From Paramesorhizobium deserti (GTDB lineage Bacteria; Pseudomonadota; Alphaproteobacteria; Rhizobiales; Rhizobiaceae), in contig NZ_LNTU01000039.1 in the NCBI RefSeq assembly GCF_001558695.1, positions 186,001 to 250,000 of the forward strand: a stretch of DNA of 64,000 bases, written 5' to 3'. Both the position numbers and the translations under genes were made by a program. Below the pieces are notes generated by a model. That model had not been told where the DNA came from. It saw only the letters and a list, made by a program, of their open reading frames with translations, and did no database searches. Positions 1 through 64,000 of the stretch are shown here, one piece after another. How positions within the stretch are numbered: the first letter of the stretch is position 1; each line of letters opens with the position of its first letter.

Positions 1-650
1 GCCGCCGAATGGCCGAGCCCATCGGCATCGTCAGAATCACCACGTCGGTCCCCGTCGCGCAATTCCGGCTCGCCGATCGGCTGCCGGGACTCTTGCGGGC
101 CTACCCGAAAATTGAGGTCCAATTGCACGTCACCGACCGTTTCGTGGACCTTGTTCATGAGAATTTCGATATCGCGGTGCGCAGCCATAGATCCCCTCTG
201 CCGGATTCCGGCCTCGTGCAGAGGCGGATGTCGGTTGAACGGACCATCCTGGTGGCGGCACCTGCCTATCTCGACCGCCACGGCGTGCCGCATACGCCAC
301 GGGAACTGGCAGAACACGACGGCGTCAATGGAAGCCTCACGGTGAAGCACTGGCTGCTGCACAACCGGGCGAACGAAGAGATCGTGATTACCCCGCGCTC
401 CAGCTTCGCAACCGATGAAGCCGGCATGCTGCTGCAGGCGGCGAAAACGGGGCTTGGCATCGTGTGCGTACCGGAGACGATCGCGCGAGAAAGCCTCGAT
501 CGCGGTGAGCTGGTCCATGTCCTGCCCGACTGGTTCGAGAATACGATCACGACGACGATCCTGACGCCGCATCGACGCGGACAGCTGCCTGCCGTCCGGG
601 CCGTCATCGATTATCTGGCGGAGTCCGAACGGTCCGAGCCGTCCAGTTGA
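1..650 (+). CDS. LysR-family transcriptional regulator, 5'-truncated by window edge
   Basis: The reading frame is already open at the first bases and ends at a TGA at 648-650, so the N-terminal winged helix-turn-helix lies outside the window. What remains is the type 2 periplasmic-binding-like effector domain of LysR regulators. The order IGIVRITTSVPVAQFRLA, then a DIAVRSH segment, then TDEAGMLLQAAKTGLGIVCVP, is typical of the CrgA/AaeR-like subgroup. It converges on the racemase gene with a 9-base gap. The regulated genes probably lie upstream, outside the window. The effector is unknown. Confidence 0.85.
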   Translation, partial: RRMAEPIGIVRITTSVPVAQFRLADRLPGLLRAYPKIEVQLHVTDRFVDLVHENFDIAVRSHRSPLPDSGLVQRRMSVERTILVAAPAYLDRHGVPHTPRELAEHDGVNGSLTVKHWLLHNRANEEIVITPRSSFATDEAGMLLQAAKTGLGIVCVPETIARESLDRGELVHVLPDWFENTITTTILTPHRRGQLPAVRAVIDYLAESERSEPSS

Positions 651-659
651 CGAAAATGT

Positions 660-1382
660 CTACGCCGATGTCAGCCGGAACCGCCGCGGCTGCAGCGAAC
701 TCTGAAACCATTCCACAAAGCTGGCAATCGAGAAAACCGGCAGGCCGGTGACCTCGCGAATGTCGGCCGCGTAGGGGATCATATTGGTGCATTCGAGCAC
801 AATCGCGCCGAGATCGGCATTGGCGCGGGCAAGCTGCAACGCGGCTTCCACATTATCCCGACGCGCCGCCTCGACATCGAGCTCCTCTTCATTGCCGAGG
901 ATGACGCGGGTGAATTCAGTTCCCGCCTCCGTCGAGCTGATCGGCGTACCGGCCGGTACGCCGGCCTTTTTCAGATGCAGTGGGGTCAGCGTCGAGGCGG
1001 AGATCGTCAGGATGCCGGCGCGTTTCGTCTTCGGCAGAAGCCGGTTGACGAGTGAGACCTGCATCAGCGACGAAGTCGCCACCGGCACGCCCACGGCGTC
1101 CGCTAGCTCCTCCTGGAACAGCGACAGAAACCCGCAATTGGTGATGCCGTCGACGCCGTCGGCCACGAGTTCACGCGCCGCGCCGATGAACACATCGAGC
1201 AGGCCTTCGGCGTTCCTCCGCACCACGCGATCGGGCGAGGCCCCGCGGACGATCTTGTAATGAACGGGAAACGGCCAGGTCAGCGCGTTGCCCATGTCGC
1301 CAACAATGCGGGGAAAGCGCGCGTCGAGCATCAGGATGCCGACCGCTGCGCCATAGATCGATTTGCCGCCTCTCGCCTTCAT
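660..1382 (-). CDS. Aspartate/glutamate racemase-family protein
   Basis: A 240-residue protein of the Asp/Glu/hydantoin racemase and maleate isomerase superfamily, in which two facing cysteines act on the alpha carbon. Candidate catalytic cysteines are Cys83 (ITNCGFLS) and Cys198 (VLECTNM). Length and two-domain layout fit the family. Its ATG overlaps the stop of the upstream GntR gene by 4 bases, so the two are translationally coupled. The neighbouring divergent operon has a D-amino-acid-dehydrogenase-like enzyme, so supplying the right enantiomer of an amino or hydroxy acid is a reasonable role. The substrate cannot be read from sequence. Arylmalonate decarboxylase-like chemistry is an alternative. 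Confidence 0.8.
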   Translation of the reverse strand: MKARGGKSIYGAAVGILMLDARFPRIVGDMGNALTWPFPVHYKIVRGASPDRVVRRNAEGLLDVFIGAARELVADGVDGITNCGFLSLFQEELADAVGVPVATSSLMQVSLVNRLLPKTKRAGILTISASTLTPLHLKKAGVPAGTPISSTEAGTEFTRVILGNEEELDVEAARRDNVEAALQLARANADLGAIVLECTNMIPYAADIREVTGLPVFSIASFVEWFQSSLQPRRFRLTSA

Positions 1383-2101
1383 AGCTCATCCATCGTCTTG
1401 AACTCCGGTGTCCTGTAATCCTCGTCGGCAAAAAGCCGCGCGTGGCATTCCCTGACCGCCCGCGCGATCTCTTCCCGCCGCCGGACGATATGTCCATCCA
1501 TCAGCGCGCTGGCGGAGGTGGCATCGCGCGCCGCGATCGCTGACAGGATTGCGCGGTGCTCGCCTTGGGTACGGCCGCGGCGGCTCTCCATATCCACCCA
1601 ACGGAAGAAGCGGATGCGTGCGTTGATATTCCCGAGTGTGCGCAGCAGTTCAGCGTTGCCGGCAAGATCGGCAATCGTCTCGTGGAAATGCTCATCCCAT
1701 GCCAGCAATTCTTCCGGCGAGCGGCCCTCCTCGCCCGCAGTGCGGTCGAGAAAGCGGCCGAGCTCAGCGAGCGCACCATCGCTCGCGCGCTCGACCGCCA
1801 GTTGGACGGCAAAGCGCTCGATCGCCTGGCGCAGCTGGTAAAGATCCTGAATCTCCGTGACGGAATAGGTCCGGCAAAAGAAACCCTTGCCGCTCTCGAA
1901 GGTCAGGAAACCTTCCGCCACCAGCCGGTTCAGCGCCTCGCGCAGCGGCGTGCGGCTGGCATTGAGCGCGCGCGACAGCGCCACCTCGTTGACGCGCTCC
2001 CCCGGCCGCAACCGGAAATCGACCGCCATCGCCCGGATGTCGGAGTAGAGCGTCTCCACCAGACCTTCTTGAGTGCGCGGCTCCGTTGCTTCTCTATTCA
2101 C
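1379..2101 (-). CDS. GntR-family regulator, FCD domain
   Basis: N-terminal winged HTH (RPGERVNEVALSRALNASRT, then PLREALNRLVAEGF) followed by an FCD ligand domain with metal-binding His positions (DEHFHETIADLAGN and EHRAILSAIAARD). The frame stays open to 2236, but I place the start at the GTG at 2101 (240 residues), which matches usual FadR-subfamily length and leaves the 22-bp palindrome at 2128-2149 outside the gene. An ATG at 2179 (266 residues) is the alternative. It probably represses the divergent catabolic and TRAP operon and itself. The effector is unknown. Confidence 0.85.
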   Translation of the reverse strand: MNREATEPRTQEGLVETLYSDIRAMAVDFRLRPGERVNEVALSRALNASRTPLREALNRLVAEGFLTFESGKGFFCRTYSVTEIQDLYQLRQAIERFAVQLAVERASDGALAELGRFLDRTAGEEGRSPEELLAWDEHFHETIADLAGNAELLRTLGNINARIRFFRWVDMESRRGRTQGEHRAILSAIAARDATSASALMDGHIVRRREEIARAVRECHARLFADEDYRTPEFKTMDEL

Positions 2102-2127
2102 GGCTTGACTCGCTTCACCTCTCAAAC

Positions 2128-2149
2128 CAGTATTCAGGCCTGTATACAG
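2128..2149. promoter_or_regulatory. Probable GntR/FCD operator (22-bp near-palindrome)
   Basis: CAGTATTCAGG and CCTGTATACAG form an inverted repeat in which 9 of 11 positions pair. The right half holds TGTATACA, the type of core often bound by FCD-type GntR regulators. It sits between the GntR gene and the divergent thiamine-diphosphate enzyme gene, where a shared operator is expected. Assignment is by position and symmetry only. Confidence 0.5.
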
Positions 2150-2202
2150 TTTTTCCCATCGATCGGGAAGCTGGTTCATTCCACGCTCGATCGACACTTC
2201 CC

Positions 2203-3921
2203 ATGGTATCCAACACGATGAATTCACCGCTTTCACAAAATACCCTGACCGGCGCCGAGGCGATGGTGAGGATGCTCGACGCCTATGGCGTGAAACACAT
2301 GTTCGGCCTTTGCGGCGACACGACGCTGCCGCTCTACGATGCGCTGTTTCGGCTCGATCACGGCATCACCCATCTTCTCACCCGCGACGAGCGCCACGCC
2401 GCCTATATGGCCGATGCCTATGCGCGCGTGACCGGGCGACCGGGCGTCTGCGAAGGGCCGTCGGGCGGCGGAGCCACTTACATTCTGCCTGGAGTGGTGG
2501 AAGCGAATGAAAGCTCCGTTCCCGTGCTGGCGATCAACAGTGATGTATCGACCACCTCGCATGGCCGCTACCCGCTGACCGAGCTCGACCAGGTCGCTCT
2601 GTTCAGGCCGGTGACCAAATGGAATGCCTCGCTCGATGATGCCCAGCGCCTGCCGGCGATGGTGCGCCGGGCCTTCCGCGAAATGATGACTGGCCGTCCG
2701 GGCGCCGTGCATCTGGCGCTTCCCTTTGATACGCAGAAAGCACCCGTGACGCCGGATGAGATCTGGGCCGACCCGCGCCACCAGACCTTCCCAGCCCTGC
2801 CGGTCGCGCCTGAACGCGGTGCAATCGAAGCGACCGTCGATGCGCTGGTTTCGGCCAGGCGGGCGCTCGTCATCTGTGGCGGTGGCGTCGTGCTGGCGAA
2901 TGCCATGGCACCTTTGGCGGAGATCGCCGCCCTGCTCGACCTGCCGGTGGCGACCACGGTTTCCGGCCAGGGTGCGATCGCTGAGACCGATCCGCGTGCC
3001 GTCGGCGTCGTCGGCTCCAATGGCGGCGTTGCATCAACGCGTGCCATCGTCGAGGAGGCCGACCTTGTTCTCTTCATTGGCTGCCGCGCCGGCTCCGTCA
3101 CGACGGAGCGCTGGCGCAACCCGGCGCCCGGCGCAAGGATCGTCCATATCGATTCCGATCCAGCGGTGATCGGCGCTAATTATCCGACCGAGGCGGCCAT
3201 TGTCGCCGATGCGCGGCTGGCGCTCGAAGCCATTCTCGCCGAGCTCAAGAGGCGCGGCGTCAAGGGAGCGAATGACGGCATGGAGCGCGCTGGTGCTGCG
3301 TGGCGGAAGAAGCTTGCCGCGTTCGAGCCGCTGGCCGCCTCAAGCGAGACGCCGATCCGGCCGGAACGGGTGATCGCCACGTTGCAGCGCCTGCTTGGCC
3401 CGGATGCGATCATCTGCGCCGATCCCGGCACGCCCTGCCCCTATTTCTCGGCTCATTATCGCTGGCCATCTGCCGGTCGGCACTTCATTACCAATCGCGC
3501 CCATGGCGCGCTCGGCTACGCAATGGGCGCGGCGATCGGCGCGCATGTCGGGCGGCCGGATGTCAAGACTGTCGCGGTAATGGGCGACGGCTCATTCGGC
3601 ATGAGCGTCGGTGAGCTGGAAACCGTCGTGCGTTACCGGATGCCGATCACCTTCATCACGATTTCCAACGGCGTCTATGGCTGGATCAAGGCCGGGCAGC
3701 GCTCGGGCTTTGGCGAGCGCTTCCACAATGTCGATTTCACCCGAACGAACCACGCCGCCGTCGCTTCCGCCTATGGGTTGAAAAGCTGGAAGGTGGAAGA
3801 CCCGGCGGAACTTGAAGCGGTTTTGAAGCGGGCGCTCGAAACAGGTGAACCGACGCTCGTCGATATCATCACCCAACCGCTTGACGAGGCTGCGGCGCCC
3901 GTTTCGGAATGGGTGGCCTGA
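2203..3921 (+). CDS. Thiamine-diphosphate-dependent enzyme, acetolactate synthase-like
   Basis: Three-domain ThDP enzyme of the acetohydroxyacid synthase/2-oxoacid decarboxylase superfamily, about 570 residues. The N-terminal Pyr domain has the catalytic Glu in TRDERHAAYMADAYAR, about residue 63 from the ATG at 2203. The middle domain has the Rossmann-like GGGVVLANA and GSNGG stretches. The C-terminal PP domain has the GDGSFGMSVGELETV...N motif that binds Mg-ThDP. An ATG at 2218 is an equally possible start; neither has a strong ribosome binding site. It is first in an operon with an FAD dehydrogenase and a TRAP transporter, so decarboxylation of a 2-oxo acid made by the next enzyme is a plausible job. 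A true acetolactate synthase role is less likely, as no regulatory subunit is present. Confidence 0.85.
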   Translation: MVSNTMNSPLSQNTLTGAEAMVRMLDAYGVKHMFGLCGDTTLPLYDALFRLDHGITHLLTRDERHAAYMADAYARVTGRPGVCEGPSGGGATYILPGVVEANESSVPVLAINSDVSTTSHGRYPLTELDQVALFRPVTKWNASLDDAQRLPAMVRRAFREMMTGRPGAVHLALPFDTQKAPVTPDEIWADPRHQTFPALPVAPERGAIEATVDALVSARRALVICGGGVVLANAMAPLAEIAALLDLPVATTVSGQGAIAETDPRAVGVVGSNGGVASTRAIVEEADLVLFIGCRAGSVTTERWRNPAPGARIVHIDSDPAVIGANYPTEAAIVADARLALEAILAELKRRGVKGANDGMERAGAAWRKKLAAFEPLAASSETPIRPERVIATLQRLLGPDAIICADPGTPCPYFSAHYRWPSAGRHFITNRAHGALGYAMGAAIGAHVGRPDVKTVAVMGDGSFGMSVGELETVVRYRMPITFITISNGVYGWIKAGQRSGFGERFHNVDFTRTNHAAVASAYGLKSWKVEDPAELEAVLKRALETGEPTLVDIITQPLDEAAAPVSEWVA

Positions 3922-5180
3922 TGACGGAGAAGGCCGGGAAGAAGCTGCCCGTCATCGTCATCGGCGCTGGCATCGTTGGCGTCTCGACGGCCATCTGGCT
4001 GCTGCGCGACGGCCACGACGTCATCCTTGTCGATCGCGGCGAGCCCGGCGACGGCACGAGCTATGGCAATGGCGGTGTGCTCGCCTCCAGCGCCGTCGTT
4101 CCCGTTACCGTGCCGGGCCTGCTGCGCAAGGCGCCGCGCATGCTGCTCGACCCCGATCAGCCGCTTTTCCTGAAATGGTCCTATCTGCCCAGGCTGACGC
4201 CCTGGCTGCGCGCCTATCTCAAGCATTGCACGCCGGAGGATGTCGGGCGGATCGCCACGGCCCTCGCGCCGATCGTCGGCGACAGCCTTGCCGATCACCA
4301 GGCACTCAGCCACGGCACCGGCGCGGAAAAATGGCTGACGCCCACGGATTATGTCTTCGTCTATCGTGACCGCGCGCATTTCGAGAGCGACGCCTTCGGC
4401 TGGTCTATCCGCCGCGACAACGGCTTCCGCTGGGACGAGTTGGAAGGCCGGCTCGTCCGCAAATACGATCCCGCCCTTGCCCCTGATTTCGACTTCGCCG
4501 TGCGCCTCGGCAATCATGGCCGCATCAGCGATCCGGGCCGCTATGTCAAGGACCTCGCCGCCTATGTCGCTGCAAATGGCGGACGTATCATCAAGGGTGA
4601 AGTCAGTGACGTCGTGCGCGAAAACGGCCGCGTGACCGGCGTGCGCATTGGTGGCGAAACGCTTCCCTGCTCGACCGTTGTACTGGCGACCGGCGTCTGG
4701 TCGAAGCCGCTTTGCCGCAAGCTCGGGCTCGATGTGCCGCTCGAAAGCGAACGCGGCTATCACGTCGAACTCTGGGAGCCAAATATCATGCCACGCTCGC
4801 CGGTGATGGTTGCGTCGGGCAAGTTCGTGGTCACGCCAATGGACGGACGGCTCAGGCTTGCCGGCATCGTCGAGTTCGGTGGGCTTGATGCCCCCGCTTC
4901 CCGCGCGCCATTTGACCTGCTCATCAAGCAGATCGAGGCGGTCATACCGGGCCTCGCCTGGAAGAAGGAGACCGAGTGGATGGGACACCGCCCGGCGCCC
5001 GCCGATTCGATCCCGCTGATCGGCGAAGTGCCCGGCGCCAAGGGCGCCTATCTCGGCTTCGGCCATCATCATATCGGTCTCACCGGCGGGCCTAAGACCG
5101 GACGCATATTGGCGCAGCTCATTTCGGGCAAGACACCGAATTTAGACCTTGCACCCTATGCGCCTTCTCGTTTCCAATAA
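3921..5180 (+). CDS. FAD-dependent oxidoreductase, D-amino acid dehydrogenase (DadA)-like
   Basis: DAO-fold flavoenzyme of 419 residues. The N-terminal dinucleotide-binding motif is VIVIGAGIVGVSTAIWLL, followed by DRGEPGDGTSYGNGG, where DadA proteins have a similar glycine-rich stretch. The C-terminal GFGHHHIGLTGGPKTGR closes the FAD site. Its ATG overlaps the stop of the preceding gene by one base, a sign of translational coupling. The family oxidises D-amino acids or related secondary amines to 2-oxo acids, passing electrons to the quinone pool. With a racemase, a ThDP enzyme and a transporter beside it, a route for a D-amino acid or similar compound is likely. The exact substrate is unknown. 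Confidence 0.82.
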   Translation: MTEKAGKKLPVIVIGAGIVGVSTAIWLLRDGHDVILVDRGEPGDGTSYGNGGVLASSAVVPVTVPGLLRKAPRMLLDPDQPLFLKWSYLPRLTPWLRAYLKHCTPEDVGRIATALAPIVGDSLADHQALSHGTGAEKWLTPTDYVFVYRDRAHFESDAFGWSIRRDNGFRWDELEGRLVRKYDPALAPDFDFAVRLGNHGRISDPGRYVKDLAAYVAANGGRIIKGEVSDVVRENGRVTGVRIGGETLPCSTVVLATGVWSKPLCRKLGLDVPLESERGYHVELWEPNIMPRSPVMVASGKFVVTPMDGRLRLAGIVEFGGLDAPASRAPFDLLIKQIEAVIPGLAWKKETEWMGHRPAPADSIPLIGEVPGAKGAYLGFGHHHIGLTGGPKTGRILAQLISGKTPNLDLAPYAPSRFQ

Positions 5181-5238
5181 GAATCGAAAAATCAGGGAAC
5201 CACACGACACATTTGCCAACAATGGGAGCATCAATGAG

Positions 5239-6213
5239 ATGACGCGTTTTTCGATCTTCCTCGCCTCGACGGTTGCCGCCGTGATGACAGCGGGTACCGC
5301 CAATGCCGAAAAATGGGATATGCCGCTCGCCTATCCCGCCACCAACTTCCACTCCGAGAACGCGGCCGCCTTCGCCAAATGCGTGGGCGAAGGGACAGGC
5401 GGAGATATCGAGATCGTCACCCATCCCAACGGTTCGCTGTTCAGCGGCAACGATATCAAGCGCGCGGTGCAGACGGGCCAGGCGCCGATCGGCGAACGCC
5501 TGATTTCCGCCCATGCCAATGAGAACCCACTTTTCGGCGTCGATTCCATTCCCTTCCTCGCCACCTCCTATGAAGCATCGGACAAGCTGTGGAACGCGGC
5601 GCGCGACAAGGTCGCCAAGGCCCTGGAGGATCAGAACCTCGTCTATGTTTATGCCGTGCCGTGGCCACCGCAGGGCTTCTATTTCAAGAAGGAAGTCAAC
5701 TCCGTCGCCGATATGAAGGGCGTGAAGTTCCGCGCCTATAATGCGGCGACCGCCCGCATCGCCGAACTGGCCGGCATGGCGCCGGTGCAGATCGAGGCAG
5801 CTGAGCTCAGCCAGGCACTGGCGACCGGCGTGGTGGAGAGCTTCATCTCGTCGGGATCGACGGGCGTCGATTCCAAGGCCTGGGAAAGCCTGACGCATTT
5901 CTATGACGTTCAGGCCTGGCTGCCGCGCAATGTCGTCTTCATCAACAAGGACACCTGGGACGATCTCGACGAGGCGACGCAGAAGGCGGTCTCGGATTGC
6001 GGCGACAAGATCGCCGCCGAGGGCACGAAAAAGTCTCAGGAATTATCGGCCGGCTATCTCAAGACGCTGGCGGAGAACGGCATGAAGGTCTCGCAGCCGA
6101 GCGAAATGCTCAAAGAAGAGCTCGCCGGCTTCGGCAAGACGATGACGGACGAGTGGCTGCAAAACGCCGGCGAGGACGGCAAGGCAATCATCGACGCCTA
6201 TCGCGCCGAATAG
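5239..6213 (+). CDS. TRAP transporter substrate-binding protein (DctP family)
   Basis: Periplasmic solute receptor of about 324 residues. It begins with a signal peptide (MTRFSIFLASTVAAVMTAGT...NAE) and continues with the DctP fold. Typical features are the VKFRAYNAATARIAELAG segment, where a conserved arginine binds the substrate carboxylate, and the AELSQALATGVVESFISSG helix. The ATG at 5239 is chosen because GGGAG lies about 10 bases upstream; the frame extends to 5149 without signal-peptide features. It works with the two membrane genes downstream. DctP receptors bind organic acids, so an anionic substrate is expected. Confidence 0.88.
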   Translation: MTRFSIFLASTVAAVMTAGTANAEKWDMPLAYPATNFHSENAAAFAKCVGEGTGGDIEIVTHPNGSLFSGNDIKRAVQTGQAPIGERLISAHANENPLFGVDSIPFLATSYEASDKLWNAARDKVAKALEDQNLVYVYAVPWPPQGFYFKKEVNSVADMKGVKFRAYNAATARIAELAGMAPVQIEAAELSQALATGVVESFISSGSTGVDSKAWESLTHFYDVQAWLPRNVVFINKDTWDDLDEATQKAVSDCGDKIAAEGTKKSQELSAGYLKTLAENGMKVSQPSEMLKEELAGFGKTMTDEWLQNAGEDGKAIIDAYRAE

Positions 6214-6222
6214 TAGCCCAGA

Positions 6223-6236
6223 GCCCCGTCCGGGGC
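6223..6236. repeat. Short intercistronic hairpin between TRAP receptor and permease genes
   Basis: GCCCCG-TC-CGGGGC can form a 6-bp stem in the 51-base gap between the receptor and small permease genes. Such hairpins often stabilise receptor mRNA relative to the membrane components. There is no T-tract, so it is not a classical terminator. Confidence 0.35.
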
Positions 6237-6264
6237 GTCTCCTATCTGGTCCGAAGGATCCGGA

Positions 6265-6798
6265 ATGCCCAAAGCCGCGCATATCATCCGCCGCAGCCTC
6301 GATACTGTCTATGACGGGGCCGGAGCCCTGGCCGCCATCTGCCTGGTCGCCATCCTCCTCGTCATCAGCCTCCAGGTGATCGCCCGCTGGGCCGGCATTC
6401 CGTTTCCCGGTTCCAGCGAATATGCCGGCTATCTGATGGCCGCCGCATCCTTCCTGGCGTTCGCCCACACGCTCAACCGCGGGGCGCATATCCGCGTCAA
6501 TCTGTTGTTGAGCGCATTGGGCGAGCGGCGCTTCTGGGGCGAGTTGTGGTGCCTCGCCATCGCTTCCGTGGCGTCCAGCTACCTCGCATGGTTCGCGGTC
6601 AAGACCGTCTACTGGTCGCGCAAGCTGCACGATGTCAGTCAGGGTCAGGATGCAACGCCCTTGTGGATCGTCCAGACGCCGGTGGCGATCGGCGCCGTCA
6701 TTCTCGCGATCTGTTTCATCGACAATCTGGTGACGCTGTTGCTTACCCGCCGCGACAATATCCGCGCCGACCTCACCGAACAGAGCAGGGCTGAATAG
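6265..6798 (+). CDS. TRAP transporter small permease (DctQ family)
   Basis: A 177-residue integral membrane protein with four hydrophobic segments. The order is a segment around AAICLVAILLVISLQVIARW, then SEYAGYLMAAASFLAFAHTL, then a helix near residues 90-110, then VAIGAVILAICFIDNLVTLL. The conserved RGAHIRVNLLL motif of DctQ subunits is present. It lies 51 bases after the receptor and directly abuts the large permease (its TAG precedes the next ATG), so the three genes form a full TRAP system. Confidence 0.88.
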   Translation: MPKAAHIIRRSLDTVYDGAGALAAICLVAILLVISLQVIARWAGIPFPGSSEYAGYLMAAASFLAFAHTLNRGAHIRVNLLLSALGERRFWGELWCLAIASVASSYLAWFAVKTVYWSRKLHDVSQGQDATPLWIVQTPVAIGAVILAICFIDNLVTLLLTRRDNIRADLTEQSRAE

Positions 6799-8115
6799 AT
6801 GGAACAGTTCTACGCCATCGGCCTCTTCTTGCTTGTCCTGTTCGTCCTCCTCGGCTCGGGCGTCTGGATCGGCCTTGCCCTGCTGGGCGTCGCCTATTTC
6901 GGCATGGAGATATTTACCAACCGCCCGATCGGCGACGCCATGATGACGGTGATGTGGCGCTCGGCCTCCTCCTGGTCGCTGACGGCGCTGCCGATGTTCA
7001 TCTGGATGGGCGAGATCCTTTACCGCACACGCCTCTCGGAGGACATGTTCAAGGGCCTGTCGCCCTGGATGGCGCGATTGCCCGGCGGACTGATGCATAC
7101 CAACATTGCCGGCTGCACGGTCTTCGCCGCAGTTTCCGGCTCGTCCGCCGCCACGCTGACCACGGTCGGCAAGATGACAATCCCCGAACTGCGCAGGCGC
7201 AATTATCCCGAACGCATGGTGATCGGCACGCTCGCCGGCGCGGCGACGCTGGGGCTGATGATCCCGCCATCGCTGACTCTGATCGTCTATGGCGTCAGCA
7301 TCAATGAATCGATCACCAAGCTCTTCATCGCCGGCATCATTCCCGGCCTCGTCCTGGCGGCGATGTTCATGGTCTATGTCGGCCTCGTCTCGCGGCTTTC
7401 CAAAAGCTATGATCCGCAACCGGAGCCGCCGATGACCTTAATGGAAAAGGTCCGGCAGTCACGCTTCCTCATTCCGGTCCTTCTCCTCATCCTGCTCGTC
7501 ATCGGCTCCATGTATGCCGGCATCGCGACGGCAACGGAGGCGGCGGCGATCGGCGTCATCGGCTCGCTCATCCTTGCCGTCTGGCAGGGATCGCTCACAA
7601 TCAAGACATTCTTCGAAACGCTGATGGGCGCGGTGCGCACCTCGGCGATGATCGCCCTGATCCTCGCGGGCGCCGCCTTCCTGTCGCTCGCCATGGGCTT
7701 CACCGGCCTGCCGCGGGGCTTGGCGGCGGCGATTGCAGCCATGGAGCTTTCACGCTTCGAGCTCCTTTTAGTGCTGATGGCCTTCTACATTATTCTCGGC
7801 TGTTTCCTCGACGGCATCTCAATCGTCGTCCTCACCATAGCCGTCGTCGAGCCGATGATCCGCCAGGCCGGCATCGACATCATCTGGTTCGGCATCTTCG
7901 TGGTGCTGGTGGTGGAGATGGCGCAGATCACCCCGCCGATCGGCTTCAACCTGTTCGTCCTGCAAGGGATGACGGGTCATGAGATGAGCTTCATCGCGCG
8001 TGCCGCCCTGCCGATGTTCGCTATCATGCTGATGATGGTGTTCCTGCTGATCGCCTTTCCGGAACTTGCCACCTGGCTGCCCGACAATATGCGCCAGACG
8101 GCGGCCGGCGGATGA
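6799..8115 (+). CDS. TRAP transporter large permease (DctM family)
   Basis: A 438-residue polytopic membrane protein with about 12 hydrophobic helices, the transport subunit of a tripartite ATP-independent symporter. DctM hallmarks are TALPMFIWMGEILYRT, AAVSGSSAATLTTVGKMTIPEL, and PPSLTLIVYGV near the middle. TEAAAIGVIGSL and EMAQITPPIGFNLFVLQGM follow in the second half. It starts immediately after the DctQ stop codon. It uses the Na+ gradient to import the solute delivered by the receptor encoded upstream. Confidence 0.9.
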   Translation: MEQFYAIGLFLLVLFVLLGSGVWIGLALLGVAYFGMEIFTNRPIGDAMMTVMWRSASSWSLTALPMFIWMGEILYRTRLSEDMFKGLSPWMARLPGGLMHTNIAGCTVFAAVSGSSAATLTTVGKMTIPELRRRNYPERMVIGTLAGAATLGLMIPPSLTLIVYGVSINESITKLFIAGIIPGLVLAAMFMVYVGLVSRLSKSYDPQPEPPMTLMEKVRQSRFLIPVLLLILLVIGSMYAGIATATEAAAIGVIGSLILAVWQGSLTIKTFFETLMGAVRTSAMIALILAGAAFLSLAMGFTGLPRGLAAAIAAMELSRFELLLVLMAFYIILGCFLDGISIVVLTIAVVEPMIRQAGIDIIWFGIFVVLVVEMAQITPPIGFNLFVLQGMTGHEMSFIARAALPMFAIMLMMVFLLIAFPELATWLPDNMRQTAAGG

Positions 8116-8121
8116 TGCGGA

Positions 8122-9057
8122 ATGATCCTCGTTGATGCGCTGGCCCATGCGGCACGCCATGGCCGCCTCATTCTCGTGCTCGGCCTTGCCGTCGGCATCG
8201 CCCTTCCCGGCTTCGCGCTCGCCATGCGGCCGTGGATCGGCGAGTTGATCGCTCTTCTTCTTTTCATCGCCGCGCTTCGCGTCGGCCCCCGTCAGGCGGT
8301 GGGCGCCTTGCGCGATCTCGGCAATTCGATCGGCATCGCCCTGCTCTTCCAGATGGCGTTGCCGCTTGCGGCGCTCCTTGTCTTCCACCTCGCCGGCTGG
8401 ACGGGAGCGCTGGCAACCGCCCTGGTGCTGATGATGGCGGCCTCTCCCATCTCCGGTAGTCCGAACCTGACCATATTGACAGGTAATGACCCCGCACCAG
8501 CCCTGCGCCAGCTTGTCATCGGCACCGCGCTGCTGCCACTGACCGTCATCCCTGTCTTCTGGCTTTCGCCGGCGCTCGGCGACGTGGCGCAGGTGCTCTC
8601 GGCCGCCGGCCGGCTGCTCGCCATCATCGCGCTCGCCGCCGTCGCGGCATTTACGATCCGCTGGTTTTTCCTGAAGACGCCTTCGCTACGCACGATCGCC
8701 GCGATCGACGGCCTTTCGGCAATTGCCATGGCGGTGGTCGTCGTCGGGCTGATGTCGGCCGTCGGCCCGGCGATCTGGGAGACACCATCCACTTTCATGG
8801 TAGCGCTCGCGGTCGCCTTCGCAGGAAATTTCGGCCTGCAGATCGCCGTCGCCCTTCTCCTGCGCCGGGCCGGCAGGAAGCATCTGGCCGCACCGCTTGG
8901 CATCATCGCCGGCAACCGCAATATCGCGCTGTTCCTCACCGCACTGCCGGCGAGCGTCATCGACCCACTGCTGCTCTTCATCGGCTGCTACCAGATCCCG
9001 ATGTATCTGACGCCGATCCTCATGGACTGGCTTTATCGAAAGGGGAAAGCAGCCTGA
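8122..9057 (+). CDS. BASS/bile acid:sodium symporter-like membrane protein
   Basis: A 311-residue protein with about ten hydrophobic helices, resembling the bile acid:sodium symporter/ACR3 superfamily. The conserved crossover region is seen in SPISGSPNLTILTGND and in GIIAGNRNIALFLTALP. It starts 6 bases after the dctM-like stop and ends the operon. A second, unrelated carrier next to a full TRAP system could export a breakdown product or take up a related acid. I see no substrate clue. Its stop is 13 bases from the end of a convergent gene. Confidence 0.7.
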   Translation: MILVDALAHAARHGRLILVLGLAVGIALPGFALAMRPWIGELIALLLFIAALRVGPRQAVGALRDLGNSIGIALLFQMALPLAALLVFHLAGWTGALATALVLMMAASPISGSPNLTILTGNDPAPALRQLVIGTALLPLTVIPVFWLSPALGDVAQVLSAAGRLLAIIALAAVAAFTIRWFFLKTPSLRTIAAIDGLSAIAMAVVVVGLMSAVGPAIWETPSTFMVALAVAFAGNFGLQIAVALLLRRAGRKHLAAPLGIIAGNRNIALFLTALPASVIDPLLLFIGCYQIPMYLTPILMDWLYRKGKAA

Positions 9058-9070
9058 CGGCACCCGAAAT

Positions 9071-9970
9071 TCATTCCGTTAACAGCTTGACCCCGTTCAT
9101 CTCAGCCACGATGTCGGAGAGCATCGGCACATAGTCCTCCGCATGGCCGGTATTGACGGCAAGCGCGTAGGAGTTGCGCACGGCCGAGCCGACCGGATTG
9201 GCAAGGCCGGCGGCATTGGCGAAGGCAGCGAGATAGGTCGTGTCCTTCAGCGCATTGACAAGCGTGAACTTGTGCGCGTCGCGGTCGCGTTCGAGGACAT
9301 ATTTGAAGAAGGTCTGGTAGAACAGGCAATCCATGCGGCCGCCGCGAATGACGCTGTCGAAGACGGCGGGCGTGATGCCCGCCTTGGCGCCGAGCGCCAG
9401 GGCCTCCGCATAGATCGCGGCATAGCCCATCGAGACGAAATTGTTGAGGAGCTTCATCGTATGGCCGGTGCCGACCGGCCCGGTCTTCACGATGCGCTGG
9501 CCAAAGGCCTCGAGCACCGGCCAGGCGCGCTCGACCGCCGCCGGATCGCCGCCCACCATGACGTCGAGCGTGCCCGCCTCCGCATCCTTCGGCGTGCGGC
9601 TGAGCGGCGCATCGATCAGCGTGATGCCCTTGGGCGCAAGGTCTGCGGCAAGCCTGATCGTGGAGGAAGGTTCGGATGTGGAGCAGTCGCAGATGAGCAG
9701 CGGCTTGCCGGCCGATGCCAATCCTTCCGGCCCCTTGATGGCGGCCTCCACCTGCGGACTGCCGGTAACGCAGATCACCACGATATCGCTCTTTTCGGCA
9801 AGGTCGCGCGCGCTCGTCGCTTCTGCCGCGCCACGGGCTTTCAGGTCCTCGACCGGCGCGCGGTTGCGATGTCCGAGCACGGTCAGAGGCCAGCCCTTCT
9901 CGACGATGTTCTTGGCCATGCCGTGTCCCATCAGCCCGACGCCGATGAAACCGATCCGTTCCTTGCTCAT
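9071..9970 (-). CDS. NAD(P)-dependent 3-hydroxyisobutyrate dehydrogenase-family oxidoreductase
   Basis: A 299-residue beta-hydroxyacid dehydrogenase. The N-terminal Rossmann motif is RIGFIGVGLMGHGMAKNIV. The substrate segment DCSTSEPSSTIRLA and the catalytic-lysine region TMKLLNNFVSMGYAAIYAEA follow in the expected order; Lys in MKLLNN is the family's general acid. A GGAGG ribosome binding site precedes the ATG. It is last in the minus-strand operon behind an SMP-30 lactonase and an RbsABC-type importer, so it probably oxidises a sugar-acid intermediate such as a tartronate semialdehyde or aldonate-like compound. The substrate is not determined. Confidence 0.85.
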   Translation of the reverse strand: MSKERIGFIGVGLMGHGMAKNIVEKGWPLTVLGHRNRAPVEDLKARGAAEATSARDLAEKSDIVVICVTGSPQVEAAIKGPEGLASAGKPLLICDCSTSEPSSTIRLAADLAPKGITLIDAPLSRTPKDAEAGTLDVMVGGDPAAVERAWPVLEAFGQRIVKTGPVGTGHTMKLLNNFVSMGYAAIYAEALALGAKAGITPAVFDSVIRGGRMDCLFYQTFFKYVLERDRDAHKFTLVNALKDTTYLAAFANAAGLANPVGSAVRNSYALAVNTGHAEDYVPMLSDIVAEMNGVKLLTE

Positions 9971-10041
9971 GCGGTCACTCCTCCCGTTCGCGATACTTCT
10001 TGTTCAGTCTACCCGCAGAAAGTGACGGCCGTCACCCCATA

Positions 10042-10956
10042 TCAAGGGACCTGCGCGCCCGTTGCCGTGACATAAACCGAATAGACCGACTTCGTCGCTG
10101 CGATGAACAAGCGGTTGCGGCGCGGACCACCGAAGGTGACGTTCGCCACCACCTGCGGCACCAGAATCTTGCCTAGGAGCGTGCCATCCGGCGCAAAACA
10201 CTGCACGCCATCGCCGGCGCTGGTCCATACATTCCCCTCCGTATCCACCCGCATCCCGTCCGGCACGCCCTTGCCGATGGTGCAGAACAGCCGGCCGTTG
10301 ATCAGGCGCTTGCCGTCTTCGACATCGAAGACCCGGATGTGGCGCGGCAGGGCCTCGTCATTGCTCCCTCCTGAATCGGCGATGTAGAGCTTGCTCTCGT
10401 CAGGCGAAAAGGCGAGCCCGTTCGGTTGAACGAAATCGTCCACGACGGATTCGAGCGTTCCCGTTTGGGGATCGAGCCGGAAGACGTTGTGCGCCGCCTG
10501 CTCCGGCTCGGCCTTGTAGCCCTCGTAATCGGAGAGGATGCCGTAGGTTGGATCGGTGAACCATACCGAGCCGTCCGAGCGCACCACCACATCATTGGGC
10601 GAATTGAGGCGCTTGCCCTGATAGCTGTCGGCCAGGACGGTGATCGTCCCGTCGATTTCAGTGCGGGTGACACGGCGCGTGCCGTGCTCGCAGGAGACGA
10701 GCCGCCCCTGCCGGTCGCGGGTATTGCCATTGGTGAAGTTGGACGGCGCGCGAAAGGTCGAGACGCCGCCATCCGGCACCCAGCGCAGCATCCGCTGGTT
10801 CGGAATGTCGCTCCACACGAGACAATTGGCATCGGCAAACCAAACCGGCCCCTCCGCCCAGCGACAGCCGGTATAGAGCTCCTCCAGATCGGCGTTCTTG
10901 ACGATGAGACGGCGAAACCGCCGGTCGTGGATCTCATAGATCGGATTGTGCAGCAT
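10042..10956 (-). CDS. SMP-30/gluconolactonase-family protein
   Basis: A six-bladed propeller lactonase of 304 residues. Metal-ligand regions are recognisable: the N-terminal Glu in GCRWAEGPVWFAD, the Asn in NGLAFSPDESKLYIADSG, and the Asp stretch VDTEGNVWTSAGDG. The ATG at 10956 is preferred because AGGAG lies 8 bases upstream. The family opens sugar lactones with a divalent metal. Its place between a sugar importer and a hydroxyacid dehydrogenase fits hydrolysis of an aldonolactone in the cytoplasm. Confidence 0.87.
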   Translation of the reverse strand: MLHNPIYEIHDRRFRRLIVKNADLEELYTGCRWAEGPVWFADANCLVWSDIPNQRMLRWVPDGGVSTFRAPSNFTNGNTRDRQGRLVSCEHGTRRVTRTEIDGTITVLADSYQGKRLNSPNDVVVRSDGSVWFTDPTYGILSDYEGYKAEPEQAAHNVFRLDPQTGTLESVVDDFVQPNGLAFSPDESKLYIADSGGSNDEALPRHIRVFDVEDGKRLINGRLFCTIGKGVPDGMRVDTEGNVWTSAGDGVQCFAPDGTLLGKILVPQVVANVTFGGPRRNRLFIAATKSVYSVYVTATGAQVP

Positions 10957-11001
10957 GCGCCTGCTCCTCATATAAAGATTTAAAAATGGCAACGCGCGGC
11001 A

Positions 11002-11952
11002 TCAGGCCCGCCCACGCTTTCGTCCGCCCGCCACCATGATCACCGCGATGATGATGATGCCCGTCATGACGAGGCGGATGCCCGCGCCGAGACCATAGGT
11101 GTTGAGCATGGAGACGACGAGAAACAGGAACAGCGACGCACCCCAGATGCCGGGAACGTTGGAATCGCCGCCGGCAACGGCGGTGCCGCCGATGACGACG
11201 ACGGCGATCGACATCAGGAGATATTCCGAGCCCATATTGAGCGCCGCGCCTCCGGAAAAACTCGCCAGCAGATAGCCGCAGAGGGATGCAAGCACCGCAC
11301 ACAGCACATAGGTCGCGAGGCGAACGCCGTCGACAGGAATGCCGGCCATCCTCGCGGCGGGAATGCTCTGGCCAATGGCTGATATCCAGCGCCCGTAAAC
11401 GCTTTTCTGCAACAGCACCCAGGCAATCACGGAGAGCACGAAGGCGACAATGGCGACATTCGGAATGCCGAAGAAGCTGGAAGTGGTGAAATCGGCCAGC
11501 AGCGCCGGCGGTTTGATCCGGATGCCGCGATTGGTCCAGATTGCCATCGACTGAACGATGAAGCTCATGGAAAGCGTCGCGATGATCGGCGGGATGCGCA
11601 GGAGCTTGATGAAGGCATAATTGCCGATGCCAACGGCCACACCAAGCAGAACCGCCACTCCAAGGCCAGGCAGGATCATGGCATTGTCCACACCCATCAG
11701 CTTCAGCGCCACGGTACCCGAGAGCGTCATCATTGCCGGAACGGAGAGATCGATATTGCCCGGCCCCAGCGTGATGACGAACATCTGGCCGATGCCGACG
11801 ATGATCGAAAACGCCGCGAAGGTAAGTGCCGCCTGCGACAGGCCCGCCGCGCTGGCCCCGCCGGTGAACATGATCGTGATGAACCAGACGATGGCGGTCG
11901 CCGCGAAGGACCATATCCATGGCTTCTGGACAAGCAAGCGGAGCGCGTTCAT
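11002..11952 (-). CDS. Sugar ABC transporter permease (RbsC family), second subunit
   Basis: A 316-residue membrane protein with about nine helices. The family signature VITLGPGNIDLSVPAMMTLSG corresponds to the GGIDLSVG motif of RbsC, with a less usual PGN in place of GG. Its ATG overlaps the stop of the other permease gene by 4 bases, so the two subunits are coupled and probably form a heterodimeric channel. The C-terminal VIGGTAVAGGDSNVPGIWGA is the conserved cytoplasmic loop that docks on the ATPase. Confidence 0.88.
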   Translation of the reverse strand: MNALRLLVQKPWIWSFAATAIVWFITIMFTGGASAAGLSQAALTFAAFSIIVGIGQMFVITLGPGNIDLSVPAMMTLSGTVALKLMGVDNAMILPGLGVAVLLGVAVGIGNYAFIKLLRIPPIIATLSMSFIVQSMAIWTNRGIRIKPPALLADFTTSSFFGIPNVAIVAFVLSVIAWVLLQKSVYGRWISAIGQSIPAARMAGIPVDGVRLATYVLCAVLASLCGYLLASFSGGAALNMGSEYLLMSIAVVVIGGTAVAGGDSNVPGIWGASLFLFLVVSMLNTYGLGAGIRLVMTGIIIIAVIMVAGGRKRGRA

Positions 11953-12896
11953 CGGCCCTTCTCCCGCTTTTCGAGCCGGTTGAGAAGCAGGCGGAGCGCG
12001 AGAACGATAATCAGGATCGCGCCTTGCGCGCCGATCTGCCAGTCCGGCGAAATCCTGAGGAAAGAGAGAAACGAGCCGGCGAGCGTCAGTGTCAGGGCGC
12101 CGATCACCGCGCCGACGGGCGACACCCGGCCGCCGACGAACTCGCCACCGCCGAGAATGACGCCGGCGATGGAGAGCAGCGTATAGCGGAGCGCGATATT
12201 GGCGTCGGCCGACGTGGTCAACCCGACCAGCGCTATGCCTGCCAGAACGGCGAAGAAGGCGGCAAGTGCGTAAGCTCCTCCGCGCGCGGCAATGATCGAC
12301 CAGCCGGCGCGTTCGACGGAACGGGTATTGCCGCCGACACCACGTATCAGCACGCCGAAGGACGAACGCATGACAATGAAATGCGTGACAACGGCGATGA
12401 CGATGCTGGCAACGATCGCCATCGGCACGAGCGGTGGCTTGGACGTCATTAGCAACCGCGCCCAGACTGGCGCCTGGCCGCCCGGCGCCGGCAGGATCAG
12501 CACGGCGAGGCCGCCCCAGACGAAGCTCATGCCGAGGGTGACGACGATCGACGGCAATTCCCTGACATGGATGACGATACCGAGCACGGCATAGGCGGCG
12601 ATCGCTGCCAGAAGGATGGCGGCGCCGATCAGCGGGTCGGTGGGCAGGAAAGTAGCAGCGACGCAGGCGACGAAACTGACGAAGGTGCCCATCGACAAAT
12701 CGAGGTCGTTGACCGTCATGATCAGCATCTGCGCGATCGTCGCAAGAGTGATCGGCACAGCAAGATTGAAGAGAAGGTTGAGCCCGGTATAGCTCATGGC
12801 GCGCGGCTGCAGGTAGAAAACCGCGCACAGGAGAACGGTCAGCGACAGCGCCGGGATCAGCAGCCGGACGCTATCGGTCGATAGGTTCAATTTCAT
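11949..12896 (-). CDS. Sugar ABC transporter permease (RbsC family), first subunit
   Basis: A 315-residue permease of the ribose/xylose (CUT2) type. It carries [19 protein letters not shown], the counterpart of the GGIDLSVG motif, and the ATPase-docking loop [23 protein letters not shown]. Start and stop overlap its neighbours by 4 bases or less (ATGA with the ATPase upstream in the operon). Two separate permease genes indicate a heterodimer, unlike the single RbsC of Escherichia coli. Confidence 0.88.
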
Positions 12897-14374
12897 GCAA
12901 CGGCTTCCCTGGTCACGGCTTCGGTAAAGGAAGCGGCGAGGATGTTTTCCTCATTGATGTCATTTCGGGTCAGTTCCGCGACGATGGCGCCCGAGTTGAA
13001 GACATAGACGCGGTCGCAGATGCAGATTTCGTCCATTTCGGTCGAATACCAGATGAAGGTCCGGCCGTTTTCGGCTTCACTGCGCACGATATCATAGACC
13101 TCTTGCTTGGTGCCGATATCGACGCCGCGCATCGGATCGTCCATCAGCACGATCGGCGCGCGGACCGCCAATGCGCGGGCAAACAGCACCTTCTGCTGAT
13201 TGCCGCCGGAAAGCGACAGGATGCCGTTCTCCATATCCGGGGTGCGGATCGCGATCCTGCGCTTCCATTCCTCGCCCAGCTCCACCTCATGCCGCTCGTC
13301 GATGAGCGAAGCGCGGGAGAGATCGGTGAGCGAGGCAACACTCAGATTGTTGAGAATGCTCCATAGCGGGAAGGTGCCGTTATAGCCGCGATCGCCGGCA
13401 ACGAAGGCCACCTGCGGGTTCCCGCGCCGCAGCCAATTACCGCTGCGCGAATGATAGAGGTCCACCAGCATGTCGGTCTGGCCATGCCCGCTCAACCCGG
13501 CAAGCCCGACGAGTTCTCCGCGAAAGGCCTTGAACGGCAGGCCGCGCCCGTGACGCGGCGGTAACGACAGGATGGGCTCCGATGTGGTGAGCGCGCGCGC
13601 CACCCGCGCGTCCTTCTTCTCCGCGACGACGCTTCCCATTGCCTGGACGAGCCCGGCTTGCGTGAATTCTGCGGTGGGACGATCGGCAACGACGCGGCCA
13701 TCCTTCATCACCACGATGCGGGTCGCCGTCGAAAGCACTTCGCCCAGTATATGCGAGATGAAGATGACCGAGCCGCCACCCGCCACATAGGTGCGGACAT
13801 GCGCCAGCAATTGCTCAGCGAGGCTCGCGTCAAGCGATGAGGTCGGCTCGTCGAGGATGACCAGCTTCGGCGCCTGACCGACATCGGCGAACGCGGTGGC
13901 GATCTCCACCATCTGCCGCTCGGCGATCGAAAGATCGCCAACAGCGCGGGAACAATCGATGCGGTGGCCGGGAAAAATCTCGTCGAGCTTGCTCCGGATG
14001 GCTGCGGCGGCCCGGCCGCGCCAGCCCCAGCCGGTGAGCGCGCGGTGCATGATCCGGGTGTTTTCAATAACCGTCAGGTTCGGACAGAGCGACAATTCCT
14101 GGAAGACACAGCGTATGCCGTGGCCGCGCGCAGCAGCGATCCCTGTGCGGCCACGCTCCTCGCCTTTATAGGCGATCGTGCCCTCATGCGGCGAAAGTCC
14201 GCCATTGATGACATTGACGATGGTCGATTTGCCCGCGCCATTATGGCCGACGAGGCCGACGCATTCGCCCGGCCGAATGACGAGATCGACGCCGGCAAGC
14301 GCGCGCACCGCGCCGAAGCTGACCTTGACGTCCCGCGCCTCGACCACCGGCACGGATTGGGAATGGCTGTTCAT
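12893..14374 (-). CDS. Sugar ABC transporter ATP-binding protein (RbsA family)
   Basis: Tandem ATPase of about 493 residues, as usual for CUT2 importers. The first domain has Walker [17 protein letters not shown], a signature near [14 protein letters not shown] and Walker [13 protein letters not shown]. The second has the degenerate P-loop [11 protein letters not shown], the signature LSGGNQQKV and Walker [14 protein letters not shown] chose the ATG at 14374 (MNSHSQSV) because an upstream in-frame ATG at 14419 lies inside an 11-bp stem and would add 15 residues not typical of the family. It powers the two permeases that follow. Confidence 0.88.
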
Positions 14375-14411
14375 GGCCTGGTTCAAGGGCTCTGTTATCC
14401 GGATTTCACGT

Positions 14412-14441
14412 GGCTTCATCCGCCCTGCAGCGGATGAAGCC
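14412..14441 (-). promoter_or_regulatory. Perfect 11-bp stem-loop over an upstream in-frame ATG
   Basis: GGCTTCATCCG and CGGATGAAGCC pair perfectly around an 8-base loop. On the transcript the in-frame ATG at 14419 would be buried in the 3' arm. A second hairpin (CGGTGCTC-CGGTT-GAGCACCG) sits just before it at 14454-14474. Both lie in the gap between the binding-protein gene and the ATPase gene, where they could stabilise or attenuate the transcript. Confidence 0.45.
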
Positions 14442-14453
14442 GAATTGGCGGGG

Positions 14454-14474
14454 CGGTGCTCCGGTTGAGCACCG
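14454..14474 (-). terminator. Intercistronic hairpin after the sugar-binding protein gene
   Basis: CGGTGCTC and GAGCACCG form an 8-bp stem with a 5-base loop, starting 9 bases beyond the stop of the binding-protein gene. There is no run of T, so partial attenuation or 3'-end protection is more likely than full termination. This fits the usual excess of binding protein over membrane subunits. Confidence 0.4.
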
Positions 14475-14483
14475 GCCGTCCGT

Positions 14484-15497
14484 TCACTTTGCGCTGTCGA
14501 TCACCTTCTGGGCATCTTCCAGCGTATATTCGACATTGGCGACGCCGCCCTGCGGGGTCTTCTCCAGATTGGCCTCGAGATTGTCCTGGTCGATGCGCAG
14601 GAACGGCACGACGAGGTCCTTCTTGACCTCCTTGCCGTCGAGGATCTGCTGGGCGACCCAGAAGGCGAGCGTTGAGACGCCGGGCGCGATGGAAACCGAC
14701 ATGGTTTCGTAGCCGTTGGCGTCCTTCTGCTCCTTCCACCAGGCAAGCTCGTCCTGGCGGTTGCCCATGATGATGATGGGCGTCGGGCGCTTGGCGGCGG
14801 CAAAGGCCTGCGCCGCGCCATAGCCGTCGCCGCCCTGCGTCACCACGGCAGCGATTTCCGGCAGGCTCGGCAGGATGCCGGCGACGGCGCGCTGCGCGAC
14901 ATCCTGCGCCCAGTCGCCATGGACCGACCCGGCGATCTTGAACTGCGGGTTTTCCGCGACACCTTCATGGATGCCGCCCGAAATCGCGTCATCGACGAAG
15001 ACGCCCGCCAGCCCGCGGATTTCCAGAAGATTGCCGCCGTCGGAAAGCCGCTTGGCGAGATATTCGATCTCGCTACGCCCCATTTCCTTGAAATCGACGG
15101 CGATGCGCCAGGCGCAAGGCTCGGTGACGATGCCGTCGAAGGAGACGACGGTGATGCCAGCATCGCAGGCTTCCTTCACCGCACCGTTGAGCGCCGTCGG
15201 AGATGCGGCGTTGAGGACGATCGCGTCATAGCCCTGCAGGATCATGTTCTGAATCTGCGCGGCCTGCTCGGTCGCCTGGTTCTCCGCCGTGGTGAAGGCG
15301 TCGGCGGCGGACACGACGCCGGCCTTCACCGCTTCACCGGTCACCTTTTCCCAGCTCGTCAGCATCGCCTGACGCCAGGAATTGCCGGCATAATTGTTGG
15401 AAAGTGCTATCTTCTTGTCAGACGTATCCGCCAACGTCGCCGCTGGAAACGCGCACGCTATCGCCACCGATGCCAGGAGCATCTTTCTGATATTCAT
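14484..15497 (-). CDS. Sugar ABC transporter substrate-binding protein (RbsB-like)
   Basis: A 337-residue periplasmic protein with a cleavable signal peptide ([20 protein letters not shown], then TLAD) and a type I periplasmic-binding fold: [13 protein letters not shown], then [16 protein letters not shown], then [23 protein letters not shown] lies 3 bases before the ATG. It is the first gene of the minus-strand transport operon and is divergent from a two-component system that may control it. Such proteins bind monosaccharides or sugar acids. The lactonase and dehydrogenase downstream favour an aldonic-type ligand, but this is inference. Confidence 0.87.
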
Positions 15498-15782
15498 TGT
15501 CTCTCTCCCTCATGGCCCGCCGTTGCGACTGGCCCGCTATGTCCTCTTCCCCTCGTGGGGTAGAACCGCCTTTGAAACTGAGCTTCCTCCTCTCAGTGCC
15601 GGCAGGATGACGAAGATCGGTGGTATTGTACAGGCGCATTGAGGCAACCCATTTGCGGTATGTTCTCAAAAATCTGCGGGATCCCGCAAGACGGAATGGC
15701 CCTGAAAAGCGCTAAATCGGGTATAGAGGTGGTGCCTATCGCCGGGGAGAGGCGAGACGGGACGATGGAGGAGGAAGCGCAG
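15498..15782. promoter_or_regulatory. Divergent intergenic region with a 14-bp palindrome
   Basis: This 285-base gap separates the sugar-binding protein gene from the histidine kinase gene and must hold both promoters. TGCGGGATCCCGCA at 15675-15688 is a perfect palindrome and a candidate operator, perhaps for the NarL-type regulator encoded alongside. No confident -35/-10 pair was found. The kinase frame is open from 15639, but the better ribosome binding site is at the end of this stretch. Confidence 0.35.
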
Positions 15783-17012
15783 ATGCTCAGTCCGGCGCCT
15801 GCCAGGCTTTTGGACCATTATATCGGCATATCGCGGCTATTGGCCGGGCAGCTCGATTTCCATTCGGCCATCCAGGCGGTGGCGGCCGAGATCAGCCACA
15901 TCATCCCGCACGATCATCTCGATGTGTGCATCATCATGCTCGACGGCAAATATCACACCGCCTATGAAACCGGGCTGGAGACCGCCTGGGGCAAGCCGCC
16001 GCCGGCGCCGCTTGCCGGCAGTCCAATCCGGACGGTGCTCTGGGGCGAGGATGAATTTCTCCTGACAGGCGACGCCTGCAACGATCCGCGATTCCATTTC
16101 GAAGGCGCCTTTTCCGCGCCCATCCAGCAGCAATCGCTTCGCAGCCGGCTGCATGTGCCCCTGAAGGTGCGGGGCGACGTCATCGGCGCGCTGAGCTGCT
16201 CGAGCCGCACCGCCGATCTTTATACGATGCAGGATGTCCACAACGCCCAGCCGATCGCCGATCTGCTGGCGCCCTATTTCTTCGCGCTTCGCGCGGCGGA
16301 GCAGGCACAGCGCTCCGCAATCGTGGAGGCGGAAGCCCGCGCGCGCGAGGAGGGCCTGCGCCTCGGCGCGTTGCGGCTGACCGAGGCGCTGGAGACCGAA
16401 AGACAGCGCATCGGCATGGACCTGCACGACCAGACGCTTGCCGACCTCACCCGGCTGGCGCGGCGGATCGAGCGGCTGACGCATCTGCCGGAGGTTACAG
16501 GGGAAACACTGGAGCCAGTGTCGCGCGGATTGCAGCAATGCATGCAGGACCTCCGCCAGATCATCGAGCAGGCGAAGCCTACCGTCCTCCAGCTTTTCGG
16601 CTTCGCGCAGGCGGTGGAAAATCATCTCCACCGCTCGGTCAGCGAAAGCGATTCCTACATCGACTGGCAATTGACGGATGATACCGGCGGGGCGATCGAC
16701 AAGCTCGACCAGACGGTGAGCATCGCGCTTTTCCGCATCGTCCAGGAAGCCATCAACAATGCCGTCCGCCACTCGCGCGCGAGCCGGATATCGGTCTGGC
16801 TCCATGTCGTGAAGGGCAACATCGCGATCGAGATCAATGATGATGGACAGGGATTGGAAATCGCCGGCGGGCGAACCGGCAGCGGCCTGGAGAACATGCG
16901 CACCCGCGCACGGCTGATCTCCGCCAAATTCGATATCAGGACAAATGCGGAGATGGACGGAACCTGCGTCAGCGTCATGTTTCCGGTGCCCGCATCCGAT
17001 CATGGGAGGTGA
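15783..17012 (+). CDS. GAF-domain sensor histidine kinase (HisKA_3/NarX type)
   Basis: A cytoplasmic kinase of 409 residues. It has an N-terminal GAF domain (about 20-175), a coiled linker, and a dimerisation domain with the phospho-acceptor His215 in RQRIGMDLHDQTLADL. The C-terminal HATPase_c domain has the N-box EAINNAVRHS and G-boxes DDGQGLEIAGG and GSGLENM. The ATG at 15783 is chosen because AGGAGG lies 8 bases upstream; ATG at 15765 is an alternative. No membrane helix is seen, so the signal is probably intracellular. It is followed 3 bases later by its likely partner regulator and is divergent from the sugar ABC operon. Confidence 0.88.
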   Translation: MLSPAPARLLDHYIGISRLLAGQLDFHSAIQAVAAEISHIIPHDHLDVCIIMLDGKYHTAYETGLETAWGKPPPAPLAGSPIRTVLWGEDEFLLTGDACNDPRFHFEGAFSAPIQQQSLRSRLHVPLKVRGDVIGALSCSSRTADLYTMQDVHNAQPIADLLAPYFFALRAAEQAQRSAIVEAEARAREEGLRLGALRLTEALETERQRIGMDLHDQTLADLTRLARRIERLTHLPEVTGETLEPVSRGLQQCMQDLRQIIEQAKPTVLQLFGFAQAVENHLHRSVSESDSYIDWQLTDDTGGAIDKLDQTVSIALFRIVQEAINNAVRHSRASRISVWLHVVKGNIAIEINDDGQGLEIAGGRTGSGLENMRTRARLISAKFDIRTNAEMDGTCVSVMFPVPASDHGR

Positions 17013-17015
17013 AAG

Positions 17016-17738
17016 ATGAAGGTTCTGATCGTCGAGGATGATCCGCTGCACCGCTCCTATCTGCACGAGGCCGTGCGCGCGGCGCTGCCGGAATGCGACA
17101 GCGTCATCGAGGCGGAGAACGGAACCGTGGGCGAGCGCATCGCGCGCGAATATAAATCCGCCCATATCGTCATGGACCTGCAGATGAGCCCGCGCAACGG
17201 GATCGAGGCGGCCCGGACCATTTGGAAGGAGCGGCCGGAAACCCGTATCCTGTTCTGGTCCAACTATTCGGACGAGGCCTATGTGCGCGGCGTCTCGCGC
17301 ATCGTGCCCGATGGCGCGGCCTATGGCTATGTCCTGAAATCGGCTTCCGACGACCGACTCAAGCTGGCGCTGCGCAGCATCTTCATCGAGGCGCAATGCG
17401 TGATCGACCGCGAGGTGCGCGGCATGCAGCAGAAGAGCCTCGGGCAAACGAACGGCTTCACCGATTCCGAATATGAGATTCTGGTCGATATCGCGCTCGG
17501 CCTCACCGACCGCGCCATCGCCCGCCGCCGTAATCTGTCGCTGCGCAGCGTGCAGAACCGACTGCAGCATCTCTATGAGAAGCTCGGCGTCCATCATCCA
17601 TCCATGCCGGAGCACGAGGAAGGGCGGTTCAACCTGCGCTCGCGCGCCGTCACGGTCGCCTTTCTCAGGAAGCTCCTGAACTATAGCGCCCTGGAGCGGG
17701 CCGAAGCCGAACTCGGAGAGTGGCTTCGCACCCGTTAG
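17016..17738 (+). CDS. NarL/FixJ-type response regulator
   Basis: A 240-residue regulator with an N-terminal receiver domain. The acidic pocket EDD is near residue 7, the phospho-acceptor is Asp54 in HIVMDLQMSP, and the conserved Lys is in YVLKSASD. A C-terminal LuxR-type helix-turn-helix follows (FTDSEYEILVDIALGLTDRA, then RNLSLRSVQNRLQHLYEKLG). The end is longer than usual, with about 45 residues after the recognition helix. It lies 3 bases after the kinase gene, so the two form a two-component pair. The divergent sugar importer is the obvious candidate target. Confidence 0.88.
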   Translation: MKVLIVEDDPLHRSYLHEAVRAALPECDSVIEAENGTVGERIAREYKSAHIVMDLQMSPRNGIEAARTIWKERPETRILFWSNYSDEAYVRGVSRIVPDGAAYGYVLKSASDDRLKLALRSIFIEAQCVIDREVRGMQQKSLGQTNGFTDSEYEILVDIALGLTDRAIARRRNLSLRSVQNRLQHLYEKLGVHHPSMPEHEEGRFNLRSRAVTVAFLRKLLNYSALERAEAELGEWLRTR

Positions 17739-17857
17739 ATATTAGCTATTCTTGTTTTGGTGGAAACACCAGGCGCCCTGGCCTTCGAGGCTCCCCTCGA
17801 CAAGTCCAGGCTCGCACCTCAGGATGAGGCTACCGCGACATTGCAACCCCTTCACCC
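17739..17857. repeat. Rhizobial-type intergenic palindromic repeat segment
   Basis: The stretch contains CCTGGCCTTCGAGGCTCCCC and CACCTCAGGATGAGG, and just beyond it CCCTCATGGTGAGG. These phrases belong to short palindromic repeats scattered between genes in Rhizobiales genomes. No gene fits here. The repeat borders the broken DJ-1/PfpI fragment, so it may mark the deletion end point. Confidence 0.45.
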
Positions 17858-18013
17858 TCATGGTGAGGTGGGAGCGTGAAAGCTGCCAAGCAGGCTGGCC
17901 GCTCCGAGAACCAACGGGCCGGAGCAGACGCCGGCGATGCATTTCGCTCTCGCACCGCGATCGACCATGAAGGCCAGCATCTCGGGATCGCTTGCCGCCG
18001 CCACCGTGTCGTC
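17858..18013 (-). pseudogene. DJ-1/PfpI-family remnant
   Basis: In one minus-strand frame about 50 codons read DDTVAAASDPEMLAFMVDRG, then AKCIAGVCSGPLVLGAASLL. This matches the centre of DJ-1/PfpI (isonitrile hydratase/transcriptional-regulator type) proteins, including the nucleophile elbow Cys in GVCSGPLVLGAA. The frame ends in TGA at 17858 soon after the elbow. Upstream, another frame gives IGIIPS, which resembles the preceding strand and suggests a frameshift. Neither end of a full gene is present. It lies between a two-component system and a PepSY gene and has no expression signals. Confidence 0.65.
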
Positions 18014-18055
18014 CGGCTGGGGATGATACCGATGCGAGCGGGCCGGTGGCCACGG

Positions 18056-19426
18056 TCAAGTCTTTCTCCGTCGCGACAGGCGAAAGAGGATCTGATCAGC
18101 CGTCAACATGAAGATCAGCGTCAGGCCGACCAGCGGAAAGATGATGCCGCCCACGGCGAGGATGGCGATAAGGCCGCGGAGCACCCAGCGGTCGGATGGC
18201 ATCGGCGGCACGCCCAGCGAGCCCTTCGGCCGCCGCTTCCACCACATGATCCCGGCAGAAACGGCAAGCACGACGATTCCCGCGCATGCGGCGAGCAGGA
18301 CAAGCTGGTTCGCACGGCCGAACTCCTGCCCCATATGCACGTTGATGCCCCATTCCAGTCCTTTGCCGAGTAGCCCGTAATCCGCGAAGCTCATGTCGAT
18401 GAGTGGCTTGCCCGAATATTGGTCAAGATGAACCACTCGTTGCTGCGAGAGATCGTCGGGATAGACCGAGCCGGTGTAAACACCCTCCGGCGTCGCCGGA
18501 ATATTGACCGCATAACCGCGATGAAGGCCGAGTTCATCGAATATGGCGATGGCCCGGTCTAGCCCGATTGGCCTCGTCCCGTGATCGTGCGCCGGAGATT
18601 GCGGCATTTGTGCCTGTTCGAGCGACCATGTGGTCTTGGCCAGATGATCGAGATGCTCGTCGGACATCGGCACGGCGATGCGGACGCCCGCCGGATAGCC
18701 GAAATTGTTGCCGTTCGCCCATTCATTGACCTTGGCGCCCCAGACGCCCGACCAGGGCATTCCCGTCACAGCAAGGAATAGGATGAAGAAGCCGGCGAAA
18801 ATGCCCGTCACGGCATGCAGGTCGCGCCAGAAGACACGGCGCTTCGGCGTTCCGCGCACCGTTACCACCCCGCCCGTCTGCCGGCGCGGCCACCATAGAT
18901 AAATGCCGGTCAGGACGAGCAGGATCGACCAGCCGCCGGCGATCTCGATCAGCGCCCGCGTGAAGGAGCCGAAATATTTGAGGCTGTGCAGATAGCGGAT
19001 CGTCCACATGATAGTGCCGCGGTCGGAAAGCGCACCCAGAACCTTGCCGCTGTAAGGATCGACATAGACGGCAAGCTTCTCGCCGCCGGGACGCGCGACG
19101 GTGATTTCGGCGGATGCGGTGGTTTCAGGCGGATCGGTGAACTTGACCGCCGTCCCGGGATGGGCGGCGAGCGCGGAAGCGACCATTGCCGAAGGCGCGA
19201 CCCGGCTTATACTTTCCTGCGCGACGACGCGTTTCAGGTCGCTGTGCACGATGGCGTCGATCTCATCGCGGAACAGATAGAGCGCGCCGGTGACGGCGAG
19301 CGTGATCATGAAAGGCAGAACGAGCAGGCCTGCATAGAAATGCCAGCGCCATACAGCGCGATAAAGATCGGACGCGGACCGCATGGCTGCGCCAGCATCG
19401 CCCCGCCCGAGTGTCAGATCGGACAT
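18056..19426 (-). CDS. PepSY-associated transmembrane protein
   Basis: A 456-residue inner-membrane protein of the PepSY_TM (PiuB-like) family. It has four main hydrophobic helices: WHFYAGLLVLPFMITLAVTG near the start, ones near residues 150 and 205, and one close to the C-terminus. Periplasmic PepSY-like regions lie between them. Conserved histidines lie at helix edges (RWHFYAG, WRDLHAVTG, GINVHMGQ). GGAGA lies 6 bases before the ATG. Family members often sit with TonB-dependent receptors and are linked to siderophore or metal reduction. Here it follows a small exported protein and neighbours a zinc-uptake island. Its role is unknown. Confidence 0.83.
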   Translation of the reverse strand: MSDLTLGRGDAGAAMRSASDLYRAVWRWHFYAGLLVLPFMITLAVTGALYLFRDEIDAIVHSDLKRVVAQESISRVAPSAMVASALAAHPGTAVKFTDPPETTASAEITVARPGGEKLAVYVDPYSGKVLGALSDRGTIMWTIRYLHSLKYFGSFTRALIEIAGGWSILLVLTGIYLWWPRRQTGGVVTVRGTPKRRVFWRDLHAVTGIFAGFFILFLAVTGMPWSGVWGAKVNEWANGNNFGYPAGVRIAVPMSDEHLDHLAKTTWSLEQAQMPQSPAHDHGTRPIGLDRAIAIFDELGLHRGYAVNIPATPEGVYTGSVYPDDLSQQRVVHLDQYSGKPLIDMSFADYGLLGKGLEWGINVHMGQEFGRANQLVLLAACAGIVVLAVSAGIMWWKRRPKGSLGVPPMPSDRWVLRGLIAILAVGGIIFPLVGLTLIFMLTADQILFRLSRRRKT

Positions 19427-19465
19427 TGAATCTCTCCAAACGTGGTTCTTGAATCTGAACGGAGG

Positions 19466-19873
19466 TCAGAGAGAAAGCGGCGGCGCCCTTGGCTCGCCGA
19501 TCAGGCCGCGAAGGAATGGCCGCTGGGAGCCGAAAAAGGCCGTATCGACCTTCCCCGCATCGGAACGAAACAACGCCGGCATGCCGGGACCGGCATTGAG
19601 GACTGCCGTGGTTGTGCCCGAAACAAGCTGGCAGAGCGAGGCGCAAGGGCACTCCGGCGCCTTCTTTTGCGGCAGATCGCCCTGCCCCTCGCTTTCAAGA
19701 ACATTCGCCCCGTCCGCTGCGCAGATGACATGGAGCGGATCCGCCGCCGAAGCGGCCATGGCGCTCTGGGCCAGAGCGCCGAGCAGGCTCTGCAGCACCA
19801 GAAGCCAGACAATCAGCACGGCAAAAGCGCCTGCCGACAGCCTGTCTTTTAGAAGATACCGCATATGTTTCAT
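19466..19873 (-). CDS. Small exported protein, DUF2946-like
   Basis: About 135 residues from the ATG at 19873 (MKHMRYLLKDRLSAG). One N-terminal hydrophobic segment (AVLIVWLLVLQSLLGALA) looks like a signal peptide or anchor. A cysteine pair region (LHVICAADG and CPCASLCQL) follows. The layout resembles DUF2946 proteins found beside TonB receptors and PepSY proteins, but the match is by eye and weak. The frame also extends upstream to 19921. It ends 39 bases before the PepSY gene on the same strand, so the two are probably co-transcribed. Confidence 0.5.
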   Translation of the reverse strand: MKHMRYLLKDRLSAGAFAVLIVWLLVLQSLLGALAQSAMAASAADPLHVICAADGANVLESEGQGDLPQKKAPECPCASLCQLVSGTTTAVLNAGPGMPALFRSDAGKVDTAFFGSQRPFLRGLIGEPRAPPLSL

Positions 19874-19977
19874 GCTTAACGCCTGCCACACATTCGTCGA
19901 ATTGTCATTGCGGCAAAACAACTATCGGCACATTTGCATTCATGATTGACGGCGATCGAACGGAACGCAGCCGTGAT

Positions 19978-20793
19978 CTATTGCACGGTTTTGTCCGCAA
20001 ATGCGCCTGTTCGCAGGGGATCGGGACGCGACGCCACAAGGATAAAACGCCGGTAGAACAATGTCCTCAGCCTGTTGCGCAATTCCGCTTTCCGACGTTG
20101 CGCCTTGACGATCGCGCCACGCGTGGGCAGTCGTATGTCCTTAAAGCCGGCTTCCTCCACCAGAGGCACGAGCCTTTCGACCGTGAGTCCGTCACCGAAC
20201 GGAAGGCGCTTCATGATGTCTGCGTGCCGTTCACTCATCGCCCCGTCGTAGTGGGGATCCTGGCCGATGAAGCGTTCCAGTACGCGAACCGCCAGGGAGG
20301 CCAGCTTCCCCACCGGCGTCAGCTTCGCCCAGTCCCCATCGAAGACGAGCAGCCGGCCGCCGGGCTTCAAGACGCGGAACCAGTCGGCAAGCGCCTGCTC
20401 CGGTTCCGTCAAGGTCCAGACGAGATGCCGGCAGATGACTGCGTCATAGGTTTCGTGGGGTTCCATTGTGCGTTCGGCATCGGCGAGAATGAAGCGCACG
20501 CGTTCGTTGCCCGCGTGCTTGGCGCGCGCAACGTCAAGCATCGCCTCCGAAAAGTCGAGCGCCGTCACCTCATGGCCGAGGGAAAGCAGGACTTTCGTCA
20601 CCTCGCCGGTGCCGCAGGCAAGTTCCAGCACCTTTTGCGGCGCGGCCCCGATCGCATCGCGCACCGCAGCCGCCCAGGCATCCAGTTCCGATCCGGGCGG
20701 GATGCGATGTCCGAAAGCCAGGTCGAAGGTCCGCGAGCGCTTCGACCAGTACTCGCGGATGTCTTCCTTCAGATCATGATTGCGGATGTCCAT
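19978..20793 (-). CDS. Class I SAM-dependent methyltransferase
   Basis: A 271-residue methyltransferase. Motif I is VLELACGTGEVT (residues 55-66), followed by ALDFSEAMLDVARAK and the post-motif LKPGGRLLVFDGDW. Its ATG directly follows the stop of the small upstream gene, whose last bases contain its GGAGGG ribosome binding site, so translation is coupled. It is the last gene of the minus-strand zinc operon (importer, COG0523 GTPase, small Cys protein, methyltransferase). Nicotianamine- or metallophore-type chemistry could be imagined in this setting, but no such similarity is seen and the substrate is unknown. Confidence 0.75.
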   Translation of the reverse strand: MDIRNHDLKEDIREYWSKRSRTFDLAFGHRIPPGSELDAWAAAVRDAIGAAPQKVLELACGTGEVTKVLLSLGHEVTALDFSEAMLDVARAKHAGNERVRFILADAERTMEPHETYDAVICRHLVWTLTEPEQALADWFRVLKPGGRLLVFDGDWAKLTPVGKLASLAVRVLERFIGQDPHYDGAMSERHADIMKRLPFGDGLTVERLVPLVEEAGFKDIRLPTRGAIVKAQRRKAELRNRLRTLFYRRFILVASRPDPLRTGAFADKTVQ

Positions 20794-21078
20794 TCATCCC
20801 TCCCCTGAGGCCGCGCCGAAAGTGAGCGCTATATCGTCCCGCGTGACGTCATGCAGCGCCTTATGGACCGAGACCTGAATTGTTCGCCCCCCTTGCATAA
20901 CCAGAACAACCGTCTCCTTCGGCGGGCAACCGGGTACATGGCAGGCGAGTTCATTCACCGAGACGACAGCATCATCGGGCAGAGCAAGCGCCTCCCGCGT
21001 CCATTTTTTGATAGCGCGCGCATGGCTTATCACCGCAGGTGTGCCCCGCGCCAGCGGATTGACGAAGGGGCGGCTCAT
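20794..21078 (-). CDS. Small conserved protein with CH...PGCPP motif
   Basis: A 94-residue soluble protein that I cannot assign to a named family. The centre reads NELACHVPGCPPKETVVLVM, so Cys46, His47 and Cys51 could bind a metal. It overlaps the stop-start junction of the GTPase gene upstream by 4 bases and is directly coupled to the methyltransferase gene downstream. Sitting between a COG0523 metal chaperone and other zinc genes, it could be a client or helper of that GTPase. That is inference from position only. Confidence 0.6.
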   Translation of the reverse strand: MSRPFVNPLARGTPAVISHARAIKKWTREALALPDDAVVSVNELACHVPGCPPKETVVLVMQGGRTIQVSVHKALHDVTRDDIALTFGAASGEG

Positions 21079-22205
21079 GCTGATCTCCGTTGCTTTCTGG
21101 ATGAACGCGGCGCCAATACCTCGAAAAGGTCGCGGATCGGTTTTAGCGGCATGTCTTGCCCGATCAGAACCACGCGGCTGCGGCGGTCATCATCCGGCCA
21201 TCGGTCGAGGCGCTGCCGGGGATAGAGCCGACGCTTTACCGCATGGGCGATCAGAGGACGCTCCGGATCTTCGGTAAGGGCGAATATGCCTTTCAGGCGC
21301 AGCAGACCGGAATCGGTATTGCTTGTTACAATGTGGAGGAAGGTATCGACCGCACGCGGATCGAGCGGCACGTCATGAATAAGACTGATTGCTTCGATCT
21401 TGTCGCCATGCCTGTTCGGATCATGGGCGTGGTCCGGATGCCCGACAAGCGCCTCCATCGCAAGCCATCCGGGAACGTCCTCGGCTTTGCCGGATATGGA
21501 ATAGCCGCGCACGCCGAATAGAGCCGGCAAATCGAAACCGGCTCCATGGCGGTCATGATAATGGGCAGCCGGGTTCAGCATGCGAAGGTCCTCGATCCCG
21601 TCGTAACGCTCGCCAAGAAGATCGGTTTTCGTCAGGACGACGTGATCGGCGAAGGCCAGTTGCTTCCAGCCTTCGAGGAAGCTCTCGAGCGTCGTGCGGC
21701 CCGCTATGGCATCGAACGCCGTAATCACTTCCGTGAGGTAATAATGGCGGGCAACGACATGGTCTCTCAACCCCATGGCCGTCACGCCTCCGGAAATGAT
21801 GCTGTTGATGATGGGGCCCGGATCGGCGAGCCCTGTGGTCTCGATCACCACGCGCGAGACGATCGGTATTTCATTGCGAAGCCGCGCTTCATGCAATTCG
21901 TAGAGCGACTGCCGGATATCGCCGGTCGCCGTGCAGCAGATACAGCCAGTCGTGGTGCGGAAATAGGTTTCGGAACCGGCACGAACGAGATCATGATCGA
22001 TCGGAACAGTTCCGAACTCGTTGATGATGACGGCTGTCCCGGCCATCCGGGAATCGGCGAGAATCTCATTGAGCAGCGTCGTCTTGCCCGAACCAAGGAA
22101 GCCGGTCAGAAGCGTTACGGGCACGGGATCATAGAGCCGCTTCATCTCATTATCCAGCGCCTCGTTATCCGGTTTGCGCCGCCGCGCGAACAACCTGCTT
22201 ATCAT
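21075..22205 (-). CDS. COG0523/CobW-family GTPase, putative zinc chaperone
   Basis: G3E P-loop GTPase of 376 residues. Walker A is TGFLGSGKTTLL (about 34-45). The metal-binding CxCC motif is GCICC (Cys88, Cys90, Cys91), Walker B/switch II is VVIETTGLADP, and the base-recognition motif is TKTD. A C-terminal CobW_C domain is present. I start at the ATG at 22205; the frame extends to 22265. It is 71 bases behind the zinc-binding protein gene and in the same operon. COG0523 members in Zur-controlled loci are thought to deliver zinc to key enzymes during starvation. CobW of cobalamin synthesis is unlikely, as no B12 genes are near. Confidence 0.85.
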   Translation of the reverse strand: MISRLFARRRKPDNEALDNEMKRLYDPVPVTLLTGFLGSGKTTLLNEILADSRMAGTAVIINEFGTVPIDHDLVRAGSETYFRTTTGCICCTATGDIRQSLYELHEARLRNEIPIVSRVVIETTGLADPGPIINSIISGGVTAMGLRDHVVARHYYLTEVITAFDAIAGRTTLESFLEGWKQLAFADHVVLTKTDLLGERYDGIEDLRMLNPAAHYHDRHGAGFDLPALFGVRGYSISGKAEDVPGWLAMEALVGHPDHAHDPNRHGDKIEAISLIHDVPLDPRAVDTFLHIVTSNTDSGLLRLKGIFALTEDPERPLIAHAVKRRLYPRQRLDRWPDDDRRSRVVLIGQDMPLKPIRDLFEVLAPRSSRKQRRSA

Positions 22206-22275
22206 GGTGTCCTGCCCTGGTTTAACGGGGTGAATAAGAGACTTGCCCAGCCTAATACCGGGCAAGCCCGCTCGA

Positions 22276-23217
22276 TCAGCTTCCGAGGATGGCGTTCTTG
22301 ATCGTGTTCACGTTGTAGCGGAACATGTCGATATAGGTGGGCGCCGGACCGTCGCTTCCCGAAAGCGCGTCGGAATAGAGCGTGCCGCCGACTTTCAGGC
22401 CTGTTTCCCTGGCGATTTGCTCAACGAGGCGCGGATTGGTGATGTTCTCGACGAAGATCGCGGACGCCTTGTCTTCCCTCACCTGATCGATGAGCTTGGC
22501 GACATCGGCTGCGGACGCTTCAGCTTCCGTGGAAATTCCCTCTGGTGCAATAAACTTCAGCCCATATTCGTGCTGGAAATAGCCAAATGCATCATGCGAG
22601 GTGATGACCGTCCGCTTTCCTTCCGGGATCGACGCGATGGTGGCTTTCACCTCGGTCTGGAGTGCGGCAAGCTTCGCGAGATAGGTCTTGGAATTCTCCG
22701 TATAGGTGGGGCAGCCGGCCTTGTCCGCCGCGCAGAAGGCGTCGGCGATGTTCTTCACATAGATTTCCGCGTTCGGGATCGATTGCCAAGCATGCGGGTC
22801 GAACTCGCCATGATGATGGTGGCCTTCATGACCATGATCGCCATGTGCGTGACGATGTTCCTCTTCTTCGGCCTTGAGCGGCTCGATGCCCTTGCTCACC
22901 TCGACCACGGGAGCCTTGGTGCCGCTGGCTTCGATCAGGCGCGACATGAAGCCTTCGAACTGGAGGCCGTTGACCAGCACGACATTGGCCTTTTCCAGCG
23001 AAGCGGCGTCCGCCGGGCGCGGCTCATAGACATGGGCGTCACCATCGGGACCGACCAGCGAAGTGATCTTCACCCGATCTCCGCCGACATTCTTCGCCAG
23101 ATCGGCGATGATGGAGAAACTCGCCACCACTTTCAGGTCGGCGGCCGAGGCGGCGGTGGCGAAGCCGCAAAGGGTAAGCAGGCTGGCGCAGGTGACAAGG
23201 CGTAACGTCCTGAACAT
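22276..23217 (-). CDS. aztC: Zinc ABC transporter substrate-binding protein (AztC/ZnuA family)
   Basis: Cluster A-I periplasmic metal receptor of 313 residues. A signal peptide ends near residue 25. Zinc ligands expected from the family are His62 (GDAHVYEP), His142 (FDPHAW) and the His in SHDAFGYFQHEYG. A flexible His-rich loop at about 117-137 (EEEEHRHAHGDHGHEGHHHH) marks zinc rather than manganese receptors. The order ATPase, permease, receptor in one operon, and an AztD-like gene across the divergent promoter, favour the AztABCD type over the split znuA/znuCB layout. Zur control is likely from the boxes at 24905-24950. Confidence 0.85.
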   Translation of the reverse strand: MFRTLRLVTCASLLTLCGFATAASAADLKVVASFSIIADLAKNVGGDRVKITSLVGPDGDAHVYEPRPADAASLEKANVVLVNGLQFEGFMSRLIEASGTKAPVVEVSKGIEPLKAEEEEHRHAHGDHGHEGHHHHGEFDPHAWQSIPNAEIYVKNIADAFCAADKAGCPTYTENSKTYLAKLAALQTEVKATIASIPEGKRTVITSHDAFGYFQHEYGLKFIAPEGISTEAEASAADVAKLIDQVREDKASAIFVENITNPRLVEQIARETGLKVGGTLYSDALSGSDGPAPTYIDMFRYNVNTIKNAILGS

Positions 23218-23236
23218 GGAAATCTCCTTCTATCGA

Positions 23237-24103
23237 TCAGGCTGTTTTGTGGCGGCCGGAGGTGAGGGCGCTGGCAAGCATCCCCCGCCGGCCCGCCAGG
23301 GCGGAAAACGCATAGATGACGCCGGCCGTCAGGATGATTGCCGGCCCTGAAGGCATGGCGGCGTGATAGGAAAGGAGCAGGCCGCCGATTGACGAAACCA
23401 CGGCGATTGAAATCGCGATCAGGCACATGGCGCGGACCTCGTTCGACCAGAAACGGGATGCGGCCGCAGGCAACATCATCAATCCCACCGACAACAGGGT
23501 CCCGAGCGCCTGGAAGCCGCCCACGAGATTGAGCACGACCAGGATCAGAAAAAGAAAATGCACCGGCGCGCCTATCCGGCTCACGGAGCGAAGGAAAAGC
23601 GGATCAAGGCATTCCGCCACCAGTGCGCGCCAGAAAATCAGCAGAACGACGAAGGTGACGAGGGCAATGCTGACGATCAGGGCCAAGGCTGCGTCGTTCA
23701 ACGCCAATACTGATCCGAAGAGGACATGCATGAGATCGACACTCGAGCCTCGCCAGGAGACCAGCAAGACACCGACGGCAAGAGAGATCAGATAGAAGGC
23801 CGCCATCGAGGCGTCCTCCTTCTGGATGGTGAAGCGGGCGACCACGCCGGAACCGAGCGCGACGAGCAGCCCAACCAGCAAACCACCGATTGTCATGGGA
23901 ATGATGTCGAGGCCGAAAAACACGAAGCCGAGGGCTGCGCCCGGAAGAATGGCATGCGCCATCGCGTCGCCCGTCAGGCTCATCCGCCGCAACATCAGGA
24001 AAACGCCCACCGGCGCGCAGCTCACCGAAAGGACCAACGAACCGAACAGCGCGCGCTGCATGAAACCATATTGCAGAAACGGGGAAAGCAGCATGTCAAA
24101 CAT
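23237..24103 (-). CDS. aztB: Zinc ABC transporter permease (AztB/ZnuB family)
   Basis: Metal-type (ABC-3) permease of about 288 residues with eight or more hydrophobic helices. It carries the family regions LMLRRMSLTGDAMAHAILPG and LLSVGLMMLPAAASRFWS. The start MFDMLLSPF at 24103 overlaps the end of the ATPase gene by 8 bases; an upstream frame to 24133 lacks support. It lies between the ATPase and receptor genes with a gap of 19 bases to the latter. As a homodimer it passes zinc from the receptor into the cytoplasm. Confidence 0.87.
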   Translation of the reverse strand: MFDMLLSPFLQYGFMQRALFGSLVLSVSCAPVGVFLMLRRMSLTGDAMAHAILPGAALGFVFFGLDIIPMTIGGLLVGLLVALGSGVVARFTIQKEDASMAAFYLISLAVGVLLVSWRGSSVDLMHVLFGSVLALNDAALALIVSIALVTFVVLLIFWRALVAECLDPLFLRSVSRIGAPVHFLFLILVVLNLVGGFQALGTLLSVGLMMLPAAASRFWSNEVRAMCLIAISIAVVSSIGGLLLSYHAAMPSGPAIILTAGVIYAFSALAGRRGMLASALTSGRHKTA

Positions 24104-24872
24104 GCGCGGCAACCTTCCCGTATTTCCGATCAAGGACCGCCGCCTGCTCTTCGCACCACCCGGACGCGTCGTCCCATGCTTCCTGAAATCCTCTCGCTCG
24201 GGCGAGATTATCGCGCGTGAGCACCTCCGGCGTCGGCCCCCACGCCACCGGCTTTCTTGCCATCAGAAGAGTTCTTGGAAAATGCTCACGCACAAGCGCA
24301 TGGTCATGGAGGACGCACAGCACCGTCCTCCCTTCCGCGACCCAACCCTTTATTAGCGCGACAAGATCGACGATTGTACGCGCGTCCACGGCATTGAACG
24401 GCTCATCCAGCAGGATGAAGTCCGCATCCTGAACCATGGTGCGCGCGAACAGTGCCCGCTGCATCTGGCCGCCGGAAAGGCTGTCCAGCGCGCGTTTCTC
24501 GAAGCCGTCCAGGCCCACCGCATCGAGGCAGCGGCCAAGCGCCACCCGGTCGTCAGCCGAGACGCGCCCCAAAAGGCCGCGCTTCTGCCAATACCCAAGT
24601 GAGACGAGATCGATCACGCGGGCTGGAAACGTTCGGTCGAGCTCGGATTGCTGCGGGAGATAAGCCAGCCGCTTGAAGCGCGTCACGCATGAGCCGCTGA
24701 TCGGCTTGAGGATGCCGGCGATGCCCTTCATCAGTGTGGATTTGCCCGATCCATTCGCGCCGACGATCGCCGTCAGCGACCCCGATTTGACCTCGCCGCT
24801 CAGGTGATGAACGGCGGCGTGGCCCTCATAGCCAAGCGTCAGGTTTTTGAATTCTACGCAAATGTCGCTCAT
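24096..24872 (-). CDS. aztA: Zinc ABC transporter ATP-binding protein (AztA/ZnuC family)
   Basis: ATPase of 258 residues. Walker A is AIVGANGSGKSTLMKG, the signature LSGGQMQRALFART, Walker B FILLDEPFNAVD and the H-loop VLHDHALV. The ATG at 24872 follows GAGGATGCG; upstream in-frame codons to 25019 run through the regulatory region and are not used. It is the first gene of the zinc operon and is transcribed away from the AztD-ZinT gene, with Zur-like boxes in the 119-base gap. Confidence 0.88.
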   Translation of the reverse strand: MSDICVEFKNLTLGYEGHAAVHHLSGEVKSGSLTAIVGANGSGKSTLMKGIAGILKPISGSCVTRFKRLAYLPQQSELDRTFPARVIDLVSLGYWQKRGLLGRVSADDRVALGRCLDAVGLDGFEKRALDSLSGGQMQRALFARTMVQDADFILLDEPFNAVDARTIVDLVALIKGWVAEGRTVLCVLHDHALVREHFPRTLLMARKPVAWGPTPEVLTRDNLARARGFQEAWDDASGWCEEQAAVLDRKYGKVAAHV

Positions 24873-24904
24873 CGCATCCTCGGGGATTGACAGCGACTGC
24901 ATAT

Positions 24905-24950
24905 GTAATGTTATTACGTTCGTCAAATAAAAAGTAACGAAATAACGTAT
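24905..24950. promoter_or_regulatory. Two Zur-like boxes in the divergent azt promoter
   Basis: Box A at 24905-24917 is GTAATGTTATTAC, a perfect GTAAT/ATTAC inverted repeat with a 3-base centre. Box B at 24934-24950 reads ATACGTTATTTCGTTAC on the minus strand and matches box A closely at its GTTATT core. Both resemble the AT-rich TGTTAT...ATAACA operators of alphaproteobacterial Zur. They lie between the importer operon and the AztD-ZinT gene, so zinc would repress both. Compare the perfect copy at 34817-34831. Confidence 0.65.
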
Positions 24951-24991
24951 CAGACGCACCCTTCCCGTCCTGCATCCAAGAAAGGAACCCC

Positions 24992-26794
24992 ATGAGACTG
25001 TCTCTCGCCCGAAGCCCACTGACGGCTGCAGTAGCCGCGACGTTTGTCCTCACCGCGCAGGGCGCGCTTGCAGATGACGATCCCGAAACGAAGAAAGCCT
25101 GGCGCCTGTTTGTCGCCGACCATACGCAGCCGATCGTCCGTGCCATCGATTTCGAAACCGGCAAGGAGCTTGGCCGCTATGATGTGAAGGGCCATGCGGC
25201 GCTGACCGCCAGCGCCTCCGGCCAGACCATATTCGCCACCCAATCGGAACATGACATGGTGAATGTCATCAAGAGCGGCATCGAATTTTCCGATCATGGC
25301 GATCATCGCGATCTGGACGTCTCGGATGTCGCGCTTCTTCCGGTTACCTTGCAAGGCCCGCGCCCGAGTCATGTCGTCCCGCACGGGGACCATGCGGTCA
25401 TCTTCTACGACCGGGGCGGCAAGGCGGACATTATCGATGAAGCGGCACTCCTCGAAGGCAGGACGGACGTCCGTAGCGTCGATACGACAAAGCCCCATCA
25501 CGGTGTTGCCGTGACCATGGGACGTCACGTCCTTGTCTCCGTCCCGGACACGCAAGCCGACACACCGCCGGACAAGCTGCCACCCCGTATCGGTCTGCGG
25601 GTTGTAGACAAGGACGGCAAGCAGGTCGGCGAGATGGCCAAATGCACCGACCTGCATGGCGAGGCGACCTCCGCGCGCCTCGTTGCTTTCGGCTGCAAGG
25701 AAGGCGTGCTCGTCGCCCGTCCGGGCGGCGCCGACGGTCCGAAGCTGGAGATGGTCCCCTACCCCACCGATTTCCCCAAGGGCTATACCAGCACGCTGCT
25801 CGGCGGCAAGGCGATGCAGTTTTTCCTTGGCAATTACGGAGAGGATAATGTCGTCCTCATAGACCCGGATAATGAGAGCCCCTACCGGCTGGTCGAGCTT
25901 CCAACCCGGCGCGTGGATTTCCTGCTCGATCCGGCAACGCTTCGCAATGCCTATATCCTGACTGAAGACGGCAACCTTCAGGTGCTCGACGTCATCAAGG
26001 GCGAGATCGTCCGCAAGGGCAAGGTCACCGAACCCTACAGCAAGGATGGCCACTGGCGCGATCCGCGTCCGCGCCTGGCAGTTGCCGATGGCCAAATCGC
26101 GATCACCGATCCGCGGCACTCGACCGTCCGGGTGATCGATCCCGAAACGCTAAAGGAAATCCGAACGATTCCGGTGGAAGGCCAGCCCTTCTCGGTCGTC
26201 GCCGTCGGCGGTTCCGGGGCTGACCACGGGCACAGCCATGACCATGCTCATGATCATGATAACCCGGTCTACAAAGGCTATTTTGACGACAGCCAGGTCA
26301 AGGAGCGCGCCCTGTCGGACTGGGCGGGCGATTGGCAATCGGTCTATCCCTATCTGCGGGATGGAACGCTCGATCCGGTGATGGCGCACAAGGCAAAGCA
26401 GGGTGACCAGTCCGCGGACGAATACCGGGCCTATTACGAAATCGGCTACCGGACGAACGTCGAGCGGATCGAGATTAAGGGCGACACGGTAGAGTTCTTT
26501 GAGAACGGGAAGCCGCTTGAGGCCCGCTATGCCAACGACGGCTATGAGATCCTGACATATAAGAAAGGCAATCGCGGCGTGCGCTTCATCTTCAAGAAGA
26601 TAGCGGGTGACGAAGCCGCCCCTCAATACATTCAGTTCAGCGACCACAAGATCGCACCTGAGGCCGCCGACCACTATCATCTCTACTGGGGCAACGATCG
26701 CGCCGCCTTGCTGGAGGAAGTGACGAACTGGCCGACTTACTATCCATCCTCCTTGAGCGCGAAGGAGATCGTGCGTGAAATGATGGCGCACTGA
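24992..26794 (+). CDS. aztD: Periplasmic zinc chaperone: AztD-like propeller fused to a ZinT domain
   Basis: A 600-residue exported protein with a signal peptide (to about residue 28) and two zinc modules. Residues about 35-405 look like the AztD beta-propeller: RLFVADHTQPIVRAIDFETG, repeated HGD/HG segments, and ITDPRHSTVRVIDPETLKEI. A His-rich linker at about 411-423 (DHGHSHDHAHDHD) follows. Residues about 426-600 match ZinT (YodA) along their length: GYFDDSQVKERALSDWAGDW, SVYPYLRDGTLDPV, TYKKGNRGVRFIF and NWPTYYPSSLSA. The ZinT ligands are kept as His552, His561 and His563. Usually these are separate proteins. It probably captures periplasmic zinc and hands it to the importer encoded divergently. 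Confidence 0.85.
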   Translation: MRLSLARSPLTAAVAATFVLTAQGALADDDPETKKAWRLFVADHTQPIVRAIDFETGKELGRYDVKGHAALTASASGQTIFATQSEHDMVNVIKSGIEFSDHGDHRDLDVSDVALLPVTLQGPRPSHVVPHGDHAVIFYDRGGKADIIDEAALLEGRTDVRSVDTTKPHHGVAVTMGRHVLVSVPDTQADTPPDKLPPRIGLRVVDKDGKQVGEMAKCTDLHGEATSARLVAFGCKEGVLVARPGGADGPKLEMVPYPTDFPKGYTSTLLGGKAMQFFLGNYGEDNVVLIDPDNESPYRLVELPTRRVDFLLDPATLRNAYILTEDGNLQVLDVIKGEIVRKGKVTEPYSKDGHWRDPRPRLAVADGQIAITDPRHSTVRVIDPETLKEIRTIPVEGQPFSVVAVGGSGADHGHSHDHAHDHDNPVYKGYFDDSQVKERALSDWAGDWQSVYPYLRDGTLDPVMAHKAKQGDQSADEYRAYYEIGYRTNVERIEIKGDTVEFFENGKPLEARYANDGYEILTYKKGNRGVRFIFKKIAGDEAAPQYIQFSDHKIAPEAADHYHLYWGNDRAALLEEVTNWPTYYPSSLSAKEIVREMMAH

Positions 26795-26881
26795 CCGGGG
26801 CATCCACTCACATCGCCTGCGTCCGGCCATCAGGCCGGGCGCGTCCTCTCCAAAATATCCGGAAGATCAAGGGGTTCCGCC

Positions 26882-28105
26882 ATGCTCGACACAGCCAAAT
26901 CCTCCAATCGCCTTCCCGTCACGGTCCTCTCCGGCTTCCTCGGAGCCGGCAAGACGACGCTTCTCAATCACATCCTCGCCAACCGTGAGGGAATGCGTGT
27001 CGCCTTGATCGTCAACGACATGAGCGAGGTCAATATCGACGCCGCGCTGGTGCGTGATGGCGGAGCGAACCTTTCCCGCACCCAGGAGCAGCTCGTGGAA
27101 ATGACCAATGGCTGCATCTGCTGCACCTTGCGGGACGATCTTCTCAACGAGGTTCGGGCGCTCGCCGAAGCGGGCCGCTTCGACTATTTGCTGATCGAAT
27201 CGACCGGCATCGCCGAACCCCTCCCGGTGGCCGCGACCTTCGACTTTCGCGACGAGAATGGCCACAGCCTTTCAGACCTCGCCCGGCTGGACACGATGGT
27301 GACGGTCGTCGATGCCGCCAATCTCCTCAAGGATTACGCCTCGTCGGACTTCCTGTCCGACCGCGGCGAAACGGCCGGCGACGGCGACAACCGCACGCTT
27401 GTCGATCTGCTCGTCGAACAGATTGAATTCGCCGATGTCGTTATTCTCAACAAGATCAGCACCGCCACGCCGGACCAGCGCGACGCCGCCCGCAAGATCA
27501 TCGTCGCGCTCAATCCTGATGCGAAGCTGATCGAAGCCGATTTCGGCAAAGTCGATTTGAAGGAGGTGCTGGGCACAAACCGCTTCGACTTCGCCAAGGC
27601 CGAAACACATCCCCTCTGGTTCAAGGAACTGCATGGTTTCCTGGACCATGTACCGGAGACGGAGGAATATGGCATCCGCTCCTTCATCTACCGCGCCAGA
27701 AAACCCTTCGATCCGATGCGCTTCCAGGCATTCATAGACAAGCCATGGCCCGGTGTCGTCAGGGCCAAGGGCTTCTTCTGGCTCGCGACGCGGCCACATT
27801 ATGTCGGGGAAATCAGCCAGGCGGGGGCACTGGTGCGCACCGGCAAGACGGGGCTGTGGTGGTCATCCGTCCCGAAGGAACGCTGGCCACAGGATCCGGG
27901 CTTCCTTCAGATAATGAAGCCTTATCTTGATCCCGTCTGGGGCGACCGGCGGCAAGAGATCGTCTTCATCGGCGCCGATCCGATGGATGAAGCCAAAATC
28001 CGCGCCGAACTTGACGCGTGCCTTATGGACAGCCCGGTTTTCGTGCCGGAGCTCTGGCGCAATCTTCCGGACCCGTTCGCAAGCTGGGAGCGGAGCGCCG
28101 CATGA
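26882..28105 (+). CDS. zigA: ZigA-type COG0523 GTPase, putative zinc metallochaperone
   Basis: A G3E GTPase of 407 residues. Walker A is [15 protein letters not shown] (16-30), the CxCC motif GCICC has Cys78, Cys80 and Cys81, switch II is [10 protein letters not shown], and NKI is the base-specificity motif. The long C-terminal CobW_C domain contains [19 protein letters not shown], typical of the ZigA/YciC-like subgroup seen in zinc-starvation regulons. It lies 87 bases after the AztD-ZinT gene on the same strand, so the upstream Zur boxes may control it too. It is distinct from the GTPase at 21075-22205. Why two are needed is unclear. It converges on the DUF2149 gene. Confidence 0.83.
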
Positions 28106-28114
28106 ACATGACGA

Positions 28115-28441
28115 TTACTCGGCTGACTTCCCACTATTTTCGGGCACATAGATCATGCGGCCGTCATCGAGACGATAGGTGATGCCGGCCCGCACCCCCT
28201 GCCCTTCGCCGATCTTTCCGTTGGCTTCGTAGCGGGTAAGTTCGCGGCCATCCTTGACGGTGATGCGCATGTCCGCCTCGCCGGGGTTTTCGATAACGGT
28301 CACCTTCTGCGATGAGAACGGATTGAGCGGATTGGTGACGATCACGATCATCAGGATGCCTGTTACCACGAGGAAGAGGTCGATCAGATTGACCACCGAC
28401 AGGATCGGATCGTCTGCGTCGTCATGGTCGAGGAAGCGCAT
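28115..28441 (-). CDS. DUF2149-family membrane protein (HmuT/ExbD-like partner)
   Basis: A 108-residue protein with one N-terminal helix (SVVNLIDLFLVVTGILMIVI) and a soluble C-terminal part facing the periplasm. This gives it the shape of ExbD/TolR. The N-terminal FLDHDDADDPILSVVNLIDL is typical of DUF2149. Its ATG overlaps the stop of the ExbB-like gene (ATGA). DUF2149 genes recur beside CobN-like and ExbB-like genes in haem (hmu) loci. Here it is the last gene of the receptor operon and probably forms a proton-driven motor with its neighbour. In-frame extension upstream is antisense noise within the ExbB-like gene. Confidence 0.78.
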   Translation of the reverse strand: MRFLDHDDADDPILSVVNLIDLFLVVTGILMIVIVTNPLNPFSSQKVTVIENPGEADMRITVKDGRELTRYEANGKIGEGQGVRAGITYRLDDGRMIYVPENSGKSAE

Positions 28442-28905
28442 CAGGCGGCACCTCCGGCGCGTTCCAGCGCGCGCAGTTCCTCGAGCAGCCACCGGCGTCG
28501 GATCGTCAGGACAAAGAAGGTGATGCTGGCAGCAACGAGCGCCAGGATCACCGCCGAAAATGCGACGACGAGGTTGTTTCCGACGGAGGCCGCATTGCCC
28601 TCCCCCAGCGCCAGCAGGGCCGGTCCCATAGGGATCATGGTGGCGACAAGCCCAAGCATCGGCGCGGCGCGCGAGACGATGCGCAGCCATTCCAGCCGCT
28701 TCATGATCTTGAGTTCCAGATCATCGCTATGGACACCGCTGCCCGCAAGCACCGAGCGGTGATTTCCGCGCCAGCGCTGCACGGCTTCCACGAGAAACAT
28801 ACCGAGCACGACGAGGGCATAGACCAGTGCCCCAACGATCAGGGCAAGGACCGGGAAAAGGAAAAGGCGGGAAACCTCGAAAAGGCTGAGTTCAAAACTG
28901 CTCAT
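28441..28905 (-). CDS. MotA/TolQ/ExbB-family proton channel protein
   Basis: A 154-residue membrane protein with three hydrophobic segments, shorter than full ExbB. The conserved core RIVSRAAPMLGLVATMIPMG and the last helix AFSAVILALVAASITFFVLT fit the MotA/TolQ/ExbB family. The ATG at 28905 begins MSSFELSLFEVSRLFLFPVL. It lies 23 bases behind the CobN-like gene and overlaps the DUF2149 gene. The pair probably powers either the TonB receptor of this operon or the membrane-anchored CobN-like protein. A dedicated TonB gene was not seen in the window. Confidence 0.82.
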   Translation of the reverse strand: MSSFELSLFEVSRLFLFPVLALIVGALVYALVVLGMFLVEAVQRWRGNHRSVLAGSGVHSDDLELKIMKRLEWLRIVSRAAPMLGLVATMIPMGPALLALGEGNAASVGNNLVVAFSAVILALVAASITFFVLTIRRRWLLEELRALERAGGAA

Positions 28906-28928
28906 GAAACACCATTGCTTGCGGTTAA

Positions 28929-31900
28929 TTATGGACGGCGCGCATTCGCACGCCATTGCCAGCCCGCGCCAATGGTGACGAGGCCAAGCATGAGAAGAAG
29001 CGACAGCCACTGCCGCCATTTGTCGGATGTTTCGCCCTTTGGCGGAACCTGCTCCAGCACCTGCCCCTGTATCGGCTGCGACGCGTTGGCAACCGGCGAC
29101 GTGTTACTCTCCGGACCAGACGGGCTCTGGTCCGCCTCAGCCGTCGATGCTGAAAGGCCGAAACCGGCGGCAAGCTGCTCGATGAATGCCTTGGTCAGCG
29201 GTTCACCCACATCGACGCCGTGATCGGCGGCAAGTTCCTGCCAGCGCTCCGCCAGCTGCCGGCGGGTCGCATCGGGAGCATCCCAATAGCCCTTGCGGAT
29301 CGCCTCGACCATGCGCTCGATCATCTGGGCTTGCGCGGTCGGGTTATGCTGCTCGAAATAGTCCTTCATGCCGAGATTGCGCGTGTCGGCCACATAGGTA
29401 TCGAACATGGCCCGCCATTGATCGGCCCGCACCGTGGAAGGATCGACCACTTGCCAGCCGAACAGATTGTTGGCGGCATTGAGCATGGCGAGCGTCCCGG
29501 CATAGCCCTCCGCCTTCATGCCCTCGATCCAGTGCGGGTTCAAATAGCGCACGCGCAACTCATCCGAGAGGAAGCGCGCGAGCGGCGTGGTCGCCGGGGC
29601 TCCATTGCGCAGGTCCGAGACGTAAAGCGACGGGCTCTCGCCGTCGAGATGGCGGATGGCGAGCGACAGGCCGCCCATGAACTCGAAGGGATGGTCGGTG
29701 GAAAGCACGCCATGCAGATTGGAGGAGCGGGACATGACGACCGCCTGCGCCCCCTTCAACTGCTCGCCAAGGAGATTGGCGCCCTTCGGACTGATGCCCC
29801 ATGCCCGGGCACCAAAGGCAAAGCGGGTGCCGTCGAGGAAGCGCTGGGCAAGCGTCGAATCTTCGTCCCATGTGGTGGAGCGCAGGGCCATCTCCGGCAG
29901 GCCGGAACCGTAGCTCCCCGGCGCATTGCTGAAGATGCGCAAGCGCGCCTGCTCTTGCGCCTCGGCATGCGAGACGCCCTTTGCGGCAAGCGCCGCAGCG
30001 ATACGTCTGCTGTTGGTAGCGACCGGATTGCCGCTTCCATCCAGCGCGGCAATTCGATCGATCGCATCGGCCAGAAGCCGCATGAAACTGTCGAACTGGT
30101 CGCGATAGACGCTGGTCACCTGCACCACCACGTCGATGCGCGGCCGGCCCAGTTCAGCCACCGGGATGATCTCCAGCGTGCGCACCCGACCGCCGTCGTC
30201 CCATACTGGTTTCAAGCCCAGCGCGTGAAGCACCTGTGCCTCGGTGACGCCGAGATGGCGCACCGCCTCCGACGACCACAGGCTGAAGGCCAGCTTCGTA
30301 GGCCACGTCCCGCCATGGTCCTTGCGAAAGGCTTCAACGAGTTGCCCGAAGGCCTCGCCGCCTGCCTCGTAAGCTGCCTTTGTCGGTATCCGGTCCTGCT
30401 CGAAAGCATGGAGATTGCGACCGCTCTTTACGTCGGGATTGCGGATGGGATCGCCGCCCGCGCTTGAAGCGATGAAGCGGCCTTCCAGCCCCGCCAGCAG
30501 CGCCTCGATCTCGCCCGGAGCGGCGAGATTGGCATCCAACGTGTCGGCACGTGATAAAAGCCCCTTTAGCGGCTCATCCAGCGAAGCCCGGTCCGCGCCG
30601 TCACGCAGATATTTTTGCAGCGTTGCGAACGGCGCCGTCTCCTTCAGCTTGGCAAAGTCATCTACAAACAGTTCGTCGCCACTTGCGCCCACGGCATCAT
30701 AGAATGGCTGGCCCAACTGCTGCATGACGGTCGCCAGCCGGTGATCCGGATCGGCGGGCAGGCCGAAAGTATGAAGCCCCAATGGCATCGCCGTGCGCGC
30801 AAGCTCGTGAAGATGGTCGTGCAGGACAGGCAGGAAGGCAGCGAAATCTCGCCTCACTGCCTCTTCGGTCCAGCCGAGATCGGCATGCATGTTTGCCTTG
30901 ATCGCGGCATCCGCGATCTCCTTCGCGGTCCTGTCGCGAACGGCGCCCTCATCGAGCTGCGCATAGTCATGGATCAGGTGATGGATGTCGCGCAACTCGT
31001 CATAGAGGCCGGAGGGCGCGAAAGGCGGGGTCTGGTGACTGATCGTCACCGCACGACCGCGCCGCCGCGCCTGAAGCGCCTCGCCCACATTGTCCTGGAT
31101 ATAGGGGTAGAAGACCGGCACATTGCCGACCGCGAGAAACGGATCGTCATCGGCGGCAAGCCCCCTGTCCTTGCCCGGCAGCCATTCCTGGGTGCCATGC
31201 GTGCCCAGATGGATAATGGCGTCCGCGCCGAAGGCCTCATGCAAATAGAGGTAGGCCGCCATGTAGAGGTGATCGGGCGGGCTCGCCGTGTCATGGTAAT
31301 GAGCGCCCATCGTCGCTGCGCGCGGCATCTGCGGCATGATGAGCAACTTCCCGCGCTTGAAGGCAGGGATGATGAAACTGGGCCGTCCATTCACCTCGCG
31401 CACAGCCCAGTGTTTTTCCGGCTTGCCCCAATGGGAAAAGGCGCGGCGCTTTTCCGGGGTCAGCGTCGCAAGCCAGCGCTCATAGGTCTCGACCGGGAGA
31501 GTCACCGCGAGATTGCGTTCGATGAGGTTCTCCAGCGGCACCGTGCGGTAGAGGCCGCCCAGCATCGCCTGCCCGGCGGCGATCATCTCCGCCTCCGAAA
31601 GCGGCGCAGTATCGTAGCCTGCCCGCGAGAGCCGCGCGGTGATGACCTCGATGCTCGCCGGCACATTGAGGTTCGAGGCGGCGAGGTTCTTCTCTCCGGC
31701 GGGATAGTTCCAGAAGAGAAGCGCCAGATGCTTCCTCGCCGCTGGCTTGCGGCGCAGGGCGACGAGGCCTTTCAGTTTCCCCACCAGCGCATCGAGCTGC
31801 GCCGGGATCGGGACCTCCGCCCCCTCCTCTACAGCCGTCAGCACGATCGGGTCGATCATGCCCCAGCTTTCGGGACCGGCGAGAAAGACGGCCGCCGTTC

Positions 31901-32810
31901 TCGCCGGAATGCCCGACGCCGCCATGGCCCATTCCCGCAAGCCGCCTTCGCGGAAGCCAACCGTCTGGATGACGGGTATATCGAGATCGAGAAACTCGGC
32001 GCTGCGCGCCGATCCATTCTGCATATGGGTGAGGTTGACGATAGCGTCCGTCTTTGCCGGTCGCGCCACTTTCGTCAGGCCCTCGGGATCAGCACCATCG
32101 AACCAGAAAACGAGCGGTATCAGCCCGGCGGCCTCGCTGCGCGCGATGAGCGCATCGATCAGCCCTGTCTGCATGCCGGAAACCGCATTCTGATGGATAA
32201 CAAACCCGACCTGGCCCGTCGCGTCCTTCCAGCGGCTGGCACCCCAGGCAAGATAGGCGTCGAGCGTCTGGAAGACATGTGGCGCCACCGGATGGTAGAA
32301 GCCGGTGGCCGGGAGCCGTTCCGCCGCCGCGAAACCATCGAGGTTCCCGCCCTCCTTCCAGGAGCGGACAAAGGCGAAGAAATTGCGGAAGTTCTCCGTC
32401 CCGCCTCCCGCATAATAGCCGATGAGCGCGGAAGCTTCGCGTGGCGCGATCCCCTTCCATGCGGGCCGGCCGCCACCAATGGTAATGGCGGGAACCGCCG
32501 AAGCGGCGAGCCTTCCGCCCAGCGCCTGTTCGACGCGTGCGCGATCATTGGGCCGAGGCACGTCGAGAACGATGAGGTCCGCGCCGGACAGCCATTCATC
32601 CGGTGGCGTCCTCGCCGTTTCCACATCGATGGATTCGAGCGTGACACCGGCCTCTTCTGCGATGGGACGGAGCGCCTCGAACTTGGCCGGCAGGACGAAG
32701 CTGTCGGTCACCACGCGCACGACCGGGCGGGAAACGTGCGTGGCATCCTGAGCGTGCGCCGCTCCCACAACGAGAACAAGCACCAGATGAATCAGGCACA
32801 AGATACGCAT
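28929..32810 (-). CDS. CobN/HmuS-like chelatase subunit, exported and membrane-anchored
   Basis: A 1293-residue protein of the CobN/BchH/HmuS class. An N-terminal signal peptide (MRILCLIHLVLVLVVGAAHA) and a C-terminal helix (WLSLLLMLGLVTIGAGWQW, then Arg-rich end) place the body in the periplasm, unlike cytoplasmic cobaltochelatase CobN. The family core is intact: IIHLGTHGTQEWLPGK with His534 and His538, then YPYIQDNVGEALQARRRGRA and SGLYDELRDIHHLI. No cobS, cobT or other B12 gene is near. It begins one base after the TonB receptor gene and precedes ExbB-like and DUF2149 genes, as HmuS does in haem loci, where it is thought to act on the metal-tetrapyrrole bond. A zinc-releasing dechelatase role is inferred from the Zur context. 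Confidence 0.82.
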   Translation of the reverse strand: MRILCLIHLVLVLVVGAAHAQDATHVSRPVVRVVTDSFVLPAKFEALRPIAEEAGVTLESIDVETARTPPDEWLSGADLIVLDVPRPNDRARVEQALGGRLAASAVPAITIGGGRPAWKGIAPREASALIGYYAGGGTENFRNFFAFVRSWKEGGNLDGFAAAERLPATGFYHPVAPHVFQTLDAYLAWGASRWKDATGQVGFVIHQNAVSGMQTGLIDALIARSEAAGLIPLVFWFDGADPEGLTKVARPAKTDAIVNLTHMQNGSARSAEFLDLDIPVIQTVGFREGGLREWAMAASGIPARTAAVFLAGPESWGMIDPIVLTAVEEGAEVPIPAQLDALVGKLKGLVALRRKPAARKHLALLFWNYPAGEKNLAASNLNVPASIEVITARLSRAGYDTAPLSEAEMIAAGQAMLGGLYRTVPLENLIERNLAVTLPVETYERWLATLTPEKRRAFSHWGKPEKHWAVREVNGRPSFIIPAFKRGKLLIMPQMPRAATMGAHYHDTASPPDHLYMAAYLYLHEAFGADAIIHLGTHGTQEWLPGKDRGLAADDDPFLAVGNVPVFYPYIQDNVGEALQARRRGRAVTISHQTPPFAPSGLYDELRDIHHLIHDYAQLDEGAVRDRTAKEIADAAIKANMHADLGWTEEAVRRDFAAFLPVLHDHLHELARTAMPLGLHTFGLPADPDHRLATVMQQLGQPFYDAVGASGDELFVDDFAKLKETAPFATLQKYLRDGADRASLDEPLKGLLSRADTLDANLAAPGEIEALLAGLEGRFIASSAGGDPIRNPDVKSGRNLHAFEQDRIPTKAAYEAGGEAFGQLVEAFRKDHGGTWPTKLAFSLWSSEAVRHLGVTEAQVLHALGLKPVWDDGGRVRTLEIIPVAELGRPRIDVVVQVTSVYRDQFDSFMRLLADAIDRIAALDGSGNPVATNSRRIAAALAAKGVSHAEAQEQARLRIFSNAPGSYGSGLPEMALRSTTWDEDSTLAQRFLDGTRFAFGARAWGISPKGANLLGEQLKGAQAVVMSRSSNLHGVLSTDHPFEFMGGLSLAIRHLDGESPSLYVSDLRNGAPATTPLARFLSDELRVRYLNPHWIEGMKAEGYAGTLAMLNAANNLFGWQVVDPSTVRADQWRAMFDTYVADTRNLGMKDYFEQHNPTAQAQMIERMVEAIRKGYWDAPDATRRQLAERWQELAADHGVDVGEPLTKAFIEQLAAGFGLSASTAEADQSPSGPESNTSPVANASQPIQGQVLEQVPPKGETSDKWRQWLSLLLMLGLVTIGAGWQWRANARRP

Positions 32811-32811
32811 G

Positions 32812-34764
32812 TCAGAACTTCGCCCGCATACCGATAAAATACCGCCTGCCCTCATCCGCGAAAGCGTAATCACCGGACTCGTCGGCAAGCCTGATGTCCC
32901 CGATATTCTCGATGCCGAGTTGGAGGCTGGCATGGTCGTTCAAGGCATAATCGCCATAGACCGAGATCAGCGTATAGGCCGGCTGGCGACCCGACGCCGT
33001 CGTCGTCTTCTGCGAGCCGATATAGTTGACGCGCAGCGAGGTCTTCAGCTTCTCCACCGGTTCCCAGCTCACCGTCGCGTTGGCGGCGTGGCGGGAGCGG
33101 TCGGGCAGGCGTTCGCCGGTTGTTTTATCGATTGCGTCGAGCCAGGTGTAATTGGCGTCGAGCCGCATGTCCCACGGCAGTTCGACGCCGCCGCCGATCT
33201 CGACGCCGCGAATGCGCGCCTCATCGACATTCTCATAGGACCAGATCGCGCCGGGAGCACCGGCGCAGCGAGTGACGCAGACCGCCTGGATGAGATTGTC
33301 GACATTGTTCTGGAATGCCATGGCCCGGGCCGACCAGATGCCCTGTTGATACTCGAAACCGGCCTCGAAGGAGAGATTCGTCTCCGGTTCAAGATCAGGA
33401 TTGCCGACGATGGTGAAACGGCCGCCGCCGGCAATGGCCTCGTATTCGGGCGAAAGCTGCTTCAAGGTCGGCGCCTTGAAACCCGCGCCCACACCGCCCT
33501 TGAAGGTAAGCGCATCGTTGACATGGTAGAGAAGATAGGCCCGCGGGCTCGCATGCCAGCCGAACGCATCGTGATGATCGAAGCGGCTGCTGGCCACGAG
33601 CTCCCATTGATCGCCCAAGAGGATTTCATCCTGAATGAAGGCGGCAAAATGCGTCTGCTCGGCCTGTCCTGTGTCGTTGACGGTGGGATCGTCAAGCCGT
33701 TCCCGGCGGACCTCGCCACCGATCGTCACCTTATGGTTCTCGAAGGGCGAGAAGCTGGCATGGGCATCGCCGACCGTATCGGTGAATTTCTGCGGACCGG
33801 AGACCGGCGCGCCGTCGCTGCGCTCGTTCTCACGCTCCAGCATGGAGCTGTAGATGCGAACCCGGCTTGTGCCCCAATCCCAATTGCCCTCATGCGACAG
33901 CGAGATACGCTGCCGTCGGATATCGTCGTCAGAGCGGTAGAAAGTGGGGAAACGTCCGGCGCCTTGCGTATTGCGCCAGCGTTCCTCATACCCCGCGCCG
34001 TAGGAAAGATCGATGCGCTGCTGCGCATCCGGCGTCCAGGTCAGTGTCGCGTTGCCCGTAAAGGCGTCCTCATCGCCCAGGGAGGACAGCCTTGGATCTT
34101 GCGGAGAAACCAGTTCCTCGCGGCCGCGGTACTGGCCCCAGATATTAAGGCCCAAAATACCTGGAACGATTGGACCGCCGGCATAGCCGCTGACATTATA
34201 GCCGTCGCCGCCCCGGCCATGCTCCGTCAGCGAACCGAAGGTCGAGACCGAGCCGCGCCATTTGTCGGTCGCCTGCCGTGTGATGATATTGACCACGCCG
34301 CCCAGAGCCTCCGAGCCGTAAAGCGAGGACATCGGCCCGCGAACCACCTCGATCCGCTCGATCGCTTCGGGTGGCACCCATCCCAGCTCATAATCCGAGT
34401 GGGCGATGGCCGAAGCCGAATTGCTGACGCGCATGCCGTCCACCAGCACCAGAGTCTGTTCCGGCAGCATGCCACGGATCGAGATGCCGCGGCGACCAAG
34501 TCCGATGCCCGTGAGTTGGACCCCGGGCGTGCCCTCGATCGCCTGGGCGAGGTCATGCACCGGCCGCTCACGCAACTCTTCGCCGCTGACGACCGTGACG
34601 CTTGCCGGCGCATCCTTCAGGAATCGTTCGCCCGAGGTAGCCGTAACGACGATGGGTTCGAGCAATATCGTACCGTGTTCAGGCGTCTGAGCATAAGCGC
34701 CGGTTGGTCCGGAGGCCGCAATAGCTACAAGAATAGAAAAATTCCGCAACAACCGGTCGCGCAT
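32812..34764 (-). CDS. TonB-dependent outer-membrane receptor
   Basis: A 650-residue receptor. It has a signal peptide cleaved near AYAQ, a TonB-box-like LLEPIVVTAT, and a plug domain (ASVTVVSGEELRERPVHDLA, then RGMLPEQTLVLVDGMRVSNS and IERIEVVRGPMSSLYGSEAL). A 22-strand barrel ends in the C-terminal Phe of FIGMRAKF. It resembles the CirA/BtuB/HmuR group more than siderophore receptors. Two Zur-like palindromes lie 35-67 bases before the ATG, so it is probably induced by zinc shortage and imports a zinc complex. It heads an operon with the CobN-like, ExbB-like and DUF2149 genes. Confidence 0.87.
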   Translation of the reverse strand: MRDRLLRNFSILVAIAASGPTGAYAQTPEHGTILLEPIVVTATSGERFLKDAPASVTVVSGEELRERPVHDLAQAIEGTPGVQLTGIGLGRRGISIRGMLPEQTLVLVDGMRVSNSASAIAHSDYELGWVPPEAIERIEVVRGPMSSLYGSEALGGVVNIITRQATDKWRGSVSTFGSLTEHGRGGDGYNVSGYAGGPIVPGILGLNIWGQYRGREELVSPQDPRLSSLGDEDAFTGNATLTWTPDAQQRIDLSYGAGYEERWRNTQGAGRFPTFYRSDDDIRRQRISLSHEGNWDWGTSRVRIYSSMLERENERSDGAPVSGPQKFTDTVGDAHASFSPFENHKVTIGGEVRRERLDDPTVNDTGQAEQTHFAAFIQDEILLGDQWELVASSRFDHHDAFGWHASPRAYLLYHVNDALTFKGGVGAGFKAPTLKQLSPEYEAIAGGGRFTIVGNPDLEPETNLSFEAGFEYQQGIWSARAMAFQNNVDNLIQAVCVTRCAGAPGAIWSYENVDEARIRGVEIGGGVELPWDMRLDANYTWLDAIDKTTGERLPDRSRHAANATVSWEPVEKLKTSLRVNYIGSQKTTTASGRQPAYTLISVYGDYALNDHASLQLGIENIGDIRLADESGDYAFADEGRRYFIGMRAKF

Positions 34765-34798
34765 CGACGCCCCTTCCCACCGTGAATCGTTAACTTTT

Positions 34799-34831
34799 TG
34801 TTATAACATCTCGCTATGTTATGAAATAACA
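34799..34831. promoter_or_regulatory. Tandem Zur-like operators upstream of the TonB receptor operon
   Basis: TGTTATAACA at 34799-34808 is a perfect palindrome. TGTTATGAAATAACA at 34817-34831 is a perfect TGTTAT/ATAACA inverted repeat around GAA. This is the best match in the window to the Zur operator type, and it shares the GAAATAAC core with box B of the azt promoter. The spacing of about 18-20 bases between centres could allow two dimers to bind. The receptor ATG is 35 bases downstream. Confidence 0.7.
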
Positions 34832-35225
34832 AAACGCAATAGGGAAGGTTTGTGCAGAGAGGCGCCAGCGGCAGTCAGACGAACCTTTACCGCTTCAACG
34901 GCCTGATCGCTGTCTTGCAACCGTTCGCCGAAAAGAAATTGCTGCGGCCAGGAAGCAACCGCAGCCACGTGGCCACTGTCTGATGGCCAATCGCAAACTT
35001 CGCCTGAACGACGTTTAATAGGGGAGTTGAAGGGCTACAAACCGCGTCCCTCTCGCCGTCATTCTCGGGCTTGTCCCGAGAATCTACCGCAGCTTAATCT
35101 GTAAGGACGGTAATCGCTTATCTTTTTCTTTATGGCAGATTCCCGGGACAAGCCCGAGAATGACGGCAGGACAAAGCATTGTTCCGCCAGCGTATCCATT
35201 CTACCTGAAAGACTCTAACCGGTCA
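34832..35225. other. Gene-poor gap between zinc island and racemase operon
   Basis: About 390 bases without a supported gene. A GTG-started frame of 43 codons at 34852-34983 (centre GLIAVLQPFAEKKLLRPGSN) has no recognisable family and no ribosome binding site. The main structure is the inverted-repeat element at 35056-35166, listed separately. No terminator with a T-tract was seen. Confidence 0.5.
35056..35166. repeat. MITE-like element with 30-bp terminal inverted repeats
   Basis: The left arm at 35056-35085 begins CCGTCATTCTCGGGCTTGTC. The right arm at 35137-35166 is its inverse, with 29 of 30 positions matching. The 51-base centre is AT-rich and non-coding. The arm sequence is of the kind found in short interspersed repeats of Rhizobiales. 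It has no transposase, so it is a non-autonomous or fossil element. The whole could fold into one long hairpin. Confidence 0.65.
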
Positions 35226-35960
35226 TCAACCGCCCGGCGCGAACCGCGCGAGCGCGCCCTTGTAGATTTTGGTGCCCGGTGTCGCATAGGCGCCGCGTTT
35301 GCTGGTTGAAAGCCCCAGCGCCACCAGCATTTCGGCCTGCTTGACGGCGGCGCTGACGCCGTCGACAACCGGCAGGCCGTATTCCGCCTGCAGGGCGCGA
35401 GCGAGATCGGCCATGCCGGCGCAGCCAAGCACGATCGCCTCCGCCCGGTCGTCGGTGATGGCGCGATCGATCTCCCGCTTGAGGCGGTCGATCGCGCCGG
35501 AAGCCGCATCCTCCAGCGACAGAACAGGGATATCGGCCGCGCGCACCTTTGCCCGGCCCTCCGCGCCATAGCGGCGGACCAGCGCCTCGATCGGAATGCG
35601 GGAGCGCTCCAATGTGGTGACGACGGTATAGCGCTGAGCAATAAGGGATGCCGCCGTCAGCGCCGCCTCGCAAATGCCAATAACGGGAATTCCGGCGATC
35701 GCCCGCGCCGCGTCGAGGCCGGTATCATCGAAACAGGCGATGATGGCCGCTTGCGCGCCACGGCTCTCACCATCGGCAAGCCGCTCCAGAAGTCCGGGCA
35801 CTGCAAGCGCCTCGTCGTAATAGCCTTCGATCGAGACGGGCCCCATCAGCGACGTGACGGCCTCGACCTCCGTATCGCGACCCGCCACGCCGATGGCGGC
35901 CCTGCGGATCGTTTCCGTCATGCTGGCAGTGGTATTGGGATTGATGAGGAGAATGCGCAA
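35226..35960 (-). CDS. Hydantoin/aspartate racemase-family protein
   Basis: A 244-residue member of the Asp/Glu/hydantoin racemase superfamily. The N-terminal INPNTTASMTE is typical of hydantoin racemases. Catalytic cysteines are Cys76 (IIACFDDTG) and Cys180 (IVLGCAGM). It lies 10 bases after the last permease gene and ends a PotABCD-like operon, so it probably acts on the imported compound. No hydantoinase or carbamoylase gene is in the window. Substrates of this subfamily include 5-substituted hydantoins and allantoin. Which applies here is unknown. Confidence 0.82.
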   Translation of the reverse strand: MRILLINPNTTASMTETIRRAAIGVAGRDTEVEAVTSLMGPVSIEGYYDEALAVPGLLERLADGESRGAQAAIIACFDDTGLDAARAIAGIPVIGICEAALTAASLIAQRYTVVTTLERSRIPIEALVRRYGAEGRAKVRAADIPVLSLEDAASGAIDRLKREIDRAITDDRAEAIVLGCAGMADLARALQAEYGLPVVDGVSAAVKQAEMLVALGLSTSKRGAYATPGTKIYKGALARFAPGG

Positions 35961-35970
35961 AATGAAAGTC

Positions 35971-36792
35971 CTAACCCATGCGGGCGCTGCGACGACGCAG
36001 GATCATGATGACCGCCAGCGCCAGAAGGATGATGGTGAAGGAGAAGAGCGTCGTCACCGTGCCGAGCGCATAGAGCACCGGCGTCGTGACATTGGTGGTC
36101 ATGCCGTAGATCTCGAGCGGCAGGGTATTGTAGGTTCCCGCCGTCATCAGCGTGCGGGCGAATTCATCGTAGGAAAGCGAGAAGCCGAACAGGCCGACGC
36201 CGATCAGACTCGGCGCGATCATCGGCAAAAGCACATGACGGAAAGTCTGCCACGAGCTTGCGCCGAGGTCGCGCGCGGCCTCCTCGTAAGCCGGCGAAAA
36301 GCGGTTGAAGACGGCGAACATGATCAGGACGCCGAAAGGCAGCGTCCAGGTCAGATGTGCGCCGAAGGCCGAGGAATACCACGCGGGCCTGAGGCCTAGC
36401 TGCTGGAAGACGACGCCGATGCCGAGGCTGACGATGATCGACGGCACGACGAGGCTTGCGACGCTCAGATAGAACAGCGCCGACGCGCCCTTGAACCGGC
36501 GCCGGAAGGCAAGCCCTGCCAGTAGCGAGACGACGACCGTCACTACCATCACCATCAGGCCGAGTGAGAGCGAGCGCGTGAAGGACGCACCGAAATCCCC
36601 GACGGCCTGCCGCTCGAAAAGATTGCCGAACCAATGGAGCGAAACGCCGTTCAGCGGGAAGGTCAGCCCGCCATCCGGCCCTTGGAAGGATAGGATGAGG
36701 ATCGCCGAGAGAGGCCCATAGAGGAACAGGACGAAGAGCGCGAAGAAGGCGGCGAGGATGTAGAAGCCGAGGCTGCGTTTCTCGTGATGCAT
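35971..36792 (-). CDS. ABC transporter permease (PotC-like)
   Basis: A 273-residue membrane protein with six hydrophobic helices. The binding-protein-dependent permease loop YEEAARDLGASSWQTFRHVLLPMI follows the EAA pattern that contacts the ATPase. The type is that of spermidine/putrescine (PotC, YdcV-like) systems. It begins one base after the stop of the PotB-like gene. With the ATPase and binding protein upstream in the operon it forms a complete importer. Confidence 0.88.
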   Translation of the reverse strand: MHHEKRSLGFYILAAFFALFVLFLYGPLSAILILSFQGPDGGLTFPLNGVSLHWFGNLFERQAVGDFGASFTRSLSLGLMVMVVTVVVSLLAGLAFRRRFKGASALFYLSVASLVVPSIIVSLGIGVVFQQLGLRPAWYSSAFGAHLTWTLPFGVLIMFAVFNRFSPAYEEAARDLGASSWQTFRHVLLPMIAPSLIGVGLFGFSLSYDEFARTLMTAGTYNTLPLEIYGMTTNVTTPVLYALGTVTTLFSFTIILLALAVIMILRRRSARMG

Positions 36793-36793
36793 C

Positions 36794-37717
36794 TCAGAGC
36801 TCCTTGCGGATATCGACGACGCGCAGGATGCCGGCGACCATCAGAAGAACGAGGATGAGCAGCACCACGGCATTGGCGGCGGCTGCCGGATATTGCAGGA
36901 GCGACATCTGGTTCTTCATCATCAGCGCGACGGAAGCGCTCTGCCCGCCGGACATGACCTGCACGGTGGAGAAATCGGCCATCACCAGCGTGACGACGAA
37001 GATGGTGCCAATCGCCATGCCGGGTTTTGCCAGCGGGATGATGACATTCCATAGCGTCTGCCAGCCGGAGGCGCCTGCGTCCCGCGCGGCCTCGATGAGC
37101 GACCGGTCGATCCGCATCAGCGTGTTGAAGATCGGCGTCACCATGAAGAGCGTATAGAGATGCACCATCGCCAGCACCACGGCGAAATCCGAATAGAGCA
37201 GCCATTCGATTGGCGCGGGGATGATGCCCGCCTGAACCAGCGTCGAATTGACGAGGCCGTTCCTGCCCAAGACCGGAATCCAGGAGATCATGCGGATGAT
37301 GTTGGAGGTGAGGAAGGGCACCGTACAGACGAGGAACAGCACCATCTGCATGGCGGCGGTGCGCACATGGAAAGCGAGGAAATAGGCAACGCAGAAGCCG
37401 ATCACCAGCGTCAGCACCCAGACGATGGCCGCATATCTGAGCGTGTTCAGATAGGTCTTCCAGGTGACCCATGAGCCGAGCGTGTCGGTATAATTCATGG
37501 TCATGAAATCGGGATAGATGCCGGCGAAATCATAATCCCAGAAGCTGACGATGATGATGGTGAGGATCGGCAGGACGAAGAAGAAGCCGAGGATCAAGGT
37601 CAGCGGCAGCGCCTGCAGATAGGAGGCGGCAGCAGCCGCAAGCCGGCCGAGTCTTTCGGCGGCGGGCTTGGCCGGTTTTTCCATCTGTGCTTCGTCTTCC
37701 ACGATGGCTGCGGTCAA
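36794..37717 (-). CDS. ABC transporter permease (PotB-like), TTG start
   Basis: A 307-residue permease with a cytoplasmic N-terminal tail, six helices and the EAA loop EAARDAGASGWQTLWNVIIP. The start is a TTG at 37717 with GGAG 8 bases upstream; an internal ATG at 37684 is possible but has a poorer site. It pairs with the PotC-like gene one base downstream. The ligand is a polyamine-like or amino-acid-derived cation or a hydantoin, judged only from family and neighbours. Confidence 0.87.
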   Translation of the reverse strand: MTAAIVEDEAQMEKPAKPAAERLGRLAAAAASYLQALPLTLILGFFFVLPILTIIIVSFWDYDFAGIYPDFMTMNYTDTLGSWVTWKTYLNTLRYAAIVWVLTLVIGFCVAYFLAFHVRTAAMQMVLFLVCTVPFLTSNIIRMISWIPVLGRNGLVNSTLVQAGIIPAPIEWLLYSDFAVVLAMVHLYTLFMVTPIFNTLMRIDRSLIEAARDAGASGWQTLWNVIIPLAKPGMAIGTIFVVTLVMADFSTVQVMSGGQSASVALMMKNQMSLLQYPAAAANAVVLLILVLLMVAGILRVVDIRKEL

Positions 37718-37782
37718 TTCATGATCTCCGTGCCTTTGAACCTGGAGCGGTTCATTTCAAGATGGAAACATTGGGCATGATA

Positions 37783-37821
37783 CCGGAACGGCGAAGCGGT
37801 TTTCCGCTTGGATCGTTCCGG
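37783..37821. repeat. Interrupted hairpin between binding-protein and permease genes
   Basis: CCGGAACG...AAGCGG-TTTT-CCGCTT...CGTTCCGG can fold into a stem of 8 plus 6 base pairs with small internal mismatches. A second palindrome (CTCTCC...GGAGAG) follows at about 37891-37912. Both are of the rhizobial intergenic type and fill most of the 213-base gap at 37718-37930. They may limit read-through from the binding-protein gene into the permeases. Confidence 0.5.
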
Positions 37822-37930
37822 AATGGATCCTCGCCATTCCAGCAGCGGCCGGACATCAAGGCCACCGCTATCCCTGCCGGCCGCTCTCCCCGCACGCGGA
37901 GAGAGGGTAAGGGTGAGAGCCTTATTGCCG

Positions 37931-39223
37931 CTAAGCCGCAATAAATTCGTTCCAGCGACGGACCATGTAGCGGTCCTCGTCCATCACGGAATTCCAGCAG
38001 GCGACCTTGCCCATGCGCTCCTCGAACGAGCCGCCGTCGCGCACCGCGCCTGCCTTCTCCATGATCTTGCCTTCCGGCGAGAGGATATCGCCCTGGGCCG
38101 GCTTGCCCTCGACCCAGTAGCCCCATTCGTCGGGCGACATGAATTCCTTGGCCGTTTCCATCGCCGCCGAATAATAGCCCTGGCGGTTGAGATAGGCGCC
38201 GACCCAGCCCGAGAGATACCAATTGATATATTCATAGGCCGCATCGAGCTTTGCGCCTTCCAGATGCCTGGCCATGCCGAGGCCGCCGCCCCAGGCGCGA
38301 TAGCCCTCCTTCAGCGGCTGATATTTGCAGGCGATGCCCTTCGAGCGAACCGCCGCCACGGCCGGCGACCACATGGACTGGATCACCACCTCGCCCGAAG
38401 CCATCAGGTTGACGCTTTCGTCGAAGGACTTCCAGAAGGCGCGGAACTGGCCGTCCTGCTTGGCCTTGATCATGAAATCGATGGTCTTGTCGATCTCTTC
38501 CTTGGTCATGTTGCCCTTGTCGGCATATTTGATGTTGCCCATCGCCTCCATGATCATGGCGGCGTCCATGATGCCGATGGACGGGATGTTGAGGATCGCC
38601 GTCTTGCCCTTGAAGGCCGGGTCCATGATATCGGCCCAGCTGGTGATGTCGCGGCCGACGAGATCGGGACGGATGCCGAGCGTGTCGGCATTGTAGATCG
38701 TCGGGATCAGCGTCATCCAGTTGGTCGGCTCCTTGGCGAAGGCCTTGGCATCAGCCGCTTCGACGAAACCGACCGTGTGCGGCGCCGTGCCCTGCGCGAT
38801 CACGCTATCGGGCGTCAGCTTCCCGTTGATGAACAACGGCACGATCTTGTCGAAATATTTGATCTTCGAGACGTCCATCGGCTGCATCACGCCCGACGGA
38901 AACACCTTCTTGGCGATCCAGTATTCGATATCGGCGATGTCGTAGCTATCCGGCTGGGTAACGGCGCGCTGCGCGGCGGCGTCGGAATCCGTCGCCGTCA
39001 TCTCCAGCGTGATGCCGAGATCTTCCTTGCACTTGTCGGCGATGGCATTGATGTTGGAAACGCCGGTGCCGAACTGGCGCAGCGTGATCGGGTTTTGCGC
39101 CCAGATCGTCGGGAAGCCGGTGATGATCCCGGAGCCTGCGGCGAGACCCGCCGCCGCAGCGCCCGTCTTCAGCAATGTGCGGCGGCTGATGCCGGCGCTG
39201 TTCATTTCGGTTTTCTTCGTCAT
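37931..39223 (-). CDS. Spermidine/putrescine-type ABC substrate-binding protein, Tat-exported
   Basis: A 430-residue periplasmic protein. It starts with a twin-arginine signal (ISRRTLLKTGAAAAGLAAGS), which suggests export in folded form. The type II binding fold follows, as in PotD/PotF: DSYDIADIEYWIAKKVFPSG, IPTIYNADTLGIRPDL, and GEVVIQSMWSPAVAAVRSKG. It is at the second place of the operon, 43 bases after the ATPase gene. Two hairpin-forming repeats separate it from the permeases. The ligand is not evident. Confidence 0.86.
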   Translation of the reverse strand: MTKKTEMNSAGISRRTLLKTGAAAAGLAAGSGIITGFPTIWAQNPITLRQFGTGVSNINAIADKCKEDLGITLEMTATDSDAAAQRAVTQPDSYDIADIEYWIAKKVFPSGVMQPMDVSKIKYFDKIVPLFINGKLTPDSVIAQGTAPHTVGFVEAADAKAFAKEPTNWMTLIPTIYNADTLGIRPDLVGRDITSWADIMDPAFKGKTAILNIPSIGIMDAAMIMEAMGNIKYADKGNMTKEEIDKTIDFMIKAKQDGQFRAFWKSFDESVNLMASGEVVIQSMWSPAVAAVRSKGIACKYQPLKEGYRAWGGGLGMARHLEGAKLDAAYEYINWYLSGWVGAYLNRQGYYSAAMETAKEFMSPDEWGYWVEGKPAQGDILSPEGKIMEKAGAVRDGGSFEERMGKVACWNSVMDEDRYMVRRWNEFIAA

Positions 39224-39266
39224 GTCCTGTTCCCCTTGCTTGTGTTTGCGGACTGGTTGTCGATGG

Positions 39267-40352
39267 TCATGAATCGAGCGCGCCGAGGATTGATGCGTCC
39301 CCTGCCGCCCAAGACAGCGGAATGGCTTCGCCGACGATGACTGGGCTGGCGAAGAACGCCGCGTCGTCGGTGATCACGGTGAAATCCTCGATGCCCGCTC
39401 CCGTGACGGAGAGCTTCACCGAGGCGCCCTGATATTCGATGTTGGAGACGATCGCGGTGAAGCCAAAGCCCTGGCTCTCCGCCGCGCCGATGCGCACACG
39501 GTCGGTGCGGATCCCGACATCGACGGCCCTGCCCGCCTCCATCGCCCTGCCGCTTGCCACCAGCGTCTGGCCGCCCGGAACCTCGAAGGTCACCAGCCCG
39601 TCCCCATGACCGGTGACCCGGCCGGAAACCACATTGTGATCGCCCATGAAGCGAGCGACGAAGGCGGTTGCCGGTCGCTCGAACACCTCGCGCGGCGCTG
39701 CCGCCTGCTCGATCCTGCCATCGTTCATCACCACGATCAGATCGGCGAGCGCCATCGCCTCATCCTGGCTGTGGGTGACATGAACGAAGGTGATGCCGAG
39801 GCTCTTCTGCAGCCGCTTCAGTTCGGCGCGCATGCGTATCTTCAGGAAGGGATCGAGCGCGGATAAAGGCTCGTCGAGAAGCAGGGCTTCCGGATCGGTG
39901 ATGAGCGCACGGGCTAACGCCACGCGCTGCTGCTGCCCGCCGGAAAGCTGCGCCGGACGCCTGGTTGCATAAGCCTCCATCTGCATCAGTTTCAGCATTT
40001 CGAGCGCCCTAGCGCGGCGCTCGCCCTTTTCGACGCCCTTCATCTTCAGGCTGAACGCGACATTGTCGATAAGGTCCATATGGGGAAACAGCGCATAGGA
40101 CTGGAACATCATCGCCGTGCTGCGCCTAGCCGGCGGAAAGTCCGTCACCACCTTGCCGCCCAGACGGATATCGCCATCGGAAATCGTCTCATGGCCGGCG
40201 ATCATCCGCAGCGTCGAGCTCTTGCCGCAGCCCGAAGGGCCGAGCAGACAGCAGTAGGCCCCGGCCGGGATCTTCAGGCTGATCCCGTCGACAGCCGTCG
40301 CCGAACCATATTTCTTCGTAACGGAAACGATATCGATTTCGGCAGCTTGCAT
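39267..40352 (-). CDS. ABC transporter ATP-binding protein (PotA-like)
   Basis: A 361-residue ATPase. Walker A is CLLGPSGCGKSSTLRM, the Q-loop region is MMFQSYALFPHM, the signature LSGGQQQRVALARAL, Walker B ALLLDEPLSALD, and the H-loop VTHSQDEAMALAD. A C-terminal TOBE-like domain follows (residues about 270-360). The ATG at 40352 has GGAG upstream; the frame extends to 40415 without support. It heads the PotABCD-like operon and is divergent from a GntR gene across 262 bases. Confidence 0.88.
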   Translation of the reverse strand: MQAAEIDIVSVTKKYGSATAVDGISLKIPAGAYCCLLGPSGCGKSSTLRMIAGHETISDGDIRLGGKVVTDFPPARRSTAMMFQSYALFPHMDLIDNVAFSLKMKGVEKGERRARALEMLKLMQMEAYATRRPAQLSGGQQQRVALARALITDPEALLLDEPLSALDPFLKIRMRAELKRLQKSLGITFVHVTHSQDEAMALADLIVVMNDGRIEQAAAPREVFERPATAFVARFMGDHNVVSGRVTGHGDGLVTFEVPGGQTLVASGRAMEAGRAVDVGIRTDRVRIGAAESQGFGFTAIVSNIEYQGASVKLSVTGAGIEDFTVITDDAAFFASPVIVGEAIPLSWAAGDASILGALDS

Positions 40353-40519
40353 CCGGGGCTCCATGTTCACGATAAACAAAGCATAATGCGTGCCAATCGC
40401 GCTCGCCCTCGACACCCCCTTGATATCGCCGGTTATTTTCCGTCAGCTTCCGGGAACGATATCCCCGCTGATTCCACACTGCACAAAATCTAGGCCGTTT
40501 GTTCAGGATTACAGGCAAA

Positions 40520-40531
40520 ATTGTATGCAAT
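40520..40531. promoter_or_regulatory. Candidate GntR/FCD operator ATTGTATGCAAT
   Basis: A near-perfect 12-bp palindrome (one mismatched pair) in the 262-base gap between the ATPase gene and the divergent GntR gene. ATTGTATACAAT-like sites are common targets of FCD-type GntR proteins in rhizobia. It lies 84 bases before the GntR start. No confident -35/-10 elements were assigned in the rest of the gap. Confidence 0.45.
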
Positions 40532-40614
40532 CTCTATTCAGCTCTGCATTCAAAATCTCCGTGCCTTACGCTACGATTTGAGCTAGAAGGCGAAGCAGGA
40601 AAGCAGGGTCTGAT

Positions 40615-41328
40615 TTGGAAACCACAGCGATCAAAACCCGGGGAAACGCCGCGAAGGAAGCCGAGCGCGCTGTCGTGATCAGCGAAGCGCTGCAGGATGC
40701 CATCGTCGAGCGTCGCCTGCCGCCGGGCATGAAACTCGTGGAAGCAGAAATCGGCTCGTTGTTCGATGTCAGCCGGACCATTGTCCGAACAGCGCTTCAA
40801 GAACTGAGCTTTCTCGGCCTAGTGCGCATCGAGCGCAATCGGGGCGCCTTCGTCGCAAAGCCCTCCCCCGAAGAGGCGCGGCAAATCTTCGATGCGCGGC
40901 GGCTGGTCGAGCCCGGCATCACGATGGATGCGATCAAGCAGGCCAGCAATGACGATCTCGCCCATCTCAGAAAGCATCTGCAGCATGAGAACGAGGCGAT
41001 GAGCCAGCGGGGTCTGAGCGCGCGCCGCATGGAGATACGCGCCTCCGGCGATTTCCACCTGCTTCTGGCCTCGATCGCCGGAAATCTCATCGTGCAGCGT
41101 TTCATGAGCGAGCTCATCGCCCGCTCATGCCTGGTGATCGCGCTCTATGGACAGTCCGGCGCTTCAAGCTGCGGACATGACGATCATGTCGAGATCGTCG
41201 ATGCGATCGCCGCCAGGGATGCTGCAAGGGCGGTTGCGCTCACCCAGCATCATATCGATCACCTGGAAGCGGATCTGAACTACCGGTCCAGCGACGATAT
41301 CGAGCTGCGCCAGGCATTGAGCCTTTAG
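40615..41328 (+). CDS. GntR-family regulator, FCD domain, TTG start
   Basis: A 237-residue regulator. The winged HTH spans about 15-75 (LPPGMKLVEAEIGSLFDVSR, then TIVRTALQELSFLGLVRI). The FCD domain has metal-site histidines in SGDFHLLLASIAGN, HDDHVEIVDAIAARD and LTQHHIDHLE. The start is a TTG at 40615 with AGGG about 10 bases upstream; no in-frame ATG precedes the HTH. It is divergent from the PotABCD-racemase operon and probably controls it in response to the imported compound or a product. Confidence 0.85.
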   Translation: METTAIKTRGNAAKEAERAVVISEALQDAIVERRLPPGMKLVEAEIGSLFDVSRTIVRTALQELSFLGLVRIERNRGAFVAKPSPEEARQIFDARRLVEPGITMDAIKQASNDDLAHLRKHLQHENEAMSQRGLSARRMEIRASGDFHLLLASIAGNLIVQRFMSELIARSCLVIALYGQSGASSCGHDDHVEIVDAIAARDAARAVALTQHHIDHLEADLNYRSSDDIELRQALSL

Positions 41329-41489
41329 CGGATATTCCCTGCTCGAGCCCAGGAAACGCCGCGGGATTTAAAGCACTTCAATTTTATCTAAGGAATGCAA
41401 CGCGGAAAAGAAAGCGCAATGATCAACATAAGCCAAATGTCGCAAATGCGGATTCCGGCCTCGCGACAAGGGATGATGATCCTGATCCG

Positions 41490-42089
41490 TCAGTTTGCGC
41501 CCATGTTTTGGACTTTTACGGCATCTATAACCCAATCGTCGTTGACTTGATGTGCATAAAGTCTCACCTTCTTTGACCTATTCTGAAGAGCCCAATCCAG
41601 TATCACTCTAGCAAACGATGATCCTACGTTGAAGTCGGGACTGACGAACTTGAAATCCGTCGTGATGCTATCGCCGTCTTTTATGACTGAAATCGTTGCG
41701 GTCCGAGAACTACTGGTCTCGCCTTTGATCGCGGCAACCGTGCATAGGATAATACTGAATCCCTCAGAAGGTTCGTCAAATTGAGGAACGTCTCTGCTGA
41801 TCAGAGTCGGCGCGTTTAAGCTTATTGCGGACTTAGGTAGTGTTACTCCATCAAGGGATTTTGTTTGGGAATTCTCTGTAAAACCGGGAAAGATTATGGT
41901 AACATTTAGGAACGAATACCATATTATTCTCTCCGCCAGATCTGTACCAACAGAAAAAGTGTTATGTAATATATTTAATACCTTTCCTCCACTCGCTGAA
42001 AGAAATGCTATTTGCGTATTATTTTGTTCATTTACAGATGCGAATATCCCCGATACCCATCCTGAATACACGATTGAGTTTGAGTTCAC
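41490..42089 (-). CDS. Unknown protein with two copies of a ~95-residue domain, AT-rich island
   Basis: A 199-residue protein with no named family that I recognise. It starts at a GTG with AAGGAG 7 bases upstream. The first half (SGWVSGIFAS ... FSVGTDLAERIIWYSFLN) and second half (FNVGSSFARVILDWALQN, then DDWVIDAVKV) each resemble the single-domain proteins coded just upstream. The gene is therefore a diverged tandem duplication. No signal peptide or membrane helix is evident. The region is visibly AT-rich against its surroundings, which suggests recent gain. Confidence 0.65.
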   Translation of the reverse strand: MNSNSIVYSGWVSGIFASVNEQNNTQIAFLSASGGKVLNILHNTFSVGTDLAERIIWYSFLNVTIIFPGFTENSQTKSLDGVTLPKSAISLNAPTLISRDVPQFDEPSEGFSIILCTVAAIKGETSSSRTATISVIKDGDSITTDFKFVSPDFNVGSSFARVILDWALQNRSKKVRLYAHQVNDDWVIDAVKVQNMGAN

Positions 42090-42154
42090 TTTAAACTCCT
42101 TTTCTTGTGTAAAGAAAGAAATAACTCAAAACTAAGTTCTAATATTTTGTTTTT

Positions 42155-42454
42155 TTATCTATAGCTTCCTGTAACCCACGTTGTTGCTGATGTGATCCAC
42201 CAAACAGTTCCCATGGATTCATCATCTGAGTAGCCAGTCATATTAATTTGAATTTTATTCACTAGGGAATCCCAAAGTATATTTAAAGTAATTGCTACAC
42301 CAAGACTTATTTTAGTATCTTTAATTTCCCAATCCCTGTTCGTGCCATTAGTCTCAAGAAATGAAACATAAGTTCTATGTGTTCCATCGGTCATGCCGAC
42401 GATTCCAGTAACTTTACCAGTAACTTTTCCCTGCCAAATCATGGTGTTTCCCAT
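42155..42454 (-). CDS. Unknown ~99-residue protein, small-domain paralogue B
   Basis: Starts at the ATG at 42454 (MGNTMIWQGKVTGKVTG), with AGGTAGG just upstream. Alignment with its neighbour at 42535-42819 shows the shared pattern M-x-x-x-M-x-W-x-G, then DGT...Y, then ETNGT-x-R-x-W, then LG....L-x-ILWDSL-x-N. That agreement also supports the start. The protein is predicted soluble and rich in beta-type residues. The family and function are unknown. It is the middle gene of a three-gene AT-rich set. Confidence 0.65.
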   Translation of the reverse strand: MGNTMIWQGKVTGKVTGIVGMTDGTHRTYVSFLETNGTNRDWEIKDTKISLGVAITLNILWDSLVNKIQINMTGYSDDESMGTVWWITSATTWVTGSYR

Positions 42455-42534
42455 CCTACCTGAAATCATACATGCTCGGAAGCGCGATGGCGTATATAAA
42501 TATGAGTCGGCACTGTGTTTTATGAAAGATTCCA

Positions 42535-42819
42535 TCAATTGTTCGATTTCTTAACTGAACTGATCCAAAAAGAATCAGGAACATTTCCATATTGGTAGCC
42601 ATCTATGGTGATTTCAGTTCCATTCAGAAGCGAATCCCAAAGTATATCTAGGGAAAATGACTGTCCAAGGCCGAATGTAGCGTCAGCAAATTGCCAGTTT
42701 CGTGTGGTTCCATTGGTCTCATGTATTGTAATATAAGCATTTCCCGTTCCATCCGTTAGGCCGTTGAGGACCGTAACCTTTCCGACTGTTTCTCCACTCC
42801 AAGCCATGATACGCTCCAT
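42535..42819 (-). CDS. Unknown ~94-residue protein, small-domain paralogue A
   Basis: Starts at the ATG at 42819 (MERIMAWSGETVGKVTV) with AAGGTGAAG directly upstream. It shares ETNGTTRNWQF, LGQSFSLDILWDSLLNGTEI and a final W-I-S-S-V-K with its paralogues. It has no signal peptide, no cysteine and no recognised family. It is first of the three AT-rich genes, probably one transcription unit with gaps of 80 and 65 bases. Confidence 0.65.
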   Translation of the reverse strand: MERIMAWSGETVGKVTVLNGLTDGTGNAYITIHETNGTTRNWQFADATFGLGQSFSLDILWDSLLNGTEITIDGYQYGNVPDSFWISSVKKSNN

Positions 42820-43204
42820 CTTCACCTTAAATAATATTTATCACCGAGAATATGCTCGCATCTACAAAATAATTGTCGATGCATCTTTCTTTGATGCCAT
42901 TGATCTGTTTCAATCATGGCAGAATATAACACGATTTTGGCCTTGGGTAAGCGGATGATTACTATTGAGTTATTTAATGCTTATTCTGATATATTATAGC
43001 AGTTAGCTTTGTCGCCAGCCCATTCATGCCGAACAACATCTCCCTAGCAGGCCGTTGAAAAAGGGCGCTCGCGCTACGGAGCCCGGCTAGGCGGAAACGT
43101 TGGCGCTACATGCCCCCTCTGACCAGCAGACCAATGGCATTTCCATCAAAACAGGAACCGCTCTGGCCCCGAAATGGGAAAAAGCCAATGCCGCGCGTGT
43201 GCGA
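42820..43204. other. AT-rich to GC-rich transition without a gene
   Basis: About 385 bases with no supported gene. The first 200 are AT-rich and should contain the promoter of the three small unknown genes. From about 43020 the composition returns to that of the genome. A phrase GCAGGCCGTTGAAAAAGGGC at 43049-43068 looks like the end of some insertion sequences, but no inverted partner or transposase was found. Confidence 0.4.
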
Positions 43205-44233
43205 TCACCGCGCGTTTGCCGCCACCCATCTGTGCCATTGATCCTCGGTGCCGTGGAAGGCGTTGAGATCGATCCTGCCATCGACGCCATGCGAAAGGCC
43301 GGAGCCTGAATATTGCCAGAATACCCATTCCCTGCCGGGATAGACCTTGGAGGGATGCGCGGCCACGGAGCGCAGCCAGAAGGGATAATCCCGGAATTCG
43401 CCCTTCAGGTTGTCGCGGTAGAAGTCCGGCGCGGTGTAGATGATCGGGCGCTGGCCGTAATGCCGCTCCAGCCTGTCCATGAAGACCTGCATCTTCTCCA
43501 GGACTTTCTTGCGCGGCAGGCGCTGCTTGCAGCGGGATTCACCGTTCCATTCCACATCGATGACCGGCGGCAGGGCGCCCGGCACCTTCGGGACATTGCG
43601 GATGAACCAGTCCGCCTGCTCGCTGGCAACCCGGCACCAGTAGAAGAAATGATAGGCGCCCCGGCGCAATCCGGCCTCGCCGGCCTGACGCCAGTTCTTC
43701 CTGAACATCGGATCGAGATGATCGCCGCCGTCGGTGGCCTTGATATAGACGAAGTTCGCGCCCTGCGAGCGCAACTTCGCCCAGTCTATCTCGCCCTGCC
43801 AGCGGGAAACGTCGACGCCGTGCACGGCAAGGGATCTCGGCGAGACCCGTCCGAAATTGATGGGCTTGGCGTCGCGGAAACGATGCCGGTAAACCTGCCC
43901 TCGCTCGAATGTTCGGGCCGGCGGCTTGGACGGCACCACGAGAGCGACCGGCTCGGCCGCAGGCGTACGCGTTTCCGGCATCCTGGCCATGGGCACCATT
44001 GCATCGGGTATCGGAGCCGACGGCGCCAATGCCGTCATCTCTTCCGGCTGCGCTTCGCTCGAAGCGGCCGTCCCGATCTCGCCCGGCGGCACCACGTTTC
44101 CCGGCTTGACGATGGAGCTTGTCGTCTCAAGCGATGGTTTTGCCAGAATCTCGTCCACACCCGCGCCGGTGGACGTGCAACCGACCAGAACCATGCAACC
44201 GAAGACAATGGCCGACACGCCCGAGAAACGCAT
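43205..44233 (-). CDS. GH25 muramidase (lysozyme) lipoprotein
   Basis: A 342-residue lipoprotein with signal and lipobox LVGC (Cys19). A Pro/Ala-rich linker runs to about residue 120, and a C-terminal glycoside hydrolase family 25 domain follows. GH25 motifs are HGVDVSRWQGEIDW, KATDGGDHLDP, GAYHFFYW, and the catalytic acidic pair region VIDVEWNGES; the end has VFWQYSGSG. The ATG at 44233 has AAGG 6 bases upstream. It probably cuts the glycan strand of peptidoglycan in the periplasm. It lies between two sets of unknown small paralogous genes. Confidence 0.88.
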   Translation of the reverse strand: MRFSGVSAIVFGCMVLVGCTSTGAGVDEILAKPSLETTSSIVKPGNVVPPGEIGTAASSEAQPEEMTALAPSAPIPDAMVPMARMPETRTPAAEPVALVVPSKPPARTFERGQVYRHRFRDAKPINFGRVSPRSLAVHGVDVSRWQGEIDWAKLRSQGANFVYIKATDGGDHLDPMFRKNWRQAGEAGLRRGAYHFFYWCRVASEQADWFIRNVPKVPGALPPVIDVEWNGESRCKQRLPRKKVLEKMQVFMDRLERHYGQRPIIYTAPDFYRDNLKGEFRDYPFWLRSVAAHPSKVYPGREWVFWQYSGSGLSHGVDGRIDLNAFHGTEDQWHRWVAANAR

Positions 44234-44577
44234 GAATACCTTACGCAATTAAGAGACTCGCGAGACTCGACGGCGTCGGCCCCCTTTCAGCAAGTGCTAA
44301 GGGTAAATTATCAATAAAGATTGAATCGGTTTTTAACCATGGCGCCGAAAGCGGGCCTTGGGGGCAAGCTCCCGAGCAAATGTCGGGATCGAAGGACCGT
44401 TACAGACGCGGACCGCGAGTCTCATCCGCAGTCCTCTATCATATACCCGTAAAATAGAGATTTAACTGCATCTTCAACGCACAGTTGCCGTCTTCCGTTG
44501 ATCGTGAAACTGTTCACGCAGAACGGATGGCACAGGCAGATGGGCGCCGATCCGAACTGGCCCCAAAAGGAGGAAGC
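44234..44577. promoter_or_regulatory. Divergent gap with inverted repeat CGTGAA-N4-TTCACG
   Basis: The 344-base gap between the lysozyme gene and the first small paralogue has no gene. A perfect 6-bp inverted repeat with a 4-base centre (44503-44518) sits 60 bases before the ATG at 44578 and may be an operator. TAAATTATCAATAAAG near 44305 is a locally AT-rich stretch that could hold a promoter for the lysozyme gene. Confidence 0.4.
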
Positions 44578-44973
44578 ATGGCAACCAATACCAAATACGA
44601 CAACACCGTTCTCATGGTGAACAAATCCAAGGCCGTGATCGGGATCGATAAGGATCCCAATTTCGACGATATGCGGCTGGTCTTCGATGGTGTGGTGTGG
44701 CCGGACCCGTCAACCGGCCCATACATGCTGGAGCCAGGAAAGCAGGTTCACGTCGGCGCCGGCTATCCACCGGACTATCTCGCCTATGCGACGGATATGG
44801 GTGTGGGCATCAACGACGCCCGCTTCCTGGAAATCGCCGTGGGGCCGAGTGATGTCACGGATTCGAAGGTCTGGACGGTCGTCAGCGACAGCGGGGACGA
44901 TGGAAGCGGTCTCACCTATGATGTGGAGGATCAGACAGCCCTCTCGATGACGATGATCTGGCACGGCGAGTGA
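44578..44973 (+). CDS. Unknown 131-residue protein, small paralogue 1
   Basis: Starts at the ATG at 44578, which has a near-perfect AAGGAGG 4-5 bases upstream; the upstream in-frame extension to 44485 is rejected. The protein (MATNTKYDNTVLMVNKSKAV...) has no signal peptide and ends in ALSMTMIWHGE. It shares a clear pattern with the next gene: NT-[VI]-LM-[VI]-NK, then ID-[KR]-DPNFDDM-x-L-[VI]-FD, then PYML-x-PGKQVHVG, then E-x-AVGPS. I do not recognise the family. The strong ribosome binding site suggests high expression. Confidence 0.7.
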   Translation: MATNTKYDNTVLMVNKSKAVIGIDKDPNFDDMRLVFDGVVWPDPSTGPYMLEPGKQVHVGAGYPPDYLAYATDMGVGINDARFLEIAVGPSDVTDSKVWTVVSDSGDDGSGLTYDVEDQTALSMTMIWHGE

Positions 44974-45015
44974 TGAAGTGTTGCGTGTGACGAGCTAATT
45001 TACAGGAGAGAAGCC

Positions 45016-45393
45016 ATGGCAAACAGCAAAGCCGATTTCAACAACACCATACTGATGATCAACAAGGCCAGGAGCGCCATCAAGATCGACCGGGATCCGA
45101 ACTTCGACGACATGGAGCTCATCTTCGATGATGTGACCTCGGGGAGCCCATATATGCTCCAGCCCGGAAAACAGGTCCATGTCGGCTCTACCTATGGGAA
45201 CGATATCGGGGTGGTCATCACCTATGACAACAGCGACCGCTACATGGAGATGGCCGTCGGCCCGAGTGAAGCCACCCAGGCCCAGGTCTGGAACCTAATG
45301 GCTGATGGCGGATCAGACGGAAACGGTCCCCTCGCCTATTGCCTGACGGATTTAACCTATTATTCGATGACAATGACCTGGAGCGATAAATAG
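45016..45393 (+). CDS. Unknown 125-residue protein, small paralogue 2
   Basis: Starts at the ATG at 45016 with AGGAG 6-7 bases upstream. It is a tandem paralogue of the previous gene, 42 bases downstream, with the same DPNFDDM and PGKQVHVG segments and a similar end (YSMTMTWSDK). No cysteine-rich motif, signal peptide or membrane helix is seen. It is followed by a strong hairpin, so the two genes form a closed transcription unit. Function unknown. Confidence 0.7.
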   Translation: MANSKADFNNTILMINKARSAIKIDRDPNFDDMELIFDDVTSGSPYMLQPGKQVHVGSTYGNDIGVVITYDNSDRYMEMAVGPSEATQAQVWNLMADGGSDGNGPLAYCLTDLTYYSMTMTWSDK

Positions 45394-45428
45394 TTATCCA
45401 GAGCAGTTCTCGTTAACGTTCGGCTTCT

Positions 45429-45462
45429 CACCCCCCTCTGGCCTGCCGGCCAGAGGGGGGTG
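45429..45462. terminator. Strong 15-bp hairpin between convergent genes
   Basis: CACCCCCCTCTGGCC-TGCC-GGCCAGAGGGGGGTG is a perfect 15-bp stem with a 4-base loop. It lies 36 bases after the second small paralogue and 27 bases before the end of the convergent kinase gene. A short T-run (GTTTTC) follows 7 bases later on the plus strand. It could serve both strands as terminator. Confidence 0.75.
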
Positions 45463-45488
45463 CCTGGCGTTTTCACCAAACAAAAGCG

Positions 45489-46817
45489 CTAAATATCTCC
45501 GTCCCTTACCGCCACGAAGAAATCATCCTTCCCCACCTGCCCGCCTTTCAGCACGATTTCGAATTGCCGGTTGCCATCGGCAAAATGAGCGAGACAGACA
45601 GGAGAACCGGGCGATTGCGGGATGGGGTGGCGCAAGGTGAGTGCCGCCACGCCAAGCGCATCAAGCGCATGGCTCGACGTATCGCCGCCCGCGACGATGA
45701 CGCGGTTCAATCCCTGTTCGCTGGCCAACCTCTCAAGCATGGCCCCAAGCCTTTGCCCGACTCGGTCGTTGTCGAGAATGGGCTTGCCGGCATTCTCTGA
45801 TGCATGGACAGGACCGAGCGCCGTGTAAAGCACCGGGCTGGCGCCACCCTGCAGCACCTCCGACGCCCTTGCCAAAGCCACCGCCTCCGCCTGGTCACCC
45901 CCCTGCCCAGAGGCAAGCGCGACGTAATCCACCTCGATCGGCGCGAAACCGTTTACTACAGCATGGCGGATCTGCCGCTCCGTGGTCGGCGAGCAACTGC
46001 CCGAGACGACGGCGATGCGGGCCGCCGGATCGAGCGGCTCATAGGGTTTCGCAGACCCGACGATGCCCGCCTCGCGCCATGCCTCGATCAGCGCATATTC
46101 GACACCCGACGACCCCACGACGAACGGCCCGAGACGGTGGCGTTCGTTCCACAGCATCTGCCCCACGCGCTTCTGGCTCGAACTATCTGCCACGTCGATG
46201 AGAACCGCGCGGGCCGATGTACCGAAGACCGCATCAAGCTTTTCACTTGCCGCGCCATTATGGATAGAGGGCAGATCAACGAGGCCGATTGGAAGGCTGG
46301 TTTGATAAGACAAATGAAGACGCAGATCCGCCTCCCCCATCGGCGTCGCCGGGTGGCGGCTCATCACCGGGTGGCGGTCGATGCGGAAGACCTCCTCGCC
46401 GAAGCGGGCGAACAATTGACCGAAGAAGGTGTAGCGGCCGAGCTGATGCGCGCCGACGACAATGGGCGCGACGTTCTGGCCGAAGCTTTCCAGGCCGACC
46501 TCCAAGGCCCTCCCGATGGAACCCTGATGCGGCGCGCTGTCGAAGGTGGAGCACACCTTATAATGGCAGATCGGCGCACCAAGGCCGGCGAGCCAGCGGA
46601 ATATCGCGGGGAGCCCGGCATCCATCCAGGCTGGCGGCTTGCTGCGACTGTAACCGGCAAACCCGATGGCCCGGGCATGGGAAAACCGTTTCAGCCAAGC
46701 CTCATCCGGCTGCTCAGTGAACAGCACCGTTTCGACGCCGTTGCTGCTCAGCGCCTCCATGACATCGGTCGAGCCGGTGAAATCGTCGCCGTAATAGCTC
46801 AGGAGCGGTGCAGTCAT
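45489..46817 (-). CDS. oiaK: Four-carbon acid sugar kinase family, probable 3-oxo-isoapionate kinase
   Basis: A 442-residue DUF1537-type kinase. The N-terminal domain has the substrate motif YYGDDFTGSTDVMEAL and the C-terminal nucleotide domain has VSGSCSPTTERQI and VIVAGGDTSSHALDALG. Length fits the family. The divergent ApnO-like gene across 210 bases, and ApsD- and ApnL-like genes further on, point to the OiaK branch of D-apiose breakdown, where 3-oxo-isoapionate is phosphorylated with ATP. Other family members act on threonate or tetronates, so the symbol rests on context. Confidence 0.72.
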   Translation of the reverse strand: MTAPLLSYYGDDFTGSTDVMEALSSNGVETVLFTEQPDEAWLKRFSHARAIGFAGYSRSKPPAWMDAGLPAIFRWLAGLGAPICHYKVCSTFDSAPHQGSIGRALEVGLESFGQNVAPIVVGAHQLGRYTFFGQLFARFGEEVFRIDRHPVMSRHPATPMGEADLRLHLSYQTSLPIGLVDLPSIHNGAASEKLDAVFGTSARAVLIDVADSSSQKRVGQMLWNERHRLGPFVVGSSGVEYALIEAWREAGIVGSAKPYEPLDPAARIAVVSGSCSPTTERQIRHAVVNGFAPIEVDYVALASGQGGDQAEAVALARASEVLQGGASPVLYTALGPVHASENAGKPILDNDRVGQRLGAMLERLASEQGLNRVIVAGGDTSSHALDALGVAALTLRHPIPQSPGSPVCLAHFADGNRQFEIVLKGGQVGKDDFFVAVRDGDI

Positions 46818-46954
46818 GCCAGCCTCGAGCGGAAGGCACCCGGTACCCCAACAGAGATCGGATGGCTTTTTGCATAGAGCCTGCTCATGGCGTCAGTTCC
46901 TCCCGGGCGACTGTTTTCATTTCGCCGATATCTATCAGGTCAAATATCATCAGA

Positions 46955-47000
46955 TCAACTCATTATACCAGTTGACATCATGATAATTGCTGGACATATT
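46955..47000 (+). promoter_or_regulatory. Promoter and overlapping dyad for the ApnO-importer operon
   Basis: TTGACA at 46972-46977 and CATATT at 46995-47000 are 17 bases apart and sit 28 bases before the ApnO ATG, a plausible sigma-70 promoter. TCAACT-N9-AGTTGA at 46955-46975 is a perfect 6-bp dyad that overlaps the -35 box, a good position for repression. The GntR protein encoded at the far end of the cluster is the natural candidate, although its own upstream site looks different. Confidence 0.5.
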
Positions 47001-47027
47001 CGCCGCAACAAAGACGGGAGGAATTCC

Positions 47028-47852
47028 ATGAAAATCGCATTGCTTGGCGCCGGTGGAAAAATGGGTGTGCGCCTTGCGACCAATCTGAAAGGCTCGCGCT
47101 TCGACGTCGCGCATGTCGAGATCAGCGAAGCCGGCCGGAAGAGGCTGAAGGACGCGCTCGGCGTCGATTGCGTTGCAACCGACGAGGCGCTGGCCGGCGC
47201 AAAGGCAGTCGTTCTCGCCGTGCCCGACACCGCCATTGGCGCGGTTTCCCGCGCGATCATCGACAAGCTCGAGCCCGGGACGATGGTCATTGCGCTCGAT
47301 GCAGCCGCTCCTTTCGCCGGCCATCTGCCGGAGCGAGACGACATCACCTATTTCGTCACGCATCCCTGCCATCCGCCCATCTTCAACGACGAGACGGAGG
47401 TGAAAGCGCGGCGCGATCATTTCGGCGGCGTGGCGGCGGCACAGTCGATCGTCAGCGCCTTGATGCAGGGGCCGGAGGAAGATTTTGCGCTGGGCGAGGA
47501 AGTCGCCAAGACGATCTACAAGCCGATCTTGCGCTCGCACCGGGTCACCGTCGAACAGATGGCGATGCTGGAGCCGGGCCTTTCCGAGACCGTCTGCGCC
47601 ACCCTTCTCGTGGTGATGCGTGAGGCGATGGAGGAGGTCATCCGCCGCGGCGTCGACCGGGTCGCCGCGCGGGATTTCCTGCTCGGCCACATGAACATCC
47701 TTGCCGCCGTCGTCATGGGAGAGATCGACGGCGTTTTCTCCGATGCCTGCAACAAGGCGATCGAAAACGGCAAGCCGCGCCTGATGCGCCCCGACTGGCT
47801 TGATGTGTTCGAGCCGGCGGAAATCGCGGAAAGCATCCGCCGCATCACCTGA
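47028..47852 (+). CDS. apnO: Probable D-apionate oxidoisomerase
   Basis: A 274-residue NAD(P)-binding protein with a phosphogluconate-dehydrogenase-like C-terminal domain. The N-terminal motif is MKIALLGAGGKMGVRLATNL. The central FVTHPCHPPIFNDET is characteristic of the ApnO-type family. GGGAGG lies 6 bases before the ATG; in-frame codons back to 46887 cross the promoter and are rejected. ApnO oxidises and rearranges D-apionate to 3-oxo-isoapionate, the substrate of the kinase encoded divergently. It heads the operon that continues with the sugar importer. Function is assigned by family plus context. Confidence 0.72.
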   Translation: MKIALLGAGGKMGVRLATNLKGSRFDVAHVEISEAGRKRLKDALGVDCVATDEALAGAKAVVLAVPDTAIGAVSRAIIDKLEPGTMVIALDAAAPFAGHLPERDDITYFVTHPCHPPIFNDETEVKARRDHFGGVAAAQSIVSALMQGPEEDFALGEEVAKTIYKPILRSHRVTVEQMAMLEPGLSETVCATLLVVMREAMEEVIRRGVDRVAARDFLLGHMNILAAVVMGEIDGVFSDACNKAIENGKPRLMRPDWLDVFEPAEIAESIRRIT

Positions 47853-47883
47853 CAAGGTCATGCCGAACCGGATGCAAACGTGA

Positions 47884-48885
<1,002 letters not shown>

Positions 48886-48910
48886 TCCGAACTATCGGGT
48901 CTGTGTGTGA

Positions 48911-49026
48911 ATGCCCCTCATCCGCCTGCCGGCACGTTTTCCCCGCACGCGGGGAGAAGGAAGAGGTGGCAACGTTCATGCCCCCCCTCTCCCCGTCCTT
49001 CACGGGGAGAGGGAGAGGGTGAGGGG
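48911..49026. repeat. Rhizobial intergenic mosaic-type palindromic repeat
   Basis: The gap between the binding-protein and lipoprotein genes is filled by two nested palindromes. One contains CCCCGCACGCGGGG; the other, at 48985-49013, is CCCTCTCCCCGT-CCTTC-ACGGGGAGAGGG, a perfect 12-bp stem. The outer edges CCCTCATCC and GGGTGAGGGG also pair. This is the RIME-like type known from Rhizobium relatives. It may act as an attenuator after the binding-protein gene. Confidence 0.6.
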
Positions 49027-49046
49027 CGAAGTCGGGGAACTTGCGA

Positions 49047-49724
49047 ATGAACGCATCCATGAAAATACTCGTCGCTGTCTCGATGACCGCCATCCTGCTG
49101 GCGACGGGCGGCTGCAAGATCAAGAAGAACGAGCCGCCGGCCAAGAAGGCGGACAACGGCGTCGAGATCTTCTTCGACAATGCCGGCTTCAACGCCGATG
49201 AATTCATCGCCGGCATCTATCAGGAAAAGATCGCACCCTATTTCCGCGACAATGCGCATGATTTCAACGAGGTCCGGACGGCGATCGCGACGGACCCGCA
49301 GGCCGCAGGCAGGAAGTACGGCCACAGCGAGAATCCGGTTCAGACGCCGTGGAGCTTCCCCGTTCGCATCGAAGGCACGATCATTGACGCCAACACCAAG
49401 TCGCGCGCCGCGTTCGTCTCGGTCGACACCGATGGCGATAGCAAAGCCGATGCGAAGGTCCAGGTTGGTCCGGTCTTCAAGGGCACCAGCTTGCGCGATG
49501 TTCTGCCCTTCATCCCGTTCAGCGCCTTCAAGAACCAGATCGAATACGCCAATGTCGGCCGGTCGCTGAACAAATATGTCTACGACAACAATCTCTCGAA
49601 GCTGCCGCGCGACGATCTCGTCGGCAAGCAGATCTTGGCAGCCGGCGCCTTCACCCTGCCGCCCAAGGGACAGGAAATCGTCGTTACCCCCGTTGAGGTC
49701 ACATTGAGCGGAGGCGCACAATGA
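49047..49724 (+). CDS. DUF2291-family periplasmic lipoprotein
   Basis: About 225 residues with a lipoprotein-type signal (Cys23 in LLATGGCKIKK). The body includes FDNAGFNADEFIAGIYQEKI, then PVRIEGTIIDANTKSRAAFV and VGPVFKGTSLRDVLPFIPFS, as in DUF2291 proteins. GGGGAA lies 8 bases before the ATG at 49047. DUF2291 genes are regularly found inside CUT2 sugar ABC operons next to RbsA/RbsC-type genes, as here, where the stop overlaps the ATPase ATG. The role is not known; an accessory to the importer is likely. Confidence 0.75.
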   Translation: MNASMKILVAVSMTAILLATGGCKIKKNEPPAKKADNGVEIFFDNAGFNADEFIAGIYQEKIAPYFRDNAHDFNEVRTAIATDPQAAGRKYGHSENPVQTPWSFPVRIEGTIIDANTKSRAAFVSVDTDGDSKADAKVQVGPVFKGTSLRDVLPFIPFSAFKNQIEYANVGRSLNKYVYDNNLSKLPRDDLVGKQILAAGAFTLPPKGQEIVVTPVEVTLSGGAQ

Positions 49725-51265
49725 GCGAGCCCGCGCATGATACCGTCCTCAGCGTCCGCAAGGTGACCAAGGTCTATCCCGGCACGATCGCGCTGAAAGC
49801 GGTCGATTTCGACGTGCGCAAGGGCGCCGTCAACGTGCTGGTTGGTGAAAACGGAGCGGGGAAATCGACGCTGATGAAAATCATCGCCGGCGTCGAAAGC
49901 CCAAGCGAAGGCGAAATCCTGCTCGATGGCGAGCCTGTTCGTCTTGCCAGCACGAAAGACGCGATCCGCCACGGCATCGGCATTGTCTTCCAGGAGCTGA
50001 ACCTCTTTCCCAACATGACGGTGGCGGAGAACATCTTCATCACCCGCGAGCGCTGCCGGCTCGGCTTCGATATCGACACGGCCACGATGCGCGAGGAAAC
50101 GCGAAAGCTGATGCGGCGGCTGGAACACGACATTCCGCCCGACGCTCTCGTCGGGAATCTGCGTATCGGACAGCAGCAGATCGTCGAGATCGCCAAGACG
50201 CTGTCGCAGGACGCGCGTATCCTGATCATGGACGAGCCCACTTCGGCGCTCAGCGCGGCGGAAGTGGAAATCCTGTTCCGCGTCATCAACGAGCTTAAAG
50301 CCCAGGGCGTCGCCATCGTCTATATCTCGCACCGGCTGGAGGAACTGGTACGGATCGGCGATTACATTACCGTGCTGCGCGACGGCAACATCACCGGTTC
50401 TCGCTCGATGAAGGATGTCGACGTTCCGTGGATCGTCCGCAGCATGATCGGCGCGGCCTCGAAAGATTATGCCAAGGCCGGCGACCATGTGACCGGCGGT
50501 GAGATCTTCCGCGCCGAGGATATCACGCTCGCCCGCCAGGGCGGCGGCTACACGGTCGATCATGTTTCCCTGGCGCTGAACGCGGGGGAGATCGTCGGCA
50601 TTTACGGGCTGATGGGCGCGGGGCGCACCGAACTCTTTGACTGCATCATGGGCCGCTATCGGGGTGCCGGCGGCAAGGTGTTCATCGCCGGCAATGAACT
50701 GGCCAAGGCCGACGTGGCGGCGAGGATCGCCGGCGGGCTGGCGCTGATCCCCGAGGACCGTAAGGCCGAGGGGCTGGTGCAGATCATGTCGATCAGCGAC
50801 AACATGACCCTCGCAAGCCTTCGGAATTATGTGCGCGGCATCCATATCGACCGCGCCAAGGAGCGCTCGGCGGTCCAGCGCTTCGTCCGCGACCTCGCCA
50901 TCAAGATCGCCAGCCCGGATCACGAGGTGGCGTCACTTTCGGGCGGCAACCAGCAGAAGGTGGTGATCGGCAAGGCGCTGATGACCGGGCCGAAAGTGTT
51001 GCTGATGGACGAGCCAAGCCGCGGCATCGATGTCGGGGCCAAAGCGGAGGTCTTCCGTACCATGCGCAAGCTCGCGGCCGACGGGCTGGGCATCCTGTTC
51101 GTTACCTCAGACCTCGAGGAGGTGATGGCGCTGTCGGACCGTATCATCGTCATGTCCAAGGGCCGGGTTACCGGCGAATTCGACCGCGCTGAGGCCACCG
51201 AAGAGGCCGTCGTCGCCGCTTCCAGCATCGGCCATGAGGTACATTCCGAAGGGGTTCACGCTTAA
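49721..51265 (+). CDS. Sugar ABC transporter ATP-binding protein (RbsA family)
   Basis: Tandem ATPase of 514 residues. The first domain has Walker A LVGENGAGKSTLMKII, signature LRIGQQQIVEIAKTL and Walker B ILIMDEPTSALS. The second has [27 protein letters not shown] and VLLMDEPSRGID. The ATG overlaps the DUF2291 stop (ATGA). It would power import through the permease encoded 299 bases downstream; the gap holds a MITE-like repeat. The ligand is the same branched sugar suggested by the neighbouring enzymes. Confidence 0.88.
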   Translation: MSEPAHDTVLSVRKVTKVYPGTIALKAVDFDVRKGAVNVLVGENGAGKSTLMKIIAGVESPSEGEILLDGEPVRLASTKDAIRHGIGIVFQELNLFPNMTVAENIFITRERCRLGFDIDTATMREETRKLMRRLEHDIPPDALVGNLRIGQQQIVEIAKTLSQDARILIMDEPTSALSAAEVEILFRVINELKAQGVAIVYISHRLEELVRIGDYITVLRDGNITGSRSMKDVDVPWIVRSMIGAASKDYAKAGDHVTGGEIFRAEDITLARQGGGYTVDHVSLALNAGEIVGIYGLMGAGRTELFDCIMGRYRGAGGKVFIAGNELAKADVAARIAGGLALIPEDRKAEGLVQIMSISDNMTLASLRNYVRGIHIDRAKERSAVQRFVRDLAIKIASPDHEVASLSGGNQQKVVIGKALMTGPKVLLMDEPSRGIDVGAKAEVFRTMRKLAADGLGILFVTSDLEEVMALSDRIIVMSKGRVTGEFDRAEATEEAVVAASSIGHEVHSEGVHA

Positions 51266-51314
51266 ATGGAAACGGCGGGTTTTCATATTTCCATGAAGCG
51301 GCCACGGCACCGTC

Positions 51315-51465
51315 GAGGCATGGATCCCAGTGACAAGCACTGGGATGACGGCGGTTTGGTTGTTGGCCAACCATCTCCAACCTTCTCGCCTGCAGGGCGT
51401 TTTTCGGTAGGGCAAAGCTACCTCCACCCCGTCATCCCAGTGCTTGTCACTGGGATCCATGCCTC
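51315..51465. repeat. MITE-like element with perfect 37-bp terminal inverted repeats
   Basis: The left arm at 51315-51351 begins GAGGCATGGATCCCAGTGAC. The right arm at 51429-51465 is its exact inverse over all 37 bases. The 77-base centre is non-coding. The element lies inside the 299-base gap between the ATPase and permease genes of the sugar importer, so it must be transcribed with the operon, where it would fold into a long hairpin. No transposase or open frame is present. The rest of the gap holds nothing recognisable. Confidence 0.75.
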
Positions 51466-51564
51466 ACCCTTTCAGTCGCGACCAGGGTTCGGAATGACAT
51501 TCTCCAAGCGGCTTCATCAAAACAGGAATCGCTTGCCTCGCCCTATAACCACGGAGCTTCACCC

Positions 51565-52629
51565 ATGAGCGCCACGCTAGCCAGACCGGCCACCGCCCCG
51601 AATTCCGCGTCGGTTCTGATGATGCTCCTGCATCTGCGCACCTTCATCGCGCTCTTCGCCGTCATCATCTTCTTTTCCTTCGCCGCGCCGAATTTCCTCT
51701 CCACCGCCAATCTCGTCATCATGTCGAAGCATGTGGCGCTGAATGCGTTCCTCGCCATCGGCATGACCTTCGTCATCATCACCGGGGGGATCGACCTTTC
51801 CGTCGGCTCGATCGTCGGCCTCTCCGGTATGGTCGCGGGCGGGCTGATCCTCAACGGGCTTGACCTCGGCATCGGCTATACCGTCTACTTCAATGTGATT
51901 GAAATCATTGCAATCACATTGCTGCTCGGTGTTGCCATCGGTGCAATCAACGGCCTGCTCATCACCCGGCTCAATGTCGCGCCGTTCATCGCGACGCTCG
52001 GTGTTCTCTATGTCGCCCGCGGCCTGGCGCTGCTTTCGTCCGGCGGACGCACCTTCCCCAACCTGGTGGGCAATCCGGAACTCGGCACGACAGGCTTTCC
52101 GATCCTCGGCTCAGGCACATTGCTCGGCATGCCGATCTCGATCTGGCTCCTGATCGTGGTGGGCTTCTGCGCGGCTTATCTCGCCCAACGCACGCCGCTC
52201 GGCCGCCAGATATACGCCGTAGGGGGCAATGAGCGGGCGGCGGCTCTCTCGGGCGTCCGCGTCAACCGGGTCAAGATGTTCGTCTATATGTTCTCCGGCT
52301 TCTGCGCGGCGATCGTCGGGCTGATCATCTCTTCGGAACTGGTCGCCGCCCATCCGGCGACCGGCGAGACATTCGAATTGAACGCCATCGCCGCTGCCGT
52401 ACTCGGCGGTACGTCCATGTCCGGCGGACGCGGCAGGATCGGCGGGACGATCGTCGGCGCCTTCGTCATCGGCATTCTCTCCGACGGTCTCGTGATGATG
52501 GGCGTCAGTTCCTTCTGGCAGATCGTCATCAAGGGGCTTGTCATCATCGCCGCCGTCGTGGTCGACCAGTTCCAGCGCCGCATGCAGCAGCGCATCGCTC
52601 TGCAACAGCAGGCGGCCATGGGAGGATGA
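51565..52629 (+). CDS. Sugar ABC transporter permease (RbsC family)
   Basis: A 354-residue membrane protein with nine or ten helices. The family motif is FVIITGGIDLSVGSIVGLSG, and the ATPase-docking loop AAAVLGGTSMSGGRGRIGGTIVG is intact. The single permease gene implies a homodimer. Its stop lies within the ribosome-binding region of the dehydrogenase gene, so import and the first catabolic step are coupled in expression. Confidence 0.88.
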   Translation: MSATLARPATAPNSASVLMMLLHLRTFIALFAVIIFFSFAAPNFLSTANLVIMSKHVALNAFLAIGMTFVIITGGIDLSVGSIVGLSGMVAGGLILNGLDLGIGYTVYFNVIEIIAITLLLGVAIGAINGLLITRLNVAPFIATLGVLYVARGLALLSSGGRTFPNLVGNPELGTTGFPILGSGTLLGMPISIWLLIVVGFCAAYLAQRTPLGRQIYAVGGNERAAALSGVRVNRVKMFVYMFSGFCAAIVGLIISSELVAAHPATGETFELNAIAAAVLGGTSMSGGRGRIGGTIVGAFVIGILSDGLVMMGVSSFWQIVIKGLVIIAAVVVDQFQRRMQQRIALQQQAAMGG

Positions 52630-52631
52630 CG

Positions 52632-53672
52632 ATGGTAGGCAAGACATTGAAAGGCGGATTGATAGGTTGCGGCTTCTTCGCTCACAATCACCTTCATGCT
52701 TGGGCGGCGGTGGAAGGCGTCGAGATCGTCGCGCTCTGCGACCGGGACGAAAAGCGCCTTCGCGAGGCGGCCGAGAAGTTCGGCATCACCAGGCTCTATG
52801 CCGATGCGGCCGAGATGCTGGCGAAGGAGGAACTCGATTTCGTCGATATCGCCACCACCGTCGCCACCCATCGCCCGCTGGTCGAACTGGCGGCAAAGGC
52901 CAATGTGGCCGTCATCTGCCAGAAGCCCTTCGCGGAGACGCTCGCGGATGCGCGCGCCATGGTGGATGCGTGCAAGACGGCGGGCGTACCGCTCATGGTG
53001 CATGAGAACTTCCGCTGGCAGGCGCCGATCCGGGCCGTGCGGGAGGTCATCAATGCCGGTACGCTGGGCGATATCTTCTGGGGCCGGGTCTCGTTCCGCT
53101 CGGCTTACGACGTCTTCTCCGGCCAGCCCTATCTGGCGACCGAGGAGCGCTTCATCATCCAGGATCTCGGCATCCATATCCTCGACATCGCCCGTTTCCT
53201 GTTCGGCGATGTCGCGCATCTGAGCGCGACGACGAGACGCGTTAACCCTGCCATTCGCGGCGAGGATGTCGCCACCATTCTGATGAGCCATGAGAGCGGC
53301 GCGACCAGCATCTGCGATTGCAGCTATGCGACGCATCTGCCGGAGGAGCTTTTCCCGCAGACGCTTGTCGAGATCGACGGAGCGAAGGGAACACTGCGTC
53401 TCAACGCCAACTACCAGATGACCATTCATGCCGACGGCCGCACGGAAACGCGGGATGTCTCACCGAAGCTTTTGAGCTGGGCGAGCCGACCCTGGCACAA
53501 CATACAGGAAAGCGTGTTCAACATAGAGCAGCACTGGGCCGATTGCCTGACCGGCGGGCGCGAGCCGGAAACATCCGGCGCCGATAATTTCAAGACCATG
53601 GCGCTGGTTTTCGCGGCCTATGAATCAGCGGTCAACAGCCAGAAAGCAATCGATGTGAGGCGAATGGCATGA
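52632..53672 (+). CDS. apsD: Gfo/Idh/MocA-family dehydrogenase, probable D-apiose dehydrogenase
   Basis: A 346-residue oxidoreductase. The N-terminal Rossmann segment is GLIGCGFFAHNHLHAW, followed by the family motif CQKPFAETLADARAMVDACK with the EKP-type lysine (here QKP). NFRWQAPIRAVREVI and the helix DLGIHILDIARFLFG, whose aspartate and histidine lie at the active site, come next. GGGAGG is 6 bases before the ATG at 52632; an ATG at 52626 is too close to it. ApsD oxidises D-apiose to apionolactone with NAD+. Assignment rests on the neighbouring ApnL-, ApnO- and OiaK-like genes. Confidence 0.72.
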   Translation: MVGKTLKGGLIGCGFFAHNHLHAWAAVEGVEIVALCDRDEKRLREAAEKFGITRLYADAAEMLAKEELDFVDIATTVATHRPLVELAAKANVAVICQKPFAETLADARAMVDACKTAGVPLMVHENFRWQAPIRAVREVINAGTLGDIFWGRVSFRSAYDVFSGQPYLATEERFIIQDLGIHILDIARFLFGDVAHLSATTRRVNPAIRGEDVATILMSHESGATSICDCSYATHLPEELFPQTLVEIDGAKGTLRLNANYQMTIHADGRTETRDVSPKLLSWASRPWHNIQESVFNIEQHWADCLTGGREPETSGADNFKTMALVFAAYESAVNSQKAIDVRRMA

Positions 53673-55582
53673 CGTCCAATCGCCCGAGCGAAGCATATGC
53701 CCTTTACGGCACGGAGGAACCGCCGCAGCGGTTCAGCACGCTTCGCGCCGGCGACCTCACCGCTGAACTGGTGGACGGCAACCTCCGCTATATCCGCTTT
53801 CGCGGCCATGAGGTGCTGCGCGCCATCGCATATGTGGTGCGCGACGAGAACTGGGGCACCTATACGCCCGAGATCACTGGACTTAACATCGAAGAGGAAC
53901 CGGGCCGTTTCACAGTGCACTATCAGGCGCGTTGCGGTGTTCTCACCTATGAGGCGGTTATCTCAGGGCATTCCAACGGACATCTCGTTTTCAACGCCGT
54001 TGCCACGCCGGACAAGGATTTCACCACAAACCGTTGCGGCTTCTGCGTTTTGCATCCAATCGTCGGCGTCGCCGGCAAGCCGGCGATGGTCGAGCACAGT
54101 GATGGGTCCCGGCAAGAAACAGTCTTTCCCGATCTGATCGAGTCCTGGCAGCCCTTCAAGGATATCCGCGCCCTGACGCATGACGTGACGCAAGGCATTA
54201 CGGCCACCTGCACTTTTGCGGGCGACGTGTTCGAGATGGAGGACCAGCGCAACTGGTCGGACGCGTCCTACAAAACCTATGTCCGACCGCTGGCCCTGCC
54301 CTGGCCTTACGTCATGCCGGCGGGCCAGCCGAATCGGCAGGCGGTGGATTTGCGCATCACGGTGGGGAACGGTGTCGAGGCCGCGCCTTCTCGCGACGGG
54401 CCGGTTACGATCGAGATCAGCAAGGTGGATGGCGCACGAAAACATCCCGAAATCGGGCTATTGGTGGATCCAGATGAATTTGCCGCCACGGCTGCAAAGA
54501 TTGATATGTTGCAAGCCCTCGCGCCGCAGTTCTTGCTTCTGCATTTCGACCCGACGGCAGGACATGGTGAGAAAGAACTACAGGCATTCGCCAAATTGCA
54601 ACGGGAAAGCCAGGTTCCGGCCACGCTCGAATATGTCGTCGCCTGCGATGGCGATCTGATCGAAGAATTCTCAAAACTTGCAGCGATGGTGCGCGACACA
54701 AATCTAGACCTCGCCGCACTTGCCGTCTGCCCCTCGGTCGACCGGCAGTCGACGCCGCCGGGAAGCGAATGGCCGCCCTGCCCTCCGCTTGGCGAGATCT
54801 ACAATGCCGCGCGCCGTGCTTTCCCGGATATGCCGCTCGGCGGTGGCATGTTCAGCTATTTCACGGAATTGAACCGCAAGCGCCCGCCCGTGGAGATTCT
54901 CGATTTCGTCACCCACGGCACCAACCCGATCGTCCATGCCGCCGACGATATCAGCGTCATGGAGACGCTGGAGGCGCTGCCGGATATCTTCCGTTCCGCG
55001 CGCGCCATCATCGGTGACGGCAAGACCTATCGCCTCGGCCTCTGCTCCATCCCGATGCGGCAGAACCCCTATGGCACCCACACGATGGGCAATCCGGACG
55101 GGCGGCGCATCACCATGGCGCGGAGAGACCCGCGGCAGCGGGGCCTGTTCGCCGCCGCCTGGATGCTGGGCTACGCCGCGCGCGTTGCCTGTCACGATAT
55201 CGCCTCCGTCGTTCCCGCCGCGCTGACCGGCCCGCTCGGCATTCTCGGGCAATCCGGCCCGCTCCCGATCCACGCGGTCATCCGCGAATTGTGCAGGCTG
55301 TCGGGTAAATCCGTTGCATCATGCCGTTCATCCGATGAGACGCGCGCGCTGGCGCTGGCTGCCGATGAAGGCGATGGCAGTCGCACCCTCTTCCTCGCCA
55401 ATCTCACGCGGGCTGCGCAGCAGGTGGAAACCCGCGACAGCCTCGGCTTCACGCCGGTCGCGGCATCGGTGCTCCATGCCGGAAATTTCGGCGCGACATT
55501 CGACAATACGGAGGAGGATTGCACCGAAGGTCGCCTTTTGCTGCCGCCCTATGCGGTCGCGCGCATGCGGCTTCGCCGGTGA
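53669..55582 (+). CDS. apnL: Large sugar-acid cluster protein, probable D-apionate lactonase
   Basis: A 637-residue soluble protein. The N-terminal 250 residues look like a beta-sandwich (FSTLRAGDLTAELVDGNLRY, FRGHEVLRAIAYVVRDENWG). A central barrel-like part (residues about 260-500) has GGGMFSYFTELNRKRPP and DFVTHGTNPIVHAADD, and a C-terminal beta region follows. No signal peptide is seen. The layout suggests a glycosidase-like fold, but the gene sits in the place and company of ApnL, which opens apionolactone. The ATG overlaps the dehydrogenase stop by 4 bases. The name is inferred from context. Confidence 0.62.
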   Translation: MTSNRPSEAYALYGTEEPPQRFSTLRAGDLTAELVDGNLRYIRFRGHEVLRAIAYVVRDENWGTYTPEITGLNIEEEPGRFTVHYQARCGVLTYEAVISGHSNGHLVFNAVATPDKDFTTNRCGFCVLHPIVGVAGKPAMVEHSDGSRQETVFPDLIESWQPFKDIRALTHDVTQGITATCTFAGDVFEMEDQRNWSDASYKTYVRPLALPWPYVMPAGQPNRQAVDLRITVGNGVEAAPSRDGPVTIEISKVDGARKHPEIGLLVDPDEFAATAAKIDMLQALAPQFLLLHFDPTAGHGEKELQAFAKLQRESQVPATLEYVVACDGDLIEEFSKLAAMVRDTNLDLAALAVCPSVDRQSTPPGSEWPPCPPLGEIYNAARRAFPDMPLGGGMFSYFTELNRKRPPVEILDFVTHGTNPIVHAADDISVMETLEALPDIFRSARAIIGDGKTYRLGLCSIPMRQNPYGTHTMGNPDGRRITMARRDPRQRGLFAAAWMLGYAARVACHDIASVVPAALTGPLGILGQSGPLPIHAVIRELCRLSGKSVASCRSSDETRALALAADEGDGSRTLFLANLTRAAQQVETRDSLGFTPVAASVLHAGNFGATFDNTEEDCTEGRLLLPPYAVARMRLRR

Positions 55583-55631
55583 AAGAGGTGCGGATTGGGC
55601 TATAAGCCGCGCCGGCCAGTGGTTATATGAT

Positions 55632-55642
55632 TGGTTGAACCA
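55632..55642. promoter_or_regulatory. Candidate operator TGGTTGAACCA upstream of GntR gene
   Basis: A perfect 5-bp inverted repeat around a central G, 47 bases before the GntR ATG, flanked by ATATGAT on the left and TATGG on the right. TGGT...ACCA half-sites are classic for FadR-type GntR proteins, so autoregulation is plausible. Confidence 0.45.
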
Positions 55643-55689
55643 TATGGATTGATTCCCAACGGATTCTCTTTTTGGAGGCCGTCGATCGA

Positions 55690-56412
55690 ATGACACAGCA
55701 TGACGAACGCATAGTCCGGCGCAAGCTCTCCGACGAGGTCTTCGATCGCCTGCGCGACCTGATCGCCAGCGGCGAGTTCGGCCCGGGCAATTTGATGCCC
55801 TCCGAGCGGGACCTGATGGAGCGGTTCGGCGTCGGGCGCCCCGCCATCCGCGAGGCAATGCAAGCGCTCCACAATATGGGGCTGATCGTGGTGTCGCATG
55901 GCGAGCGGGCCCGCGTCAGCGAACTCAACGCCCGTACCATGTTCAAGCAGATCGACGTGGTGGCGCGGACGCTGATGTCGACCACGCCGGAAACGCTCGA
56001 TCATCTGAAGGATACGCGCCGTTTCTATGAGCGCGGGCTGGTCCGGCTTGCCGCGGAACGGGCGAGCGACGCCGATATCGACGAACTGGAGGAAATCCTC
56101 AAGCGTCAGGAAAGCCATTTCGGCGATCCGCGCCTCTTCATCGCCGACGACATCGCCTTTCATCGCAAGATCGCCGCCATGTCCGGCAATCCGATGCTGG
56201 AGGCCCTGAGCGAATCCATGCTCAACTGGCTCTTCGAATATCATACCGAGATGCTGATCTGGACGGGCAAGGAAGGGATAACATTGCGTGAGCACCGCGC
56301 CATTCTCGGCTGCATTCGCCAGCGCGATGCGGACGCCGCGGAGAAAGCCATGATCGTCCATATAGACCGCTCGGGAACGCTTTACTCCTATCCTCCGCAG
56401 GGCAAACGGTGA
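55690..56412 (+). CDS. GntR-family regulator, FCD domain (NanR-like)
   Basis: A 240-residue regulator. The winged HTH is in the first 75 residues (GPGNLMPSERDLMERFGVGR, then PAIREAMQALHNMGLIVV). The FCD domain has FIADDIAFHRKIAAMSGNPM and EHRAILGCIRQRDAD as metal-site regions. The ATG at 55690 has GGAGG about 12 bases upstream. It closes the apiose-type cluster on the plus strand after a 107-base gap with its own operator-like site. It probably represses the cluster until a pathway intermediate binds. Confidence 0.85.
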   Translation: MTQHDERIVRRKLSDEVFDRLRDLIASGEFGPGNLMPSERDLMERFGVGRPAIREAMQALHNMGLIVVSHGERARVSELNARTMFKQIDVVARTLMSTTPETLDHLKDTRRFYERGLVRLAAERASDADIDELEEILKRQESHFGDPRLFIADDIAFHRKIAAMSGNPMLEALSESMLNWLFEYHTEMLIWTGKEGITLREHRAILGCIRQRDADAAEKAMIVHIDRSGTLYSYPPQGKR

Positions 56413-56525
56413 CAGGCGATGGGAGTGGAAAACGGCCCCAGGCTTCATCTGCGTGTTACACGCGGCTTCTACAGTTTGAAAACGCTCTAAAATGCGGGAG
56501 CAGTTTTCAAACTGAGGAAAGCCAG

Positions 56526-58517
56526 ATGAACGAACACCTTTCACAGCAAGCCCTTTTCAGGACAAGCCAGTTGGAAGAAGCCGACGGCGCGCCGCGCAAC
56601 CCGACCGACAATCCGACCATGGGAGAGATCATCAGCGCCCGCTTTTCGCGCCGCGGCTTTCTTCAGGGCTCGCTTGCGGTTTCCGCCATCGCAGCGACGG
56701 TGAGCCCGCTGGCGCTCCTCACCGCCGAAAACGCCAAGGCCGATAGCGGCTCCGCCTTTTCGTTCAAGGAAGTGGAAGCCGGCGTCGACGCCAAGCACCA
56801 TGTCGCGGAAGGCTATGACGCCGATGTGCTCTTGCGCTGGGGCGATCCGCTCTTCGCCGATGCGCCTCAGTTCGATCCGTTGAAGCAGACGGCCGAGGCG
56901 CAAGCCAGGCAGTTCGGCTATAACAACGACTATGTCGGCTATATCCCGCTCGACGGCTCGGCTACCCACGGCCTGCTCGTAGTCAACCACGAGTACACCA
57001 ATCCTCATCTGATGTTCCCCGGCCTCGTCACTATTGCCGACGGCAAGGTCGTGCAGAAGCCGCTCAGCAAGGAGCAGGTCGATGTCGAGATGGCTGCCCA
57101 TGGCGGCACGATCGTCGAGATCGAGAAGGTCGACGGCAAGTGGAAACCTGTCCTCGACAGCCGCTATAACCGCCGCATCACCTCCAATACCGAGATGCAG
57201 CTTTCCGGTCCTGCCGCCGGAAGCGACCGGCTCAAGACCACAGCCGATCCGGCGGGCACCAAGGTTTTCGGCACCGTCAACAATTGCGCCGGCGGCGTGA
57301 CGCCGTGGCACACCTATATCATGGCGGAAGAGAACATTCACGGCTATTTCAGCGGCGAGTTGCCGGAAGGCCATCCCGAAGCTGCCAATTACAAGCGCAT
57401 GGGCATTCCCGAAGGCTCTTACGAATGGGCGAATTTCTACGACCGCTTCGACGTCTCCAAGGAGCCGAACGAACCCAACCGCTTCGGCTGGGTGGTCGAG
57501 GTCGATGCGCTCGATCCCAATTCCGTGCCGAAGAAGCGCACGGCGCTTGGCCGCGTCAAGCATGAAGGCGCGGAGTCGATCGTCAACAAGGATGGCCGTG
57601 TCGTCTTCTATATGGGCGACGACGAGCGCTTCGACTATGTCTATAAGTTCGTCACGGCGGGCAAGTTCAACCCGGACGATCGCGCCGCCAATATGAACCT
57701 GCTCGACGAGGGTACGCTCTATGTCGCCAAGTTCTCCGAGGACGGCACGGTCGAATGGCTGCCGCTCGTCTTCGGCGAGGGCCCGCTGACCGCCGAGAAC
57801 GGCTTCCAGAGCCAGGCCGACGTGCTGATCGAGACCCGCCGCTCCGCCGATTTGCTCGGCGCGACCAAGATGGATCGTCCCGAGGATGTGGAGCCGAATG
57901 GCGTCACCGGCAAGGTCTATGTCATGCTGACCAACAACACCAAGCGCACCGACGAACAGGTGGATGCCGCCAACCCGCGCGCCAAGAACGCTTTCGGCCA
58001 CATCATCGAGATCACGGAAGCAGACGGCGACTTCGCCGCCACTAAGGGCACCTGGGAAGTGCTCTTGAAATGCGGCGATCCCTCGATCGCCGATGTCGGC
58101 GCCACCTTCTCGACCGAGACGACCAAGAACGGCTGGTTCGGCATGCCGGACAATTGCGCGGTGGACTCGGCCGGACGCCTCTGGGTGTCTACCGACGGCA
58201 ACAGCAACAAGGCGACCGGGCGCACCGACGGGCTCTGGGCCGTCGACACGCAGGGCGAAGCCCGCGCCACCTCGAAGCTCTTCTTCCGCGTGCCGGTGGG
58301 TGCCGAGATGTGCGGCCCGCTCTTTGCGCGGGATGACGAGACGGCCTTTGTCGCCGTGCAGCATCCCGCCGATGGCGGCGAGGACTGGGAAGGCCATGGC
58401 CGCCCGTCCTATTACGAGGACCTCTCGACCCGCTGGCCCGATTTCCGCGACGACATGCCGACGCGCCCGTCGGTCGTCGCCATCACCAAGCAGGGCGGCG
58501 GCAAGATCGCGATGTAA
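56526..58517 (+). CDS. phoX: PhoX-family alkaline phosphatase (DUF839), Tat-exported
   Basis: A 663-residue protein. It starts with a long N-region and twin-arginine signal SRRGFLQGSLAVSAIAAT (41-58), exporting a folded metalloprotein. The PhoX body has LLVVNHEYTNPHLMFPG, NCAGGVTPWHTYIMAEENIH (calcium/iron ligand region with Glu), YMGDDERFDYVYKFVTAGKF and PDNCAVDSAGRLWVSTDGNS. GAGG lies 9 bases before the ATG. PhoX hydrolyses phosphomonoesters and is usually phosphate-regulated, but no clear Pho box was found in the 113-base upstream gap. A strong terminator follows. Confidence 0.86.
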   Translation: MNEHLSQQALFRTSQLEEADGAPRNPTDNPTMGEIISARFSRRGFLQGSLAVSAIAATVSPLALLTAENAKADSGSAFSFKEVEAGVDAKHHVAEGYDADVLLRWGDPLFADAPQFDPLKQTAEAQARQFGYNNDYVGYIPLDGSATHGLLVVNHEYTNPHLMFPGLVTIADGKVVQKPLSKEQVDVEMAAHGGTIVEIEKVDGKWKPVLDSRYNRRITSNTEMQLSGPAAGSDRLKTTADPAGTKVFGTVNNCAGGVTPWHTYIMAEENIHGYFSGELPEGHPEAANYKRMGIPEGSYEWANFYDRFDVSKEPNEPNRFGWVVEVDALDPNSVPKKRTALGRVKHEGAESIVNKDGRVVFYMGDDERFDYVYKFVTAGKFNPDDRAANMNLLDEGTLYVAKFSEDGTVEWLPLVFGEGPLTAENGFQSQADVLIETRRSADLLGATKMDRPEDVEPNGVTGKVYVMLTNNTKRTDEQVDAANPRAKNAFGHIIEITEADGDFAATKGTWEVLLKCGDPSIADVGATFSTETTKNGWFGMPDNCAVDSAGRLWVSTDGNSNKATGRTDGLWAVDTQGEARATSKLFFRVPVGAEMCGPLFARDDETAFVAVQHPADGGEDWEGHGRPSYYEDLSTRWPDFRDDMPTRPSVVAITKQGGGKIAM

Positions 58518-58532
58518 ACTGCTTCAATGCTT

Positions 58533-58562
58533 CTACGCTCCCGCCCCATGGCGGGAGCGTAG
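58533..58562. terminator. 13-bp hairpin after phoX
   Basis: CTACGCTCCCGCC-CCAT-GGCGGGAGCGTAG is a perfect 13-bp stem with a 4-base loop, 16 bases beyond the phosphatase stop and 43 bases before the convergent LysR gene end. No long T-run follows on either side, so it could act in both directions with Rho help. Confidence 0.65.
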
Positions 58563-58604
58563 TCCTATATGACGATACGGCTCCCACATTCGCGTTCGCG
58601 TAGC

Positions 58605-59537
58605 CTACTGCACTTCGCTATTGATTTGATCCCGGGCGGGCAGGAGCGCAATTTGCGACCAGACCCATTGCTCCAACGCTTCGGAAGTACCGACAAGCCG
58701 TACTGCGGTCACCTCGAGCCCGCAGCCCGGCAATCGATCGGACAAATCTACCAGCGTTCCATCCGCAATCCGTCTCCGCACCAATGAGAGCGGTAACCAA
58801 GCAACGACGATCCCTGTCATCGCCATTTCCAGAGCAGCCAGGGTCAGTGCGGTTTCAGCCTTTGGCTGGAGTTGGAACTCTTGTCTGAGGTGGGACAAAA
58901 CCAATCTTTCCATGACCCAACCGAGAAATACTTCCGTTGGATAAGCGACATACGGCAACTCGTTCAGCATGAGATGACGGTTCAGCCAGTCAACCTGACG
59001 TGCGGCAATGGTCGGAATTAGTCGATCAGTGCCGATTGTCACGGTTTCGACGAAATCCGGACGGACAGGATGATCGGTACCCGGCAGGCGATAGAGGATG
59101 GCAATGGCTACCTGTCGTGAGAGAAGAAGCGCCAAGCATTCATCGAGATTTGCAGAGCGGATTTTCACAAACGTATCCGGTTGATACGCCTGAGCTTTCT
59201 CTATGAGCGAGGGGGTCAGGGTGGCTGTGAGCGCATGCTGACTGGCCAAGACGATGCGATTTGCGGAGGTTTGCGCGCCCCTTTTCAGATCGACAATCAG
59301 TTGCCGCAACAGGCTGATCAATTGCGCAATCTGTTCACGCTGATTCTCGGTGGTGGGGCGCAGGTGCACCGGCTTGCACCGACGGTCAAAGAGTTCAACG
59401 CCGACATAGTCTTCGATCTGCTGAATGCGTCGCGAGAATGCAGATTGTGTAAGACGACGCCGCTCTGCGGCCTCGCTGAACGAGCCGGTCTCCGCCACAG
59501 CGAGGATGTCTTCGAGCCACTCTAGTCGCATGCTCAT
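58605..59537 (-). CDS. LysR-family transcriptional regulator
   Basis: A 310-residue regulator. The N-terminal HTH is MRLEWLEDILAVAETGSFSE, then AAERRRLTQSAFSRRIQQIE, and an effector domain follows from about residue 95. It is divergent from the D-cysteine-desulfhydrase-like gene with 100 bases between the two starts, the standard LysR arrangement. A dyad fitting the T-N11-A rule lies next to its start. The effector is probably an amino acid handled by the downstream enzymes. This is inference from position. Confidence 0.87.
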   Translation of the reverse strand: MSMRLEWLEDILAVAETGSFSEAAERRRLTQSAFSRRIQQIEDYVGVELFDRRCKPVHLRPTTENQREQIAQLISLLRQLIVDLKRGAQTSANRIVLASQHALTATLTPSLIEKAQAYQPDTFVKIRSANLDECLALLLSRQVAIAILYRLPGTDHPVRPDFVETVTIGTDRLIPTIAARQVDWLNRHLMLNELPYVAYPTEVFLGWVMERLVLSHLRQEFQLQPKAETALTLAALEMAMTGIVVAWLPLSLVRRRIADGTLVDLSDRLPGCGLEVTAVRLVGTSEALEQWVWSQIALLPARDQINSEVQ

Positions 59538-59542
59538 CTATG

Positions 59543-59559
59543 TTGCATATTTTGCATAA
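59543..59559. promoter_or_regulatory. LysR-type binding dyad
   Basis: TTGCATATTTTGCATAA has TGCA half-sites 5 bases apart in AT-rich DNA and fits a T-N11-A LysR box. It sits 5-22 bases before the regulator's ATG, where binding could give autorepression as well as activation of the divergent gene. Confidence 0.5.
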
Positions 59560-59637
59560 TATCTCAATTATTTCGAATTTGAGTCGGAGCAAATGATATG
59601 GGAAAGTCTAAAAACGCAACTTTTGAGGCACTTTCTT

Positions 59638-60660
59638 ATGCACCTAGCTCGGTTTCCCCGCATTTTTCTGGCCCATCTGCCGACGCCGCTGGAACGATTG
59701 GAGCGTCTGTCGCGCGAACTGGGCGGCCCGGATATCTGGATCAAACGTGACGATTGCACCGGGCTCTCCACGGGAGGGAACAAGACGCGCAAACTGGAGT
59801 TCCTGATGGCCGAGGCCGTGGCTCAGGGGGCAGACACGATCATCACGCAGGGAGCAACGCAGTCGAACCACACGCGCCAGACGGCGGCCTTCGCGGCAAA
59901 GCTGGGAATCGCCTGCTACATCCTGCTGGAGGATCGCACCGGATCCAATGATCCAAACTACAACAGCAACGGCAACGTATTATTGGATCACCTGCACGGG
60001 GCAACGACTGAGAAACGACCTGGCGGCAGCGATATGCAGGCCGAGATGGAAATGGTCGCAGACAGGCTCCGAGCCACAGGCCGCAATGTCTATATCATTC
60101 CGGGTGGGGGATCGAATCCCACCGGTGCTCTTGGCTACGCGAACTGTGCTTACGAATTGGTTGGGCAGGCGAACGACCGGGGTCTGATTATCGATCACCT
60201 TGTTACGGCAACCGGCAGTGCGGGAACTCAGGCCGGGTTGATTACAGGCCTTAAGGCGATCAATGCGCAGATTCCACTGTCAGGTATGGGCGTTCGTGCA
60301 CCGAAGGACAAGCAGGAGGAGAGCGTCTTCAACCTCGCCGAACGCACCGCGGAGAAGCTCGGTTGCCCGGGGGTTGTCAAGCGGGATGATGTTGTTGCTG
60401 ACTGCAGTTACGTTGGGGCTGGATATGGCGTGCCGGGCCCGGACACACTTGAGGCCATCGCGATATTTGCGAAGCTCGAGGGTATTCTGCTTGACCCGGT
60501 GTATTCTGGCAAGGCGGCGGCGGGCCTGATCGATTATTGCCGCAAGGGACGATTCAAGGCGGGAGAACAGGTAGTCTTTCTCCATACCGGCGGCTCGGCG
60601 GCTCTCTTCGGCTACGATGCCGTCATTTCCAAAGCACTTGCCACGGCAACGGTCGGCTGA
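59638..60660 (+). CDS. D-cysteine desulfhydrase / ACC deaminase-family PLP enzyme
   Basis: A 340-residue fold-type II PLP enzyme. The expected PLP lysine is Lys49 in [13 protein letters not shown], and the following [20 protein letters not shown] is the substrate and PLP-stabilising loop. [13 protein letters not shown] binds the PLP phosphate and [12 protein letters not shown] closes the site. The ATG at 59638 gives family length with GAGG 10 bases upstream; an ATG at 59593 would add 15 unsupported residues. Members act on D-cysteine, L-cysteate or ACC. With an aspartate-type racemase next door, D-amino-acid breakdown is likely. Exact substrate open. Confidence 0.82.
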
Positions 60661-60676
60661 GAGAGATGTGTGAACG

Positions 60677-61381
60677 ATGGTTCTTCGTCGCGTAGGCATT
60701 CTGGGAGGCATGGGACCGGAGGCAACCGTGCTGCTCATGCAAAAGGTGCTTGCCGCAGTTCCGGCGCGTGACGACGCCGATCATATCCCGCTGATCGTGG
60801 ATCAGAACCCGCAGGTTCCGTCCAGATTGCAGCGTTTAATCGATGGAACCGGCGATGACCCCGGCCCGGTCCTGGCTGGTATGGCGCGCCGCTTGCAGGC
60901 GGCCGGGGCAGAAGCGCTGGCAATGCCCTGCAACACTGCGCATCATTATGCTCCGGCTATCCGCGCCGCCTCGACCGTACCGTTGATTGATATGGTAGAG
61001 CTTTCGGCCGTTCGGGCACGGAAACTGGCTGACAGGGGTGGAAAGATCGGCATCCTTGCCTCACCCGCCGTGCGTCTCATCAAATTGTTCGAACCCGCGC
61101 TCGCGGAAGCGGGACTGCACCCTGTCTACGTTGATGACGATGCTGCGCTGGTGTCGATCATCCGTCACATAAAGGCCGTCGGACCAAGCGACGAAGCCAG
61201 GGCCGGACTGACTGAAGCTTCGGAAAAGCTGCTGGCCCAGGGTGCGATAGCGCAGATAATCGGCTGCACGGAGTTTTCACTCATCGCGGAGGCCGTGGCA
61301 CCGGGTGCCCGCGCTTTCGATACCCTCGATTGCCTTGTCGAAGCAATCGTCGAATTCTCTGTGTCGAATGGAGAACCATGA
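60677..61381 (+). CDS. Aspartate/glutamate racemase
   Basis: A 234-residue PLP-independent racemase. The N-terminal RVGILGGMGPEATVLLMQKV is the family start. Cys85 in MPCNTAHHY and Cys197 in IIGCTEFSL are the two catalytic cysteines, spaced as in aspartate racemases. It lies 16 bases after the PLP-enzyme gene on the same strand, so it probably feeds or drains that enzyme's D- or L-substrate. It is much closer to true aspartate racemases than the other two superfamily members in the window. Confidence 0.87.
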   Translation: MVLRRVGILGGMGPEATVLLMQKVLAAVPARDDADHIPLIVDQNPQVPSRLQRLIDGTGDDPGPVLAGMARRLQAAGAEALAMPCNTAHHYAPAIRAASTVPLIDMVELSAVRARKLADRGGKIGILASPAVRLIKLFEPALAEAGLHPVYVDDDAALVSIIRHIKAVGPSDEARAGLTEASEKLLAQGAIAQIIGCTEFSLIAEAVAPGARAFDTLDCLVEAIVEFSVSNGEP

Positions 61382-61596
61382 ATCCGATGGTGGAAAGCGG
61401 ACTTTCGCCATGATGAAAGGTGGACAGCGATTTTCGGCAGATGTTCTCGTCGGAATCTCAGGGGGTCCTTGTTATCGGCCTCGAGAGCCTACTGCTGTTG
61501 ATCATGACACAGGTGCTTGCCGCATTCGTTATGTTTTGAAGGTATTGAAACAGGTTCGCGGGGAATGCGGGCCTTCTGATTATTGGGAGAGCCACC
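61382..61596. other. Non-coding gap before the deacetylase gene
   Basis: No gene is supported in these 215 bases. GGTGGAAAGCGGACTTTCGCC and AGGTGGACAGCGATTTTCGG near the left end resemble end sequences of IS21-type elements, but no matching second end or transposase fragment was found. A promoter for the deacetylase gene may be present; no convincing boxes were seen. Confidence 0.35.
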
Positions 61597-62532
61597 ATGG
61601 GCGTTACATCGACACAGCCTGACCAGCCTTGGATCTGGAGCGAGGAGATCTGGCGCCAAAAGGTAAACAAGGTCAGAGCCGGACGTACCCTGAAACCGGC
61701 ACGTTGGAAAAACGACGCAAGGATGGCGGTTGCCATTTCCTTTGACTCGGATCACGAGACCCTCGAATTGAAGAATGGGGGAAACTCGATTGGCCGTCTT
61801 AGCCAAGGTCAGTACGGCGCCCGCTCTGGCATTCCGCGCATCCTGCGACTTCTGGAAAAATTTTCCGTGCCGGCGTCTTTCTTCATGCCGGCCGTCTCAG
61901 CGATGATAAATCCGGAAGAATTGAAGGCCATCATTTCTGCTGGCCACGAGATCGGCATCCATAGCTGGATCCACGAGTTCAATTCCGGCCTCGACGAAGA
62001 AACCGAACGTGAACTGGCGCTGCGAGCATCCGATGTGCTCGAGAAGCTATCCGGCATCCGCCCGGTCGGGATGCGCACCGCGTCGTGGGACTTCAGCCCA
62101 TACACGCTAAAAATCGCCCGCGAAATGGGACTGCTATATGATTCCTCCCTGATGGCGGATGAGGAGCCGTATGAGCTTCTGGAGGACTGCGAGCCGACTG
62201 GCATTGTCGAAATCCCGGTCGAGTGGATCAGGGACGACGCGCCTTATTTCGCGATGGACCGGATGGCCGCTGCGCGGCCTTACGGCGCCCCGTCAATGGT
62301 CTGCGATATTTTCGCCCGGGAACTGGAGATTGCATGGGAGGAAGGAGGGCTATTCCAACTCACCATGCATCCCCATCATATCGGCCACCGCTCGCGAATC
62401 TTCATTCTTGAGGAAATCATCCGGCTTGCCCAGTCGAAGGGGGATGTCTGGTTCTGCACACATGCCGATTTGGCGCGCTACTGCGCCCAGGAATGCGGCC
62501 TTGTTGCCGCCGCACAACCCACCGGCACATGA
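61597..62532 (+). CDS. Polysaccharide deacetylase-family (NodB-like) protein
   Basis: A 311-residue NodB/CE4-type amidohydrolase. The metal and catalytic regions are VAISFDSDHETLE (Asp-Asp replaced by Asp-Ser-Asp), HEIGIHSWIHEF (His pair) and GMRTASWDFSP, with a late His in LTMHPHHIGHR. The SFDSDHE start and the GIHSWIHE motif resemble PuuE/HpbpA-like members that act on small amides rather than chitin. It has no signal peptide, so it is cytoplasmic. It lies between amino-acid enzymes and a dipeptide-type receptor, so hydrolysis of an N-acyl amino acid or cyclic amide is a fair guess. Confidence 0.8.
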   Translation: MGVTSTQPDQPWIWSEEIWRQKVNKVRAGRTLKPARWKNDARMAVAISFDSDHETLELKNGGNSIGRLSQGQYGARSGIPRILRLLEKFSVPASFFMPAVSAMINPEELKAIISAGHEIGIHSWIHEFNSGLDEETERELALRASDVLEKLSGIRPVGMRTASWDFSPYTLKIAREMGLLYDSSLMADEEPYELLEDCEPTGIVEIPVEWIRDDAPYFAMDRMAAARPYGAPSMVCDIFARELEIAWEEGGLFQLTMHPHHIGHRSRIFILEEIIRLAQSKGDVWFCTHADLARYCAQECGLVAAAQPTGT

Positions 62533-62575
62533 GGTCAATGAAGTTCGACAACCAATAAAAAAAGAGGGTGAAGAC

Positions 62576-64000
62576 ATGAGAACAAGACTTGCATCAATCG
62601 CCGCCGTCGTAATTACGCTGATGACATCAGCCGCGTTCGCACAGCCAAAGAATACGCTGACGATCGATCTGCCCAACGATGCGGCTACACTCGACCCGCA
62701 TCTGCAGTGGAACACCGACAGCTACACCGTCTACCGCAACATCTTCGATAACCTTCTCACTCGTGACGTTTCCGGCAAGATCATTCCCCAGATCGCGACC
62801 GAATGGGACTACGAGAACGACACCACCATCACGTTCAGGATCCGCGACGACGTCACATTCCAGGATGGTTCAAAACTGACTGCGGAAGATGTTGCCTTTT
62901 CGATCAACCGCATCATTGATCCTACCCTGAAAAGCCCGCAGCTTTCTCAGTTCGATCAGATAGATACGGCCGAAGCTGTTGATCCGACGACGGTGAAAGT
63001 GACGACGAAGTCCGCCTATCCCGCACTGCTCGCCCAGTTGGTGAAGCTGTCTATCGTTCCCAAGGCATATGTCGAGAAGGTCGGTGATCAGGAGTTCAAT
63101 CTCAAGCCCATGGGCAGCGGTCCCTACAAGCTTGCCGAGTGGAAGAAAGGTGTCGAGACAAGTCTTGAGGCCTACGACAACTACTGGCGCGGCCGGCCAC
63201 CTTTTGAAAATGTTGTATTCCGCGCGGTACCGGATGTTTCCACGCGCATTGCCGACTTGAAGACCGGCAAGGCGGATCTAGTCCGCGACTTGCCACCGGA
63301 TCAGGCATCCAGCATCGAGAACGATCCCAACACCCAGCTTCTGTCCGTCCCGACCGAACGTGTGGGCTATCTCTACCTCAATGCCGAAGCCGGCCCAACC
63401 AAGGATATACGCGTCCGCCAGGCCATCGCCTATGCGATCGACAAACAGGGGCTCGTCGATGCCCTGCTCGAAGGCCACGGTGCTCCGGTTAATATCGTCG
63501 GCGCAAAGCCGATCTTCGGTTTCACAGAGGAAGTGAAAGGCTACCCATATGATCCTGAAAAGGCTGCAGAACTGATCAAGGAAGCTGGTGCGGAAGGAGC
63601 AGCGGTAGAGTTCCTGACCTCGCCGTCCTACAGCCGTGCTCTCGTTGAGGCTATCCAGCAGATGCTGAACGAAGTCGGCCTCAATGTTGAGATCTCATCG
63701 AGCGATCAGGCTACCTTTTTGAAGCGCCGACAGGGCGATGCCGAGAATGCCGGCAGCCTTGCCTTCGGTGCATGGTCTTGTGCCTGCCAGGATGCGGACG
63801 GGATCATATATCCGCTGTTCCGTAGTGGCAGCATCTGGGCCAAGTACAAAAACAAGAAGTATGATGTCCTGGTCGACGAGGCACGTTCTATTCTCGACGA
63901 CGAAAAGCGCAAGCAACTCTATGCGCAGGCCTATGAGATCCTCCGCGAAGATGTCCCCGGTCTCGGACTGTATCAGGTGTACGCGCTTTATGGCGCAGCC
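62576..64000 (+). CDS. Dipeptide-type ABC substrate-binding protein (SBP_bac_5), 3'-truncated
   Basis: An open frame from the ATG at 62576 to the window end without a stop (475 codons seen; the family is about 500-530). GAGGG lies 6 bases upstream. A signal peptide (MRTRLASIAAVVITLMTSAA, cleaved after AFAQ) is followed by the family 5 fold: DLPNDAATLDPHLQWNTDSY, then LTAEDVAFSINRII, then VGYLYLNAEAGPTKDIRVRQ and AIAYAIDKQGL. It is 43 bases after the deacetylase gene. The permease and ATPase genes should follow beyond the window. Likely ligands are peptides or modified amino acids. Confidence 0.88.
   Translation, partial: MRTRLASIAAVVITLMTSAAFAQPKNTLTIDLPNDAATLDPHLQWNTDSYTVYRNIFDNLLTRDVSGKIIPQIATEWDYENDTTITFRIRDDVTFQDGSKLTAEDVAFSINRIIDPTLKSPQLSQFDQIDTAEAVDPTTVKVTTKSAYPALLAQLVKLSIVPKAYVEKVGDQEFNLKPMGSGPYKLAEWKKGVETSLEAYDNYWRGRPPFENVVFRAVPDVSTRIADLKTGKADLVRDLPPDQASSIENDPNTQLLSVPTERVGYLYLNAEAGPTKDIRVRQAIAYAIDKQGLVDALLEGHGAPVNIVGAKPIFGFTEEVKGYPYDPEKAAELIKEAGAEGAAVEFLTSPSYSRALVEAIQQMLNEVGLNVEISSSDQATFLKRRQGDAENAGSLAFGAWSCACQDADGIIYPLFRSGSIWAKYKNKKYDVLVDEARSILDDEKRKQLYAQAYEILREDVPGLGLYQVYALYGAA

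What the first reader, a model, noticed from the sequence alone, without database searches (positions are those of the whole stretch)
28115..34831. Zur-linked receptor/CobN-like/ExbB-like/DUF2149 operon: a possible zinc-dechelation uptake system
Seen: a TonB receptor, an exported CobN-like protein, an ExbB/TolQ-like protein and a DUF2149 protein are packed with gaps of 1 and 23 bases and one overlap. A perfect TGTTAT-GAA-ATAACA palindrome lies in front, and zinc-uptake genes adjoin. Known: the same gene set (hmuR, S, T, U) occurs in haem loci, where HmuS is CobN-like and is thought to act on the metal-tetrapyrrole bond. Inferred: here the set is controlled by zinc and may pull zinc out of an imported chelate in the periplasm. 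I know of no described zinc version with this full set.
Basis: partly seen in the sequence, partly recalled or inferred. Interest (0 to 1): 0.88.

Follow-up and report, generated by a model that had tools for sequence, protein, structure and literature searches.

The report
Zur-controlled zinc uptake operon with dechelatase
A bacterium related to Mesorhizobium carries a zinc-starvation operon whose central enzyme resembles one that pulls iron out of haem, so it may pull zinc out of an imported chelate; the gene set was already known from Pseudomonas but its chemistry is untested.

Summary
Receptor (TBDR), CobN-like, ExbB-like and DUF2149 genes lie on the minus strand (34764-28115), with gaps of 1 and 23 bases and a 1-base overlap. 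Next door are aztABC, an aztD-zinT fusion and zigA. The palindrome at 34817-34831 is the only perfect one in the 5.48 Mb genome, and a one-mismatch copy lies between znuA and znuCB-zur. So this is very probably a Zur operon for zinc. The claim that no zinc version is described is wrong: P. aeruginosa PA1922-PA1925 is, by its published gene content, the same set, Zur-bound and zinc-repressed, but its CobN protein is read there as a cobaltochelatase. New here: the CobN-like protein belongs to a 17-member clade (alpha-, beta-, gammaproteobacteria). Zur-like boxes precede 12 of 17 members, against 3 of 29 other module loci. The clade is predicted to be exported and anchored, and is closest in the PDB to the haem dechelatase HmuS. 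It keeps both cleft histidines, lacks Met79 and adds a cleft histidine. DUF2149 weakly resembles ExbD over its membrane helix. Best reading: a zinc-chelate dechelatase, possibly driven by the ExbB/DUF2149 pair rather than by AAA+ ATPases. Substrate and chemistry are unproven.

The parts
34817..34831 (.). Zur box, perfect palindrome TGTTATGAAATAACA
   Evidence: only perfect site in the genome; same motif (1 mismatch) at znuA/znuCB-zur
34799..34808 (.). adjacent palindromic stretch TGTTATAACA, possible second Zur contact
   Evidence: sequence; overlapping 3-mismatch matches
32812..34764 (-). TonB-dependent outer-membrane receptor (CirA-like, 650 aa)
   Evidence: Pfam Plug and barrel; best NCBIfam CirA, below cut-off
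28929..32810 (-). CobN-like putative periplasmic dechelatase (1293 aa; N-terminal signal-like stretch, C-terminal hydrophobic anchor; H538, H1033, H1040 in the predicted cleft)
28441..28905 (-). ExbB/TolQ/MotA-like inner-membrane protein (154 aa)
   Evidence: Pfam PF01618; conserved GLxATMIPMG stretch
28115..28441 (-). DUF2149 protein (108 aa), ExbD-like: one membrane helix with conserved Asp21, then a predicted beta-rich part (low-confidence model)
26882..28105 (+). ZigA zinc metallochaperone GTPase (convergent neighbour)
   Evidence: NF038288 above cut-off
24992..26794 (+). AztD zinc chaperone fused to a C-terminal ZinT domain
   Evidence: NF038015 and PF09223
24096..24872 (-). AztA zinc ABC ATPase
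   Evidence: NF040873 above cut-off
23237..24133 (-). AztB zinc ABC permease (start codon uncertain)
   Evidence: NF040871 above cut-off
22276..23217 (-). AztC periplasmic zinc-binding protein
   Evidence: NF040870 above cut-off
21075..22205 (-). second COG0523 (CobW-like) GTPase
   Evidence: PF02492 and PF07683

Best explanation
A zinc-starvation operon repressed by Zur. The TonB-dependent receptor brings a zinc chelate, probably a Zn-tetrapyrrole such as Zn-coproporphyrin or a Zn-chlorophyll breakdown product, into the periplasm. There the membrane-anchored CobN-like protein, a relative of the haem dechelatase HmuS, removes the zinc in its central cleft using H538, H1040 and probably H1033. 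The free zinc passes to AztD/ZinT and AztC or ZnuA and enters through AztAB or ZnuBC. The ExbB-like and DUF2149 pair sits with the CobN-like protein and may supply proton-motive work to it. Status of the steps: gene set and locus context shown; Zur control strongly inferred; export and anchoring inferred from sequence; dechelation, substrate and motor role inferred.
For: Zur: one perfect box in the genome; same motif at znuA/znuCB-zur; boxes with at most 2 mismatches upstream in 12 of 17 clade loci against 3 of 29 other module loci, and with at most 1 mismatch in 10 of 17 against 1 of 29; fewer label changes on the tree than in any of 500 shuffles (6; shuffle minimum 9; 98, 101). Zinc neighbours in 7 of 17 clade loci: azt and zigA in the window; zigA-like, Fur-family, DksA or azt genes at L030, L031, L032, L054, L055, L063. 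Dechelatase: best PDB relative is HmuS 9d26 (623 bits against 518 for ChlH and 515 for CobN; 125). His538 is conserved in 17 of 17, and the HmuS His1209 position is His in 17 of 17 clade members but Asp in the three true CobN rows. The 44 module CobN-like rows that reach the C-terminus have a hydrophobic C-terminal stretch; the four CobN/BchH rows do not. The genome has a separate CobN that groups with true CobN (21, 54). The same published gene set is strongly induced without zinc in P. aeruginosa.
Against: I saw no enzyme or transport data for any member of this clade. HmuS Met79, one of the two site-1 haem ligands, is absent; the His254-like residue is missing in 3 of 17 members and MAFFT does not put it in the HmuS His254 column, only HMMER does. 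Five of 17 clade loci have no box with at most 2 mismatches (L057, L058, L059, L064, L069; 86). At 2 mismatches the motif is not enriched in the whole genome. The N-terminal hydrophobic stretch is weak in L060, perhaps by start choice. The set is rare: DUF2149 in 3 of 101 family and 9 of 385 class genomes. Published authors favour free zinc or cobalt for PA1922-PA1925. The receptor's ligand cannot be read from sequence; the Bradyrhizobium receptor (L061) is only distantly similar (31% over 143 residues; 93).
Confidence: 0.5

Rival explanations
1. Free-zinc import: the receptor takes up Zn2+ like ZnuD, and the CobN-like protein is a zinc-binding or handling protein without dechelatase activity.
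For: This is the view in reviews of PA1922-PA1925. In 16 clade receptors aligned (L069 has none in the operon), two loop cysteines are shared by 12 of 16 (11 with CxxxC spacing) and histidines H398 and H559 by 16 of 16.
Against: A 1300-residue chelatase with both cleft histidines conserved is not needed to bind Zn2+. The CobN-like/ExbB/DUF2149 core recurs in other contexts where a tetrapyrrole is the likely cargo.
Confidence: 0.22
2. Cobalt or corrinoid handling under zinc shortage: the set imports cobalt or a corrinoid, and the CobN-like protein moves cobalt.
For: CobN homology; cellular cobalt rose in the P. aeruginosa znuA mutant. Related modules sit beside cobalamin genes (L033; L079).
Against: The genome has a separate CobN. 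The clade has His where true CobN has Asp in the cleft. The protein appears exported, and no AAA+ chelatase subunit is among the ten proteins scanned at the locus. The L079 module lies outside the zinc clade (L033 was too short for the tree).
Confidence: 0.12
3. Chelate making: the CobN-like protein inserts zinc into a porphyrin in the periplasm to make a secreted zinc carrier, and the receptor reimports it.
For: CobN and ChlH insert metals (established knowledge); Zn-coproporphyrin III was detected in co-culture of Streptomyces and Mesorhizobium.
Against: No porphyrin exporter or synthesis gene among the ten proteins scanned at the locus. The nearest solved relative works in the removal direction.
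Confidence: 0.06
4. Haem-iron dechelation under zinc control: the substrate is haem and zinc regulation is incidental.
For: Closest structure is HmuS; the gene set is a subset of hmuYRSTUV.
Against: HmuS Met79 is absent and the operon lacks hmuY and hmuT; Zur boxes and zinc neighbours; no Irr-like box near the operon (pattern recalled; Fur and RirA sites were not scanned).
Confidence: 0.07

Closest known systems
P. aeruginosa PA1922-PA1925 (cirA-like TBDR, CobN-like, 'ExbD', DUF2149 protein)
   Same: Published gene content and order, predicted Zur site, strong induction by zinc depletion, promoter bound by Zur.
   Different: Its CobN-like protein is discussed as a cobaltochelatase; within Pseudomonas its Zur control was called unique to P. 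aeruginosa.
hmuYRSTUV haem operon of Bacteroidota, dechelatase HmuS (PDB 9d26)
   Same: TBDR, anchored CobN-like, MotA/TolQ/ExbB and DUF2149 genes; His538 and His1209 conserved.
   Different: No HmuY or HmuT; no Met79; His in place of HmuS Trp1202; Zur rather than haem context; separate place in the tree.
Cobaltochelatase CobN and Mg-chelatase ChlH/BchH
   Same: Class I chelatase family by sequence.
   Different: The CobN-like protein has an N-terminal signal-like stretch and a C-terminal anchor, lies with ExbB/DUF2149, and has His where CobN has Asp.
AztABCD / ZnuABC / ZigA zinc systems
   Same: Adjoining or present in the same genome.
   Different: AztABC and ZnuABC carry zinc across the inner membrane and ZigA is a chaperone (established knowledge); none contains a chelatase.

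Membership tests
Zur regulon | Zur box of the genome's own type ahead of the operon | tested here: met
Zur regulon | Zur binds and zinc represses | not testable with these tools
   shown for the P. aeruginosa PA1922 promoter and operon in print
HmuS heme dechelatase family | His538 in HxG(T/A)HG and His1209 in the DHxxEFMGG motif | tested here: met
   window HLGTHG and DHPFEFMGG; L060 has HLGSHG; HmuS LSL is LST here
HmuS heme dechelatase family | Met79 and His254 at the head/neck haem site | tested here: not met
   Met79 absent; a His aligns with His254 in the HMMER alignments but not in MAFFT
HmuS heme dechelatase family | complete hmuYRSTUV operon | tested here: not met
   the window operon has four genes, none hmuY or hmuT
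HmuS heme dechelatase family | removes metal from a porphyrin | not testable with these tools
   needs purified protein
CobN cobaltochelatase | passes an NCBIfam CobN model | tested here: met
   NF004644 1786 bits, cut-off 1248; the model name does not show function
CobN cobaltochelatase | Asp at the second cleft position and groups with true CobN | tested here: not met
ExbD/TolR (for DUF2149) | one N-terminal membrane helix with the conserved Asp | tested here: met
   helix 12-36 in a low-confidence model
ExbD/TolR (for DUF2149) | hits PF02472 | tested here: not met
   E-values up to 10

The most novel reading that the evidence does not exclude
CobN-like + ExbB-like + DUF2149 is one general machine: a periplasmic, membrane-anchored metal dechelatase driven by the proton-motive force. 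An ExbB/ExbD-type motor (DUF2149 being the ExbD part) replaces the AAA+ ATPases of CobN and ChlH. Separate clades serve haem iron, zinc and perhaps nickel and corrinoids, and the clade here is the zinc version with a three-histidine cleft.
Probability: 0.3. Interest if true: 0.85.

Novelty: new variant of a known kind. Interest (0 to 1): 0.58.

Why it matters
A Zur-controlled gene set, strongly induced by zinc starvation in P. aeruginosa, has had no settled function for its largest protein in the papers seen. Linking that protein to HmuS gives a testable chemistry (zinc removal from a chelate in the periplasm) and points to zinc tetrapyrroles as a possible nutrient. If the ExbB/DUF2149 pair drives the chelatase, it would be a new job for the ExbB/ExbD motor family and would explain two poorly understood proteins (HmuU and HmuV) of a widespread gut haem operon.

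Tried and rejected
Rejected: an Irr-type iron box as the controller (no site near the operon; pattern recalled; Fur and RirA sites were not scanned). Rejected: the ExbB/DUF2149 pair as simply the cell's TonB energiser. Canonical ExbD genes are present elsewhere in the genome (2 copies) and in 26 of 26 genomes searched (own and 25 relatives), and the Trichlorobacter locus has both the module and its own ExbB-ExbD-TonB. Not conclusive: receptor cysteines and histidines as a zinc-ligand signature. Weak: the AlphaFold model of DUF2149 (mean pLDDT 58.9; a helix then strands), so no fold search was run. The survey of 369 genomes of the class of G671 found DUF2149 in 21 but no zinc-clade member by identity to the window proteins. 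PAO1 sequence could not be obtained. The DUF2149/ExbD profile match is short (15 columns, probability 56%), and 1 of 100 helix-only column shuffles scored higher.
Full report
What is there. The window lies in a 5.48 Mb genome of 41 contigs. The nearest named hits for the CobN-like protein are Mesorhizobium sp. RMAD-H1 (90% identity) and Phyllobacterium phragmitis (83%), so it is taken to be an alphaproteobacterium. The CobN-like protein starts with a signal-like hydrophobic stretch and ends with a hydrophobic anchor (hydropathy only; no signal-peptide program was run). Convergent with the operon is zigA, then an aztD-zinT fusion and divergent aztABC. A separate CobN gene that groups with the S. 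meliloti CobN is elsewhere in the genome.

Zur. The box at 34817-34831 is the only perfect match in the genome. Four further sites have one mismatch, and one of these lies between znuA and znuCB-zur; the other three showed no zinc gene that I recognised (by eye). At two mismatches the genome shows no enrichment over the reversed pattern. The 15-bp palindrome agrees with the Zur motif published for Paracoccus denitrificans (passages of PMC5387054). This makes Zur control very likely here, though it was not measured.

Is the set conserved with zinc? I fetched DUF2149-bearing loci from samples of the class, phylum and family (DUF2149 in 9 of 385, 17 of 398 and 3 of 101 genomes, of which 7, 17 and 3 are over the family cut-off), 15 relatives of the CobN-like protein from named genomes, and 11 of the 40 plasmid hits listed. 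A tree of 49 CobN-like, CobN and BchH proteins puts the window in a clade of 17 with support 100 (SH-aLRT, quick method). L033, L056 and L068 were left out of the tree because they are partial; L034 has no CobN-like gene, its contig ending beside DUF2149. In 16 of the 17 loci the order is TBDR, CobN-like, ExbB, DUF2149 on one strand; the Azospirillum locus (L069) has a TBDR only some 4 kb after the set. Zur-like boxes with at most 2 mismatches lie upstream in 12 of 17 clade loci and in 3 of 29 other module loci (Fisher p 4.6e-5), although as much or more sequence was searched per locus in the others. L034, L056, L068 and the four CobN/BchH rows were not counted. Related loci are not independent, so I also counted label changes on the tree: 6, against a minimum of 9 in 500 shuffles (45 rows, L033 not included). 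Clade loci without such a box: L057, L058, L064, L069 and L059, the last with 3-mismatch sites. The exceptions outside the clade are L033 (beside cobalamin genes), L039 (its match reached by 18% of shuffles) and L043. Zinc-linked genes (zigA-like, Fur-family, DksA, azt) adjoin in 7 of 17 clade loci: the window, L030, L031, L032, L054, L055 and L063; the zigA-like pieces in L054 and L055 are short, and the listing of neighbours covered 13 loci and was partly cut. No ZigA-like ORF was found in the comparison loci. L031 also has a methyltransferase gene upstream of the receptor, as PA1921 is for PA1922.

What the CobN-like protein is. A profile of 13 sequences (10 of the clade, 3 of its sister group) matches HmuS (9d26) best in the PDB: 623 bits, then ChlH 518 and CobN 515. 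In HmuS, His538 and His1209 face each other across the active cleft, and H538A abolishes activity; Met79 and His254 hold a second haem (PMC12583661: abstract, sections 5 and 23 and passages seen). In the clade, His538 and the His1209 position (H1040 in the window) are His in 17 of 17. The three true CobN rows have Asp at the second position, as do 21 of 26 other module rows; 4 of those 26 (the sister group L048, L065-L067) have His. H1033 aligns with HmuS Trp1202 in the cleft and is His in 16 of 17 clade rows and 0 of 26 other module rows, and His in the three true CobN rows. Met79 is absent. A His (H262) that HMMER aligns with His254 is present in 14 of 17 and in 0 of 26 others, but MAFFT does not place it in the same column as HmuS His254. 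So the catalytic pair of a dechelatase is kept while the haem-specific second site is changed. This fits a different metal-chelate, and zinc is the metal that the regulation names. The substrate is inferred.

The ExbB-like and DUF2149 pair. Of 45 DUF2149 matches from the genome samples, 42 have an ExbB-like gene within about 1.5 kb, and the three without are the three below the family cut-off; 37 of 45 have a CobN-like gene in the same short stretch. Receptors are less constant. DUF2149 has a near-invariant Asp in its membrane helix. Its profile (41 rows) aligns with an ExbD profile (28 rows, from 31 loci) over that helix, at Asp25 by recalled E. coli numbering: score 32.0 over 15 columns; 0 of 100 whole-column shuffles and 1 of 100 helix-only shuffles reach it; reversed ExbD and ExbB give 17.9. 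Pfam does not link DUF2149 to ExbD even at E 10. The AlphaFold model has low confidence but shows one helix and then strands. In the ExbB-like protein the second-helix Thr is conserved in the aligned rows, while a third-helix Thr seen in the more distant rows is Val in this clade and several others (by eye), so the proton path may differ from ExbB. The C-terminal hydrophobic stretch is present in the 44 module CobN-like rows that reach the C-terminus and absent in the four CobN/BchH rows; the N-terminal stretch is weak (under 1.0) in 5 of 45 module rows, perhaps by start choice. The HmuS paper assigns HmuU and HmuV to receptor energising, and a later paper says HmuV has no homology to any known family (PMC13227078, passages). 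Because the pair follows the CobN-like gene more closely than the receptor, and because CobN and ChlH need AAA+ ATPases that cannot work in the ATP-free periplasm (established knowledge), I propose that the pair drives the chelatase. This is inference.

Novelty. The zinc version is in print for P. aeruginosa (passages of PMC4542158, PMC8531726, PMC11761036, PMC8456098, PMC9431628, PMC10393844). What I did not find in the listings and passages seen, with searches, is a link from that protein to HmuS, a zinc-dechelation role, an ExbD kinship of DUF2149, or Zur-box conservation of this set beyond Pseudomonas. The library holds open-licence papers only, and I read no paper whole.

Noticed in passing
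window 24992-26794: AztD zinc chaperone fused to a C-terminal ZinT domain in one 600-residue protein.
   Followed up: no
L033 1-4413 and 5094-11525: A divergent TBDR-ExbB-DUF2149-CobN-like set beside cobalamin genes (cobT, cobS, cobQ, cbiB, cobU types), with a 1-mismatch Zur-like box upstream of the receptor.
   Followed up: partly
L077 1-11845 (Runella plasmid): The same module lies between hypF, a urease accessory gene and hypCDE, suggesting a nickel version.
   Followed up: no
L079 1-13033 (Trichlorobacter plasmid): Module near bzaF together with a separate ExbB-ExbD-TonB set and two receptors.
   Followed up: partly
L043 13485-17366: CobN-like protein that lacks the HxGTHG histidine yet sits in the same module with a 2-mismatch Zur-like box.
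   Followed up: no
L030 14378-15118; L031 14041-14676; L032 15672-16439: A DUF1826 gene next to zigA in three zinc-clade loci; unknown function, possibly part of the zinc response.
   Followed up: no
window 35060-35170: Inverted repeat with arms like ATTCTCGGGCTTGTCCCGAGAAT, about 80 bases apart, upstream of the operon; looks like an interspersed repeat (by eye).
   Followed up: no
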